The notes beneath the pieces were generated by a model. That model did not search any database, had not been told where the DNA came from, and saw nothing but the letters and a program-made list of their open reading frames with translations. Positions 1-64,000 of a DNA stretch of 64,000 nucleotides are shown here, one piece after another. The first letter of the stretch is position 1. Every line of letters begins with the position of its first letter. This stretch comes from Panagrolaimus kolymaensis. Its lineage: Eukaryota > Nematoda > Chromadorea > Rhabditida > Panagrolaimidae. A program made the position numbers and the translations under genes. The DNA lies in assembly GCA_028622995.1 (NCBI GenBank), contig JAJQJQ010000002.1:6448001-6512000 (forward strand). Direction: 5' to 3'.

Positions 1-205
1 TTTAACTCGACAAAAGCAAACGATAGGTATGTAAACAAAAAAAAAGTTTCTTCTTTGTTAGCAAAAAATCGAATGAAAAAACTTGGATATTTTAAAACTC
101 CTTCAATTGAAATAAGCAACATAAGGAACATCAATAATTTAGCTCCATAAATTTCTTCAACGTTTCAGCTTCCATTAATTTAATAAGACCATAGATGATG
201 CAGCA

Positions 206-346
206 TTAATAATGTTCCAAAACCAAAGTTTTGACAATCCAAAAATTATAAAAAAGTCCATTAATTTTGCCTTAAAAATAAAGGACTTACAAATTCAAAT
301 GGCTTTGTAAAAAAAGCTTATACAAAAGCAAGAAATTATGGTAAAA
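206..346 (+). repeat. Direct duplicate, copy 1 (pairs with 1184-1312)
   Basis: About 130 bp here match 1184-1312 with scattered differences and small indels. Shared stretches include AAAAATTATAAAAAAGTCCAT and GACTTACAAATTCAAATGG. This looks like an old local duplication of sequence from the last intron of the acidic-protein gene. No gene is visible in 1-498 apart from this copy. Confidence 0.7.
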
Positions 347-498
347 AAGCTACCAAAATTTTAAAAGTTTTTATTAAACTTACATTGAAGCTTTTTTTAT
401 ATTTCGGATAATAAATGTTGGCATGATTTAATGAATGTCTTGGTAGGGCAAATTTACTGGTTAATGGTAGTGTGAAATAATCATTAGAGATGAGCGAG

Positions 499-581
499 TC
501 AATAAACCTTCTTCTCGTAATATAATTCGAAGTTGCGTGCTTCAGCGCTCATTATACCAGTATTAGTTGTTTCAGCATCTT
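499..581 (-). CDS. Probable alternative or true last exon of the acidic-protein gene
   Basis: After a CAG acceptor at 582-584 the minus strand reads 26 codons of ordinary-looking protein (begins DAETTNTGIMSAEARN, ends KKVY) and a TGA. It accepts phase 1. A phase-1 donor lies at the end of the upstream exon (..CCAGAA-A|GTTAAA), but that intron would be only about 27 bp. An earlier phase-1 donor inside the 604-854 exon is also possible. Confidence 0.4.
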
Positions 582-603
582 CTGTACTAAAAAAAATTGA
601 ATT

Positions 604-2210
604 TTAACTTTCTGGTTCACAATTCAAACGTGAACAATTAGCAGCTGCTGTTGTGGAAAAAGCAGTGGTCGTTGTTGAAGAGCTTGGTGTAGCATTGAAA
701 ACATTATTAAAACTGGATGAAAAACTGCCGTTTGTCAAAATTTTCAAAAGCGATATTTTTTTAACCTTTCCCATAGTGTTCAAGTTTTCAAAAAGTTTAG
801 ACAAGTTTGCATTAAATTCAAAATTCGCGTATTTTTTTCCTCCCCATAAATTTGCTAGATAATTCTTTTTTAACCGGATACATTAAAAAACAAATATTTT
901 AACGAAAATGTAAATTCTTTATCACCACATATATTTCATCAATTTTGAATCAAAAACTTTAAATCGGCTTCAATCGTTTAATCAATCATAAATAATCAAT
1001 GATTCCAAATTGAAAGGTAACAATGTTGGCTGCGAAATTATTACGCCAAAAGAATTTTTTGCTTTTTACTTTTTTGATTGTTACATTTTTTGTTTCAATG
1101 TAAAATACAGATTATGCAAAAAAAAAGATCAATTATTTAGCAACCGAAACGATATTTTGATGAAGCGGAACTGAGTCCATTAAAGCATTCAATAATTCTG
1201 AAAACAAAGTTTTGTGTATCCAAAAATTATAAAAAAGTCCATTGAATTTTGCCTGAATATTTTGAGGACTTACAAATTCAAATGGCTTTGCGAAAGCTTT
1301 TACAAGCTTTAAACTTACCAGGTGTTGGAAGAGTATCTGAATCAATTGATACTTGAGAAGAAGTGCCATGAACATAATTTTCACCTTCGTCCTCTGCAAT
1401 TATTTTATCTAACCATTCATCTTCATCAACAAAAATATATGCATTATCACCATCTTCACCTTCTTCACTTTCAACAGCTTCATCAACAGCTTCACCAATA
1501 TCTTCACTTTCTTCACCACCTTCACCTTCAATCATTTCAACTTTATCAACGCTTGCTTCTTTATCAACTTCATCATAAATATATTGGTTTTTTTTATTCT
1601 TTAACATATCTTTGCCACGTTTTACAAACTTTTTATTTTCCCACCAAGTGGCATTAAAACCAAGAGTTAATTCTAAAAAACATTTCATAAATAATTTATT
1701 TTATTGATTTTAGTCAAGTGAATGACTGATGATGAGCTTTGCTTTAAAAATATGGCTTCTCGTTTATTTATTTTCCTTTTCAAAAAATCAGAAAACATGA
1801 ACTAAAATCAATTCAAAAAAGTTTCTTTAATACTCTTAAATGGGAAAGTAATTTACCCAAAATGCGTCTAGCTATGAAAATAGAAGACAGTCTCATTTTT
1901 TTTATCACAAATTTTTAAAGAATTTTTGGTCCCTTATAATTAAAGTCCCTTCTTGACTTTCATCCAAAATGTAAAAATCCTTATTAAACCCAGACAAAAG
2001 AAATTGACTCACTCTCTTTCAAATCATCACGAGCAGCCTTTTCTTCTGGCAAATATTTTGATCTAGAAGGAAACTCTAAAAAGAAATTAAGTTTTTTTAC
2101 GGTATAAAATTCTTTAAACACTTACTCTTTTCCAATTTAACAATAGCTTTAAGGAAAGCCTTAACTTCATCTTTATTTTCATAGCGTAATTGACGTTCGT
2201 TGTTTGCCAT
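604..2210 (-). CDS. Acidic, Glu/Asp-rich nematode protein (4-exon gene), unknown function
   Basis: I do not recognise this protein. Exons 2126-2210, 2013-2075, 1319-1672 and 604-854 join in phase (1,1,1) to give about 250 codons ending in TAA. The start is the first Met (MANNERQLRYENKDEV), which begins a frame that splices cleanly. The N-terminal ~70 residues are charged and probably helical and include a Trp pair (ATWWENKKF). Residues ~90-150 are a Glu/Asp-rich low-complexity tract, followed by a Ser/Thr-rich stretch, a basic block (NLWGGKKY, then GKVKKISLLKIL) and a Ser/Thr tail. Introns are short except the last (464 bp). A further minus-strand exon (499-581) continues the frame well, so the true C-terminus may lie there rather than at 604. 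No signal peptide or membrane segment is visible. The acidic tract with basic flanks would suit a nuclear or binding protein, but that is inference. Confidence 0.62.
1184..1312 (+). repeat. Direct duplicate, copy 2, in the last intron of the acidic-protein gene
   Basis: Partner of 206-346. It lies between the exons ending at 1319 and starting at 854. On the minus strand this copy is open through to a TAA at 1133 while the 206-346 copy has stops, so it might include a minor alternative exon, but I see no phase-compatible acceptor that supports one. Confidence 0.65.
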
Positions 2211-2471
2211 GATGAAGACGACCAAAGATATTTAATAAATTGTATATCGTTTAATTGATTGACAACGTTGTTGATGCAATATATTTAGAGAAATGGGAAT
2301 AATCTATGTGGGAATAAAGGTTTTTGTTAATAAAATTTGCTTAAAACTTTATTTTTCATTCTATGTTTGTGAAAAGCCAATGTGAATGCATTTCAAATTG
2401 CATTCACCATAATAAAACGCATGACGAAAAAATGGGAATAAATCCGCGTTCATCCTTTAATCGACTTGAAA
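2211..2471. other. Intergenic spacer, no gene seen
   Basis: AT-rich DNA between the start of the acidic-protein gene and the first satellite monomer. It would hold that gene's promoter. I see no other structure. Confidence 0.6.
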
Positions 2472-3628
2472 TAGCTAATGAAATTTATTTGCATATTTTA
2501 AAATCCGAATTTTTGAAAAAAGGAATCCGCTCTTTGGAATGAGATCCTCTAATTTGGTAGCCATAAAGCTAATGAAATTTATTTGCATATTTTAAAATCC
2601 GACTTTTGAAAAAAGAAATCCGCTCTTTGGAATGAGATCCTCTAATTTGGTAGCCATAAAGCGAATGAAATTTATTTGCATATTTTAAAATCCGAATTTT
2701 TGAAAAAAGGAATCCGCTCTTTGGAATGAGATCCTCTAATTTGGTAGCCATAAAGAGAATGAAATTAATTTGCATATTTTAAAATCCGAATTTTTGAAAA
2801 AAGGAATCCGCTCTTTGGAATGAGATCCTCTAATTTGGTAGCCATAAAGCTAATGAAATTAATTTGCATATTTATAAAATCCACAAACTAATATCCAAAA
2901 TCCAAAAACTAGATTGAGATCCTCTAATTTGGTAGCCACAAAGCGAATGATATTAATTTGCATATTTTAAAATCCGACTTTTAAAAAAAGAAATCCCATC
3001 TTTGGAATGAGATCCTCTAATTTGGTAGCCATAAAGCGAATGAAATTAATTTGCATATTTTAAAATCCGAATTTTTGAAAAAAGAAATCCGATCTTTGGA
3101 ATGAGATCCTCTAATTTGGTAGCCATAAAGCGAATGAAATTAATTTGCATATTTTAAAATCCGAATTTTTGAAAAAAGAAATCCGATCTTTGGAATGAGA
3201 TCCTCTAATTTGGTAGCCATAAAGCTAATGAAATTAATTTGCATATTTTAAAATCCGACTTTTAAAAAAAGAAATCCGATCTTTGGAATGAGATCCTCTA
3301 AATTGGTAGCCATAAAGCTAATGAAATTAATTTGCATATTTTAAAATCCGACTTTTGAAAAAAGGAATCCGATTTTTGGAATGAGATCCTCTAATTTGGT
3401 AGCCATAAAGAGAATGAAATTAATTTGCATATTTTAAAATCCAAATTTTTGAAAAAAAAAATTCGCTCTTTGGAATGAGATCCTCTAATTTTGTAGCCAT
3501 AAAGCGAATGAAATTAATTTGCATATTTTAAAATCCGAATTTTTGAAAAAAGAAATCCGATCTTTGGAATGAGATCCTCTAATTTGGTAGCCATAAAGCG
3601 AATGAAATTAATTTGCATATTTTAAAAT
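2472..3628 (+). repeat. Satellite array, about 93-bp unit, left block (~12 monomers)
   Basis: Tandem copies recur every 92-95 bp. Each contains GAGATCCTCTAATTTGGTAG, CATAAAGCGAATGAAATTAA, TTTGCATATTTTAAAATCCG and a Gly/Ala-free A-rich stretch TTTTTGAAAAAAGAAATCCG. Variants alternate (GCGAATG/GCTAATG/GAGAATG; TTAATTT/TTTATTT; ATCCGAT/ATCCGCT). One monomer near 2870-2920 is disturbed by an extra segment (ACAAACTAATATCCAAAATC). The array stops inside a monomer at 3628, where a retrotransposon begins, and resumes at 4739. Confidence 0.97.
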
Positions 3629-4699
3629 GTTTTTATTGACTTCAAAAAAGCATTTGACTCCATTGAACTTTCTGCTCTATGGAATGCTCTTCAAAAATTT
3701 GGTATTGATCCTGGTACAATTGAAATCATCAAAATGATCTATGCTGGTGGTACATCAAGTATAAATATTGGCTCTTCATCTATCAACATCAATGTCCAAA
3801 AAGGTGTAAGACAAGGAGATACGCTCTCGCCTATCCTCTTTGCTCTTACCTTTCAAACTGCTCTTCATCTTGTCAACTGGAATGCTGGAATCAACATCAA
3901 TGGAAAAAAACTAGGATATCTCACTTTTGCTGATGACATCATGCTATGCTCTCATTCATTGGAAGGTCTCCAATGTTTGCTCAACCAAGTCGCTGGAACT
4001 TCTGCTACTGTTGTACTCGAAATCAACGTCGATAAAACAAAGTGGATGACTAATGCGAATACTCCTGATGGAACTTTACTTCTTGATGATCTACAAGTTG
4101 AATTGGTAAATGAATTTATATATCTCGGTCAACTGATCTATTGGCCTTCAAAACCAAAACGATTCAACAAAGAAATCTCTCGAAGAATATCTGCCGGATG
4201 GAGCTCTTTCTACAAAGCGAAGAATTTGCTGATGTCAAGAAGAGTCCCAATGAACTTGAAAAGAAAATATCTTCATCAATGTGTGCTTCCTGCCATATTG
4301 TATGGATGTGAAACCTGGGCTTTGACCAAATCTGAAGAAGATCGTCTTGCTGTAGCTCAACGAAGAATGGAAAGAAGAATGCTAAACGTGAAATTAATCG
4401 ATCAACATCCTCGTGAATGGCTTCGTGAAAGAACTGGTCTCAAAGATTTCGTTCATCAAGCAAGAAAAAGAAAATGGAATTATCTTCGTAAACTCCTGCT
4501 GATTCCTGACAATCGATGGAATCGTTTACTGACTGAATGGAAACCTGCTGGCAAGAGACCTCTTGGACGTCCTCCAACTCGCTGGATTGATGACATTATG
4601 AAACATACTCAAGAAAAAAATTTCCAACGTCTCAATGTCATTGCTTTGTCTGATTCGTGGTGTCGTTTGTTAGAATCTTTCGTCCTTCGAGACAGATAA
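3629..4699 (+). CDS. Reverse transcriptase fragment of an RTE-type element (5'-truncated)
   Basis: The frame is open from the truncation point at 3629 to TAA at 4699 (356 codons; first Met at 3734). It begins in the fingers/palm part of RT (FIDFKKAFDS), then VRQGDTLSPILF and the catalytic FADD box (residues 65-68 counted from Met 3734). The C-terminal part has the features usual for RTE-like nematode elements: an ILYGCETWALT block, a QRRMERRML stretch and a GRPPTRWIDDI motif. The apurinic endonuclease and the N-terminal part of RT are missing, so this copy cannot move itself. The remaining frame has no stops or frameshifts, which suggests a fairly young insertion. Family placement is by motif recognition; RTE versus a close relative is not certain. 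Confidence 0.9.
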   Translation, partial: VFIDFKKAFDSIELSALWNALQKFGIDPGTIEIIKMIYAGGTSSINIGSSSININVQKGVRQGDTLSPILFALTFQTALHLVNWNAGININGKKLGYLTFADDIMLCSHSLEGLQCLLNQVAGTSATVVLEINVDKTKWMTNANTPDGTLLLDDLQVELVNEFIYLGQLIYWPSKPKRFNKEISRRISAGWSSFYKAKNLLMSRRVPMNLKRKYLHQCVLPAILYGCETWALTKSEEDRLAVAQRRMERRMLNVKLIDQHPREWLRERTGLKDFVHQARKRKWNYLRKLLLIPDNRWNRLLTEWKPAGKRPLGRPPTRWIDDIMKHTQEKNFQRLNVIALSDSWCRLLESFVLRDR

Positions 4700-4703
4700 A
4701 AGA

Positions 4704-4706
4704 TAA

Positions 4707-4737
<31 letters not shown>

Positions 4738-4738
4738 A
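4704..4738 (+). repeat. (AAAT)n 3' tail of the retrotransposon
   Basis: About eight AAAT/TAAA tetramers directly after the RT stop codon and directly before the 3' copy of the target duplication. Tetranucleotide tails are typical of RTE-type elements. Confidence 0.9.
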
Positions 4739-4778
4739 TTTTAAAATCCGAATTTTTGAAAAAAGAAATCCGATCTTT
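4739..4778 (+). repeat. 40-bp satellite remnant between two insertions
   Basis: The sequence continues the monomer interrupted at 3628 (TTTTAAAATCCGAATTTTTG then AAATCCGATCTTT) up to the left end of the next element. It shows that the retrotransposon and the 4.2-kb element entered the same monomer about 40 bp apart. Confidence 0.95.
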
Positions 4779-4792
4779 CACTCACAGAAAAA
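4779..4792 (+). repeat. Left terminal inverted repeat of the 4.2-kb element
   Basis: CACTCACAGAAAAA, perfect inverted match to 8957-8970. Outside it lies satellite sequence ending GATCTTT. Confidence 0.9.
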
Positions 4793-5091
4793 CTGTCCAC
4801 TTTTTTTTCGGAAATTGACGGACCCGTTTTTTTTCGACTTTAAAAGTTGTTTGCGTCATTTTTGTTGTACATTTAGTCAACTTTTAATGGACAAATTTGA
4901 TTGGCTATTTTTTCGGATAATTATGTCCAATACTCAATTAGAAAATGTATTTTTGGAAGGTCGAAAGTTCAAAATTCAAAAATTTTGGTATTTTTCAAAA
5001 AAGACACAAATTTCAAAGAGAATGAGTTTATTAATAACAAAGCCATGGTATACAAAGTAAAAACAAAAGCCTAGGTTAAACAAGGATTCAA

Positions 5092-6169
5092 TTAATCAGA
5101 TTCATCGCCGCCCATTTGATGTTCCATATCACTAGCACGTAATCCAAAGGTGACATTTTTGCCATGGTATTCATTATGAACGAACATTCGATAAGTGCAG
5201 TGGAAGCGAAGAGATGTTGTTGAGAATCGAAAACGTTTGGATCTAAGGTAGTCTTCATATTCCTCGGGAACAATTTCGTTGAAGTAAATTATTGCCTCGG
5301 TTCTTACACATTTTAGAAGATGCTAAAAATTAAAGTTTCATAATATTTTAACTTTAATAAAAACTAACCTCAAGCATGTATCCAAATTCATTTCCAAAAG
5401 GAAGGCCATCCAAAATTAAGACCAAATTCCAAATTGGCTCTTCATATTCATCTGAGAATCGAAGGCAAATGCAGTTTAAGAGATCGATGCGATCAAAAAA
5501 AACCCATGTTGATGTATCCAAGCTAAAAACATATTTGTTCATGATAAAATGCATTTTTAATTACTTACGTTAAACTCTCCATATTCCTAGGTAGTCGCAT
5601 AAGAAGGCCTCGGATGTGTTCTTCAACAGGTATTTGAACCAAAATACTTCCCATGGTGATCATTCTATCCCGAGTTGACATGAGGCGATAAACAAGTTGT
5701 GCACCAAAGAATCCAGCCAATTTTAAGTTTCTTACATACTTCATGAGATCATCCCAGAATTGCATATCGGAATAAACTTCTTGATAAGAAGTATTACATT
5801 TTACAGTAAATTCCTCGGTTGCATAGTTTGAGTACATGTAAGTGTTGAAGTTTCCTTGGTATACTTTCTCCATGGTATTATCATTCTTCGTAACCACAAC
5901 ATGATCATCATAGAGTTTAACAGAACGTAGCCGTGTTTTCAATTTACATCCTTGGTTAGCAGCAATACCATTTCCACGGGTTACATTTGATTCGCCATGG
6001 TTTCTTTCAGAAGATGAAACTTCTCTTCTGAAGTATTCTCGAAGTTCATCTCTTGATGGTTGAGATAACTGAAACAAATAATGAGAAGATTATTCTCAAA
6101 TGATAAAAATTAAAAACTTACATCAGCTACATAGCAAGCAATAGCATCATTGGTAGGATTAAGAGCCAT
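5092..6169 (-). CDS. Unknown protein of the TIR element, gene A (4 exons, 310 codons)
   Basis: Exons 6122-6169, 5569-6068, 5369-5522 and 5092-5322 join in phase (0, 2, 0) and end at TAA (5092-5094). The ATG follows directly on a TTTTTAG acceptor (6170-6171), as expected for a trans-spliced or 5'-UTR-intron start. I do not recognise the product. It is soluble-looking, without signal peptide or clear membrane helix. Residues ~17-60 are charged (REYFRREVSSSERNHGES), the middle is mixed alpha/beta in character and includes VKLYDDHVVVTKNDNTMEKV, and the C-terminal exon ends in an acidic tail (MGGDESD). Exons are visibly richer in G/C than the surrounding DNA. It faces gene B across a 404-bp gap, so a shared bidirectional promoter is likely. 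No DDE/D triad, RNase-H fold signature or zinc-finger cluster could be picked out by eye. Confidence 0.8.
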
Positions 6170-6573
6170 CTAAAAATAAACAAGAGTCACCAATAACTGC
6201 GACCGCCAATATAAATATTATCTTTGTTTCAAACAATTTTTCAAGTAGTAAGTTTACAACAAATTTTTCGATAAGAGTTTATTGCTACATCATGAGGCTC
6301 TTCCACTTTACTGTCGAAATACACCTGGGTCAAAAAAATATGTTCGAATGCCTTACTTTCTGCTTTAATCCATTTCAAAGAAAAAAGGTAAGCTTTCAAA
6401 TCATCTGCTTCGAGAGTACAATCTCACAGCGAAAACGGCTGCCTCGCTGCACGTTTTTTCCAAGCTTTTTGAAATCTTTGCTGATTTAGTTTTTCAAACT
6501 TTTTGCTTTCCTTCACATTTTTTGAGTAAAAAATTATTATTCAATCTTTAACGCTTATTTTTTAGTCTTCAAA
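6170..6573. promoter_or_regulatory. Shared upstream region of the divergent element genes
   Basis: 404 bp between the two start codons. Acceptor-like TTTTTAG sits at the ATG of gene A and TTTTTTAG (to 6565) just before the ATG of gene B, so transcript leaders are probably trans-spliced on both sides. The region includes one half of a 17-bp inverted repeat (6198-6214). No clear TATA element was chosen. Confidence 0.5.
6198..6214 (+). repeat. 17-bp inverted motif, copy 1 (upstream of gene A)
   Basis: TGCGACCGCCAATATAA occurs here, 29 bp upstream of gene A's ATG. It recurs inverted at 7914-7930 inside intron 5 of gene B. It is GC-rich relative to the AT-rich non-coding sequence around it, so a regulatory or protein-binding site is plausible. 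Confidence 0.7.
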
Positions 6574-8574
6574 ATGAGCAACTCTGTTACTATCGTTGTT
6601 ACTGATGCAGCTCTTGCAACTGATGGTCCTCAAACTTTAACTTATCTTTTTTATACTGCGAACACCAAGGATTTGCAGCAACATATCTCTGATACGTTGG
6701 GATTACCTAGGAATTTTGATGCTGTTATCAAATGGAAAACCAAGGATCTCGATGATAAAACGATGGTTACAACAATGAATCCCATGACTTTTTTGATCTC
6801 GGGTGAAATATACTTTGCATCTATTGGTGAGTTGTTTTTGTCAGTTTATTTTATTTACTAATACTAAATTTTTTAAGATACCTGGGCAGACATTGCCACT
6901 CCGAACTTATCGAAAACCATTGCTAGAGAATCAACAAAAGCAACTGTTCATGTTACCGAAATGGCTACTGATGATCTCCAAGGCTCTCTTGAGGCATGTT
7001 CTTTATTTGCTTGTTCATACATTTACTTTATTTTTAGCGAAAATCTTACGATGATCAAGAAAAGCAACTTGTAACCAAGGCTGTAGCTGAAGAAAACCAA
7101 ATGCCTCTTGCTTCACAGAATCAACCTTCCTCTTCGACTCAAGATACTTCGGATACTCTTATCAATCTTACTCTGGTCGAACGTATGTTGATCCCAAGGA
7201 TAATTTTACCGTGCCCATTGCTTCGAGGAAATGCTACAACTCAAGGTACATACCTCGCAAACTTATACATCGCAAACCAAGGCTTAATGGATGATAGGTT
7301 CAAGGAAATGTCGCCCTCTGAAAAAACAATGGTGGAAACTGTAAGTTCTGTTAAATATCTTTGAATTAATCTTATCATTACAGATTGATGTTATTGCGTT
7401 CATTTCAAACCCATCAACCATTGCTGCCCTTGTTTTCTTGCACGACGAATCTTTGACAACTTTCAATTTGAGTCTCCTCACCATGGCTAGAAAGTTTGCA
7501 AAGAAAGCTATTACTGATATTATCTCCGAGGCTTATAAAAAGTATGTTTAGTTTTTCGTTATAAACTAAACTTCTCTTTTAGGACTGAAATCCCAGGCAA
7601 CGCTCTTGAACCTTTGATTTCTCTTATGCTTCAAATGACAGGAAATGCATGGTTTTCAACATTGTTAGTCCATGGATGTCCAAGTCCTGTAGTTATGGCT
7701 GTGAAGAAAAGGCAAGTTCGCCATGCTCTTAAAGCTGGAGAATCACCAAAGATCAAGAAGCAAAAGTTAACCTTGGCAAATATGGTAACCTTGGATATTG
7801 ATGAAGCAGCTGGAGCAATTTCTGAAGCACAAACACCTGGTGAAATGGAGCAACTTGTTGCAAATACAAGGTTAGTTTATTTTGCAACTTTTTGTGAAAA
7901 AATGTGTGAATCATTATATTGGCGGTCGCAATTTGATACACTTGCTTACAATAATTAGATACATCTTTCTTCTAAAACAATAATGCCGCTTTAATTTTAG
8001 TCAATTCCGCTGCCAATGGTTGAACGAAATGGATCAAGATATAACCAGACGTCACCGAAGGATTGAAACCATGGTCTCTAAGTTTTCGTGTTTTGTGAGA
8101 AATGCAACTTTGGTATATTTCATATTACAATACCATAACTTTCTTTTTTACACAATTGTAGCTTCGTCATGACTTCAAGTACACCATGGAAAATATGAAG
8201 GGACTAAGGGCTTTCAACGTTGGGGAAGCTTTACATCTTTATGCTCCTGCAATTGTGACCCTAGGCAAGAAAAAAGGAATCTTTTTGGAAGATGTTCACC
8301 AAGGCCTTGAAAATGATATGCTCCAAGTTTGCAAAACTCTGATTGATCTTGTTCCAACCTACTGCAAAAGAAACAAAAACTGCAAATCTGATCGCCTTAT
8401 TGTGGAAGGAAAAGTAAGTTCTTTTAAAGTTCGTTTATCTTTACTCTTTTAAGCGTTTAGGAGTTTACAAGTGTTCAAGCCATGGCAGATGTCAGAAAAG
8501 ATATCATTTTGTTATATTGTTATTTGTTTTCCAAGGCTTTTTTATTTGTTTTTTACTGTTTGTTATTTATTTAA
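6574..8574 (+). CDS. Unknown helical protein of the TIR element, gene B (8 exons, 531 codons)
   Basis: Exons 6574-6826, 6878-6993, 7038-7340, 7384-7541, 7583-7870, 8001-8112, 8162-8413 and 8461-8574 sum to 1,596 bp with every junction in phase, ending at TAA with AATAAA overlapping the stop. Intron 2 needs a GC donor (GAG|GCATGT). The ATG lies 9 bp after a TTTTTTAG acceptor, a likely trans-splice site. The product is not recognised. Residues 1-85 are Thr/Ser-rich and mixed; 125-160 polar; ~165-310 strongly helical with alternating hydrophobic runs; a basic nuclear-signal-like segment (VKKRQVRH and KIKKQK) lies near 317-335; another long helical region follows; the last exon encodes a hydrophobic tail (VFYCLLFI at the end). 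The layout could suit a nucleic-acid-binding or structural (capsid/nucleoprotein-like) protein, but that is a guess from composition only. No catalytic signature was seen. Confidence 0.8.
7914..7930 (-). repeat. 17-bp inverted motif, copy 2 (intron 5 of gene B)
   Basis: Exact reverse complement of 6198-6214, in the 130-bp intron 7871-8000, the longest intron of the gene. Confidence 0.7.
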
Positions 8575-8956
8575 TAAATCGTTTGATTGAATATACTTGA
8601 ATATGTGAATGACGAAAGGGGTTTAGGCGATTAATGAAATATAGCAGATTTACAGAAAAATAAAAACAAGTCATTGATAGTCCAATTTAACCAAATTTTT
8701 GTCCATAATAATGACAATATGGGTTAGGTTTATATCTAAAGAGGTCCGTTTTTTTAAGTATCATCAGGCAGTGCGTAAAAGATTTTGTCCTATTTTTTTT
8801 TATTATTGTACATTTTTGTGACACTTTTTTAAAGAAATAAAGACGATTTCAACTTCTAAGAGGACTATATAGTCCAAATTGAACAGAGACCTTCTTCTTG
8901 GCGGTTGTCACTGTACAAGCCAATATTGTCCAAATTTTTCGATGATATAGGTACTT
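8575..8956. other. Right non-coding flank of the TIR element
   Basis: AT-rich sequence between the gene B stop and the right TIR. It carries several GTCCAA-type subterminal motifs (about 8676, 8869, 8929) and a GGTCCGTTTTTTT tract near 8744. No reading frame is supported. Confidence 0.6.
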
Positions 8957-8970
8957 TTTTTCTGTGAGTG
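8957..8970 (-). repeat. Right terminal inverted repeat of the 4.2-kb element
   Basis: TTTTTCTGTGAGTG, perfect inverted match to 4779-4792. The satellite resumes immediately with TTGGAATGAGATCC. Confidence 0.9.
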
Positions 8971-10790
8971 TTGGAATGAGATCCTCTAATTTGGTAGCCA
9001 TAAAGCGAATGAAATTAATTTGCATATTTTAAAATCCGAATTTTTGAAAAAAGGAATTCGCTCTTTGGAATGAGATCCTCTAATTTGGTAGCCATAAAGC
9101 TAATGAAATTAATTTGCATATTTTAAAATCCGATTTTTGAAAAAAGAAATCCGATCTTTGGAATGAGATCCTCTAATTTGGTAGCCATAAAGCGAATGAA
9201 ATTTATTTGCATATTTTAAAATCCGACTTTTGAAAAAAGGAATCCGATCTTTGGAATGAGATCCTCTAATTTGGTAGCCATAAAGCGAATGAAATTTATT
9301 TGCATATTTTAAAATCCGAATTTTTGAAAAAAGGAATCCGCTCTATGGAATGAGATCCTCTAATTTTGTAGCCATAAAGAGAATGAAATTAATTTGCATA
9401 TTTTAAAATCCAAATTTTTGAAAAAAAGAAATCCGATCTTTGGAATGAGATCCTCTAATTTTGTAGCCATAAAGCGGATGAAATTAATTTGCATATTTTA
9501 AAATCCAAATTTTTGAAAAAAGGAATTCGCTCTTTGGAATGAGATCCTCTAATTTGGTAGCCACAAAGCTAATGAAATTTATTTGCATATTTTAAAATCC
9601 GACTTTTGAAAAAAGAAATCCGATCTTTGGAATGAGATCCTCTAATTTGGTAGGCATAAAGCGAATGAAATTTATTTGCATATTTTAAAATCCGACTTTT
9701 GAAAAAAGAAATCCGATCTTTGGAATGAGATCCTCTAATTTGGTAGCCATAAAGCTAATGAAATTAATTTGCATATTTTAAAATCCGACTTTTGAAAAAA
9801 GAAATCCGATCTTTGGAATGAGATCCTCTAATTTGGTAGGCATAAAGCGAATGAAATTTATTTGCATATTTTAAAATCCGACTTTTGAAAAAAGAAATCC
9901 GATCTTTGGAATGAGATCCTCTAATTTGGTAGCCATAAAGCTAATGAAATTAATTTGCATATTTTAAAATCCAAATTTTTGAAAAAAGGAATTCGCTCTT
10001 TGGAATGAGATCCTCTAATTTGGTAGGCATAAAGCGAATGAAATTTATTTGCATATTTTAAAATCCGAATTTTTGAAAAAAGAAATCCGATCTTTGGAAT
10101 GAGATCCTCTAATTTGGTAGCCATAAAGCGAATGAAATTTATTTGCATATTTTAAAATCCGACTTTTGAAAAAAGGAATCCGATCTTTGGAATGAGATCC
10201 TCTAATTTGGTAGCCATAAAGCGAATGAAATTTATTTGCATATTTTAAAATCCGACTTTTGAAAAAAGGAATCCGATCTTTGGAATGAGATCCTCTAATT
10301 TGGTAGCCATAAAGCGAATGAAATTTATTTGCATATTTTAAAATCCGACTTTTGAAAAAAGGAATCCGATCTTTGGAATGAGATCCTCTAATTTGGTAGC
10401 CATAAAGCGAATGAAATTTATTTGCATATTTTAAAATCCGAATTTTTGAAAAAAGGAATCCGCTCTATGGAATGAGATCCTCTAATTTTGTAGCCATAAA
10501 GAGAATGAAATTAATTTGCATATTTTAAAATCCAAATTTTTGAAAAAAAGAAATCCGATCTTTGGAATGAGATCCTCTAATTTGGTAGCCATAAACCGAA
10601 TGAAATTAATTTGCATATTTTAAAATCCAAATTTTTGAAAAAAGGAATTCGCTCTTTGGAATGAGATCCTCTAATTTGGTAGCCATAAAGCGAATGAAAT
10701 TAATTTGCATATTTTAAAATCCAAATTTTTAAAAAAAGAAATCCGATCTTTGGAATGAGATACTCACTTTGGATAACCAAAAAGCGTTTG
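8971..10790 (+). repeat. Satellite array, about 93-bp unit, right block (~20 monomers)
   Basis: Same monomer and orientation as 2472-3628, resuming mid-monomer after the TIR element. Segments of several monomers recur in the same variant order (for example around 9170-9460 and 10190-10560, both with a CGCTCTATGG variant followed by ATTTTGTAGCCATAAAGAG). This indicates multi-monomer, higher-order amplification. The right edge decays into diverged copies (GATACTCACTTTGGATAACC at 10757) up to about 10850. Confidence 0.97.
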
Positions 10791-10850
10791 AAAATAATTT
10801 ACATATTTTAAAAATTCAAAAATTAGATTCAGACCCTCTAATTTTTTAGT

Positions 10851-11700
10851 CAGAAGGAATAAAAAAAGACTCAAATTTGAAGCAGATATAATACATATGC
10901 TCAACTTTAACTCTTTTTAATCATTGCAAAAAACAGAAGAGTAGTAACTGCTAGGCTCCACAATTATAATACATGTTTGTCGTCAAAAGCCAAACCTTAC
11001 ATTTCCCAATCGCCTGCTTTATCCTCTCGCTGCATGGAGGTGAAAAATGATTGGGCTTTTCATACTTTCGTGCATCCGACTTCAATGTCGTCCTTATTTG
11101 GACTAGTTGTTTATGATGTGGTGAAGTTGGTGGAAATTAGTTTTTCAGCAACGTTTTCTTTTTCCATTTTTCCATATTTAACAAACGCAACAAGTTATTC
11201 TTCAAATATTTTTCATTTTTCACTTATTTGTTGCATTTAATTTGACTATAAATGATTTTTGTTTATTGGACAATTGTGAAATTCGTAAGCTTCAAATTAA
11301 AGAATCCAACAAAAAAACTGTAAAAACGCTCGCTACAGTCGTAAGACCTCTTTCAATTATTTTTATTCGATCTTATGTTTTAAAAAAATGTCACCAGATT
11401 TTACTGGATTTGATGCTTTTGAAACTTGTATTTAAAAAATAAGAAAAAAAATAAGAAGAAACGTTTATGATATTCTATTATTCCGACGTGATGAAAGTAT
11501 AGCAAAATTAAAAAGAAAGTAAAAAGAATTGATGAAAACTTATAAACTTTACAACAACAACAATAAAAAAATAGCAGGCTAAAAGGTACAATTTTACCAT
11601 CAATAAAAAAAAGTATGTTTAAAGTTTTCTCTCAAATATAATACAGAAAGAAAAAATGAATTTAGAAGAAAGAATTATATTCAAAAAAAATATTTTTATT
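10851..11700. other. Spacer between satellite and large gene, no supported gene
   Basis: Frames on the plus strand at 10977-11240 and 11242-11442 exist but have no splice or family support. The region should contain the 3' UTR and poly(A) site of the large minus-strand gene ending at 11701. Confidence 0.5.
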
Positions 11701-14310
11701 TTATATCGCTGAAGTTTCACGATCTGTTGTTTGACGAAGATTTAATGGTTGAGCACATTGTTGATTTATTAAAGGGGTATTCGAAGAATAACTAAAAGTT
11801 GATGTAACTCCAAGATCTTCATCCCTGGGTTTTGTTATCGACATTGAAGACATGGATGATACAGTAACATTTGATTGCTGATTTTCATTATTATCCGATG
11901 AAGATTGTTGTTGTTCAGTTAAAGCACGAATTTGTTCATCTTGTGCAGCAAATTTTTGTTCCATTAACATTCTCCAATTAGCTAAATCCATATGTTGTTG
12001 GGCTGTTTCTTGTTGAGAAGTTTCAACCATTTGTTTATAATCTTCATATGTTATTGAAAATCCTTCACTCCATTCACCTTCTTCATATGCTGATGTTTCA
12101 TTAACATATGCAAAAACCTCTGGTGGCTTTTCTTCAAAGCATATTCTATCAACCTGAAGTTAAAAAAAATTTAAAAAGTTGTTTTTAAGAAGCCAGGGAT
12201 TCCGAAAAGTAAAATAATATTGAATTTGTTGGGGAAAGTTTTGGATGTCACAAAAAACTTACATTTCTTTGCTTTCTGCGTTCCATTCTTTTAGCTGGGG
12301 TATGAATGATTCCACTCGTGGTTGGCATATTTGAAGAATCACAATCGTCAAATACAAAATGACACTGAAAAAAATAAAGAAATTTAATATAAACAATTTT
12401 TCTTTTTAAAAAGAAATTTTAAAAGTTCACATAAGCGCAATTTTTTAAAATAATTCATCAAAGTCTTAAACCTTTTTTACATTTTTTTCTTCTCAGGCTT
12501 AAGTACTTGAACCGCCGCCCTCCACTGTCGCCTAGCTATGTCTCAAGGGCAATTCACAAAATTTCATTTAAAGTTTTGCCATTTTAAATGATTTTCTTTA
12601 AAGCAATAAACAAAGCGAAGCGAAGTGAAGAAGAAAGAAAATGACGCCCCCATTTACAAAATTGAAAAAAACAGAATAACAAAAAGAAGTATAACCATTT
12701 TGAAATAAGAGGAAAATTTTAATGAAAAAAACGAGGCAAATAAAAAGAAGAGATAACAACATCGAAAAAAATAGGATATTTATCAAATTTTAGAATCTTT
12801 AAAAAACAAAAATGGACAGAAGTGAAGAAGAAAAAAACATATTTGTTAAAGGTCCAAAGTTGGAATAAAAAAAAAATAAACTTTTTTCATTCATCATCAT
12901 TCCTTCACGTGAGAGGGATGGATGTATGTTGTCACTGTCTGATGATGATGAAAAAAGGAGGCGAGAAGAAAGAGAGGGGAAACCTAAGGAAATGAGGTAA
13001 TAATTTTTTGAACTTGTTGATCGAAAAAAATGAGACAAATAAATAAATGAATCTTGTGATTTTGAAAAACATTTATGGCTAAAATTAGTAAATGTTTTTA
13101 ATAATAAAGTTGGCTACAAAAAAAATATTATTATTTTTAAACCGATCGACGATCATGGCCATTTTTCAGGCTATGATTGGCAAAATTCAGATTCTTAATA
13201 AATAAATAAAAAAAGCGAACGACTTTTTTGGGGCAAAAAAATTAAAAAACCGTTTCAAAAAACCTTAGATAAGCAAAAAAAATAGTCAACAACAAACACT
13301 TTTTTCTCGTCATGTTTAGTTTAATTCCATAGAGGCCTCAAACGACACAACAATTGTTTATGTCTTTTGATAGAAACAACTTTCTCTTTTATATGTATTT
13401 CAAAAAACACGACCAATACCAAAATCGTATATGTACGCAGCAGCGAAAAAAGCCAACCCCAAAGCAAATGAGTGAAGGTGAATTAGATTTCAAATCTTTT
13501 TATATATATTTAATTCCAAAAATGACAAATATTTGTATTTTTTAATATGATTTCCTTCCATTTTTTTATATAAAAGTAGTAGTCGTTGTTAAGAAAGATC
13601 AAATTTTTATGTACGCATGAAGAAAAAAATAAGCGTTCAATTGGAGGTTTTTGTATTTTTGTATTTTCTAATAATATTTAAAGGAGCTTTTGTAATTGCG
13701 TCAAAACAATGCAAAATATGGCTTTTTTGTTGTCTCTTTCAAAAAGAAGGCAACAAACGTTGGAAATGAAAAAATGAAAGATTTGTGGATTGCAATTCGC
13801 TCACAAAAAAGGAAAATAAGGTTTAGAGAGAATTAGCTGGTTTCGGTTTATTTCAAAACCCTTCAAAGACCTTTCAACTATGTATCTTTTGAGTTGAAAC
13901 TACTTTGAGCTTTAAAAAAAATTGCAGCAGCAGTTTGCTTCGTTGAGAAAAAAAAAGAAGTTTCTGACAAGTGAAGGGTTTCAACAAAATCAGCTTTAAT
14001 CTTTTCGCCTCAAGCTTGCGTTTTTTATCTATTTTTTCTTATCTATGATTTTTTAAATTTTAAACGCCTTTGCAATGTCAAAGTTATTTTTCGTTCTCTG
14101 GATTTCAAAGTTCAAAGCGTTACAGTAACCTCAACAAGCAGGTCGTTTTCAAAGAAAGCGTGATTTATTTTTTAATGGACAATGAAAAAAATTAAGAAAA
14201 ATAATAAAACAAACCTCTTCAGCCATAGCTTGAAGCAATTCAGGAATGTCTTCTTCAGCAACTAAATTAAGAAGTGAATGACGAACTGGATTTCCATCTG
14301 AGGCATTAGG
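11701..14310 (-). CDS. C-terminal exon cluster of the large gene (3 exons)
   Basis: Exons 14215-14310, 12263-12364 and 11701-12153, all phase 0. The first reads NPVRHSLLNLVAEEDIPELL, helical and conserved-looking; the second CHFVFDDCDSSNMP, ending in a basic stretch KRMERRKQRN; the last has VDRICFEEKPPEVFAYVNE, then a probable coiled coil (ANWRMLMEQKFAAQDEQIRA) and a Ser/Asn/Gln-rich tail to TAA. The ordered, charged character of this end differs from the disordered middle and is the best part for a homology search. Confidence 0.75.
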
Positions 14311-17300
14311 CTAAAAAAGATTTAATGGATTATAAAAAGTATGATTTTCAGATATTTTATTTTTGGATTAAAGTTTGTGTGACATTAAAATATTTTTTCT
14401 AGTTATTTTTAAAATTCACCGTTAAGCCACGAGAAGAATCTCCTGGGATAATAAGAAACTTTTAATAAATTTTAATATCTATGTTATGGTTTTAAAACAT
14501 AGAATTTATTTAAGGTAAACACGCGCCGAGATTCAATAAAGCTGCGAAAAACAAACCATAATTACTGGTGGACGATATCTTCCACAATAATTTATAGATA
14601 TTCCAGCTTTTGAAATGAAGCTTGGACGATTACGAATTGTTTTCATTTCTCTCAAAATTTGAAATGAATGAAATATTCCGCTGATGACAAGAAGAAAATA
14701 TTTGACGGGAACGGACGCTTTTCAAATACCTCTACTGCTGATGTTGAGAAGAGATGAAATCAACTGACACTTTTTTTTGTGTGGCTTTTATCGTCTGACA
14801 ATTTATGGATGACAAACACGTGAAAAAAAGCTTTATTCTTTGTCAAGGACAAGTGTCCTCAAAATCAAAAGGAAATATTTGTTTGAATGAAGGTTTTTTG
14901 AGTAAAAGCTTCTTTTAAGAATTTCTTTCAAGTAGCCACCGACAAAAATATGGTGGGGGATTTTTTTTCTCACACAATTATTTAAATAATTCAGTTTTAT
15001 GCCTCCGCAAAAATAAAATAAATTTATTATTATTTTGACGAGAAAGTATAAACCAATTTCCTGAAGCTGAGAAAGAAAGTCGATGGGTTTTCTAAAGAAT
15101 GGTAAAACTTTTATTATTTTTATTTCCGTAAATAATAAAAAATATTCCGCGGATAAATGATCAAAACTCGAGCGAACTACACAGAAAAGAAAATTGATAA
15201 GTTTCAAAGTTTTCATAACGGGAAATGTTTTTAAAACTCCTACGACAAAAAAAAGTTCCAGTAAATTTTCATTAACAAAAACAAAATTGAGAAAAATAAC
15301 AATGATCAAATTTCCATTCAGTGTAAAATGAATTAAAGTAATGAGATAAACTTAAACAGCAGCTTTTTAAACTTTAACTAACGAGAATTTAAGAAAAACA
15401 AAAGTTAAAAACTAATATATTACATAGGAATCAAGGTTGTTGTAGTAAGACAGTGAACATTAACCAACAACTAAGATAAAAAAAACTATAAATAAAAACA
15501 ACCAAGAAAAAAGCAATAAATAAATATTTTTATTAGATTTTATGGCGGTTGTTAATCGTCATGTTTTCTTGCTAATACTTGCAACAAAAAAAGAAAGGCT
15601 TTGGCTTATAAACTTAGAAAAAAAGAGAAGGATGATGCTAAAAATAACCTTTCCTGCCAGCAGCTTTCATGACATGAAAAAAGTGAGTGAAAAGCTGACG
15701 TAATTGAAACAAAGAAAATGAAACTTCCTCATTCTTTTTAGACTTATAAAAGTTTTTTTTTTTGCAATTATAAAATGACACTTATTTAAAAAACTTTTTT
15801 TCAATTAGTTTATATGTCAGAAAAAAATTTTAAAGTACAAAATAATTTCCATTCAATTCTAAGTAAAGTCTCAAACCAACTTATTAAAAGGGTAGAAATT
15901 AAATGCCAAAACTTGCTTGTCACACCCTTTTTTTATTTTTATGTTGGAATTCTGAGTAATAATATAAAATAAAGTGTTAAAAAACACCTTTTAAAATTAA
16001 CACTGCTTTTAAGAATAAATGTCAAAAATAAAATAATAAAAGAGTATGAAAAAGGAAATGACTACATTTAATTCTAAATTTAGGCGAGTGAACGCGTGTG
16101 TGAAGAAAATAGAAGAAAGAAGCTTAAGGAAGACTCGAACATTCATAGAATGAATTAAAACATACTAAAAATAAGATAGCATTTATTTTTTACATTTTTG
16201 ATTATCAAAAATTTAATTAATTTTGAGAAACCAAAAAAACGGTTGATAATAAGGAAATAAAAAATGTGACAAATAGCCACCAGAATGTACTTGAATTGAG
16301 CATTCGTTTTCTATTAAAGGAAAGTATTTGGTTCCAAAATTTGCTCGTTGACAGAATTTTACGTCACAAAAAAAACTTAATTTATTCCAAAAAAAAAACA
16401 TGATTTTTGAATTTAAGAGAAAACTAAAAATAAAAATTTCCAGCATTTTTTAATAATTTTTATAGCAAACAAAAAAGCGCTTTATTCCGCACGACTTATC
16501 ACTTACTTTTTTTGGGAAGGTCATTGAAAGAGTTTACATACATATTTGACAAAAGGTTTTCCAAAAAATTGGACTTAAAATTTTTAAATTAAAGGCACAA
16601 CTAACTTCCGGAAGACAACAACTAACCAAAAAAAAGAAAGAATAAGCAAATGCTCAAAAACGCGGAATGAAAAAACTTTTTTTGCTTACATTAAAAATAA
16701 ATTTTTGATCAACTTTTTATTCTGGTGGAGGTCCAAGCTTTTTTTTGCAAAGAATAAAACACAAAAAACTTTTTTACATATTTATTCATTTTTTGATTCC
16801 ATAAAAAGCTTTTGGTCCAACTTTTTTTTGCAAAAATGCCTGAAAGGAGCGGGCGTATTAATACCAAAGAAAAAATTTTTTCTTTGCTCCTGATTTTGGA
16901 TGCAGAAAGAAAATGACACATGTCTTTCTTATGCATTTTTGGCATTTTTTGCAAATGCCATTGTTCTCAATCCTCCATTCTTTTGCAAGGTTGAAAGAGT
17001 TCAAAGAGAAAGATACAAAGAAAAAAATAAACTAAACAATATAAATTTTTGATGGAAGCATTCTTTTTTTAAATAACTCGTGATTTTTCATTCTTCATAA
17101 ATTTAGAGATACAGTAATCCCAAAAAAAGTCAAAGAACAAAAACTTAGACTATGTTTTTTTTCGAGAAATTATTTAAAAATTCAAAAATGTCATAAATCA
17201 GAAAAGTTGTTGTTAGTGTTTTGTATATTTTTTGAAAAGCGCTATAAAAATATGAGTGTTACATGAAAAAGCATAAATTTACAATTTATCCAAAGAAAAT

Positions 17301-20300
17301 GCGAGTTTCACTAACTAAAAAATGCAAACATCAACAAAAACGGAAATGAAAAAGTGCAGCTGTTTTTTTGGTTCTTTCAAAAAAATGAAAAACCAAAGTA
17401 CCAAACAAACAAAAAAAGAAAGACAATGCAATGTTTAAAAAAAATGAGGCCGTTTCCGGGAAACATCAGTGGAAAGCATTTTCCTCGAATTTAATTGAAA
17501 TGCGTTCTGTCGCACTTTCATTTTCCATCTATTTTATTTTAGAAATTACCAAAAAAAGAAACAAAAACGATATAACAAAAAAGAAAAGAAAAAATAAGGG
17601 AAATGAGTCAAAAAAATATAAAAGAGAGGATTATTAAAACTCATTTTAAATTATTTAATCAGCTGAAGAGAGGAGAAATAAAATGAAAAAGATGACAGAG
17701 GTGAGCTATTTTTGGAGATGAAGGGACTAACGGAAAAGTGTCATAACATATTTTTTTAAAGAAGACTTAGAGTGAATGAGAATAAGCTACAAACTGTTTG
17801 AATCAAGTGCATTTCAAAATTCTATTTAAAGAAAAAAAAACAGATTTTTTTTTGTCAAGACTTCCTCAACTTCCATTCAAATATGCAAATGACAACACTT
17901 CCAACTTGGCCACTCAATTTATCAAAAATTTCAAGTTTTTACACATCCTTTTAACAGCTTCCGTTTCCTCACCATTTTTTTATAACCAAAAAAATCTTCG
18001 CTCAATATTTTTTTTCATGCCTAAGGCTTTTAACAATATTATCCTAACAAAGATTATTTCTTTTTTGATCCTTCACCAACCACTTAATCGTATTCCCGAA
18101 AAAAGAAAGAAACTACTCAGTAGCTAGCTACACAATTATCAAACCAAAACACAAAATATTTCTATTTCGTTTTAAAGATGGGGCCATAAGCGGTGTTTAA
18201 CTATAATAACTCTGTTGCCATTATTCTAGTCTCCACTCAAATTAGCCCCTCTTTCTCAATCTTTTCAACAACAAAGAAACTAAAAAATTGGGAAGGAACT
18301 AACTAATCTTATTTTAAACAAAAATATAAAGAAAACGTGTTTCATTTTTTGTTCAAGCTTGAAAATGGCCAAAAAACAGATCCTTTTTAAAGCATCTCGA
18401 AAGAAAAGAGAAAACGGAACCAAAATAAAAAATAAATTGGGGAGTTTACAAATTTTTCGAATAAAAAGATAAATAAATACCAAAATAATTATGTTCCAAT
18501 CTGGGGTCATTTTATTCGGGTGGTGACAAAGACGAGAATTTAGTCATCTCTTCCTCATTCAATCATCTTTTTTTTTCGTCACACAAAAGAAAATAAAAAT
18601 AAGGAAGTTTATTTTATTTTTTGTTTTTGGGTACTTTGAAAAAGAAATAAAAAAAGTTAAAAATGGAAGAAGAGATTGAAACACTTTTCGAGTTAAAAAA
18701 ATAAATAAATAAAAGCATCTGGGGAGACATCTAATCGAAAGAAAAAGGAACCATGGGAGTTTATAATGGTTCTTCGAAAAGTTGCGTCTAGCTAAAGAAA
18801 AAAGGTTTTTGGAGAAAGCTGGGTATAAAAAAAGTAAATAAAAAAGATTTTATGGAAGTTTGATTGTCGCAAAAAATAGAATGGGAAAGTTATTTTTTGG
18901 TAATAAAAAATAGTTGTAAGCGAAATTGTTTTACATATTATAGCTGGATAAAATGTGTCTCTAGTAAATTTATACCTCAAAACATCCAACTTTGAATAGC
19001 ACATTTTTTTCTAGCCGAAGACAAAAAGTTTTTCAAAACATGCACTTTTATATTCCTTCAGATTTTTATCTTGTGATTGTCACTCTCAACTAAAAATTTC
19101 ATTCAAAGCCCAAAAACATCTACCAAAAAAAAAACACTAAACGAATTTTGACTTTTTTCTAACAAAGGATTTCCTTTGGCAAAAACAAAACCATGTATGT
19201 CAATCACAAAAGCAACCACACCAAACATAACAACTTTTTTTCTCCCTCGACTTCCCGCAAAAAAAAGAAGAAGAATGTTTTGATGGAAAAATTCATGTGA
19301 CTCAAAAAGTTTTAGACATTTTTTTGTTCATTCAATTTTCGAACAAGAAAATTTTAATGAAGTCTAAATAAAATTTATGTTAAAAATAAAATAAATTTTT
19401 CAAATTCAACGACGGATGTGTCTGTTTTTTTTATTCTTTTCTTTTTTTTTGTTGGTATGTTTAAGAACCACAGAAAAGTGCAAAGCAACAACAAACATCA
19501 AAATGCAGCGGAAAGAAAGAGAGACATAACAATTGAATTGTGCATCTCATTATAGAAAAGAAAACCCCAACTTGAATTCTAAGAAACATGGAAAATTAAA
19601 TAAAGAAGAAAAAAACACCATAAGTCAAAAAAAATAAATAAAAATAAATATGCATGTCTTAAAGTTATATGTTTTTGACCAAAGTTGAAGAATCAAAAAA
19701 ACAGAATATTAAAAAAATTTAATTTATTCATAAAAACATATTTGAATAATGGAGTTTTATTTTTGGATGAAAAAAAACAATAATATTAAAGTTCAAAGTT
19801 GAAATACAGTTATTTCGCAAAATTTCAAGCAAAAGTAAGTTAAAATTTGCATGGGTAAAATCTTTTCTCTTCGCCACTGAAAATTCCTAATGTTTAAGCA
19901 ACTAATATAGCAGCTATAAATACTGCTGCTTATGAGATTTGATTAAAATTTCTTAAGCAGTTAAAGATCCGCCTTGTTTTTTTGGAACTTTAAATAAACA
20001 AAAAAGACAAAACAATGAAATGAATGGAAAACATAACGTTGCGACGATGTATGATTATTTATAACATAGTCGGGTGATGTGGGCCAAGTTAAAGGGATTC
20101 CCTAACTATTAAGTTTCCTTTTCAAAAAACAATGTATTTTAGCCGATTATATCATTAAAAATGGAGCTTCATTGTTTACTTTTTTTTTAAATCACATCAA
20201 AAAAGATTTTTATTTTGAAATTTAACTTTATTAAAGTGGCTCGCTTTTACGTTATGGAACTAACTGGAAGAGAATGTAAATATTTGTGGTAACAAATTAA

Positions 20301-23300
20301 AATAAGACATCCAAGTTTAAGAAATGGTTTCTAAACACCAACTTTTTTTTGTAAACAATTAAAGCTAAATTAGACTTCATCATAGAAAAAAAAAGTCACT
20401 AAAATACTAATAGTTTTTTCTATAAAAAAGAAAAATAACCCCAATTTTATAGGATCTTGCAAAACATTCAGAAAAAATTATGAAAGTATGAATTTCATTT
20501 CTTTTTTTTTTTAGAAACTTTATAGTATCCGTTTGTATAAGCATAGAAGTCCGCCTTCATTTTCTTATTTTCACACGAAAGAAAGTTATTTAAAAGTCGC
20601 CGGAAAAAATATTGTTCTTTTTTTTGTTGACTTTTGGAAAAGCGAAATTCCGGTGTAAAGTTTTTGCTCAATGGCGGGGTGAAAGTTATACATATTTATC
20701 AAAGCACTCTTTGGCGCTTCCTTTTTTTTTTTTCATTGATGGAAGCAAAACAAGAAAAGATGAAATTAGAAAAAAAACAATATGAAGATGGTTCGGCGAA
20801 GTAAACATATCCGTGAAAACGATCATGATCTTCAATAAAAAATAAAAGTTAGATATTAATAATTTCTAAACAGCAAAGAAAAGTGAAACGATTAGCATAA
20901 TTCAGCAAACAAGCCTCCCTCGCTTTTAAGTGCGAATTATTTCAAAAGCTTTTTATATTTCTCGAGAATTTTTCCAGAAATAATATCAACAATAAATTTC
21001 TCTATGTGCCTATATACATATATGGATATTGTAAGTGCACTAGCTTTGACCTTCGAAATTATTCACCTTAAAGTTTTTTTTCCAAGAATTTAATCTTCAT
21101 TCAAGCATGAATTTTCTGCCATAGTAACAAGCTTCTCCAAAAAACTGTGCCATGCATTTATTTATTTTTTGGCCTTCTTTTTTTATTGTTCATAACCCCG
21201 TGAAATCTCCCCCAATTTTTTTGGCAAGCAACAACATACATATGAATGATTTCATATTGCCTTTGGTAACAACTTTTTAGACGACCACCACCTGAATATT
21301 TTATTTTGGTGAACCCAAAAAGAGAAACTTTTAATAAATAATTAAAAATGTTTTTGAACTTTTTCCAGCAAAAAATGTTTGTTTAAAAAATTAAAACAAA
21401 AGAAAAAGTTTTTTGCAACACATTTTTTTGCATGCTTTGGTTGCTTTTTAATAACAATAAAAAAAATTGCTTCACGCTAAAAATTCAGTGATCAAAAATG
21501 TTGCAAAACAACAACGTATTTCTGTTTTGCCGAGAAATAATAATAATAATGTCACACAAACTTTTATTTTTCCAAGAATAAATTTTATAATATTTAAAAA
21601 AGCAAAAACCAACCGCTTCATAAATTCCAAGTCTATGAATACCATATGCAGCTAAATGGGCATTGGGATGATGATCGTCTTCTTCAGATTCTGATGAATC
21701 ATATGGATAATTAGACTAAAGAAGAAAGTGGTGGAAATTATTAAAATTAAAAATATATCGCTAATAAGAATCGACCTCGATCGAGACCTTGAAGCAGGCA
21801 TTAATCTCGGCGTGGATGCAAAATCTCAAAACTCTAAAAACTTACTTTCAAAAAATCACTTCGATGAACGATTCCACTATCCTCTTCAAGGGTCTTTCGA
21901 CTCAATAACCTTACTGCGCCAACTTCTTCGGTTTCTTCTTCAGGTTCTTCTTTAACAACGGACATAGTTTCAAGGGATCTAAGACGAGTTTGTTCATCAA
22001 TGGTTTCATTGTCTCCATAAGGTTTAGTAGTGGTGGTGGAATGATGACCAAAATGTGTTCTTTGTTGGTTTTGTTGATCTTCAATCTCTGGTAAATTTTG
22101 TTGTTGCGGTTCTTGAACTTGAAGGTTATTATTTCCTTCTTCGTCTGAATCTTGTTTATTTTCAAGCCATCGAGATGTCAAAGATTTTCTTTGCATTTGT
22201 TGTTGGTCTGTGCCACCTCGAGGTGGCAAAGGTGGCGGCGGTGGAGGAGCAGCTCGTTGTTTTGCATGATGGTGTGGAGTATCGTCTAGAAAAACAATTC
22301 ATTAAAATCACTGAAGTGAAATGAAAAAAAAAATTATGCTAACTAAGACTTTGAAGAGCTGAACTAAACCATGAAAGTTGTGGGGGTTTTTCTGTAGTAC
22401 ATAATGGACGAAAAAGAGGTATGCTTCGTCGAACAGGTGATGATGATCGACCGGCAGTGTTACGATAACCTGCGCATACAGACATTTTTTTTGTAATAAA
22501 AAAAATTTCAGACCTTAAAAAATAAAACGATAATTTAATTTTTATTTTATATTTATAAAATAGAAAAGTTGTTAAAACACGCGTTATGTATCACAAGATT
22601 TTTTGTAAACGTAAATTTACACATTCTTAGTGTTTCAAGTGGCTAGAAAAATTTTTGGGAGGCCATTAATGACGAATGTGATGAAGAAAATAAAAATAAT
22701 GAACTTTACAAGACCCAAATAAAAATGAAAAAAAGATGATTTCACTAAACAATGAAAAGAAGAGGCAAAAGAAAAAACAGGTTTGAAATGTGATTATCGA
22801 AAAGATGGAGGAAGACAAGGCGCCAAATAAAAAAATTCTAACGTCAAAAGTCAAATAAAAAAAGTAAGAAAAAGAAAGTACTCAAAATGAACTCAAATTT
22901 TTTAAATAAAGATGAAGCAATTAATCATTGGAATGGTAAAAAACAACAAATTTGCAATTAAAAACAGTTTTTAAAAATTGTAAAAATTTTCTTAGAAACT
23001 TTTTTTTATTGGTAAAGCAACAAAAAATAGGTTTGTTATTAGGAGCGAGTTCATGCAGTGAGTAAAAATTAAAAAACGAAGGAAAAAACAAACTAAAGAT
23101 AATAAGAAGATATAATAGATGAAAAATAATGGCAGTATCAAACTGCTAAAAGAAGCCAGAAGAATTTTCGAATAAGCTTATAATGGGGATTATAGTGAAA
23201 AAGGAGATGATGAAAGAAAAACATTTGATTCACTTAAAGCTAAAGATAAACCCTTGAAACAAAAAACGAGTGAAAAAGCAACGTGACGTTTCATTTTTCA

Positions 23301-26300
23301 AGGAACAAACATGGGATAATAAATTTGTTTTATTTTCTCAAGTAACGCCACCCTATCTTTTAAAAATTCATGGATGGTGGATGGATGTAATCTTTCACCG
23401 AGAAAAAAAAAGTTTGAGGGGAAGACAAAGTCAATTTGAAGAAGGCACATGAGAAAAAATTCTCTACTGATAAATTAATAAACTTTTTTTAATGTTGTTT
23501 ACTCATATCTCTTAAAGATGGGACCAAAAATGAATGAGTGAGGGACAACAAATTTTGACATAGACTAAAGAACATCGACTCAAAAATAAAAAGTAAATGC
23601 CAATTTGCCTCAGGCCAAAAATAAAAGACTATAGACAAATATCTTTGAATGAAAATAACTTTTTTATTCCAAAAAAATAACTTTGAAAATATAAAAGTCG
23701 ACGACATATATATTTTCTATACTTTGAAAAAAATTGTTTGTATTTTCTAATTTTAAATATAAAGAAAAGTAAAAATAATTTGTGACGTTTCAATCTCAAG
23801 AAATAACAAATTAGATTGAAGAGGAGGATGGAGAACGAAACAAAGCAGTAGTGAACTATGGAAAAAAGAAGCAAGAGCGGATTCTATGTCAAAAAAAAAA
23901 CATTCCCACACATTTTTTTTATTCTTCATTCATTTTTATTGCGTGTTTTTGCTTTTTTATTATTTATTTGATAACACGTAAAAACATAAAAAGACAAATG
24001 GCGCGAAGGACTTCCCTGTATTTTTAGATGAAGTGGAAAAGCAAGATAGAAAAGGAAATGTTTCAAAAGAATATTTTTAGCTAATCTAGTCGACGCTCTT
24101 AGCTAATCTTCTGCCTTTGGCTATAGTAATATTTAGAACATTCTTGAACCATATAAAATAAAGTATTAAAAAATTAGACTTCAATCGCAATCTTTTATTA
24201 CGGCCTCCTATCCTATCGTGTCACTAACAAAAATTATTATATAATTTTGGTCATTTGAGCTTCCGCTTCTTTTTGATTATTTCTTTAAAACAAACATTTT
24301 CCATTCATACGCTTATGAAAAAAATGCGCCTCAATCATAATGGAAGAATTTTTAAAAAATAAACAAAAAAATGAATTTTAACAATGAAACAAACAAGCAA
24401 CAAAAAAAACGTCAGTTTTTGTTTCGACTTCGAGCAAAGCATTCGATTTCAATCTTTTGGGTTTCTGTCTAATAAAAAAGCAAACCGCGAAAAAGAAAAA
24501 TATTGTACATAAAAAATGGTTTAAACTGCGATAAAGAAAAAAATGTAAAGCAAAAATAAAATAAAGGCTAAAGTCTATCGAAAATATCCGTCAGAATATG
24601 TGTTTATGGTTTAAAAATAAAAATATGTTTGCTGGAAGAAAAAGTCAAAGTTTATGGGTTTTAAAAATAAAAAATATTTAAAAAAAGTAATAACACCTGG
24701 TATTTTGTATTATTTTAAGGTTAAATTTAATTTTTCTTCTCAACAGATTGAAAATGAATTGAATTTTAAATTTCGTATCAAAATAATATTTTTTTTATTA
24801 AACTCAAACATCAAAAAGGTTTTTGAAATCTTCGCCGCTAATAAACTTATTTTAGCAAAACTTTATTTTTTCTAGTCTGTCGGTCTTGCAAAAACAAAAA
24901 TTGCCATGCATAATTATGCGTCTTCCTCGAGACAGCTTTGTTATCTGGAGAGCATGGAATAAAAAGATAGAAGGTTTGAAATTAGAAAAAATTGCTTGAG
25001 ATTTGCAAAAAAAAATAAGGGCGAATTACTGCTGTTTATGAATATATGAAATCAGGACCAGACATAATTTCTCACAACGGAAACGCTACAAAATTGATGA
25101 AAGAGGATAGACTAAGATTAACTAAAGCCTAATTTAAAATTTATAAAGAGTTGCTTTTATAATAAACATGCTTTTTTTGCTTTCATAATATTCTTAATAG
25201 AAAATCGTGTACTTTTAAAAACACGAGAGAAAGCATTGCAAAGGGAAATTTTTTTTATCAAACAAAGTGTAATAAATCAGGAGGTGTCTGTAATAAAAAC
25301 ATAAAAACCATCAGCTTCAATTTCAAGAAAGCTGGCGTCGTCGTTCACGTGGGTTTGTTTCTAGTAGTTCGACTCTCTCACTGCTCAAATGTCCAAAATG
25401 TAAACATAAAAAAGTAACATCAAAATCAAACGATGAATGTATGACTCATTCAATAGCTAGCTACTTTTCTCGTTAATGATCGCCTAGCTTTAATCGAAAA
25501 AATGAATCAAACCAGCAACAAACAAACAAAAAACTCAAGAGTTTAAAGAAAAAGAATGTTAACCAAAAAAAATAAATTTTCAAAAGAAATGACGTTAATT
25601 AAGATGAATTACTACATAAACACACACATACCAATGACAACATAAGCAGTGGCAACCAAATATTCTTAAAATACCACACATACAAGCAAGCACTCACACA
25701 ATCTCTTAATTTCAAACATTTGCTTTTTTTTCTCAAACAAGAAAGCATAAGCTTTTCTAAAAATAAATAAAAAAAAGAAAAAGAAAGACTAAAGAATTTC
25801 CGCTTAATTTTTTTGCCTGCCTTTTTTAAATCCCCTAAAAAAAGAAGATTCGTATTTCATTTTTTTCCTTTTTTGAGATGGCACAAGCAACTAAAAAAAG
25901 AGATAAGTGTAAAACTCAAGAAGACGCAAGTAAATAACAAGACCTTGAAAAATTCTCGGCAGCAGCAATTTTCGTTTATGGCGAGCGAGAAAAAAAGTGT
26001 GACTTTTTTAATTTTATAAAAATCTTATTTCAAAAAAAAAATATGTTTACTATTTTTTGACTTTAAATTCTAAGAATTTTATCTTCTTTTTAAACTTTGA
26101 AAGTTGACTTCGACTAACATGGCTGTAAATTTTACCCTAAAACAACAAAGCCACGTTTGCATACATTTTGCAAAAAATTAAATATTCTCAAACTTTAAAT
26201 TTGTTTTTTTATTAAAGCTTCAAAAAAAAATATTTAATATTTAAGATTTCAAAAAGTAATAGTGTAAATTGAATTTACACATTTTTCACGGTAAACAATT

Positions 26301-29300
26301 TAAGGCGTTGAAAAAAAAACAAAAAAATAACATTAAATTTAACAAGTTTCAAGTGATCAATCTTAAAGTATGAAATGTTCAACTACATAACCTTTTTTTA
26401 CTTTTTTACTCGAGAAACACATTTTTCTAAGCTCAAATAACTTTTATTTCCCAAGGAACTTAAAGAAGAAAAAAGCATATAAAACTTTAATGTTCTCATA
26501 TGATTCCAAGTAGTTTAAGAGTTTAATTGCTGCTATTATTTATGGCATTAAGCAAGCTTAAGTCGTTACAGCTTTTTCTAGCTTTACTTACCAAATGACC
26601 AACCAATAACAAATGACAAAGTTGAGGGAAGAAAAAAAAAGAAGGGTTTTATTGCTCAATCAAGAAAGCTGCCGCTGTCCAAGCGATTGACTTAAAAAGA
26701 TGGTTTTGGAACACCTGTTTTGTATGTTGATGATGGAAAGATTTATATTTTTAGAAAAACAAAAAAGCAATATATATAATTTTTCTATCCCAAAAAATAA
26801 GAAAAAAGAAGATAATAAAAGAGCTAAAAGCTAATTCAATATAGCTTTCCATGACAATGATTATTATTATAGTCAAAAAGTGACTCTGTTTGTAATCGAA
26901 AATAAAAAACTGGAGCTAAAATTAGAAGCAAATGAAGGTTTAAAGAACGTGAAAAAATGAAATCATTTAATCATGTTAAGTGAATCCAATTACAAAAAAT
27001 AAAATCCTTTTTCGCATTTTTCATAAAAAACAGACGATAAAAAAAGGAAAAACAAGTCTGGCCATGTCCAAGTATCCGACACGTATATTTGAATATTTAT
27101 GAAATGAGAGATTATTGCAGCGGCATTTAAAAATAGAGTTTGATAACCCTTTTTCAGTGGACACAAATTTGGAAATAAATATACAAAGAACAATTAAAAA
27201 AATCGAAAAGGTTTAAAACAAAGGGAAGCGTTTCTAAAAAGATAAAGCACGAAAGTGATTCATTTTTTTCTCTAGCACAACAAAAGTAATAGTTTTCAAA
27301 GAAAAACAAGAAAATCAAAATTAGTTCTACTCTTTTTATTGTTGCAAAAAGAAGCGTGCAATTGCAAGAAACAAAAAATTGTTTGTTTCAATGATAGCGT
27401 GTCTTCTTCTTTTTTAGTTGTTTTTAGTGTTCTAAAAAAAGATAAAAAAAAATGAAGAAGCAAAACTCGTTTGACGCGTCTTCAAATAAAAAAATTCATT
27501 CAAATAATTGGAGCATTTAATGGGCGAAGAAACAAACTAGTAAATAAAAAAAGTGTGAAAACAAGGTGCAATAAAAATAAAATTTTAATTTGATTTTAAT
27601 CAAGTTTAAATAAGCGTTGATGGTCTCCATCGAAAAGGATAGATTCAAGGAGGAGGAGAAAAGTTTCAGAGGCACGTGTAAATCTTGCGAATGATGATTG
27701 GATTGGAAAATAAAGAAAGCCGGAAAAATAAATAAGAGTAACAATGAAGTATGAGGACACGAGACGTAAAGTTCAGTGGCTGAAGTAAATAAACTAAATC
27801 AAACAAAGAAACGAAGAAGAAAAAACTTTGATCTTCCAAATACAAAAGTTCAACAATAGTTTATATTTAATAGGATTAAACTATTTTTCCGCCACACTCC
27901 TTCTTGACTCACAAAAAAAAATTACAAAATCAATAATCAAAATTCAACTCAGTTTACCTCATAAAAAATAAAATTAAAATTCAGACCACCTCAAAATATA
28001 AAATGTACGCGATAAAGATAGAAATAAATGATAATCGTTTCCATCATCTCTCTCCTCTCCTGTTTTTTTCTTTGGTGGAGAAGAGGATGATGGCGTCCTC
28101 ATCAACATCATAAAAAGAGAGAGAAAAGGTATCGACCCCATTTTCCAAGGGCAATTATATAGAAATAAATATTCTCTCTCGCGAGAAGCATTATAAAATT
28201 ATAAACTCATTGAATCATAAAAAAAAAGGAAAATGAAAAGTATAATGTCCTGGAAAAAAATAATATTCTCACTTAAGAAACCATTAAAAAATAAACTTAA
28301 AAAAATATTATTTTTTCAATGACATTTTTTTTCGCGCACAAAAATTCACAAAATTTCAAGGTCGAAAACGTCGTAAAAAAATAGCGATCTGAGACAACAA
28401 AGTATTTTTAAAACCCATAAATAAGTCAAAGTAAGTTTGAAATATTTTTGAAAAAAAGAGAATTAAAATCAACCACAAAAAAGGTGCTAAAAGTATTCTT
28501 TTTTTCTTTTGTTTAATTTTTTTCTTTTTTTTTGTTTAGTGCGGAAGAAGAAGGACGTCAAATGATTGATGGGAAACAGCTGTCAAAAAAGAAAAAGAAG
28601 AAAGAAAAGCAAGCAAGAAAGAAAAGAAAGAATGAAACTGCTTAGTGGCTTTCACTAACTGAAAAAAAAATTTGTGTTTGAAGAAAATAGAAAAAGCTTG
28701 ACAGAAGTCAAAAAAAGGGGAGAGGTAAACCTTGAAATCTTAGAAATTTTGTTTGAAGTGTTCGGATATGGAATGAAAATTTTTGTTGCCAGACGTTGCG
28801 TTACAAACAAACAAAAACTATAGAAAATGATTTAGGTCTAACAAAACAAACCTATGACAATATTAAAAATTGTTTACGTTTTCAAACAAATAGTATCTAA
28901 TCAAAGCTTTCGAAATATACAGAAAAAAACAATAAATTTAGTTGGGCTAAAAATAAGCTTAGCCTCATTCACCTCCTTAGCAACTGACCAAATAAAAATT
29001 CGCGTTTTATTTTATTATTTTTAAAACAGCTGAAAAGCAGCGTCAACAAAGAGACAGGTATATCCCTTTTTTAATTCACTTGAAATGTATCGTTTTTCGT
29101 TCGATGGCTTTCTTTTGTTATATAAGACGCCGATATTTAAAAAGTTTTAGGACAGTGCTAAATTTCGCACTTTTTTGAAAAAGTGTCTCTTTTGCCAAAA
29201 AAATCAATTGAAAAAAATGGCAAAAGAGACACTTTTTCAAAAAAGTGAGAAATTTAGCACTGTCCTAAAACTTTTTAAATATCGGCGTCTTATATTTCGA

Positions 29301-32300
29301 AACTGTCAAGTGATTGTTGTGGTTGCGAGATGAGAGACGTAGAAAGAGAAAATTAAAGTAAGTAAAAAAAATTATGATGAAAAAGGTGTAAGTCTTCTAG
29401 ATGAAAAAAATAGCGCCAAAAAATAATTTACAAGGGACCTACCAGACATGTAACTTCGTGTCGAAGAACGTTCCTCTATTAAATGACAGATCCTGTATTT
29501 TTATAGTTGGGGCCGGAGTAACTTTTCCCCACCGATTCAAATGTTTGAAAATTTTTAACTATAAAGTCTTAATTAAAATGCCACTTTGCTTATAAGCTCT
29601 TTTGGCAATCGATGTCTTTGATGAAGTTGTGGTTGAGTGGTTATGGCTGTTTCCTTTGATCCAAAGGTTTCAAGTTCGAAGCCTGGAGGGTCAAAAATTT
29701 TTTTTTTTGATTTTTTTCATTCTTTTATTTGACATTCTTCTATTTTTGTTTTAATAACCCGACTTTATTTATAATATGTTTATCACTTTTTTTAATATTT
29801 TGATTTTTTGTCCATTATTTTTCTCTTTTTTAATTTGTTTTTGGTATTGCTAAAGGCCTTTTTTCCAATCTTTTTATTTCTTTGCCTTAAAATGATGACA
29901 AAAAATATCTTTTTTTGCTCCATCCATAAGCAAATTTCTTTGTTTCATTTTTGGTTTAGAAAATTCACTAATTAAATTTCTTATTTTCCAAATCGGCGTA
30001 GATCCATCTTTTGTCCATTTTAATTTTGACGATTACAAAACATTGATGAATTGATTAAGAAGTAAACATTCAAAGAAAAATTCCTCCATCTAATACCACT
30101 TTTATAACTATTTTGAGGTTTCTAATCGCGCAGGAATTTCAACGCTCCTCGAATTAACAATAGCCAAATTCACGGCATCTCGCTTTAATGAACTTGACAT
30201 TGATTCAAAACGCCACTGAAATTTATGTACAGGAATAAAATATTAGGATTGTTAAAACTTCTTTTGTTTTGAACATTTTATACTTGAAATTCATAGATGA
30301 TTTGAATAGAATAATATGTATTTTTATTCTTGTGAAAGAAATTGAAGGTTTAAATATTTTAAATAGAATACTAATGTCTTCTTTTAAAAATCTTGAGAAA
30401 CGAATTCGAATCGTAAACAATAAATTTTTGAAACGCTCTTGAAAATAGTCATAACTTTATACTCGTCTGGACGGTATACATTTTTCAAGCAAAGGAAAAA
30501 AGTGATAAACATATTATAAATAAAGTCGGGTTATTAAAACAAAAATAGAAGAATGTCAAATAAAAGAATGAAAAAAATCAAAAAAAAAATTTTTGACCCT
30601 CCAGGCTTCGAACTTGAAACCTTTGGATCAAAGGAAACAGCCATAACCACTCAACCACAACTTCATCAAAGGCATTGATTGCCAAAAGAGCTTATAAGCA
30701 AAGTGGCATTTTAATTAAAACTTTATAGTTAAAAATTTTCAAACATTTGAATCGGTGGGGAAAAGTTACTCCGGCCCCAACTATAAAAATACAGGATCTG
30801 TCATTTAATAGAGGAACGTTCTTCGACACGAAGTTACATGTCTGGTAGGTCCCTTGTTAGCCTTATTTTGTTATTAAGGGTTGGTTTATGTAACACTCAA
30901 AAATCCTATCGATTGCATCCTTCTCTTTTTTTCTTTGGGGTTTTTTTCTAATTAAAAATGAACTCAATTTTGTCTTTCCTCTCTTTTTTGTAAAAAAATG
31001 GAGTAAGTCGTCGTCTGTCTTCTTACCGCCATTTTCATAAAACCCAACGTATTTAAATTTCTTTTTGTTTGGTGCAAAAATTGGCGCTTTTTTTTCAAAA
31101 ACCCTTATTATTTTTTTAATAATTTTTTTTGGAAAAAGAGAAAATCCTTTTTTAATTTTGAGTTACAACCAACCACCCATATAATAACTAACTACTTGAG
31201 ATTGGTTTTTGCAATTGCAGTAACAACAAAATAAAAATAAAGAAAATGAAATGAAAAAAATGAGAGGATATAATTATTATTGGCGGAGGTGGTCATAAAA
31301 GTGAATCCAAAGTTTGGATGGAAAAAAAAGTTACAAAAATAAAAAATTTAAGATTCAGAATGAAAAAACCCACAAACACAACATTCACTGATGGAACAAC
31401 TCATAATTTTTTTAAATTAAATGAGTAAACAAATTCTGACCCAAACCTTATAGCATCCATGCATGCTTGAAACACACATTGAAACAAGACAATTCAATGT
31501 CGCAGCCTCAGCTATTTCCTTTTTTTATTTATCCTAAATTATGCAAAAAAGGAAAAAGAAAAAAATTAATTCATTTTGCAAAATAAAAAAAATGAAAGTG
31601 AATTCATAATGAAATAAATAACCTTAAAAAAGAAAAAAGAAGCAAATTCAAATTCAAAGAAGCCATCGCATTTTTTTTCTCATTAAAAGCAAAGACGACA
31701 AAAAAGGAAGAAAAAAAAGAAGAGGAGGAAGCTGTCATTGCAAAAAAAAATGTTTTAAAACTCTCATTAATTAGCAAACGTTCCTTCCTTCGACCAAAGT
31801 TTCAAAAACATTTTTTGTTTTTGCATGTTTGAATTTTTCATTCGATGTTTACTAAATTAGAAGAAAGCGGAAGAAGCTATGCAAGAAAGTTGGTCCTAAA
31901 AAGCTTCAAAATTCGTGGCAACAGAAACTTAATTTTCGAGTTTGATGAGAAAATTGTAATGAAAATTACAACCTAATTCGAATTTCGAAAGCAAACACTG
32001 AAACAAGAAAAAAGTGAATATTTTACAACCTAATTTAAATTCTCTTTTTTCTCTTTCAATATATTTTTTTATTACTTTAAAACATATCACTTTTCTATCA
32101 ATAATAATAATCTTCTTTTCTTCATCTTTGATAATTAAAAACAAGATCAGATAAAAGAAGAGAAGATTCAATCCATGAGCGGCCTCATCTCATCTTCTCA
32201 ACATCATCATAATGCATAATATTTTTGTACATAAAAAAAAAATGAAGAGATGATCTCGTCGTTATCTACGTCGAACAAAATGCTCGTGGCAAAAATCTGC

Positions 32301-35300
32301 GAAAGGGAATATCAAGTAAAAAGGATAAATAGAAAAAAGAAAGATAAAGAGAGGGATCAATGAAGGATAAAAACATAGTATTGAAAAAATAGTATGTTTT
32401 TTATTGATATAAACTTTTTGGACTTTTGTAGACTAGTTAAAAAACCAGGAGCGATGAACCACCTTTTTGACAAACTAACTAACAAAAAATATGAAAGATA
32501 AGTGGAGGAAATTGGATTTTTTTAAGTGGCCATGAAACGATTGCAAACATAGAGAAGAGACTAGTCAAGAGTTAAAAAGCCGGAACAATTTTTTTAGTTA
32601 AAACTATTTTGGATGTTTTTTTATAAATAAAATAAAATTTAAAATAGATGCAAAAAAATTGAGGTCAGAGAGTAAAAAAATGTGTTTTTTTTATTCAATT
32701 CAATTTCATAGTGGCTCAGATGCAATTACTCCATCCACCATTGGAGGTCGAATCGAAGCGACACGAGTAAAATTTTGGCTCAAAGAATGGACAAGAAATA
32801 ACTTTCAATGCCCTCATTTTTTTATAAGTTTTTTTTGAAAAATTAATATTTGTAACATTAAACAAGATACTTGGACTTTATTTTCGTCAATTTTATGGTA
32901 AACTGAAACCTTTTTTAGCATCAAAAACAGCGATATTGAAGTTGACATTTAATTTTAATCTCCATTATTTTATGGCTTTTTTTCTAAATAAAAGTTAAAC
33001 ATTTGCAAAGAGTAAGCAAGTAAGAACGTTTAAATATTGTAATTATCAACCTCAAAAAATGCAAAAAGCACGTATAAAAAATTTTAGAAGGCATAATTGG
33101 CAGATATGGAAAAAGCAATTCTGAGTTTCTTCGTTAAAGAAAAAAATCACAAAAATGTGAGTTAAACAATCTCCGCTCCTTGTCTCAAGTAAATTTTAAG
33201 TTAAGAAAAAATTTCGGTGCCAAAAGATAACTCAAATAAAAGTGGCACCATTCAACTATGACTGACCATTCACTCCCTGATACTCTCTCGCTAAAAAGAG
33301 TTCCTCTCCGTTTAACTTTAATTCTCAAAACTTTAGTCCATGGAGCAAACATTCCTTTAATTTAATTTATACAATCACATTAAAGGAATCAAAACAAAAA
33401 TAAACTTTAGAAACTTCATTTGTTTTAAACTTTTTTTTCTTGTTTTACGGAAGTTAGAAAAAATGCGACCAAAGAAAAGTCAAAGGTTAGCTTCATTTCA
33501 TTTTTTTCTTCAAAAAAACTTTCATCATAAATTCATAAAATTATTTTTGATAAAAACACGCACAACAAAAAGGTTTCTTTCTTTTTGTTGAACTTTTAAA
33601 ATAAAAACATTGAAATAAAAAAAGTAATAAAAATAACTGTACAAATCAAACAGCAGGAGAAGAAAAAAAAGATGGGGGAACGCCTTTTCTTTTGTCTCAC
33701 ACTATTTTATTTTTTTCCTCTCTCCTACGCAAAAAAAATGTTTTTTTTTATATTTTTACAGCTGATTAGAAAAAAATAAAAGAAAGGGAAGCAAGCTTAA
33801 CCTCATTTCCTTCTTTTAAAAGTGGAATTGCATAATCGAGCGTTTAAAAAATTTTTAGAAAATGGTTTGGATTTGAATCTTTTATATTTTGGAAGGATTT
33901 TCTTTCTTTTTTCTGATGAAAAATAGCGGAAAAGGATTTTGTGCAATAAAATGAATAAAAGCAGACGATAGAATTAATTTTAAAAGTCTCGAAATATAAA
34001 AGTACAAGTCATTTTTTTGCAGTCTAACATCATCGTCAGCTAAAGAAGCTAAAAATGTAAAACAAGGAAATTTAGAATAAACTTAATTTCCTATCAAACG
34101 ACTTTTCTATTTTTTTTTCAAAAATCGTTGCAACAAAGGCTAGCGATGTTAAAAAATCGCTATAATAAAAGCAACCCTTTGCAAGCAGCGTGAAAACCCT
34201 CTCAATTTTTGAGAACCTACAACAACAACTAATTTCAACATACTTAAAAAAAGAGTGACCATTATTATCAAGTTTTGTAAACAAAATCAAAGCTTAAAAG
34301 CTTCACATAAAAACTTTTTCTTCCGCAAAAAAAAGAAGTAAAATCAATGCAAAAAAAGAAAAGAAAAAGACTTTGCGCAGCAAAAAAATGTAAGCTAGTT
34401 TTTTCATTATTTTTCTTCTCACAAAGTTATTTGCTGCTGCTGATTTGCTTTAAAACACAAAAGCTTATGATTCCGGAAGGAAGAACATTGTTTTTTTGGA
34501 AGGAAAAATTGCAATTAAAAAAAGTAAAAAGGTATATATAAAAAAACTTTTAGAAACTGGATTGAATACAATACTTCAGCGTGAATGCTGCCTGCTTTGT
34601 TTCATGAAACAAGAAATAAACGTGTGTGTTTATAAATAAAAAATAAAACGAAAAGAAAAAACGAGTCATTATTTAGCGTTTTTCAGTAGAAACAAAAGAG
34701 AATGAGTAAAAAAAACAACTCGAGTAAATTGAAAGGAAAAAAAGGGAAAAGAGTGATTCAAATGAAATTAGAAAATGTGAGAGTGAATGAATGTCCATCG
34801 TGTGCTCTCTCTCTGTCTCTCTATTTTTTTTAATATGATCAACATCAAAAAAAAAAAATGCACACACGCGCGCGAGAGTTTTTTTTATTGAATCAGGTGT
34901 AAGAAAATATTTATGAGTGATCATGAAATCCAAAAATGTTTGAGGTCAACAACAAGAAATGTTTAATAAACAAAAAGTATAGTCATCAAATTTTACAAGA
35001 TAAAAAAAAATTTGGACTTTTGTGGTTCCACAAATAAAACTTTATAAACCAACAAAATTCTTATTCATCATCGACAAAGGCGTTTTCAAAACAACTAAAT
35101 TTTTATTTTTCTAATCTAACACTTTTTAATCAAATTCTGTTGCAGCAATAATCCTCTTAAATTTGCATAATTTTTAAAATTGTTGAAAACACTATAAACC
35201 CGTCGTCGTTAAAAATATTTTGTGGTTGATGTTGTTCCTGCACAAAAACATTCAAAAAAATTAATTCCTGCAAAAACACTTTTCTTTTTCTAGTTTATGC

Positions 35301-38300
35301 TTCTAAAAATATCCAAAAAATATTCATTTTCCACACACAAAAATTTGAGAGAGTAAAGAATAGTAACAAACAACAAAATGAAAAAAAAAGCATAGATCAG
35401 ATAATCTTCTTTTTCCTTTTCAACAAATGGATGATTATACAAATATATTATATTTATATGTATGCGATCGCCGCCACAAACAAAACATAAAATCATAAAC
35501 AACTACTCAACTGACTGACTGACCAATGCCATACGTCGTAGTATGTTTTTGGGAAAATGAAAGAGAAAAAAGAGAGAGACGAGATTGTAAAAAAAAAGGG
35601 GGCCAAGCTGTTGTTAGTTGGACTTTGATTTTTCAAGCAAAAGTCTAAAAATATATGAGATGGTCAAAACAGCAGCCAGCAGCTCATAATAAATGACAGC
35701 AGTAAAAAATAATTTTTTTTATCATAAAATTTGAAGCAAAAAAAATCAAAATAATCTTCGCTGTTTGATTAAAACATTTTTGGTTGTTTATGGTCAATCG
35801 ACTGCTGATAAGCAACACTATGTACTTTTTGGCAAAAGAGAGAAAGACTAAAAATAAATATTTTGCTGCCTACACAAATCAAAGAAAGCATGGGTTTTTT
35901 TTAACAGAAAGTTATCAATAAGGAACTGTTTCATCGATCATGAGGAACAGAAAGAAACATTGAAGGTTGTAAACAAGCGTTTAATGAGTCAGAAATTTTC
36001 CAGCAGAAATTGATGAAATTAAGCGGCTTTGATATGAAAAGTTATGATAAAGTTTATGTGTGCTTTTATGATTATTGTAAAGAAATTCTGTTAGTTAAAT
36101 AAACTTTTTAAATTTAAAACAGACACGAATGAGCTGATTTTTTGTGTGGTAAGCTACCAAACTCTTGCCACATTATTAGACAAACATAAATTTTACTTAA
36201 CTAAACAATTTCATGGAATTATAAAGATTCAGCTCCTCAAGTCTTAACTCTCACATAAATCTTTTATAAAACTTAAAACCAACCTGGATATTGTTGATAT
36301 CCTTGATGATATTGTTGTTGTTCGTGTTGCTTTTGTTGTTGGTGGTCAATACTAATAGAAATAATATTTTTTTGTTGGAATTGTTTCTCTTCCATCTCGG
36401 TGCTCCATTTACGTTGCTGTGGCTGTTGTTGATAATCTTTTTCATGAGGATAAACAACATTCATTGGATTTGAATAAGATATTGTTGATGGAGGTTTAGG
36501 TTGTTGAACCACTGGTGGAACAATGGCAGTTGGAAGTGACCTCTCTTCCTCTACTACTGGTGGTGTGTGAGTTGGGGTTTCATGCATTTTTTGTTCTCGA
36601 ATTGCATTGAATTTATTTAAAAGTCGCTGCATTTCAGAAATTCCACTGTTGTCTAAAAAATATAAATTTATTGAGTTAATTTTGATATCCGAAGAAAAGC
36701 TTACCACTGGGAAGTTTCAATTTAGTTGGCCCAGTAATAGGAGTGGAACCTGGTTTACCCACACGAATTTCATTTGATGGATATTGTTGTGGTAATTTTT
36801 GTGGTGATGCTGAACCTATTGGAAGCGTAAGCGTCATTTTTTGTCTTTGCATCGCAGCAAAAGCAAGTCGTTCGTTCGATCGATCGTCTTGAATTGCCTA
36901 AAAATACATAAATGGGAAATATAAAAAGAGAGCAATTAAAAAGCTTTATTAGTTTTTCATTTCTATTTGCATTCTCCAAGTTTTGATGACTATGAAAAAA
37001 CTGTCAAAATTATTTCAATATTTTCAAAGTTTTTTTGGCTGTCAAAAAACAATAACTTTTTTTTGAAAAAAATAAAGCTCATCGGATCGAATGACTTTTT
37101 TTCTTGCACATTTATAAGCTTACTTGAGTCCTGTATTGGTGTTCGAATGAATCTTTGTGGATTTCATTCTCATCGTCATCATGAATAAATCTGGGTTCCT
37201 CAGGCGGTGGAGATCGATCACTCGAAGCCGTGCTTGATGCTGGAGAATGAATGGGTGGTGGAAGTTGTTGTTGTTGAGGGGGCATAACACGATGATCATT
37301 TTGATAATTATATTCCTAAAATCTTATGCGTTTAAAAGCTTCGATAACTTCCAATTTAGCTTACTTTAGGTGCTGGATCAGCTGGTGGACTAATTAAATC
37401 CATAACTCGAACAGGTTTAGGAGCAGCGCCGAAATATTTTTCACGATGTGGCTGTTTATTATTTTCTCCAAAACCTTTAAGTAATTCTTGTTCACGATTT
37501 TGTGGAATGGCTTCAGGTAAAAATCCTGTTGGACGTTTTTCTGGCACTTTAGGCACATGTCTAACAACTTCCTCTTCCTCCTTTTCCATATTTTGTTGAT
37601 GGTAGTTGTAAGCATGAACAATATTTTCATGGCTTTTTGGAAGTTGCTCTTGCCTTCCATCATGTTGCCTCAAAGTATTTACACTTTGAGATCTCAATCC
37701 AACGTTTTGTCTTGCATCACCAAAATGGTGAGTTCTCGATGTGATTACACTTGAGCGTTGTTCAAATTTGGCTCGAAGTGCTGAAATTGGTCCAAGTGGA
37801 GCTTTTTCAACTACAGCTCGTGGACTTTCTTGATAAACATATTCCTTCGGCTTTTCCATTGGTAGCGGTGGGGATTTTTGTGGTGGTTGTGATTGAGATC
37901 GAGAAGGTAATGGAGGAGATGAAAGCAATTCTGGATAAGTAGATTTTGGTTGTTGCTTTTCATTTTCATGATGGAAATAATAATATGGTTTTGGTGAATG
38001 CTCATTTTGGCTTTGATCACTAAAAAAATGGTGAAATGATTAGCTCTCACTTTATCAGGAAGAGTAACTTACTTAAAATCTCTTTGCTTTTTCGCAATTG
38101 TACGTTGTTCATTTTCAGAAAGAATATCATCAACGGATGGAAATTTTTTCTGTTTTGCATGTGGGCTAATTTGTGCTGTTTCAATAACACTTGAAGTCAT
38201 TTTACTAAATTTTTCGCGAAGTTTTTGAACAATTCCTGGACCATATTCAATATCTGAAACTCCAAATATAAAATTTACTCTATCTTAAGTTAGCCTAATC

Positions 38301-41300
38301 TTTAAAGATTTTAGTAGTCACAGTAGCCAAATATTTTTATCCCATTTTGATAATTTTAATATGTTTTTGCTTACCAGTAATAACACCCCTTCGTTGAATT
38401 TTAGGCGCAACCTTTCCATCTTTACTTGCAACTTTGCGACTTGTATAATGTACAACCATATTATTTCCAACTCGATGACATTGATAATCAATTCGAGTTT
38501 CACCAAAAAAGAATACATTATTACAGCCTTCCATTCCAATTCTTTCTTCCTTATCTTCTTCAGATTTTATTTCTTCTTCATCATCTTCAATAACTATTTT
38601 GGTTGGAAGATGCACGGTTGCAATTGAAGTTGTTGAATCTGTATCATCATTTTCAAGTGGACCCGAAGTTGATGAAGTTGATGGACAATCTTCAGTGGAA
38701 TCAATAGAATTCGATTTTTTTGCTGTTGGTTTTTTATTATTGAAATTTGGTTGAAATTTATGATAAATTTTTTCGAATTTTTTTAAAGTTGAAGGAGAAT
38801 AATGTTCTTCTTCTTCATCTTTTGAAGTTTCAATATATTGAATATCTTCAGGTTTGGGAAATTGGAATCGAACTTTTGTGGCAGCGGGTGAAGGAAGATC
38901 AGGGCTTTCCATCGTTGATGAACCAGAAGAGCATGAATAATCAATGGGCGGCTCAATATAGGATGGTGGATATCGATGTAGCATGGGAGCTGTTTCCACC
39001 GAAGATCTCCTGGATGATCGAGGTAAACTTGGTTCATATCTTTCTAATTTATCAAAAGTTCCAGTTGGATAATAATCTCGATAGGAATCAAATGAATGTT
39101 TTGGAGTGGAATGAAAAACACGATCATCTTCATCATAAACTGGATCATAACCATAATATGCATCCGATGTTCGTCGAAGAGTTGACCATTGTCGATTTGT
39201 TGGTGGCAAAGACATAGTTGGAACAAACGATCTCTGTTGTTGTTGAGGCTGTTGAGGTTGTTGATGAAATTGTTGGTGTTGCTGATTACGAGGAAGAGAA
39301 TTCATATAATTTGCGTATTTCCTTCTTGAATTTCTCAAAATTCCAGGTGGTGGCTCTTTTAGAGTACTTGCATTACTTGATGTTGTTGCTGCTGATGCAG
39401 ATGATCGTCGACCCGCTTTATATTTCGCCCGTTTTTCTTTAACCCATTTCATAATTTGATCCAAACCCGGTGTAGCTTTTTCTTGCCCATAACTATTTGT
39501 AGGTTTCACAGCTTTAATAGAATTCGATCTCTTCATGGGTAAAGTTCCATAATGTACAGATTGAAGGGTGCAATAATTAGAATTTGGAGTTCCACCTGGA
39601 GCAAAAACATTTAAAATTACAGGAGTTCCGGAAACAAAAGAACTTGGTGGAGGAGGATTTATTGAAGCAGAAGCATATTTTTGTCTTGGAAGTGAATAAT
39701 AATCCCCAGCATTGGGTTGTGGAGGTAAAGTGGACATTGAATAATATGAATTCATTATAGTATCAAATATAGGACTAAAAAATCCCATTCTTTTTTTTGA
39801 AATAAGAAAAACCAAAAAATGCTGTTTTAGAGCATAACATAAAAAAAAAATAAACTCGCAACAAGAAAAGCTGAAGAAAGGGAAAAAGACAATCAGAAAA
39901 AGAGAAAAGGGAGTTCTTTGACCATTAAGAAAAATTTCGCTCACGATACTTATGAATGATGACACTACACTTGTAGATTACATTTTTAACACTTAAGAAA
40001 AGAATAAAAGAAGAAGCATGGGTCGCAATTTTAAAATGTCCTCTTCTTTATTCCCGCAAAATGGTAGTAGACGACAGACATAAGTGAAAAATTTTAAATC
40101 AGTCACTCAACTTAACACTCAAAAACAATTATGTATTTTTTTACCCGCGTTCTAATTTTCTCTCTTTTTAGCCTACAAGGATAGAGTTTTGACCGGACAT
40201 TGCTTTTCTGGAGAATATTATGATGAAAAAAAGTTTTTTTTTGTTAGTTTTTATGATGACGTTAAAAAAAGTTCAAACTAAAATTGGCTTTTTTTGTAAA
40301 ATGCAAAATTTGGCCATCAACATAAAATCCAACGCCGATGAAGGATGATGACATAATAATTGAGGTCAAGAAGTTCGTTTTTCTTTTGACAGTTGCCATT
40401 GTTGTTCTTTGTTGATCGAATAATTTTTTTGATGTTTTTCAAAAAAGTAAATTTACGAAAAGTTATTTTGAAAATACTCAAAGAAAAAAAGTTTTGGAAG
40501 TGCATATTTAAAGGCCAATGAATAGGATAATAAGGAATCACTCTAAGATTCAAAGTCACAATATCAAAATAAAAAAAGTTGTAGTTGTTTACAGGAACAT
40601 TCAAAGCCATGATGGAATTTGAAGTCTATCTCTTTGCGAAAATAAGACCAAAGATTTGGGGCATTTTTAGATAATGAAATTGGTGAAAAAATGGTAACGA
40701 ACCAAAAAATTAAAGTAATTAAAATATTCTTTGTTCTTTTCTTTTCCTTTCAGAAACGTGAGTTTTGCAAATGCATAAATTTTCCGCAAATATTCACAAA
40801 AATAAAGAAAACGAAAGCGTTGCACCGAGTTACATAGTCAGCTGATAAAGAATAATTTTGCGTGCATTAAAATAATAATACACAAATTTGCGTAATCGAA
40901 TTAGGGATTTAAAAAAAGGAAAGTAAGTGAAAGGAAAGAGGAAGAGGTCGCATGAAAAGTTAAAAAGTTAAAAGACTAAAAAATTAAAACAAAAAGTTTG
41001 GATACTTATTTTTTTAAATTTAATTATCCGAATGGAAATGTTATTTTTTTGGCATCATAGAATTCCAAAATATTCGAGTTTTCAGGATAACCCTGTAAGT
41101 CTTTATTAATAACTACTAATTATTCTGGCTATACTCACTTAATTATTTGAAAAAAAAGTTTCGTAAACTCAAAAACGCTTCGAAGTAGTGCTTCCGGAAG
41201 AGAAGAAAAAGAAAAAGTTTTGTTTGAAACAAAAAGAAAGGAAGGAAAAGATCTTTAAAATCGGATTAAATTGCGCGATTTTTTCACTCCCATTCTCATC

Positions 41301-44300
41301 TATCCATCTATTCGAGAAAGACAGAGACAGAGAGTATCAAACAATTGTTTGTTGTTTGTTTCATATTTTTTTTTATTTCGCCTCCACTTACTTTATTTGT
41401 GTATGTATGAGACAGAGACACCTCTAAGCTAAAAAACTTTTTTCTTCTTGGTTGCTTGCCTGACCGGTAGTCTTCGTCAGTCATATAATATATTGAAGGA
41501 ATTTGAAATAGAAGCACGAAAATGAAAGAAAAGAAGAAAGAAAAAAAATGAAGCAAACGGAGCTTGTTTGCACTCAAATAATTTCCTGTATCGGTGGTTT
41601 TTGCGTTTCTTAACTTGATTCTTTCAAGCTTACAACGTCGTTTTCTTTCTTGAGGCTATGAGAAAAAAAGAAGAAAAAACTATTTGAATATTTATTTATT
41701 TGTATGACTGTCAAAAAGATTACCAGACGATAAAAAATTGTGAAAATTGACAGCTTTATGTTTGATAAAAAGTAGGCTACCCGAGAAAAGGGCTATGGTT
41801 CTTATGTTATACAAAAAGAAGTAAGTATCAAGGCAAAAATTAATTTGATAAAATTTCTGAAAGCTTGCCACGCATAAATTAAATAACTGCAAGTTTTCCC
41901 CTCACATTTTATTTTTTAATTTACAAGAAAAACAAAACCCATTAAAAATTGTAGCAATAAAAATATAAAAATGAAACGGTTTTTTATTTTTTACATGTTT
42001 CCTTCCTTTTCCACCCTTCTTCATTGCTTTTCCTCCTTCCTCTATGATCAAAAAAATATGATAGGCGTTGTTGAAACTTGAATGAAATTAATGATAGTTT
42101 TCTTTTTGAATTTCTCAACATAAAAAAATGTACATAGCAGAGGCTTGAAATTTGTTATTTAAAAAATTAAAATAACAGGATTTTTTAAAAATAAATTAAA
42201 ATGATTGGAAAAAAAGAAAAGGAAAAACGTGAAACTTGTGAGAAGAATGAATTCGAGGGAAGAAGAAAGCAAATGCGAAGGAAAGGAACAAAGCCAGCAT
42301 TAAAAAAAGATGTTTTTTGAATTGAATAAATAAAAATCAAATTTGGAACGCTTAAATGACCACCACACACATACATATATAAATTTTGGTTGTAATGGTA
42401 ACAGGCTTTTTTTATGATGAGAAAATAATTTATTGCCAAAAATCATTTATGGGAATTTTAACAAGTTATTTTGTGATGGCCAAGAAATATGATGTTGAAT
42501 GAGCCAAGAAATTTAAAAAGTATAAAGCAAGTTTTTGGTCCTGAACTACCATAACCGTGTTTCCGCCTTTAAGAAAGAATTATGAAATAATTATGAAAAA
42601 ATGAATAATGAGTATTTTCTTTTTAAACCTTTTTATTGTTTTTTTAAATCCACTACAAAAACGAACAAAACACATTTAAGAATGATTATTTTTTTGAACA
42701 GCAAGAACCAAAAAATTTAAAGTGGACAAGCCGGGAAGAAGTGAAGAGAGAGAGAAGAATAGAAGAATAGTATCCCCTTCATTTGAGTGATGGTCATTCA
42801 ATTCTCACAAGAAAAAAAGAAGTAAATAAGATGAAACTATGAAAAAACCCGGTTCAATTCAGGTGTCTTTTTCCTTACTTTTAAAAAAAAAGTTAAACTA
42901 AATTACCTTCTTTTAAACTAGATTTTTAAGTTACAAAACTTATACTTACTTCCTTTTTTAAACCTCATTTTTGCTTGCTTGCTTTCAAGTAACAATGGAA
43001 AAGTAAAGAGAGAAGGTAAGTAAGAAGATAAAAAAAGGAATGGGAATGGATCAAGAAAAAAAGAAAACCAATACCCAGAAGAAGAAGAAACAAGGATGAA
43101 ACAAAGCAAAAAATACATATGCTCGTAGACTTTTGGACTAATGAAGAACAAAGCTAAAAAGCGATTTTATATAATAAACATTCCTTTGGCATACCACCCT
43201 TTAATATTCAAATGGATTCGAGCTCCAAATTCTATAAATTCCGTCCCAGCTAAACATAAAAGCGTCGCTTTCCGATTTCAAAAATATGTATGAAATCTTC
43301 AAAAAAAAGAGATTTTCAAAAAAATTGTTTGATATGCGAATAAAAAAATGCGTCATTAGTGTTTTTTTCAATAGATTTATTTAAGTTGGAAAAATTTGTG
43401 CAAGAAAAAAAAAGAAGTAATGAGTCGTTTAAAGAAGCGCAAAAGAAAAATGAAAAAAACTCTGACTCACAAAAGTAAACTTTGTAAAACCATAAGTCTT
43501 CTTTCATTCTTAAAAGTGTCTGAGAATATGTATTTACAAAAACTAGTAACACAAAAAAGACGTTTTTATAAAACGAGGAATATTTGGCTGAGGATGATGA
43601 TAATTAGGGCAAAAAAAAGTTGCGAGCTTATTGTTTTTGGAGGAGTCTGTCTCTATGACATAAAAAAAAAGAATTCCATAATTATCGATGAAATTTAAAC
43701 TTTACCTTTTTTCTTGTTTGAAACTAATCTCCATAAAAATATAAAATACCAAATAGAAACCGGCTTTGCCCCACACAAATAAATAAGACCTTATTTTGCG
43801 CAATCAAGTCTTTTTTTGAACTGTAACTTATATCGCTCACCCGACAATCAACGAACTCCAAATTGAGTATGAAAAAAGTGAGAAAAGAAAAGAGAGAAAG
43901 AGGCTATTATGAAGAAAAAAAGTTATCGCTTTTAGTAAACTTAACTTTGAAAGGTTAAAAAAAGAAAAAGAGGGAGATAAATAACTGAGAAATAAATCGG
44001 TTGGAAACGAGTTAATAAAAAAATGTTGAAGCTGCTTCTTTGAAGGTTGAAAATTGAATGTTGATAGCTGATTTTATTTTAAAAACAAAAAAAACTAGTC
44101 GAAATTAATATTATATAAAAATAAAGTTGACTTGATTTTGAATACTCTAAATTTTTATATACTTTTCCTTGTTTTTTCCCAACCATTTTTTTTGTTGAGT
44201 TTATTTTATTGCAAAATCCGATCATTACGGAATGAATGGATTAATCGTCAAAAATGATGCTGATACCACTGAGTAGTAATTGAGAGCTGTGTCGTCCAAT

Positions 44301-46336
44301 AAAAGAGTTAATACAACGAAAAAACGATGAGGAAAACAATAAAGTTTGTTTATTGACATTAATGATTTTGAGTATTTATTGATTTAAGATTAACAAGCAC
44401 CCGATTGATATACATTAGGTCTTGTCAAATTGTTATTACTCGATACCCAAATGCAATTTTAAAACTTTTTATGAACTTTTGATTCCCATAAAATACCTTT
44501 GGCTACCGTGACCTTTACTCTCTAATATCCCATTTTTCCCTCGTTAAAACTTACAATTTTTTCCACCATCATCATCTTCATCATAGTGTCCACCTCTCAA
44601 ATTATTATTATCATCATCAACTTGTAATTTCAATGGTTGTTGAAATTGTGAAATAGCGCCATGCGATTGACTATGTTCTAATCTTCCTCGATAATTATTA
44701 GACCAATCATGGGCGCTGCTTCCATTAACCGTTGAAATAGCTGTGGTTGAAGTTGAATGCATCGTGTTATAATTTTGTAGATTTTGAGGCGCAACAGTAG
44801 TATATTCAACGGCTTCTTGCTCCGAAACTAAACGAAATTTACGAAATACTGAATGTGGAATGGGTGGTTGAGCTGAAGGATCATCAAAACGACTCATTAC
44901 AACTGTTCGCTGAATATTTGAACATGATGCGGATTGAATTACAGGTGGTGATGAAGCTACAAAGGCAATTAGAAATGGTTAATTTTTAAAAACTAATAAT
45001 CATTATTTTTTTGTGGAACTAACCAGTTTGTTGAAAATTATTAGAACGAAAATTTGACGGAATATGATGGGAAGATGCTGACGTTGGTATACGTGAATTG
45101 TTTGAAGAATTGTAACGGTGGTAATCGTTCTAAAAAATAAAATGAGTAAAAGTTGAAAGCGGTAAGTTTTCAAAATTTAGGAAAAACAAGAAAAAGTTAT
45201 GAATAATTTTTTAGTCATCAAAACTGTGCAAATTTGAATTCTCAGAAAATTCAAGCGCATGACTATTATAAGTGTTATGAAGAAAGAATAATATTCACAA
45301 ACTTTCGCCGGGAACGAGAATATCGCTTTTATCTAAATTCCTCTTGTTTCCAAAGTTAAAGAAATAAACGCGAGTTAGATAAAGTTATTGCCCAAACAAT
45401 AAAGCGTTTTTTTAGCTATAAACTCATGAGTCATGACTAAAGAATCCAAGCTTGAATATACTTTTCTTGACAAGCCCAAAAACATTAATCTTTCTGTTTC
45501 AGATTCCGACTCGTTACAGCTCATATTTTATATTTAAAAAATATACCAAAAAAACAATCAAAAAATATTCTTGAGCCAAGGAGAAAAAAATTTGAATGTA
45601 ATTTGAGTCGACAGAAAAGGAGATGACCAACGGCGAAGCCGAAGAAAAAAAATGCCAATAAAAGAAGGAAAAATGCAATAGTCTTTATATATATATTTTT
45701 GGGACTTTGTTTTAGAAAAAAATGAATGAAGAAAGCTAAAAAGAAAAATGCTAAATGGGTCATGGCTTTTCTTTTATTTCAGAAGAATGAGGAACGGAAA
45801 AAGGCTTAAAATAACAACACAACAAGGCGATGGCTACTAGCTCGTTATTTTTTAAGTTTTTCCTTTTAATGTGGTTTTAATCCTCCTCCACCACCGCCAC
45901 TAACAACAACAAAAAAATTTTAACAAGAAAAAAAGTACAATGAATGAAATAAATATTTAAAAAGGGTAATAAAGGTTTTTTTCGATAATGTTAAAAACGG
46001 GGTCAAAAATAATCCTTTAAAAAATTGAGGTAACCATGTAAAAGGGACATGATCTTGCCATGAAAGTCTGTTGAACTTTTACTACAGAACCTAAGTAGAG
46101 AAAAATTGATGGCATAACTTTTGATTTTTTGTGGTTAAAAGAATGTATTGAAAAAGATATAAAGCTAGTCCTCAGAACATTTAAAGTAAGAAGCTTTTTT
46201 TATTTGTGGATCTCTGCTTTTACAATATTAGAACATTTGGTTGAACTAATTCGAGGAAAAGTTCAAAGATATAAAAAAATATTTAACTTACCAAAATAAA
46301 CGGATTATTTTTAACAAAATGAATTTCGGTTGTCAT
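11701..46336 (-). CDS. Very large Pro/Gln/Ser-rich scaffold-like gene (about 15 exons, long introns)
   Basis: Phase-compatible exons on the minus strand: 46292-46336, 45024-45129, 44555-44956, then 38375-39788, 38073-38253, 37365-38019, 37124-37315, 36705-36897, 36284-36652, 22344-22469, 21846-22285, 21614-21715, 14215-14310, 12263-12364, 11701-12153. From the Met at 39788 to the TAA at 11701 every junction agrees, giving 1,440 residues; the first three exons add about 184. The protein is mostly disordered (poly-Gln, PPPP, Ser clusters) with conserved-looking islands: KVRF (residues 305-308), GETRIDYQCHRV (429-440), EYGPGIVQKLREKF, LGPISALRAKFEQR, and a C-terminal charged, helical block. APPPPPPLPPR is an SH3-ligand-like run. 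KVRF fits the RVxF docking motif for protein phosphatase 1. I do not recognise the family; a cytoskeletal or signalling scaffold is inference. The junction 44555 to 39788 is out of phase, so an unseen exon or separate starts exist. Confidence 0.65.
14311..21613. other. 7.3-kb intron of the large gene, no other gene seen
   Basis: AT-rich sequence with long A and T runs between exons 21614 and 14310. Open frames here (for example 14833-15309 minus) are Phe/Lys/Ile-rich, as expected from composition, and lack splice or family support. No repeat family, tRNA or second gene was found. Confidence 0.6.
21614..22469 (-). CDS. Third exon cluster of the large gene (3 exons; possible internal start)
   Basis: Exons 22344-22469, 21846-22285 and 21614-21715. 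An acceptor TGCGCAG|GT lets the first exon continue the phase-1 donor at 36284. An in-frame ATG at 22485 (MSVCAGYRNTAG), 16 bp upstream of that junction, could instead start a shorter isoform. The middle exon carries APPPPPPLPPRGG, a Gln-rich region, then EETEEVGAVRLLSRKTLEED. The last is acidic then neutral (SSESEEDDHHPNAHLAAYG). Confidence 0.72.
29121..29293. mobile_element. Palindromic hairpin MITE (173 bp)
   Basis: Two arms of about 78-80 bp (29121-29200 and 29217-29293) are near-perfect reverse complements around a short A-rich loop. Ends read TATAAGACGCCGATATTT and its complement. The symmetric TA at both borders fits a TA target duplication, as for Tc1/mariner-derived MITEs. There is no coding capacity. 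The transcript would form a very stable hairpin. Confidence 0.85.
29622..29695 (+). ncRNA. tRNA-like segment in the left arm of the foldback element
   Basis: TGGTTGAGTGGTTATGG resembles the tRNA D-arm/box A. AAGGTTTCAAGTTCGAAGCC contains a box B-like GTTCGAAGC and an imperfect T-arm. A CCTTT..AAAGG pair sits where an anticodon stem would be. The spacing is close to a real tRNA, but the acceptor stem does not close, so I read it as a tRNA-derived relic or Pol III promoter rather than a working tRNA gene. Confidence 0.6.
30593..30666 (-). ncRNA. tRNA-like segment in the right arm of the foldback element
   Basis: Inverted copy of 29622-29695, box A and box B intact by eye. The two copies point toward each other across the element's centre. 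Confidence 0.6.
36284..39788 (-). CDS. Central exon cluster of the large gene (6 exons)
   Basis: Exons 38375-39788 (471 codons plus 1 nt), 38073-38253, 37365-38019, 37124-37315, 36705-36897 and 36284-36652 have consistent phases (1, 2, 0, 0, 1, 1). The Met at 39788 (MGFFSPIFDT) follows AAAAAAGA and could be a true start; alternatively TTTTTTAG just inside it is an acceptor. The first exon holds a Gln-rich tract (~170-185), a Tyr/Ser-rich region, KVRF at 305-308 and an acidic run (~400-415). The later exons hold EYGPGIVQKLREKFSKM, ISALRAKFEQRSSV, EMQRLLNKFNAIREQ and several Pro-rich stretches. The last exon ends QQYPG and donates in phase 1. Confidence 0.78.
39789..44554. other. 4.8-kb intron or intergenic gap within the large gene
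   Basis: I looked for a small minus-strand exon that accepts phase 1 and donates phase 2 to connect the flanking exons. The candidates I tried (near 41390, 42920, 43700 and 43860) ran into stops or wrong phases. No other gene is visible. Confidence 0.5.
44555..46336 (-). CDS. N-terminal exon group of the large gene (3 exons)
   Basis: Exon 46292-46336 starts MTTEIHFVKNNPFIL and donates in phase 0. Exon 45024-45129 is Asn/Ser-rich (phase 1 out). Exon 44555-44956 includes PPIPHSVFRKFRLVSEQE, Thr/Asn-rich sequence and an acidic end (HYDEDDDGGKN), with donor T|GTAAG in phase 1. All three splice cleanly to one another. The next certain exon at 39.8 kb accepts phase 2 (AG|T CCT) or starts its own ATG, so this group either needs one more exon in 39.8-44.5 kb or belongs to a different transcript. 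Low-complexity composition matches the downstream exons. Confidence 0.6.
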
Positions 46337-47866
46337 CGCGTCGTCGTCTTTGGTGTATCTTAGATTAAAGATATAAATATGAATAGTAAAAATGACAAAA
46401 ACCGCTTTCCAGTTAAATAAAACCGCAAAGAACAAACTTTCTCTTTAAAAATAAGCTTGTGGAAATGGAAAATAAATATTTGAATATTGAAGTCGAAGTA
46501 ATAGAATATCACAAAAAGGAAAAAATAATAACACTAATAATTAAGCAAAGAAATAATAAAAAATGTGGCAGTGATTAAAAATTATTTAAAGAATTTGGCG
46601 GTTTCTTTCCTGGTCGGCGGTTAATATGATTTTTTTATACAAAAATAAAGCTTATTAAAAATAAAGTTCGTCCGTTTTGTTGAAGAAAAAAATATATAAA
46701 AAGAAAAATATGGAAGGATTGATTGGCTCCTTTCTTGCCTTGTTGTTTGAGTATGAGAAAAAACTGAAAAAATAAAAAAATGAATGTATAAAAATGATTA
46801 AAAGCATGAAACATTGAAAAATTGGGAAAAGAAGAAGAGCGAAAAAGGCGATAACACCACGTTGTCGCCGAATGCAAAAAAAATAAAATAATGGGGGTAA
46901 GAAAAATGGAACATTGTTGTAAAAAAAACATAAGATGGAAAAAACAAATAATTGAAGATGAAATATAAAAAATATTGAATCAGTTAAATCTCGATTCAGC
47001 ACGAACGCGCAAAATGGCACAATATATTTACAGGGATCACGAGGTGCAATGCATAGAAATGAGAAAGCTGTAAAATTGCTTTTATCATTAACACAGAAAA
47101 AAATAACCAAAGCATTTTTACAACATCATCTCTCAGACGGTTGTGGTCAAAATGATAACGGAATGATGTTGATTGGACTGTGGCTGAACTTTTCAAAAAA
47201 ATCTTGTTGGCAAATAAATTGTTTATTACTTTGCATTGCGATGATGGTCATTAAATTTATCGCGATCATAGGAATGGAAAAGGTAATTTTTATTGCAATC
47301 AAATATACTTTCTGAAGTTTATTTCTGACAATTTGTAGCTGCAGAGAATATATTTGGCTTTTTTCTTACCTTTACTATACAGGCGTGAAGTAATAACATT
47401 CATCTAACATTTTTCATTCTCAATAATATCAATCCTACTTTTTTTCAAAGCTCTGTAGCAAAAATGCCCATTTAAAAAAAATGCTCACTCTCCAAAATAA
47501 CAATGTTTTTTACATTTAAGGAAGGAGTGCCCATCATGAAAAAGTCTTGTTTGTCTTTGGTAAAAAAACATAAGAAAAAACAACAACGAAAAAATATAAT
47601 GCATTGTAAAAAAATACATACATACAACTTAAAAAAGCTTCAAAAAGAACAAAAAAAATGCAAGAAAAAGGAAAATTGAATGGTCATTTGTCATTTAGAA
47701 TGACTGACTCTTAACGATTCCAAGAGTTTTTGCGCAAAAAAAAAAAAAACAACAAATAAAGGGCAGACAAAATGTGGCGTTTTTTTGGTAGGAAAAAATG
47801 GAACCGAAGAAAAGCTTTTAGATAAAATAAATAAAAAGCAAACAAATAACTAAAAATATTTGGTTT
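46337..47866. other. Upstream region of the large gene, no supported gene
   Basis: This would contain the promoter of the long isoform. A plus-strand frame at 47049-47315 and minus frames at 46635-47196 have no further support. Confidence 0.45.
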
Positions 47867-48190
47867 TGTCACGCGGTGACAGATAAGATATTGGCGTCGT
47901 CGAGGTTTCGGTTGATAGTCCTTGGGAGCTGGTTGCATCTGCTGTAGCTGGGATATTCCTAATAAAACAAGAACATATACAGAAACATATTTATTCAGGA
48001 GACACACACAACCAGCACAACAATAATGTAACATACAACTACAACTACGAAAGTGAAACAGAAGCAAAGCAAACACAAGTATGCAAATAGGCTGCCATCT
48101 TGCTGGCTGTTTCGTTACAGGACAATCAAGAGGAGCGCGAAGTTTGAATGAGAAGAGGACGGAAGTTGAGGGAAGCACCAATATATGACA
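47867..48190 (-). repeat. LTR (3' LTR in element orientation)
   Basis: 324 bp, TGTCACG..ATGACA, reads as identical to 49288-49611. The minus-strand frame from the interior (HFGGGGG) runs through the polypurine-like stretch into this LTR. Confidence 0.9.
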
Positions 48191-49287
48191 TACCGCCACC
48201 GCCTCCAAAATGTGTCCTCACATTTTCGTTGAGCATACATACGACCAAACCACGAAGTTGAAACCATTCACATTTCTGGATCATAGAATTTTCTTTCATA
48301 ACACATTTCTTGGACCAAAGCATCTTTCTCCATATCGGTATCGACATCAGTACAAGACATTAAGCATAAATGCTGTCAGGTTGAATCAAGTCTGCATCCA
48401 AGATTTGTTCCTTCATCATGAGTACCATACGAATTTCACCATCTTCATATTGACCAGCTGACATCAAAAGGCTAAGCGATAGCTACAGGTCCAACAAGAA
48501 CACTGCTGTCATTAAGCATACATCAAAAAAATCAAGATCATTCATAAGAGCCATCGATCTTCACCATTTTAGAACTTTACGAGTATCATATTTGATCGGA
48601 TTACTTCGTCCTCACAAATTCCATAACCATTAAGAACATAACAGCAAGATCATACCATAAAGCAAGCGCAAATCCATTCATCACAAGAATATTTCTTTCT
48701 TCAATCGAGTAGTTCTGGCAAGTTAACATTTTCTCAACCATACTCCATACCATGAAGAAGAATTTTGCGACGAGATACATCTTCATTTCTTCGTTATTTC
48801 TGGAGTTGCAAACCAGTGCAAGTTTTAACTTTTGCCACTTCGTTTCCTATCTATGGGTATCTGTGGACTTACTGTCTGGATCTTGTAACCAGTGCAACTT
48901 TTCGACGAGATAACATTTCATTAACATAACAAAAAAGCATTCATAACACAAGAGCATTAACAATCCATAGAGTTTTCTTTACATAAACAGCAAAGTTTCT
49001 TATCCATTATTCAATCCGAGTTTTTCCATAGGTTCTTTACCAAGTTCATTTTCTTATCTTCCAGTAGTACATCACATTCGTTGTCGGCTTCTCCATAAGC
49101 ACTTCATATTCCACGAGGTTGTTGACTTCGATTCAACCCATAATTCCACGATTGAGATGAGCAAGAGACCATCCGACCATTACCAAGAGTTCACCAGTAT
49201 CATCGTCATCAAATAGTTCAGCCATTCCTTTGATTCCATCGCTGCAGCAATTTCTTCAAGACAGGAACAGTTGGGTAGGGCCCTCCA

Positions 49288-49611
49288 TGTCACGCGGTGA
49301 CAGATAAGATATTGGCGTCGTCGAGGTTTCGGTTGATAGTCCTTGGGAGCTGGTTGCATCTGCTGTAGCTGGGATATTCCTAATAAAACAAGAACATATA
49401 CAGAAACATATTTATTCAGGAGACACACACAACCAGCACAACAATAATGTAACATACAACTACAACTACGAAAGTGAAACAGAAGCAAAGCAAACACAAG
49501 TATGCAAATAGGCTGCCATCTTGCTGGCTGTTTCGTTACAGGACAATCAAGAGGAGCGCGAAGTTTGAATGAGAAGAGGACGGAAGTTGAGGGAAGCACC
49601 AATATATGACA
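49288..49611 (-). repeat. LTR (5' LTR in element orientation)
   Basis: 324 bp, reads as identical to 47867-48190. Followed on the minus strand by the TGG of the putative primer-binding site. Confidence 0.9.
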
Positions 49612-52600
49612 GTTTAATAAGAGCAACCAAGATAATAGGAATTCGAACATATTAAAATTTACCAGGGAAATGGCTAAAAGATTATTCAAAGTTGCAACAA
49701 GTTTACCAATTTTCATAAAATCTATCAAAAATAAATGCAATAAAATAAATTTTCCAAAAAAACGAAGATCACTAAAAAAAATTTTTCTCTTTTTCAAACA
49801 CATATCTTTAAAAGCCTTAAAAAAATATTACAAAAGAAAATAATCCTATCGTTTTTAAACGTGCTTTGTTAAAAAACTTTTTTTTTGATTCCCTCTCTCT
49901 CTTTTTTAAAGACGTATACAAAAGATTCATCCTTTTTTTTTTTGAAATCATAAAAGGATATCGACAAAATCCCTCGCGTTTTTTTTTATTCAATGGAAAA
50001 AAGTCATTTTTTTTATTTTACCAAAAAAAAGATAGACAGAGTAAGGGAGAAAGAAAGCGAACGAGCCAAAAAAACTCGAAGAAAAAAAAACATAAACGAG
50101 GTCGATCTTTCCACCTTCCATTTTTTCTACGCCATAAAAAGGAGGTAGAGAGTAGCCGTAATTCGAAGCCCAAGCAGCAAAAGAAGGAAAAGAAGGCAGC
50201 CAGGTGGCGCGGTCAAAAAATGTAAGGAAAGCTTTTACTTTCTCGTTGTTCGCTGCATCGAACCGAACATCTTTCATTCGCCATCGTCTCTTCCATCGAG
50301 AAAAATGACCATTCTAAGCCAGAGTCAGAGTTAGACAGATAGTAAGAAAGCTAGTAGCAGCAGCAGCTTGAGTCGGTTGTCTCTATGAAGAAAAAGAAGG
50401 CAAGGAAGAAGGAAAAGAAAAAAACCAGTCAGGTCAATATTTAATATTATTTATTTTATTTTTTTTGTGATTCAACTGCGCGAGAAAATGTTGTTGGCGG
50501 CTTGTCAAAAAAAATTATTTTGTGATGTTGTTATATTTTTCAACGTAGGTCATTGAAAAAAAGGATATATAAATATAAAAGGAAAAAGATGGTGGGAAAA
50601 GAAAGAGAAAGACAAAAGGGTAAAAACAATAACATAACATCTAAATAAATTCGATGAGTGTCAAATTTTTTAGTTTCTTAAAACAATGAATGCTCTTGAA
50701 AAAACGAAAATAAAGTAAAATAATAGGGAAAACATCGATGAAAGTAAGTAAAAATATTATAAAAGGGCAACAGTAAAATTTAAAAAAAAATAGACATATA
50801 AATTTTCTTAAAAATATACAGAAATTTAAAAGTTTAGGTTTGAAAGTTGAGAGAAACATAAAATACAAGACTAAAAATATTACACTAGATTCAAAAAAAA
50901 GTAAGAAAAAGTCAACAGCAAAATATAGGCATAATTAGCGAAAAAAAAGAACAAAAAACCGTCATTATTATCATCTGCTGCTGTCTTCACTGAACACCCT
51001 CTTTTTTCGATCAAACCCTTCTCAAAAACAATAAAATAAAAAAGGACATTCTTTTGTTTTGTTTCCCTCTCAATTTTTTTATGTTCCTTACAAGTATCAA
51101 ATACTTGAGAAAGAAGAAAAGAAAGGAAGTCTAACAACATGATCTCCATTTTTTTTTTTGAGATCCATTTAATCCGGTTAGATCTCTCACCTCACCTTTA
51201 TGGAAAAAATCCGCTTCCTTAGTTTATTAAAAAAAATAAATAAAACTAGTTCCTGTATATTATTATTTTTCTCAATGTCACTTTTGTAAACAAAACTTTT
51301 CCATTTTTAAAAAGAAAAAAAAATGTGTTTCAAAAAGTTGGAAAAAAGTAAACGAAAAAAAGAGAAACTGTTTATTTTTAAAAAATAATTTTTTTTGTAG
51401 ACACAGAAACTGGAGAAGCAAGCAACAGAAGCAATTGATTTGTATGTAAGCTTCCAAAATACTTTTATTTTAATGATGAATGATTTTTGAGGGTTTTATA
51501 TTGTCTTTTTAATATTGTAGACTCATTTAAGACAAAAAAAGAAAAATTAATCTTCTCCGATTAATTGTTTTGTGTGAACAAAAAGAATTGAGAAGAAAAA
51601 AGAGGTGTAAAACACACACAAAAAAAATTGTGATTGGAAAACGTCTTCGATAGAAGAAAGATTAAAAGCAAGAAAAAGACTAAATAATTAGGATGGTCCA
51701 AGAGTTTAATCAAAGCTCTTATTAAAAAAATATATGGGGAACTTAAACAATGATGAATCATCCCGAGGTCATATTTACATTTTATCGTTCGATATATTCT
51801 TACGATAATGATAAAAATTTATTAAAATCTCAATGTCTCTAAAAAAACCGAAAAAGTTATAAAAAATACTCTTAAAACCGCAAATCCTATAGACAACAAC
51901 AAAAAAAAGACTGACGACGTTAATGAATTCCTAAATTAATGTTTATTTTTTCTTAATTATCTTTCTAATCCTTCTCGCGTTCACAACATTTTTTTTTCAA
52001 ACATGACTAATCTCACGAGAATAAAAAAACAAAACTAAATCAAATCAAGTTTACTTTTCATTTTTACGACGAATTGAATTTGAAAATAAAAAACCCCTTG
52101 AGCTATTTTTTCTTTCATCCCTTTTTATCTTATGGTGTGCTTTTTTAGAGGGAATAAAAAAAACTGCTGTAAGCTGATGTTTCTTCACCCAAAAACAAAA
52201 ATCAAAAAAGCTATCGATCTCCAAAGTACTCAAAAGCAAAAAAATGAAAATGATATCAAAAACGTGGGTGTCTTATTTAAATATTTCAATGAAGCGTAAA
52301 AAAACCTCTTGAACTTCTTTTTGCAAATAAAAAGGATTTGCGCAATTTGAGACTTTTCCAAACACATTATAAAAAATATTGGAGTAAAAAAAGGGTAGAT
52401 TGCAAACTGAAAGTGCTTTGCTTTTTTTTATTGATATAATAAACTTTTTTTGAGGTAAAGAAGAAAAATGAGGCCAATAATAAAAAGCATTAAAAATCAA
52501 TGATTCATGAACGATAGATACTTGATAACATTTATTTCACCTCTCGTTATTTTATTTTTTGGGACAATAAATTCTTCAACTCAAAATTTTTTGTCAACAA

Positions 52601-54645
52601 AAAAAATCTTTTTAAAATGCAATAAAATCAAATCAAGGAAGTGTAGCGTTGATTGATTTTTAAGCAGAGCATGGAAATGGAAAAAAAATTGGAATGGAAT
52701 TTAAAAAAAAAATAGGTAAGAAAAAGATGGCTAACGTTCGCAGTATTTCACTTTAGTTCTCAAAGCTCACTCGATAAAAAAAATTATAAAGATTTTTGCT
52801 TTCCACCAAAGCACAAAATTTAAAAGCACTGCGCAAATTTGAATGGTTGCAATATTAAAAATACTTTAGAATACGCTTTTTTACTTAAAAAATTATTAAG
52901 AGTAAAAACGGGAAAACAAATCATCGTTCATTCATTCAATAAGCATAATTCAAAAAAGCAATTGAGAAAGATTTTAAAGTAAGGAAAACAAATGGAAAAC
53001 AAATGCATCCAATAAAAAAAGTTCTCTCTTTTTTTTGCTGCGCATTAATTTTCAAAGCTTAATCGAAAAATGAAAAAAAAAGTATTAAGCGGCTTGAACT
53101 AACTAAGAAAAAAGTTATGAGGGAATCGGGAAAGACATTTAAATTGCGTGAAATTGTATTTTTATACATATAAAAGAATTGATTTGCACTTTGCAGCAAT
53201 AAAAAGAAGAGAGGAAGAAAAGGACAAAAAGAAGATTCAGGTTGATGTGATTTAATTTTATTTTTATTTTGCAAATTTATTTTATTTGATACAAATAAAA
53301 AAAAGACGTAAATATCAAAAGTAAGCTTTGTGTTTTTTGAAAAAACAATGAGTTTAAATATTTTTTTTGGAAATCAAAAAATTTAGGTGACTTTTTTAAA
53401 TAAAGAATTAGTTAACTCTTTTTTTTTTCATGCCAAAAAACGATTGGATAAAAACTTATCAAAGTCTTAAAAAAATATAAATAGTGCTATGTTTTTTTAC
53501 AAATTCAATAAAACCATTTTTTAATATCTTTGACATCTTCAAAAAAAAGTCTGTTTATTATTCTTTCTCTTTTTAAACAATACTTTGACTTTAGTCTCTA
53601 TTTCTTCCTTTCTTTCTTATTTTTCTTTAGTTATTTTTTTAAAACCATCAATCTTCTAGATATTTTATTATTTTTTACAATGGTCAATTGACTAACCTTA
53701 AAATTATTTTTCTTAATATTTTTTTATGGAGTTAAAATTGGTTTAGATTTTTAATCCTTACTTTTTGACTCTGTAATAAAAAGACCACTGTGGCGCGAAA
53801 AAATGGACAATCTCTATGTTCTAAAAATACAATTCTAGAAAAAAATTAAACAAAATTTTAATCAAAAAACTCAGAACCTAAAAATTTTAAAAACTCAAAA
53901 CAAAAACAAAGCAATAAAAAAATTTATTATTATTATTATTTTGTAAATAATATTTTCAGAAGACCACGGCGATGATGATTATGAACCAACACGAGAATAT
54001 ATACATATTATCGCTCTTTCATTTATTTACGGTTCTCTTTTCTTTCAACAAAATAAAAAAAAAGAACGGAATAAAACTTGGACGACGACCTTAATCTTTT
54101 CATGTCTTGAATGTACCATCGATGCACTTCAACACCAAATAATATACATGTCCATTTTTTTTCGAACACTGATGAAAACAAGACGCGACGCGACGTTAAT
54201 TACAAAAATGAGAAGAAAGGATACAAAAATAATGAATGATGACAATTTTTTAATAACCTTGAGAAAAAAACTTTTGTGGTTGGTTTTAATAACTTTTTTA
54301 TGACATTTGACGAACCGAACCTTCTTTGGACAAAAGCATTAATAACTATTTTGTGGTGTTCTTGATAAATGCAGGTTACAGTGTTTTTGTCCATTTATTT
54401 GTCTGCCATTCATTGAAAAGCAGTAAAACATTTATATAAACTTATACTTTAGATGATGATCAATGCAATGTTGGAAAGGGTTAGGATATGTCATTTAAGA
54501 TAGTTAAAAAAAATAAAAAAACTTTAGCGTTTTGTAAAAGCATGTATATTTTTAAGTCAATAAAAAAATTTTGAAATTCGCAACTAAAAAAAAGCAAGTT
54601 TTTAACGAAAAAATCCTAATCCAATCAGCAATTTTTTTTCCGTAT
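49612..54645. other. 5 kb of AT-rich DNA with no supported gene
   Basis: Long A and T runs and short composition-driven frames only. A slightly less AT-rich patch lies at about 50090-50360 but carries no frame with splice support. An (ATT)n run lies near 53925-53942. Confidence 0.5.
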
Positions 54646-54649
54646 TTTG

Positions 54650-55045
54650 ATTTTTAAATATTCTAATTTTTGCATTCGCATTTTTGATTCTCCAAATTGA
54701 GGTTCTCAATCAAGAGTCGTGTTTTTTTTCCCAAGAGTCGTGTTTTTTTTCCCCAAGAGTCGTGTTTTTGAAATATTCAAATTTTTGCATTCGCATTTTT
54801 GGTTATGCAAATTGAGGTTCTCAATCAAGAGTCGTGTTTTTTTTCCCCAAGAGTCGTGTTTTTTTCCAAGAGTCGTGTTTTTGAAATATTCAAATTTTTG
54901 CATCCGCATTTTTGGTTATGCAAATTGAGGTTCTCAATCAAGAGTCTTGTTTTTATTTTCCAAAAGTTGGATTTTTTTTTCAAGAATTGGATTTTAAAAA
55001 TATTTAAATTTTTTCATTAGCATTTTTGGTTCTCCATTCTTATAT
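54650..55045 (-). repeat. Diverged, inverted relative of the 93-bp satellite (3-4 long monomers)
   Basis: A unit of roughly 125 bp repeats about three times, with blocks ATTTTTGCATTCGCATTTTT, GGTTATGCAAATTGAGGTTC and CAAGAGTCGTGTTTTT (the last duplicated within the unit). Its reverse complement (GAGAACCTCAATTTGCATAA, then AAATGCGAATGC, then TTTGAATATTTC) aligns block for block with the left satellite monomer (GAGATCCTCTAATTTGGTAG, AAAGCGAATG, TTTGCATATTTT). It is therefore the same family in opposite orientation. Confidence 0.8.
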
Positions 55046-55965
55046 TCCCAAGCCTTCGATGAAAATGATTCACAAGAAACCACAGCATATCTCTCATTTC
55101 GCTTTATTCACATTTATTGAAAAGACTTCGATAAATTATTAGATCGAAGGCTTCATCGAAAACAATTTTCTTTTGATGCACATATGTATGCGTTTCTAAA
55201 ATGTTTTTTCTGAAAGTGTGGAACATTTTATGTGTCTAAAAAAAACTAATTATTTCAAAATTGGATAAAACTTTTTTCTGTTTTTAAATCGTGTTCTTTC
55301 ATTGACTTCTGCTAGTAAAGAGTATATTATACAGCTCTGTGAAAAGTACTTCACTAAAAAAGATATCGAAATAAAAACATTTCAAAAGAATCTACAAAAA
55401 AAATCGAACTCTTGATTCAGATCCTTTCTTTGAATATATTAATTGTCTTTAAAAATAAGCTGCGCATTTACTGCAAAAGTTCGCTGCAAATTCGCTGCGC
55501 AGTTAGTGCATTCCGCTTGCAACGAAGGCTGGGATACCTATCAATACCATGTCAAACTCATTAAATACCAGAAGAAAACATCCTACAACGTAATTTTCAT
55601 TGTTAGTTCGTCATTTTCTATTGTCAGCTAAAATTGCTTCACGAAAAAATGAAAAATTTGCATGAAACTGTGTGAAATTTTTTTTCACAAAGTGAAGGCA
55701 GTGAATGCATAATAATTTGCATGTATAAAAAGTCAATAAAAGCACAGCCAGCCAATCGAAATGCTTCAGATGATGCTTGGAAGCATGATCGAAGACTGTG
55801 AGGATCTTATAAGAAGGACACAAAGTTGCTGTAAATAGAATTTATGTCCAAATGAAAAGGATCTCAAGGGGCCATCAATAAGGGTTCTTTTTGAGTTTAT
55901 TAAGGTAAAATAGGTTCTTATTTAGAGTTCTCGGGTTCCTTTTTTTAAACTCGTGTGGTTCTTAA
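55046..55965. other. Spacer, no supported gene
   Basis: Contains a patch near 55457-55523 with repeated GCTGCGCA/TTCGCTGCA words. Frames are short and unsupported. Confidence 0.45.
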
Positions 55966-55970
55966 TCATC

Positions 55971-56180
55971 GGGTTCTTAATGAGTGTCGTCGGGTTCTTA
56001 ATGAGAGTCGTCGGTTCTTAATGAGTGTCATCGGGTTCTTAAAGAGAGTCGTCGGGTTCTTAATGAGAGTCGTCGGTTCTTAATGAGTGTCATCGGGTTC
56101 TTAAAGAGAGTCGTCGGGTTCTTAATGAGTGTCATCGGGTTCTTAATGAGTGTCATCGGGTTCTTAATGGAGTCACCCGT
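55971..56180 (+). repeat. 21-bp minisatellite, about 10 copies
   Basis: Unit GGGTTCTTAATGAGAGTCGTC with variants (GAGTGTCATC, AAGAGAGTCGTC, some one base shorter). Variants recur in a three-unit pattern of about 62 bp, a small higher-order repeat. It lies between two blocks of diverged satellite. Confidence 0.93.
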
Positions 56181-56299
56181 TCCGAGAATATGTAAATTTT
56201 GAATTATCATTTTTTTGAAATTTCTTATGGTAATTTTTTGTGCTTTTCGTTCTTTTTTAATCAACGACGCAAAATAAAGTTGTCGACGACATAAACATC

Positions 56300-56570
56300 T
56301 CTAGATAACTAACAGTAAGAACCAGAGGATTCTCATTAAGATCCTCTCGCTGGATAAAATGCGAATGAAAAGAATTTGAAAATTTAAAAAATCCAACTCT
56401 TGAAAAAAAAATGCAATTCTTGAAAAAAAATCCTACTCTTGAAGAAAGTCAAACTCATAATTCAGATCCTTTCTTTGGAGAACAAAAAATAAGAATGAAA
56501 AAAATTTGAATATTTAGAAAATCCAACTCTTAGAAAAAACTCTTGGAAAAAAAAATCCAATAAAGAAATT
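56300..56570 (+). repeat. Diverged satellite monomers, direct orientation
   Basis: Two to three degenerate copies: AAGATCCTCTCGCTGGATAA, ATGCGAATGAAAAGAATTTG and AAAAAATCCAACTCTTGAAA parallel the blocks of the 93-bp satellite. A second copy has CAGATCCTTTCTTTGGAG and AATCCAACTCTT. Confidence 0.7.
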
Positions 56571-56700
56571 AATATTAACTATTATGTGGTATTCTTATTA
56601 AATGAGAGTGATAATGTTTTTTTCTATTTTATTTGCAATTAATCACGGCTTTCGGTTGTTTGGTAAAAAATTTAAAATTAAAAGCCAAACAATTTTTGTT

Positions 56701-58963
56701 TTATTTCCAAGCCTTTTTTAATTCATTAAAATAAATATTTTGTTCATTTTTCGTTGCCATTGCTTTTCCCATCACTGAAAATATTGGAGTTGATGTAGTT
56801 GTCGCAGTGGTGGATGAAACGCTTGATTTTCGATAAAATTTAAAAAATTTGCTTCTAAAAACTCACGATTATTTCATGTCGCATAGTTTCACAAATGTCT
56901 TACTTTACAACTTTTCTAATTCTTGAACTATAAATTAAAAATGATAATGGAAAACACATGCAAAATATTGCAACAATAACATCTAAGGAATTTTGAATAA
57001 TCATAGCTCCAACAAAATTTTCAGCAAGCAAATGAGTGACAAGAAAAATTAAAAGTCCAAAGCTAATCATATTTTCCAGAAATGCTATCAAAGTGTAAAG
57101 TAACACAGGTTTAAGGCAGCGAATATTTTCAATTGTTTGATATCGAGTTGTTAAACGATGTGTACCAATTGAAGTTTTATATGAGCGTAAATTAACTTTG
57201 TACAATATTATACCCGTCTAAAAAATAATTAAATGACTACATCGAATTAATATACTGTATTAGTTAGAATTTTTAAGGGTTTAAAAGTACACTTTCACTT
57301 TTACATGTCAATAAACAAATACAATTTTGAGTTGTTCGTTGTGGTTTTCATTCATACAAAAATATTTTCTTTTACCAACCCAAAAGTTTTGTATTTTTGA
57401 TTGATTCATAAAATATGTACGTGGCTCAAACACGTTTGGTTAAGAACTCATTAGTTCACATTTTAGTTTTCCTTATTTTACTTCATGCATCACAACAAAA
57501 TCCTACTTCTTGTTTTTTGGATTTATGGTTGGCTTAGAATATTATTCCTTTTAATGAGTATAAACAAGTTCATGAGAACCTTGTTACGAAGAAAAAAAAA
57601 ACGAATGTCATCAAGCTCCAAGTGAAAAATGATGTTTGTCTCTTTTCCATTTTTTGTATTTAAACGAGTAAAAAATGAGTACTTACAATTCCAATAAAAA
57701 CTTCAAGAAAAATCCAAAATATTCCAAATGAAATTGCTCCAATTACAGTAAAAGATGCAAGATAATAAAATATAATTGCAATAAGCTCCTAAAAATGTGG
57801 CTTTTTTATAAAAAGTTTTTCCCAAGTATAGCTACAAACCCTTGCAAAACAAAATGAAAGCCAAGAATGTTCTGTTGCAGATTTTTCATATTTTGCAACT
57901 TTAAATGTGGCTAGGGCTCGTTCGAGAGTGGCTGCTGCATGATCCAACATAAAATGAATGGTTGCGGTTCCACGAATGGCTGTTATAACAAATTTACATT
58001 CTCGAGACATATATTTTCCACCAGTCAAATTGTCAAAATTAATAATGAATCTAAAAAATAACTGAAGTCATTAAAAGTGATATCGAAATTAACTGAGGCG
58101 TTACAGAATTTTTTTTTTCACAAAAAAACTGTTTTAATTTTGATTGTTTTTGTTTGAGAATATTTCGGATATTAAAAAAAACTCTCAGACAAGGCTGGTA
58201 CATACTCAGTGCAAAACATTATTTTGATGATACAAAAAAATACACAATATTTTTTTAAGTTAATTTTAAGTCATGTGCCAAAATGCATACATGCGTATTA
58301 TGTGAAACTTTGCCGGAAGAATAAACTTCCAATTATTTCGAAGAAATAAAAGATTTTTTCTCAAGAAAATACGTATTTTTGGAAAACTTATTTTTATAAA
58401 GTTAAAAGAAACTTTTAATTAAAAAATTAACAAAGAAAAGGAAGCCAAAAGCTATAGTCTAATATTGTAAAATCCATTAATGCGTAAAAATTAATTTCAA
58501 AAAAGTTCGCTTTCTTTGATTAGATATTTTAAGAGCTATTAATTTATTATAATGAAGGAAAAATTTTATAGGGCACTTGGAAATACTGTATGAAAGTGCT
58601 GTCGAATAAAGACAAAAATGTTAATAAAAAAGTAAATTATAAAATTATCTTTGTTGAAATTGTTTGCAACTTTGTTCTGACTTACTTTAAAACGCAAGCA
58701 GTGATAATATGAAATGAAATCAAATAACAAACAATTTTTAAATTCCAATGCATCAAAGATGATTTTTTTAAATCATAAATCCAAACCGCGCATAAAAATA
58801 AAACCAAAATTTCAATAAAAGCTTCAATTCCGCAAGCGATTATAGTAAAAATTGATATTGGACGTGGCAACTCCGTTGGATTCATACCCATCCAAAGTAA
58901 AAATATTGAGCAAAAAATTTGAATTAAAAACGTTGCAAAAATATAAATTACAGCTTTCCACAT
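56701..58963 (-). CDS. Srab/Sra-like seven-helix chemoreceptor (5 exons, 352 residues)
   Basis: Exons 58686-58963, 57840-58050, 57687-57788, 56904-57217 and 56701-56854 join in phase (2, 0, 0, 2) to 352 residues, a normal length for these receptors. The Met at 58963 is preceded by an in-frame TGA and, 25 bp upstream, a TTTTTTTAG acceptor, so the leader is probably trans-spliced. Hydrophobic segments fill exons 1, 3 and 4. Family marks are LMHWNLKIVCYL after helix 2, ATLERALATFKVAKYE after helix 3 (the ER..AT....YE pattern of the Sra superfamily), TTRYQTIENIRCLKPVLLY before helix 6, and the tail SSRIRKVVKSKFFKFY ending KKAWK. Such proteins act in the ciliary membrane of sensory neurons as presumed odour or pheromone receptors. 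The assignment to Srab rather than Sra is by eye. Confidence 0.85.
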
Positions 58964-58988
58964 ACTTTTTGGAAATCAAAGCTGACGT

Positions 58989-60604
58989 CTAAAAAAATAC
59001 ATATAAAAAATATTAAGTATAAAAGCATTTCTTTCATAAATGCATTAAAACAAAAATAAAAAACACATAGAATTTTTATTTGTTCATTTGAAAACAATTA
59101 AATTTAATTGCAAAAAAGAGTTCAAAGATACTATTTGTATAAAGATCTTAGGTTAATAGAAACTAAAAAAGCAGGCTTTTTAATTTAGTGGGAAATCACA
59201 GAAAATAAGTAATGGGAAAACATAAATTATGAAATCAAAAAAAGTTGAAAAAAGATGGATGAAGCTGAAAAAATATTGAAGCATCTCAACATACTAATAT
59301 TTAAAAAAAGCTAGCCAATTTCTTAATCTTTCTCAAAGAAAAACTTTCTAATGAACATTCAATAAAAAAAAATATTTTTTCTTGAAGGTTTGTAGCGATT
59401 CCCAGAAGGTTTTTTCCAATAAAACAAATTTTGTTTAAACTTTAAAGTATCTCAGCATGAGAAAAATAAATCTTTAAAACGTACTTAATTATTACGGCTT
59501 TATGTATGCAAAAACGGAGGCAAATAAATAATTGTTCAAAGTATGTGTTTTATTTTTTTAAAATTAAAACAAATAAACTATAAAATATTTTTTCTTCTTT
59601 CTGGGCTACATGTGATGACAATATTTTTGTAGTAATGAAGTAAATTAGGCGGATTATTAAAAGCTATAAAAATAATGGAAGTGTCAAAAATAGCGTTTCC
59701 TTATAATTAAAACATTCGAGTAATTTTATAAAAGCTCCTTGGCTTGCTCTTATATCATTTTTTTCTAGAATTTACAATTAACCAAAAGAAAAATTTATTT
59801 GGAGCGCCAACTTGATCACATTTTTTTCCGTTTTGAAAAAAATAGGTTATTATAAAATGTTTTTTTTGTTAATTGAAGAAACTATAGATCGGCAGAAGAC
59901 ATCCAAATGTTTAAAAAAAACATTCACGTTTTGTTTGTATTTTTCTTTTTCGACACTATAAAAACAACGCCATTCCCTAAATCAAAAAATAAGAAATAAT
60001 ATGACTGAATACCATAGTACTGAGATTTTCTCACTCCATCACTAAAAATAGCATCTTGAACTTAAACAAAAAAACAAACAAACAAATAAGTTATTTTCAC
60101 ATGGACTAATACAATCTCATGATATTTTATTATTGTGCTATATTTTTCAAACATCGTTTATCAAAAATCCAACTTTGTCTTTTGTTCTTATCTTTAACCA
60201 ACATATAATAAATACATATGTAAATGGTTAAAAAAATGCTATATTATAATAACAGCCTTTAAATTTTATTGACGTTTATATTCTTGGAGATAACAATTAT
60301 TGTCTTGGAAGTCGATATTTTTTTCATTTCGTTATCTAAAAGTCGCAGAGCAAACAAGATACTTGACTTTTTTTTACTGTCTGCTTTGCTGCCAAGAAAT
60401 TATTGCTATTTAATTTATTTTTTTGCCATTTCTAAATTTGACAAATTTAACAAAACAGGTGCTTGCTTTTTTTAAATATAAATTCAAAAATAAGTGCCTC
60501 CTCAAAAATTGCAACAAATAATTATTATTTGTTTGAAACAACAACTCTCAACCTTTTCTGTGTGTGGTCGGTAGCTTTATTTACCTCTTTAAAAAAAGAA
60601 AAGC
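58989..60604. other. Divergent intergenic region between two receptor genes
   Basis: Contains the upstream regions of the minus Srab-like and plus receptor genes. AT-rich, with no gene seen. Confidence 0.5.
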
Positions 60605-61529
60605 ATGTCCTTTGTTGAATTAATAGATTATATAATAGCATTAATATTTTCATTTACAACATTTTTTATATTTGGTTCATTTATTGGTTATCGAAATAAA
60701 CATGATAATAATATTGCCATGTCTTCTTCAATGTATTTATATATGGGTTGTTGCACTTTACAAAGCTTTTGCGCAATTTGGCATTTAATTTATATGATTG
60801 CTTTATGGCGAACTGATGTAGTGGTTTATAATGGCTTCATACTTTATTCCACAGGAGCTCCAGCGGTATTTTTATTATTTATAAACGCATTAGCTGTAAA
60901 TTATTTGGGTCTTGACAGAATTGCTTCTATTGCATTTCCATTATTTTTTACCACTCGAAAACGTCTTTATCTCGTTTGCTTTTATGTCGTCTTTTTAATT
61001 TGTCTCATTATTAAATGTTCGTTTGATTTTATTATTCCTGATTTCCCTAATTCTTCTTTAACGAAATGTCAATCATATGGTTGCATGAATCAAAGCAAAG
61101 CTATAGATTGGTTTTTATGTTCACGTTATGGTATAGCAGCTTTTAATTTTTTGGTTGCGATCATTCTTGGAATTTTATTACAAAAACGTTTTGCTGCATA
61201 TCAAACTAGAACAAATAAAGTTATTCTTATCACTGCCATCGTTGCAATTATATTTGATTTTGCTCCACATTTTACTGCTTTCATTTTAGTTAAAGTAAGT
61301 CTTTAATAAGTTACAGTACTTTTTGAAGTTACTTATTTTTACCATTTTTTAGTTATGCAAATTTTCATTTGAAACAGTCGGTCCTTTTAGTTTATTATGG
61401 GGCTCGCTTGATACTGGGATATGTGCGATATTGTATTATAAAGTATATTCAAGGAAAGTCAAAAATAGTCGAATGTTTATTATTGTAACACGCGGGGAAT
61501 TGACGCCTCCTAATATTTCACGACCTTAA
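60605..61529 (+). CDS. Serpentine chemoreceptor, Srbc/Srsx/Srx-like (2 exons, 288 residues)
   Basis: Exon 60605-61294 (230 codons) and exon 61353-61529 join in phase 0 and end in TAA. Seven hydrophobic segments can be traced, including a helix-3 end NYLGLDRIASIAFPLFF, a DR-containing motif in the position of the GPCR E/DRY box, and PHFTAFILVK near helix 6. A Cys-rich loop (KCQSYGCMNQS) lies between helices 4 and 5 and may be disulfide-bonded to Cys near helix 3. The short tail ends PPNISRP. It is clearly of the nematode chemoreceptor type but not of the Sra superfamily. The exact family is uncertain. It is convergent with the Sre-like gene, with 206 bp between stop codons. Confidence 0.8.
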
Positions 61530-61735
61530 TAACTTCCAATGAAGCAGGTGAAAAATAAGTATATAGCTATTTTAGTATATATATTTTTTTTTCTGTAGAA
61601 ACCAACAAAATCTTTTTTTGTTGACAAAAAAATATTACTATCAATGTTTTAAAAGGGTGTAATTTAAATAAATAAATAACTTTTATTGCTAAAAATGTAA
61701 TAAACTATCACAATGTTTAAAGAAAAAATAGAAAG

Positions 61736-63475
61736 TTAAATTTTAGTTGGAGGTATTTTAGCTCCAAACATAGCTTGTTGTCGTTCATAATATTTTTCAT
61801 TGCTTTCCATATTTTCAGCTTTAATAGCTTCAATCGTGCTCCAATTATTATTTTGACAACAAAGTTTGTTGACTTTATAAAGTCGAACTAAAGCGAAAAT
61901 ATGAGCAGTGAGATAATGCAAAATTATGGCTTCATTAACTGAAGCTAAAAGAGGGCGATATGTACTTTTTATAATCTGAAAAAAATAACTTTAATTAGTG
62001 CCAAATAAGATAAACAGGAAACTCACAAGTGGAATAACCAAAGTTCCAATACTTGAAACAACATAAGCAAAAAATAATCCAATAACAATTGGAAGTAAAG
62101 TATCCATAATTTTTATGGTTTCATTAATTTGAAATTTCATTGATAGCAAATTTCTTTGTTCATTATGTGAGAGATTCTTTCTACGAATCTTTCGAAATAA
62201 ATGTGCATTCCATAAACGAATAATTATAAAAATAAATATTAAAAGGAATTCACTGACAAGAAAAGAATAAACAACAATCTAAAAAAAATTTTGGTTTCAA
62301 TGTGTGAATTTTTCATTTGTGGTTTTTAAGCTTACAGCAAATCCATCTGCATTTTCACTATTCCTCGTTGAAGTATAAACCAACAATTCGTTAAAATTTG
62401 ATTTACTAAAGATAAGATAAAATTCAGCGATAGAAGCGACTGCGGTCTAAAAATTATGATTATGAATCAATTTATTTTCATGGAATATTCGGCAATAATT
62501 AATGTTCTTTTTTTATTTTTATTTTTTATGGCTTTTGTCTTATAATGCACAATCTATAAAATTAACTGCTGCCAATGCTTTTGACGACACAAAACCCTTG
62601 GCTTAATTTTGTTTAATTTTGTGACTTTTGATAAACACAAACGAGGAAACTAATACTATGATTATTTCAAAACTTTGATGATGAATAATTTTTAAAAGCA
62701 CTAACAAGCCACAAAATCACCAAAAATCAGAGATATTTTTTTCGTCTAGACTATAGTTTTTAATGTTTGATGAATTTCTTTTTAAATAATCAAGAGCTTA
62801 TTCATATCACTACAAGTTCCTAGTAGTCATGGACATGAGGTTTTGAATTTATGAAGCTAGTGAACTATAAAAGAAAAATGAATGGAACTTACAGTAAAAA
62901 TGATAACAAATGAAATTAATTTTGGATATGAACTTTTTTCATAATGCACCAAAAACACTGTACATAAAAGTCTTTCAATTGCAACCACAAAGAAGCAAAT
63001 TATTAAGGCAATTGATGGAATTACGACAAACATTCTCAATACAATTACAAGTAATGAAGGAGCCAAACGCTCACATGATGATTCAACTGTTTTTGATAAT
63101 CTGTAAAATTTTATTTAAAAAAAGTAATATTTTGGGAGACATTTTTTTGAGCTTTTACCGTATTAAATCATAAAAATATATTATTGTATAACCTCCACAC
63201 AACCAAATTAAAAATATTCTTATAAAATTGCATGTTAATGAAGCGTTCACATGTAAAGCAATTTTTAAACTATGACACTGAAAAAAAATTAGAATGGATG
63301 ATGAAATTTAACTACAAAAGGAAATATTTAAAAAAATTACTCTAGTAAAATATTCATAAATTACCAGCACTACTCCAATAAGAGTAATACATATTTTAAT
63401 AATTAAAACAATTTTGTAAGTGGAATAACTTGCGAGGTCTTCGACGTCTGTGCAAATAGCATTTGTGGAGGCCAT
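61736..63475 (-). CDS. Sre-like seven-helix chemoreceptor (6 exons, 346 residues)
   Basis: Exons 63365-63475, 63159-63277, 62893-63100, 62336-62446, 62027-62278 and 61736-61975 join in phase (0, 2, 0, 0, 0), giving 346 residues and TAA. The Met at 63475 (MASTNAICTDVED) opens the frame. Helix 3 ends VVAIERLLCTVFLVHYEKS, the ER....F...YE signature of Sre/Sra-superfamily receptors. The third intracellular loop has NEQRNLLSMKFQINETIKI, the LS.(K/R)(F/Y)Q..E stretch shared with Sre and Srb. Seven hydrophobic segments are present. It is distinct in sequence from the Srab-like neighbour, so the cluster mixes families rather than being one tandem expansion. Assignment is by motif. Confidence 0.85.
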
Positions 63476-64000
63476 GTGGGAGACGAACTCTGGAAAAGAT
63501 ATTAATATTTTTTACGATACTCATTTTTAAGACGCAAAATTTAATCAGGAAAAACAAATTCAGTGGATGAAAACCAAAAAACGGTCAGAATTCGTGAAAA
63601 TAAAAAAGAGGTAAAGGCTGAGATAAAATGAAAGTGGAAAGCCACGTTTTAAGAGTATTGAAAGAAACTTTGAAAGTATCAATTTTAATTCCAATAACTT
63701 TTATGAACCTAGCTCTTCAAAGATTAAGCAACTTCAAAAATAAAACTGTAATTTCAGAAATCAACAATTATTATTTAAAAGACATACTCAAAATAATAAT
63801 AATTACAAAACATTAATTTTACTATACGATATTTATAAATAATTATTATTTTTACTTGGGTACTACCTACATCCTTATTATAAATAATTTTTACAAAGAA
63901 GAAGTTGTAAAAAATAAATAGACCATCAAAAATCATTTACCACTATCACTTCCATCAAGGTTAAAAATTAAGACCGCGAGGAGGATGAGGATGTGATATT
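63476..64000. other. Upstream region of the Sre-like gene, no supported gene
   Basis: AT-rich. The plus frame at 63628-63816 has no supporting features. Confidence 0.45.

Follow-up and report, generated by a model that had tools for sequence, protein, structure and literature searches.

The element and its insertion site

The window analysed here is the 64,000-nt stretch of the Panagrolaimus kolymaensis genome (GCA_028622995.1) at positions 6,448,001-6,512,000 of the forward strand of contig JAJQJQ010000002.1. Positions 4779-8970 of the window are a mobile element of 4192 bp, which carries two spliced genes on opposite strands, here called A and B, between perfect 14-bp inverted repeats (CACTCACAGAAAAA; Table 1). 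About 41 bases of a 93-bp satellite monomer lie directly left of the element and the broken array continues on its right; when the element is removed and the flanks are joined with a single TT, the satellite is back in register. The first-pass annotation of this DNA had described perfect 14-bp inverted termini, TT on both sides and a satellite monomer interrupted exactly at both ends, and all three observations held: the termini were confirmed by comparison of the ends, the TT is a 2-bp target duplication, and the monomer is restored by excision in silico.

The motif GTCCAA recurs close to the right end, is found once near the left end (position 4925) and has one internal copy (7678). The most enriched 7-mers of the element ends contain it (GTCCAAA, 12 vs 2; TGTCCAA, 10 vs 3; raw counts from six elements).

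Table 1. Coordinates of the element, its genes and its flanks, in window positions.
Feature	Position	Strand	Details
Left copy of target site duplication, TT	4777..4778		
Left terminal inverted repeat, CACTCACAGAAAAA	4779..4792	+	
Gene A, 310 aa, 4 exons	5092..6169	-	exons 6122-6169, 5569-6068, 5369-5522, 5092-5322 (stop included)
Gene B, cut to 531 aa	6574..8574	+	exons 6574-6826, 6878-6993, 7038-7340, 7384-7541, 7583-7870, 8001-8112, 8162-8413, 8461-8574
Junction of 463-bp internal deletion, ~8501	8500..8504		window 4192 bp vs C5 copy 4655 bp
Subterminal GTCCAA motifs	8680..8933	+	at 8680, 8872, 8928
Right terminal inverted repeat	8957..8970	-	
Right copy of target site duplication, TT	8971..8972		
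93-bp satellite array broken by the element	8971..10813		

Copies across the genome

Searching the genome for the same ends, as the first-pass annotation had proposed, recovered five more both-ended copies (C50, C40, C159, C5 and C59; 99.3-99.6% identical) and one further copy of the family that is 5'-truncated. The target duplications are TT in the window, AA in C50, TA in C40 and C159 (which have the same flanks and thus represent one site), GG in C5 and AT in C59. The exact 14-mer CACTCACAGAAAAA occurs at 53 forward and 54 reverse sites in the genome, against an expectation of ~2.3 per strand from the base composition of the window and 2 and 1 sites for a control pattern read backwards. Spacing and orientation were analysed for 100 of these 107 sites, among which there were 33 facing pairs less than 10 kb apart, one back-to-back pair and no same-strand pair; five of the facing pairs delimit elements of 4.2-4.7 kb and the other 28 delimit short ones of 160-710 bp. 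Three of the short elements carry the duplications CG, TA and CA, so that a 2-bp duplication was found at 6/6 both-ended loci of the window family (two of which, C40 and C159, are one site) and at 3/3 short elements.

Genes A and B

The splicing of both genes is consistent with the clean phases described in the first-pass annotation; gene B, however, is incomplete in the window, where a 463-bp deletion has removed its last part. Of the family's seven loci, only the window copy and C50 have this deletion, and B of the C5 copy encodes 631 aa in 10 exons. One B intron is GC-AG as modelled.

Profile searches with A and B, which had been suggested as a check, gave no Pfam family at cut-off for either protein. 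A match of A to DUF1258 was rejected as chance (E 0.027, 14.4 bits vs a cut-off of 33.1, and absent from both further A types examined). Structure predictions, also suggested, were made for single exons only and without relatives, and were of low confidence (pLDDT 45.6 for B exon 1; 36.2 for A exon 2). Searches of solved structures gave nothing credible, and protein database searches with A, B and an alignment of B gave no match, to which we attach little weight since the share of animal proteins in the collection is uncertain. B may resemble animal SAMD3-like proteins, which is a lead only: comparison of the B profile with a SAMD3-like sequence gave a probability of 2.5% (P 0.019, with 0.037 for the best among 20 shuffles).

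Both genes belong to repeated families, with at least 27 A loci and at least 31 B loci found. The first-pass annotation had named two findings that would speak against its reading, namely ends shared with no other locus and proteins that prove to be single-copy host genes, and the genome yielded neither. B lies on the opposite strand within ~3 kb at 18/18 A loci that belong to the window type or to a second type.

A and B have been under long-term constraint. For A, dN/dS was determined within two types other than that of the window and is 0.30 and 0.33; for B it is 0.26 and 0.30 when the C5 copy is compared with two elements that carry B with a transposase gene (T+B elements, described below). 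Among the closest elements that carry A and B (A+B copies) dN/dS of B is 0.65-0.71, near neutral, and between A of the window and of C5 there are six nonsynonymous and no synonymous changes, too few to show constraint within the window family. The B genes of the window element and C50 themselves were set aside, both for their dN/dS values (e.g. 0.85 for this pair) and for the long branches that they form in the B tree, because bases downstream of the deletion had been aligned as coding.

In the 12 A+B copies read, A is without frameshift or stop in 10 (including A of C50, where a 1-base deletion alters the last residues) and B is intact in one. We do not claim that A is the better preserved, because it is half as long as B and fewer breaks are therefore expected in it. 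Elements that share 79% identity in B share only 28% in A, and the A block has therefore probably been exchanged between elements.

Related elements and their transposase

Relatives of the window element contain a third gene, T, whose product combines two C2H2 fingers with a DDE-type core. Among the matches listed, T adjoins B at all nine close T loci (70-98% identity). In both T+B elements read whole, the order of motifs is two C2H2 patterns, DDF and, 92 residues on, SADN, followed by CRMC, HLPQH and FEAKH, the catalytic residues being assigned by motif. These include the C(2)C and H(3)H motifs that the literature gives for the CACTA/Mirage/Chapaev/Transib (CMCT) clade; CRMC with HLPQH or HLMLH is present in T of X015, X016 and X020, in the last of which the motifs fall in two frames owing to a frameshift. 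Profile matches of T were all below the curated cut-offs: the C2H2 profile at E 5.2e-5, Plavaka (PF18759) at E 4.5e-4 and 0.0028 in two T sequences (20.0 and 17.4 bits vs 26.3), and Transposase_21/tnp2 (PF02992) at E 0.0072 in one T (16.0 bits vs 28.6), with no match in the other. A search of the window with T gave no match at E 1 or better.

The two T+B elements measure 6617 and 6690 bp, are flanked by AA duplications and gave no match to A. The right end of one of them, C3:3338268-3344884, differs from that of the window element at 1/24 bases, and its left 188 bp are 77% identical. Three A+B elements have the duplications AT, TA and TA. The largest relative seen (C73:608684-621774; 13.1 kb, matching ends, TA on both sides) holds A on the minus strand and then a fourth gene, E, followed by T and B on the plus strand; its T is frameshifted and it was read outside 610201-613099 (2.9 kb), so its autonomy is only putative. 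In the part of the C7 copy that was covered, T is open over the whole query, and a 7.0-kb relative with TA duplications (C43) keeps A, the finger exons and B, without the T core. All eight relatives with both ends read have 2-bp duplications. The B tree has two main clades, each with T-bearing and T-less elements, and the T-bearing relatives in the second clade also carry A.

Gene E matches no Pfam family at cut-off, and in the window gave only two weak matches, both outside the element (E values 0.59 and 0.024). At 7/8 E loci it lies upstream of T on the same strand, 2-4.5 kb away, the eighth (C26) being without a T match; on account of this position, a chance nested insertion was rejected as the source of E.

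Nature and origin of the window element

We conclude, with considerable confidence, that the window element is a recently moved, non-autonomous derivative of a cut-and-paste DNA transposon of the CMCT clade, CACTA-type. Ends of the form 5'-CA..TG-3', which characterise this clade, are present as CACTCA..TGAGTG in the window and the five both-ended copies and as CACTCA or CACTGA in relatives, and the duplication is 2 bp throughout the loci read, within the 2 to 5 bp of the clade. The clade's DDE core, in which C(2)C and H(3-4)H separate the second D from E, is found in T of the relatives, the window element itself being without T. The ends had been assigned to the CACTA/Mirage/Chapaev type in the first-pass annotation, which proved right.

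The largest relative seen unites A, E, T and B within ends of this sort; the window family is without E and T but keeps A and B, and the window copy has in addition lost 463 bp of B. The transposase of another element, such as the T+B element C3:3338268-3344884, would bind the CACT ends and perhaps the GTCCAA motifs, excise the window element and insert it at a new 2-bp target, and we infer that the element is mobilised in trans in this way. By analogy with TnpA of maize En/Spm, B may act as a partner of T in DNA binding or assembly, and A may be an exchangeable accessory factor, perhaps directed against host control. That non-autonomous elements carry a two-gene module was one of two alternatives in the first-pass annotation, and is the one supported here.

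The other was a new family with a transposase not recognisable by eye. A self-sufficient transposon in which A or B itself is the transposase would fit the facts that the element has no other long genes, that neither matches a Pfam family and that the family has spread recently; yet relatives with like ends and duplications carry the DDE-type T beside B, on which ground a transposase hidden in A or B was rejected, the window and C50 share the deletion in B yet occupy different sites, and the 28 short facing pairs with the same 14-bp ends are too small for such genes. We regard this reading as extremely improbable. Nearly as hard to sustain is the capture of a cellular two-gene module by a non-autonomous element, although the genes are divergent and intron-rich and, as far as the libraries searched can tell, resemble no known transposon protein. 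The A and B matches found all lie in repeated families, A is paired with B at every locus of the two types compared, B stands beside T at all the close T loci listed, and A, T and B share one pair of ends in C73, on which grounds recent capture was rejected; a much older capture, preceding the divergence of these families, is possible.

The derivation from a T-bearing CACTA-type element could be extended to a two-part system, in which A+B elements and A-less T-bearing elements depend on each other and A is a factor that T+B elements in the clade of the window element do not have. Both wholly read T+B elements of that clade are indeed without A, each of the two main B clades has members that carry T and members that do not, and A is unbroken far more often than B in the copies read. 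The shorter length of A weakens the last point, however, as does the fact that copies of one family are not independent, and dependence is unnecessary where one relative unites all four genes and T-bearing relatives of the second clade carry A too; we consider mutual dependence improbable. Another, rather unlikely, proposal is that A is an interchangeable cassette, swapped between a fixed left end and the B promoter, which would act on the host (e.g. against small-RNA or chromatin silencing) and so keep transposase-less A+B elements as specialised partners of transposase-bearing elements, not decaying remnants.

A single genome thus contains CACTA-type elements with up to four genes between CACT ends, three of which match no Pfam family at cut-off, together with transposase-less members that retain two genes, one of these in a block apparently exchanged between elements. 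Because T+B, A+B and A-E-T-B forms occur side by side, the roles of the accessory genes can be tested. If A acts on the host, animals would have an equivalent to the accessory genes that some fungal transposons carry, TET/JBP among them (PMC12730594).

Comparison with known systems

Chapaev has a target duplication of 4 bp, En/Spm of 3 bp and Mirage of 2 bp; the elements described here have 2-bp duplications, which sets them apart from Chapaev and En/Spm, and Kolobok differs from them in its TTAA targets. T falls below the curated cut-off of Transposase_21 (tnp2) for EnSpm/CACTA proper and below that of PF18759 for Plavaka, and the ends of the window element differ from the TGT..ACA or CATCA..TGATG of Plavaka. 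Relative to EnSpm/CACTA, Mirage and Plavaka together, the present elements are distinguished by ends in CACTC or CACTG, not those of PlavakaA or PlavakaB, by a transposase with two N-terminal C2H2 fingers and by up to three more genes (A, E and B).

From maize En/Spm they differ in the 2-bp rather than 3-bp duplication, in having separate spliced genes and in derivatives that retain two genes of their own. A 3-bp duplication is reported for soybean Tgmt (PMC2613891). Kolobok lineages combine a transposase with lineage-specific accessory genes (KolX, exonucleases, a His-Me nuclease and a RecQ helicase), some on the other strand, in broad likeness to the present elements, and their transposase has the motif C/DxxH, unlike that of the window element's relatives (PMC9587614). 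A parallel in behaviour is maize En/Spm with dSpm, where deletion derivatives are reported to be mobilised in trans and a second protein to bind subterminal repeats (PMC2613891); here too there are internal deletion derivatives with intact ends that would move in trans, a second protein and subterminal repeats.

Structure and copies of the window element

The element at 4779–8970 was confirmed as mobile: it is bounded by perfect 14-bp inverted repeats with TT at both flanks, and when these flanks are joined, with the element and one TT removed, the 93-bp satellite is back in register. The two spliced genes proposed on opposite strands, A and B, were also confirmed, with consistent splice phases in both; gene B of the window is incomplete, however, its last exons having been lost through an internal 463-bp deletion near 8501, and its frame continues into former 3′ sequence before reaching a stop.

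Besides the window locus, the assembly (265.8 Mb, 807 contigs) carries copies on contigs C50, C40, C5, C59 and C159, together with a 5′-truncated copy at C1:12.8 Mb. The copies are 99.25–99.64% identical to the window element, with target duplications TT, AA, TA, GG and AT across the family; those on C40 and C159, whose flanks are identical, probably represent a single insertion in two versions. Insertion with a 2-bp duplication is shown, as are several recent insertions. The one deletion accounts for the difference between short (window, 4192 bp; C50, 4191 bp) and long copies (C5 and C59, 4655 bp each), and since the two deleted copies sit at different sites, the truncated B was no bar to movement of that lineage.

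The exact 14-mer end occurs 107 times in the genome (reversed control, 3). Among 100 of these sites that were listed, 33 facing pairs lie less than 10 kb apart, delimiting 5 elements of 4.2–4.7 kb and 28 of 160–710 bp, three of which were read and have duplications CG, TA and CA. When the terminal 335-bp stretches of six elements were compared with their interiors, the most enriched 7-mers were GTCCAAA and TGTCCAA (raw counts 12 vs 2 and 10 vs 3), resembling the subterminal repeats of CACTA elements.

Elsewhere in the window, the frame with the reverse transcriptase end reads as a fragment of a non-LTR retrotransposon. It borders, on the left, the satellite remnant into which the element inserted, and this fragment and the element lie between two arrays of the same satellite. 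Two open frames ~1.5 kb apart have a long common stretch, identical by eye, which points to an internal duplication, and a partial chemoreceptor agrees with a nematode host.

Features of the window and of related loci (contigs of the same assembly)
Feature	Coordinates	Strand	Details
Gene A	within 4779–8970	-	310 aa, 4 exons
Gene B	within 4779–8970	+	531 aa in window; 631 aa, 10 exons in C5 copy
Satellite arrays (93–94 bp)	2473–3628; 8971–10813		
Reverse transcriptase end	3734–4699	+	321-aa open frame; RVT_1, E 2.9e-14
AATA repeat	4705–4739		follows the 321-aa frame
Paired open frames	47711–48208; 49180–49803	-	
Serpentine chemoreceptor, partial	60605–61306	+	nematode Srbc type, E 8.5e-6, above its cut-off
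T+B element	C3:3338268–3344884		6617 bp; AA duplications
T+B element	C1:9.4 Mb		6690 bp; AA duplications
Third-type A element	C43:2018116–2025106		7.0 kb; TA duplications; A, duplicated finger exons, B
Third-type A element	C73:608684–621774		13.1 kb; TA both sides; A (-), E (+), T (+), B (+)
Two A genes	C7:34571–34996; C7:38269–39157		different types, within 4 kb
Fourth-type A	C6:3779129; C66:800736; C12:2237268; C4:2676777		

A transposase gene in related elements

Elements with a further gene, T, upstream of B were reached through relatives of B at 65–76% DNA identity; the window itself gave no match to T. In T, two C2H2 patterns (Pfam E 5.2e-5) accompany a core that weakly matches two Pfam families, Plavaka (E 4.5e-4 and 0.0028) and Transposase_21 (E 0.0072, in one of two sequences); every one of these scores falls below its curated cut-off. 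Its motifs run DDF, SADN (92 residues on), CRMC, HLPQH or HLMLH, and FEAKH, from which the putative catalytic residues were assigned; this series includes the C(2)C and H(3)H motifs published for transposases of the CMCT clade (CACTA/Mirage/Chapaev/Transib). The first-pass annotation had weighed a family with an unrecognisable transposase, which these motifs do not support, against a non-autonomous element carrying two genes. The latter is the best reading: the window element lacks the transposase, which relatives with similar ends carry.

Two T+B elements (C3 and C1:9.4 Mb) were delimited end to end, and neither has a match to A. The C3 element differs from the window element at 1 of 24 bases of the right end and is 77% identical over the left 188 bp. 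Among the matches listed, B adjoins T at all nine T loci of 70–98% identity, though some of the nine probably pair up as haplotype versions of each other; the more distant T loci showed no B match. Further T relatives (34–40% identity) on C28, C7 (1.3M and 3.6M), C101, C165, C60, C13, C6, C8, C42, C1, C2, C3, C20 and C12 represent other CACTA-type families of this genome, some with another gene, E, upstream.

Probable exchange of the A block and constraint on A and B

In the window's clade, T+B and A+B elements align over the left 135–188 bp and again over most of the sequence that begins ~293 bp ahead of B and reaches the right end; the block separating the left end from B is therefore occupied by T in one form and by A in the other. 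Both main clades of a B tree, built without the truncated C12 copy (L028), include elements that have T and elements that lack it. Comparison of the A+B element X023 (C53) with X019, the C43 element, gave 81% identity across the leftmost 365 bp and 86% across the part that starts ~70 bp ahead of B and reaches the right end; the DNA between gave no alignment at E 1e-4. In protein, the two share 79% identity in B and 28.5% in A. This contrast (28% vs 79%) is the strong part of the evidence suggesting that the A block was exchanged. A higher rate of change in A would not, by itself, draw the A of X023 towards the window type, to which it is 36.5% identical, with B proteins of that pair at only 53%. 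The ranking of A identities by itself argues moderately for exchange, since 164 of 5000 resampling draws of aligned sites reversed it.

For B, comparison of the C5 copy with the two T+B elements gave dN/dS of 0.26 and 0.30; values were 0.34–0.55 between second-clade families and 0.65–0.71 among the closest A+B copies, with one close pair at 1.5 (3 synonymous, 16 nonsynonymous changes). For A, it was 0.30 between the C53 and C12 copies (30 nonsynonymous, 25 synonymous), 0.33 between C43 and C73 (12 and 9) and 0.38–0.47 between window and second types (dS 1.3–1.5); counts in close pairs (9:1 and 6:0) are too few to judge. Both genes have thus been constrained over the long term, and recent copies look neutral.

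A loci and larger relatives

Homologs of A were found at at least 27 loci (23 in one search, four more in another), with B on the opposite strand within ~3 kb at all six window-type and all 12 second-type loci. Two larger relatives were reached from third-type A genes: the C43 element, in which no T core was found, and the C73 element, whose T has a frameshift and whose gene content refers to sequence outside 610201–613099 (2.9 kb, unread). E matched no Pfam family at cut-off. At seven of its eight loci, four of them with distant T relatives (C3, C20, C12 and C28), E precedes T by 2–4.5 kb on the same strand; the eighth, on C26, gave no T match. E has therefore probably long belonged to this group of transposons.

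The two C7 A genes lie past E, at a distance of some 5–9 kb, and the contig also carries T and B; this may be an A-bearing element nested within a four-gene one. Over its last part, fourth-type A shares 51–54% identity with the C43 type; among the matches listed in the A and B searches, its four loci had no B match nearby, which makes them possible A-only elements. L028, taken with L061 (C12:4.59 Mb), has left end CACTCA.., a differing right end CACTGA.. and a B without middle exons, and is a mosaic A+B element.

Classification and proposed mechanism

Motifs, ends and duplications place the window family in the CMCT clade, in agreement with the CACTA/Mirage/Chapaev-type assignment drawn earlier from the CACT ends. 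The family is not assigned to EnSpm proper or Plavaka, whose Pfam cut-offs T misses, nor to Chapaev, whose target duplication is 4 bp, against 2 bp here.

We propose that T from another element would recognise the ends, perhaps with the subterminal motifs, and move the A+B element, that B may aid T, and that A may serve as an exchangeable accessory factor. Among the best-ranked literature matches, judged by title and start of abstract, none described accessory genes in nematode CACTA elements. The suggested helper role of B is modelled on TnpA of En/Spm, both proteins of which are reported as required and able to act in trans (PMC2613891), while the lineage-specific accessory proteins reported for Kolobok (PMC9587614) and the TET/JBP genes reported for fungal transposons (PMC12730594) offer precedents for A as an accessory.
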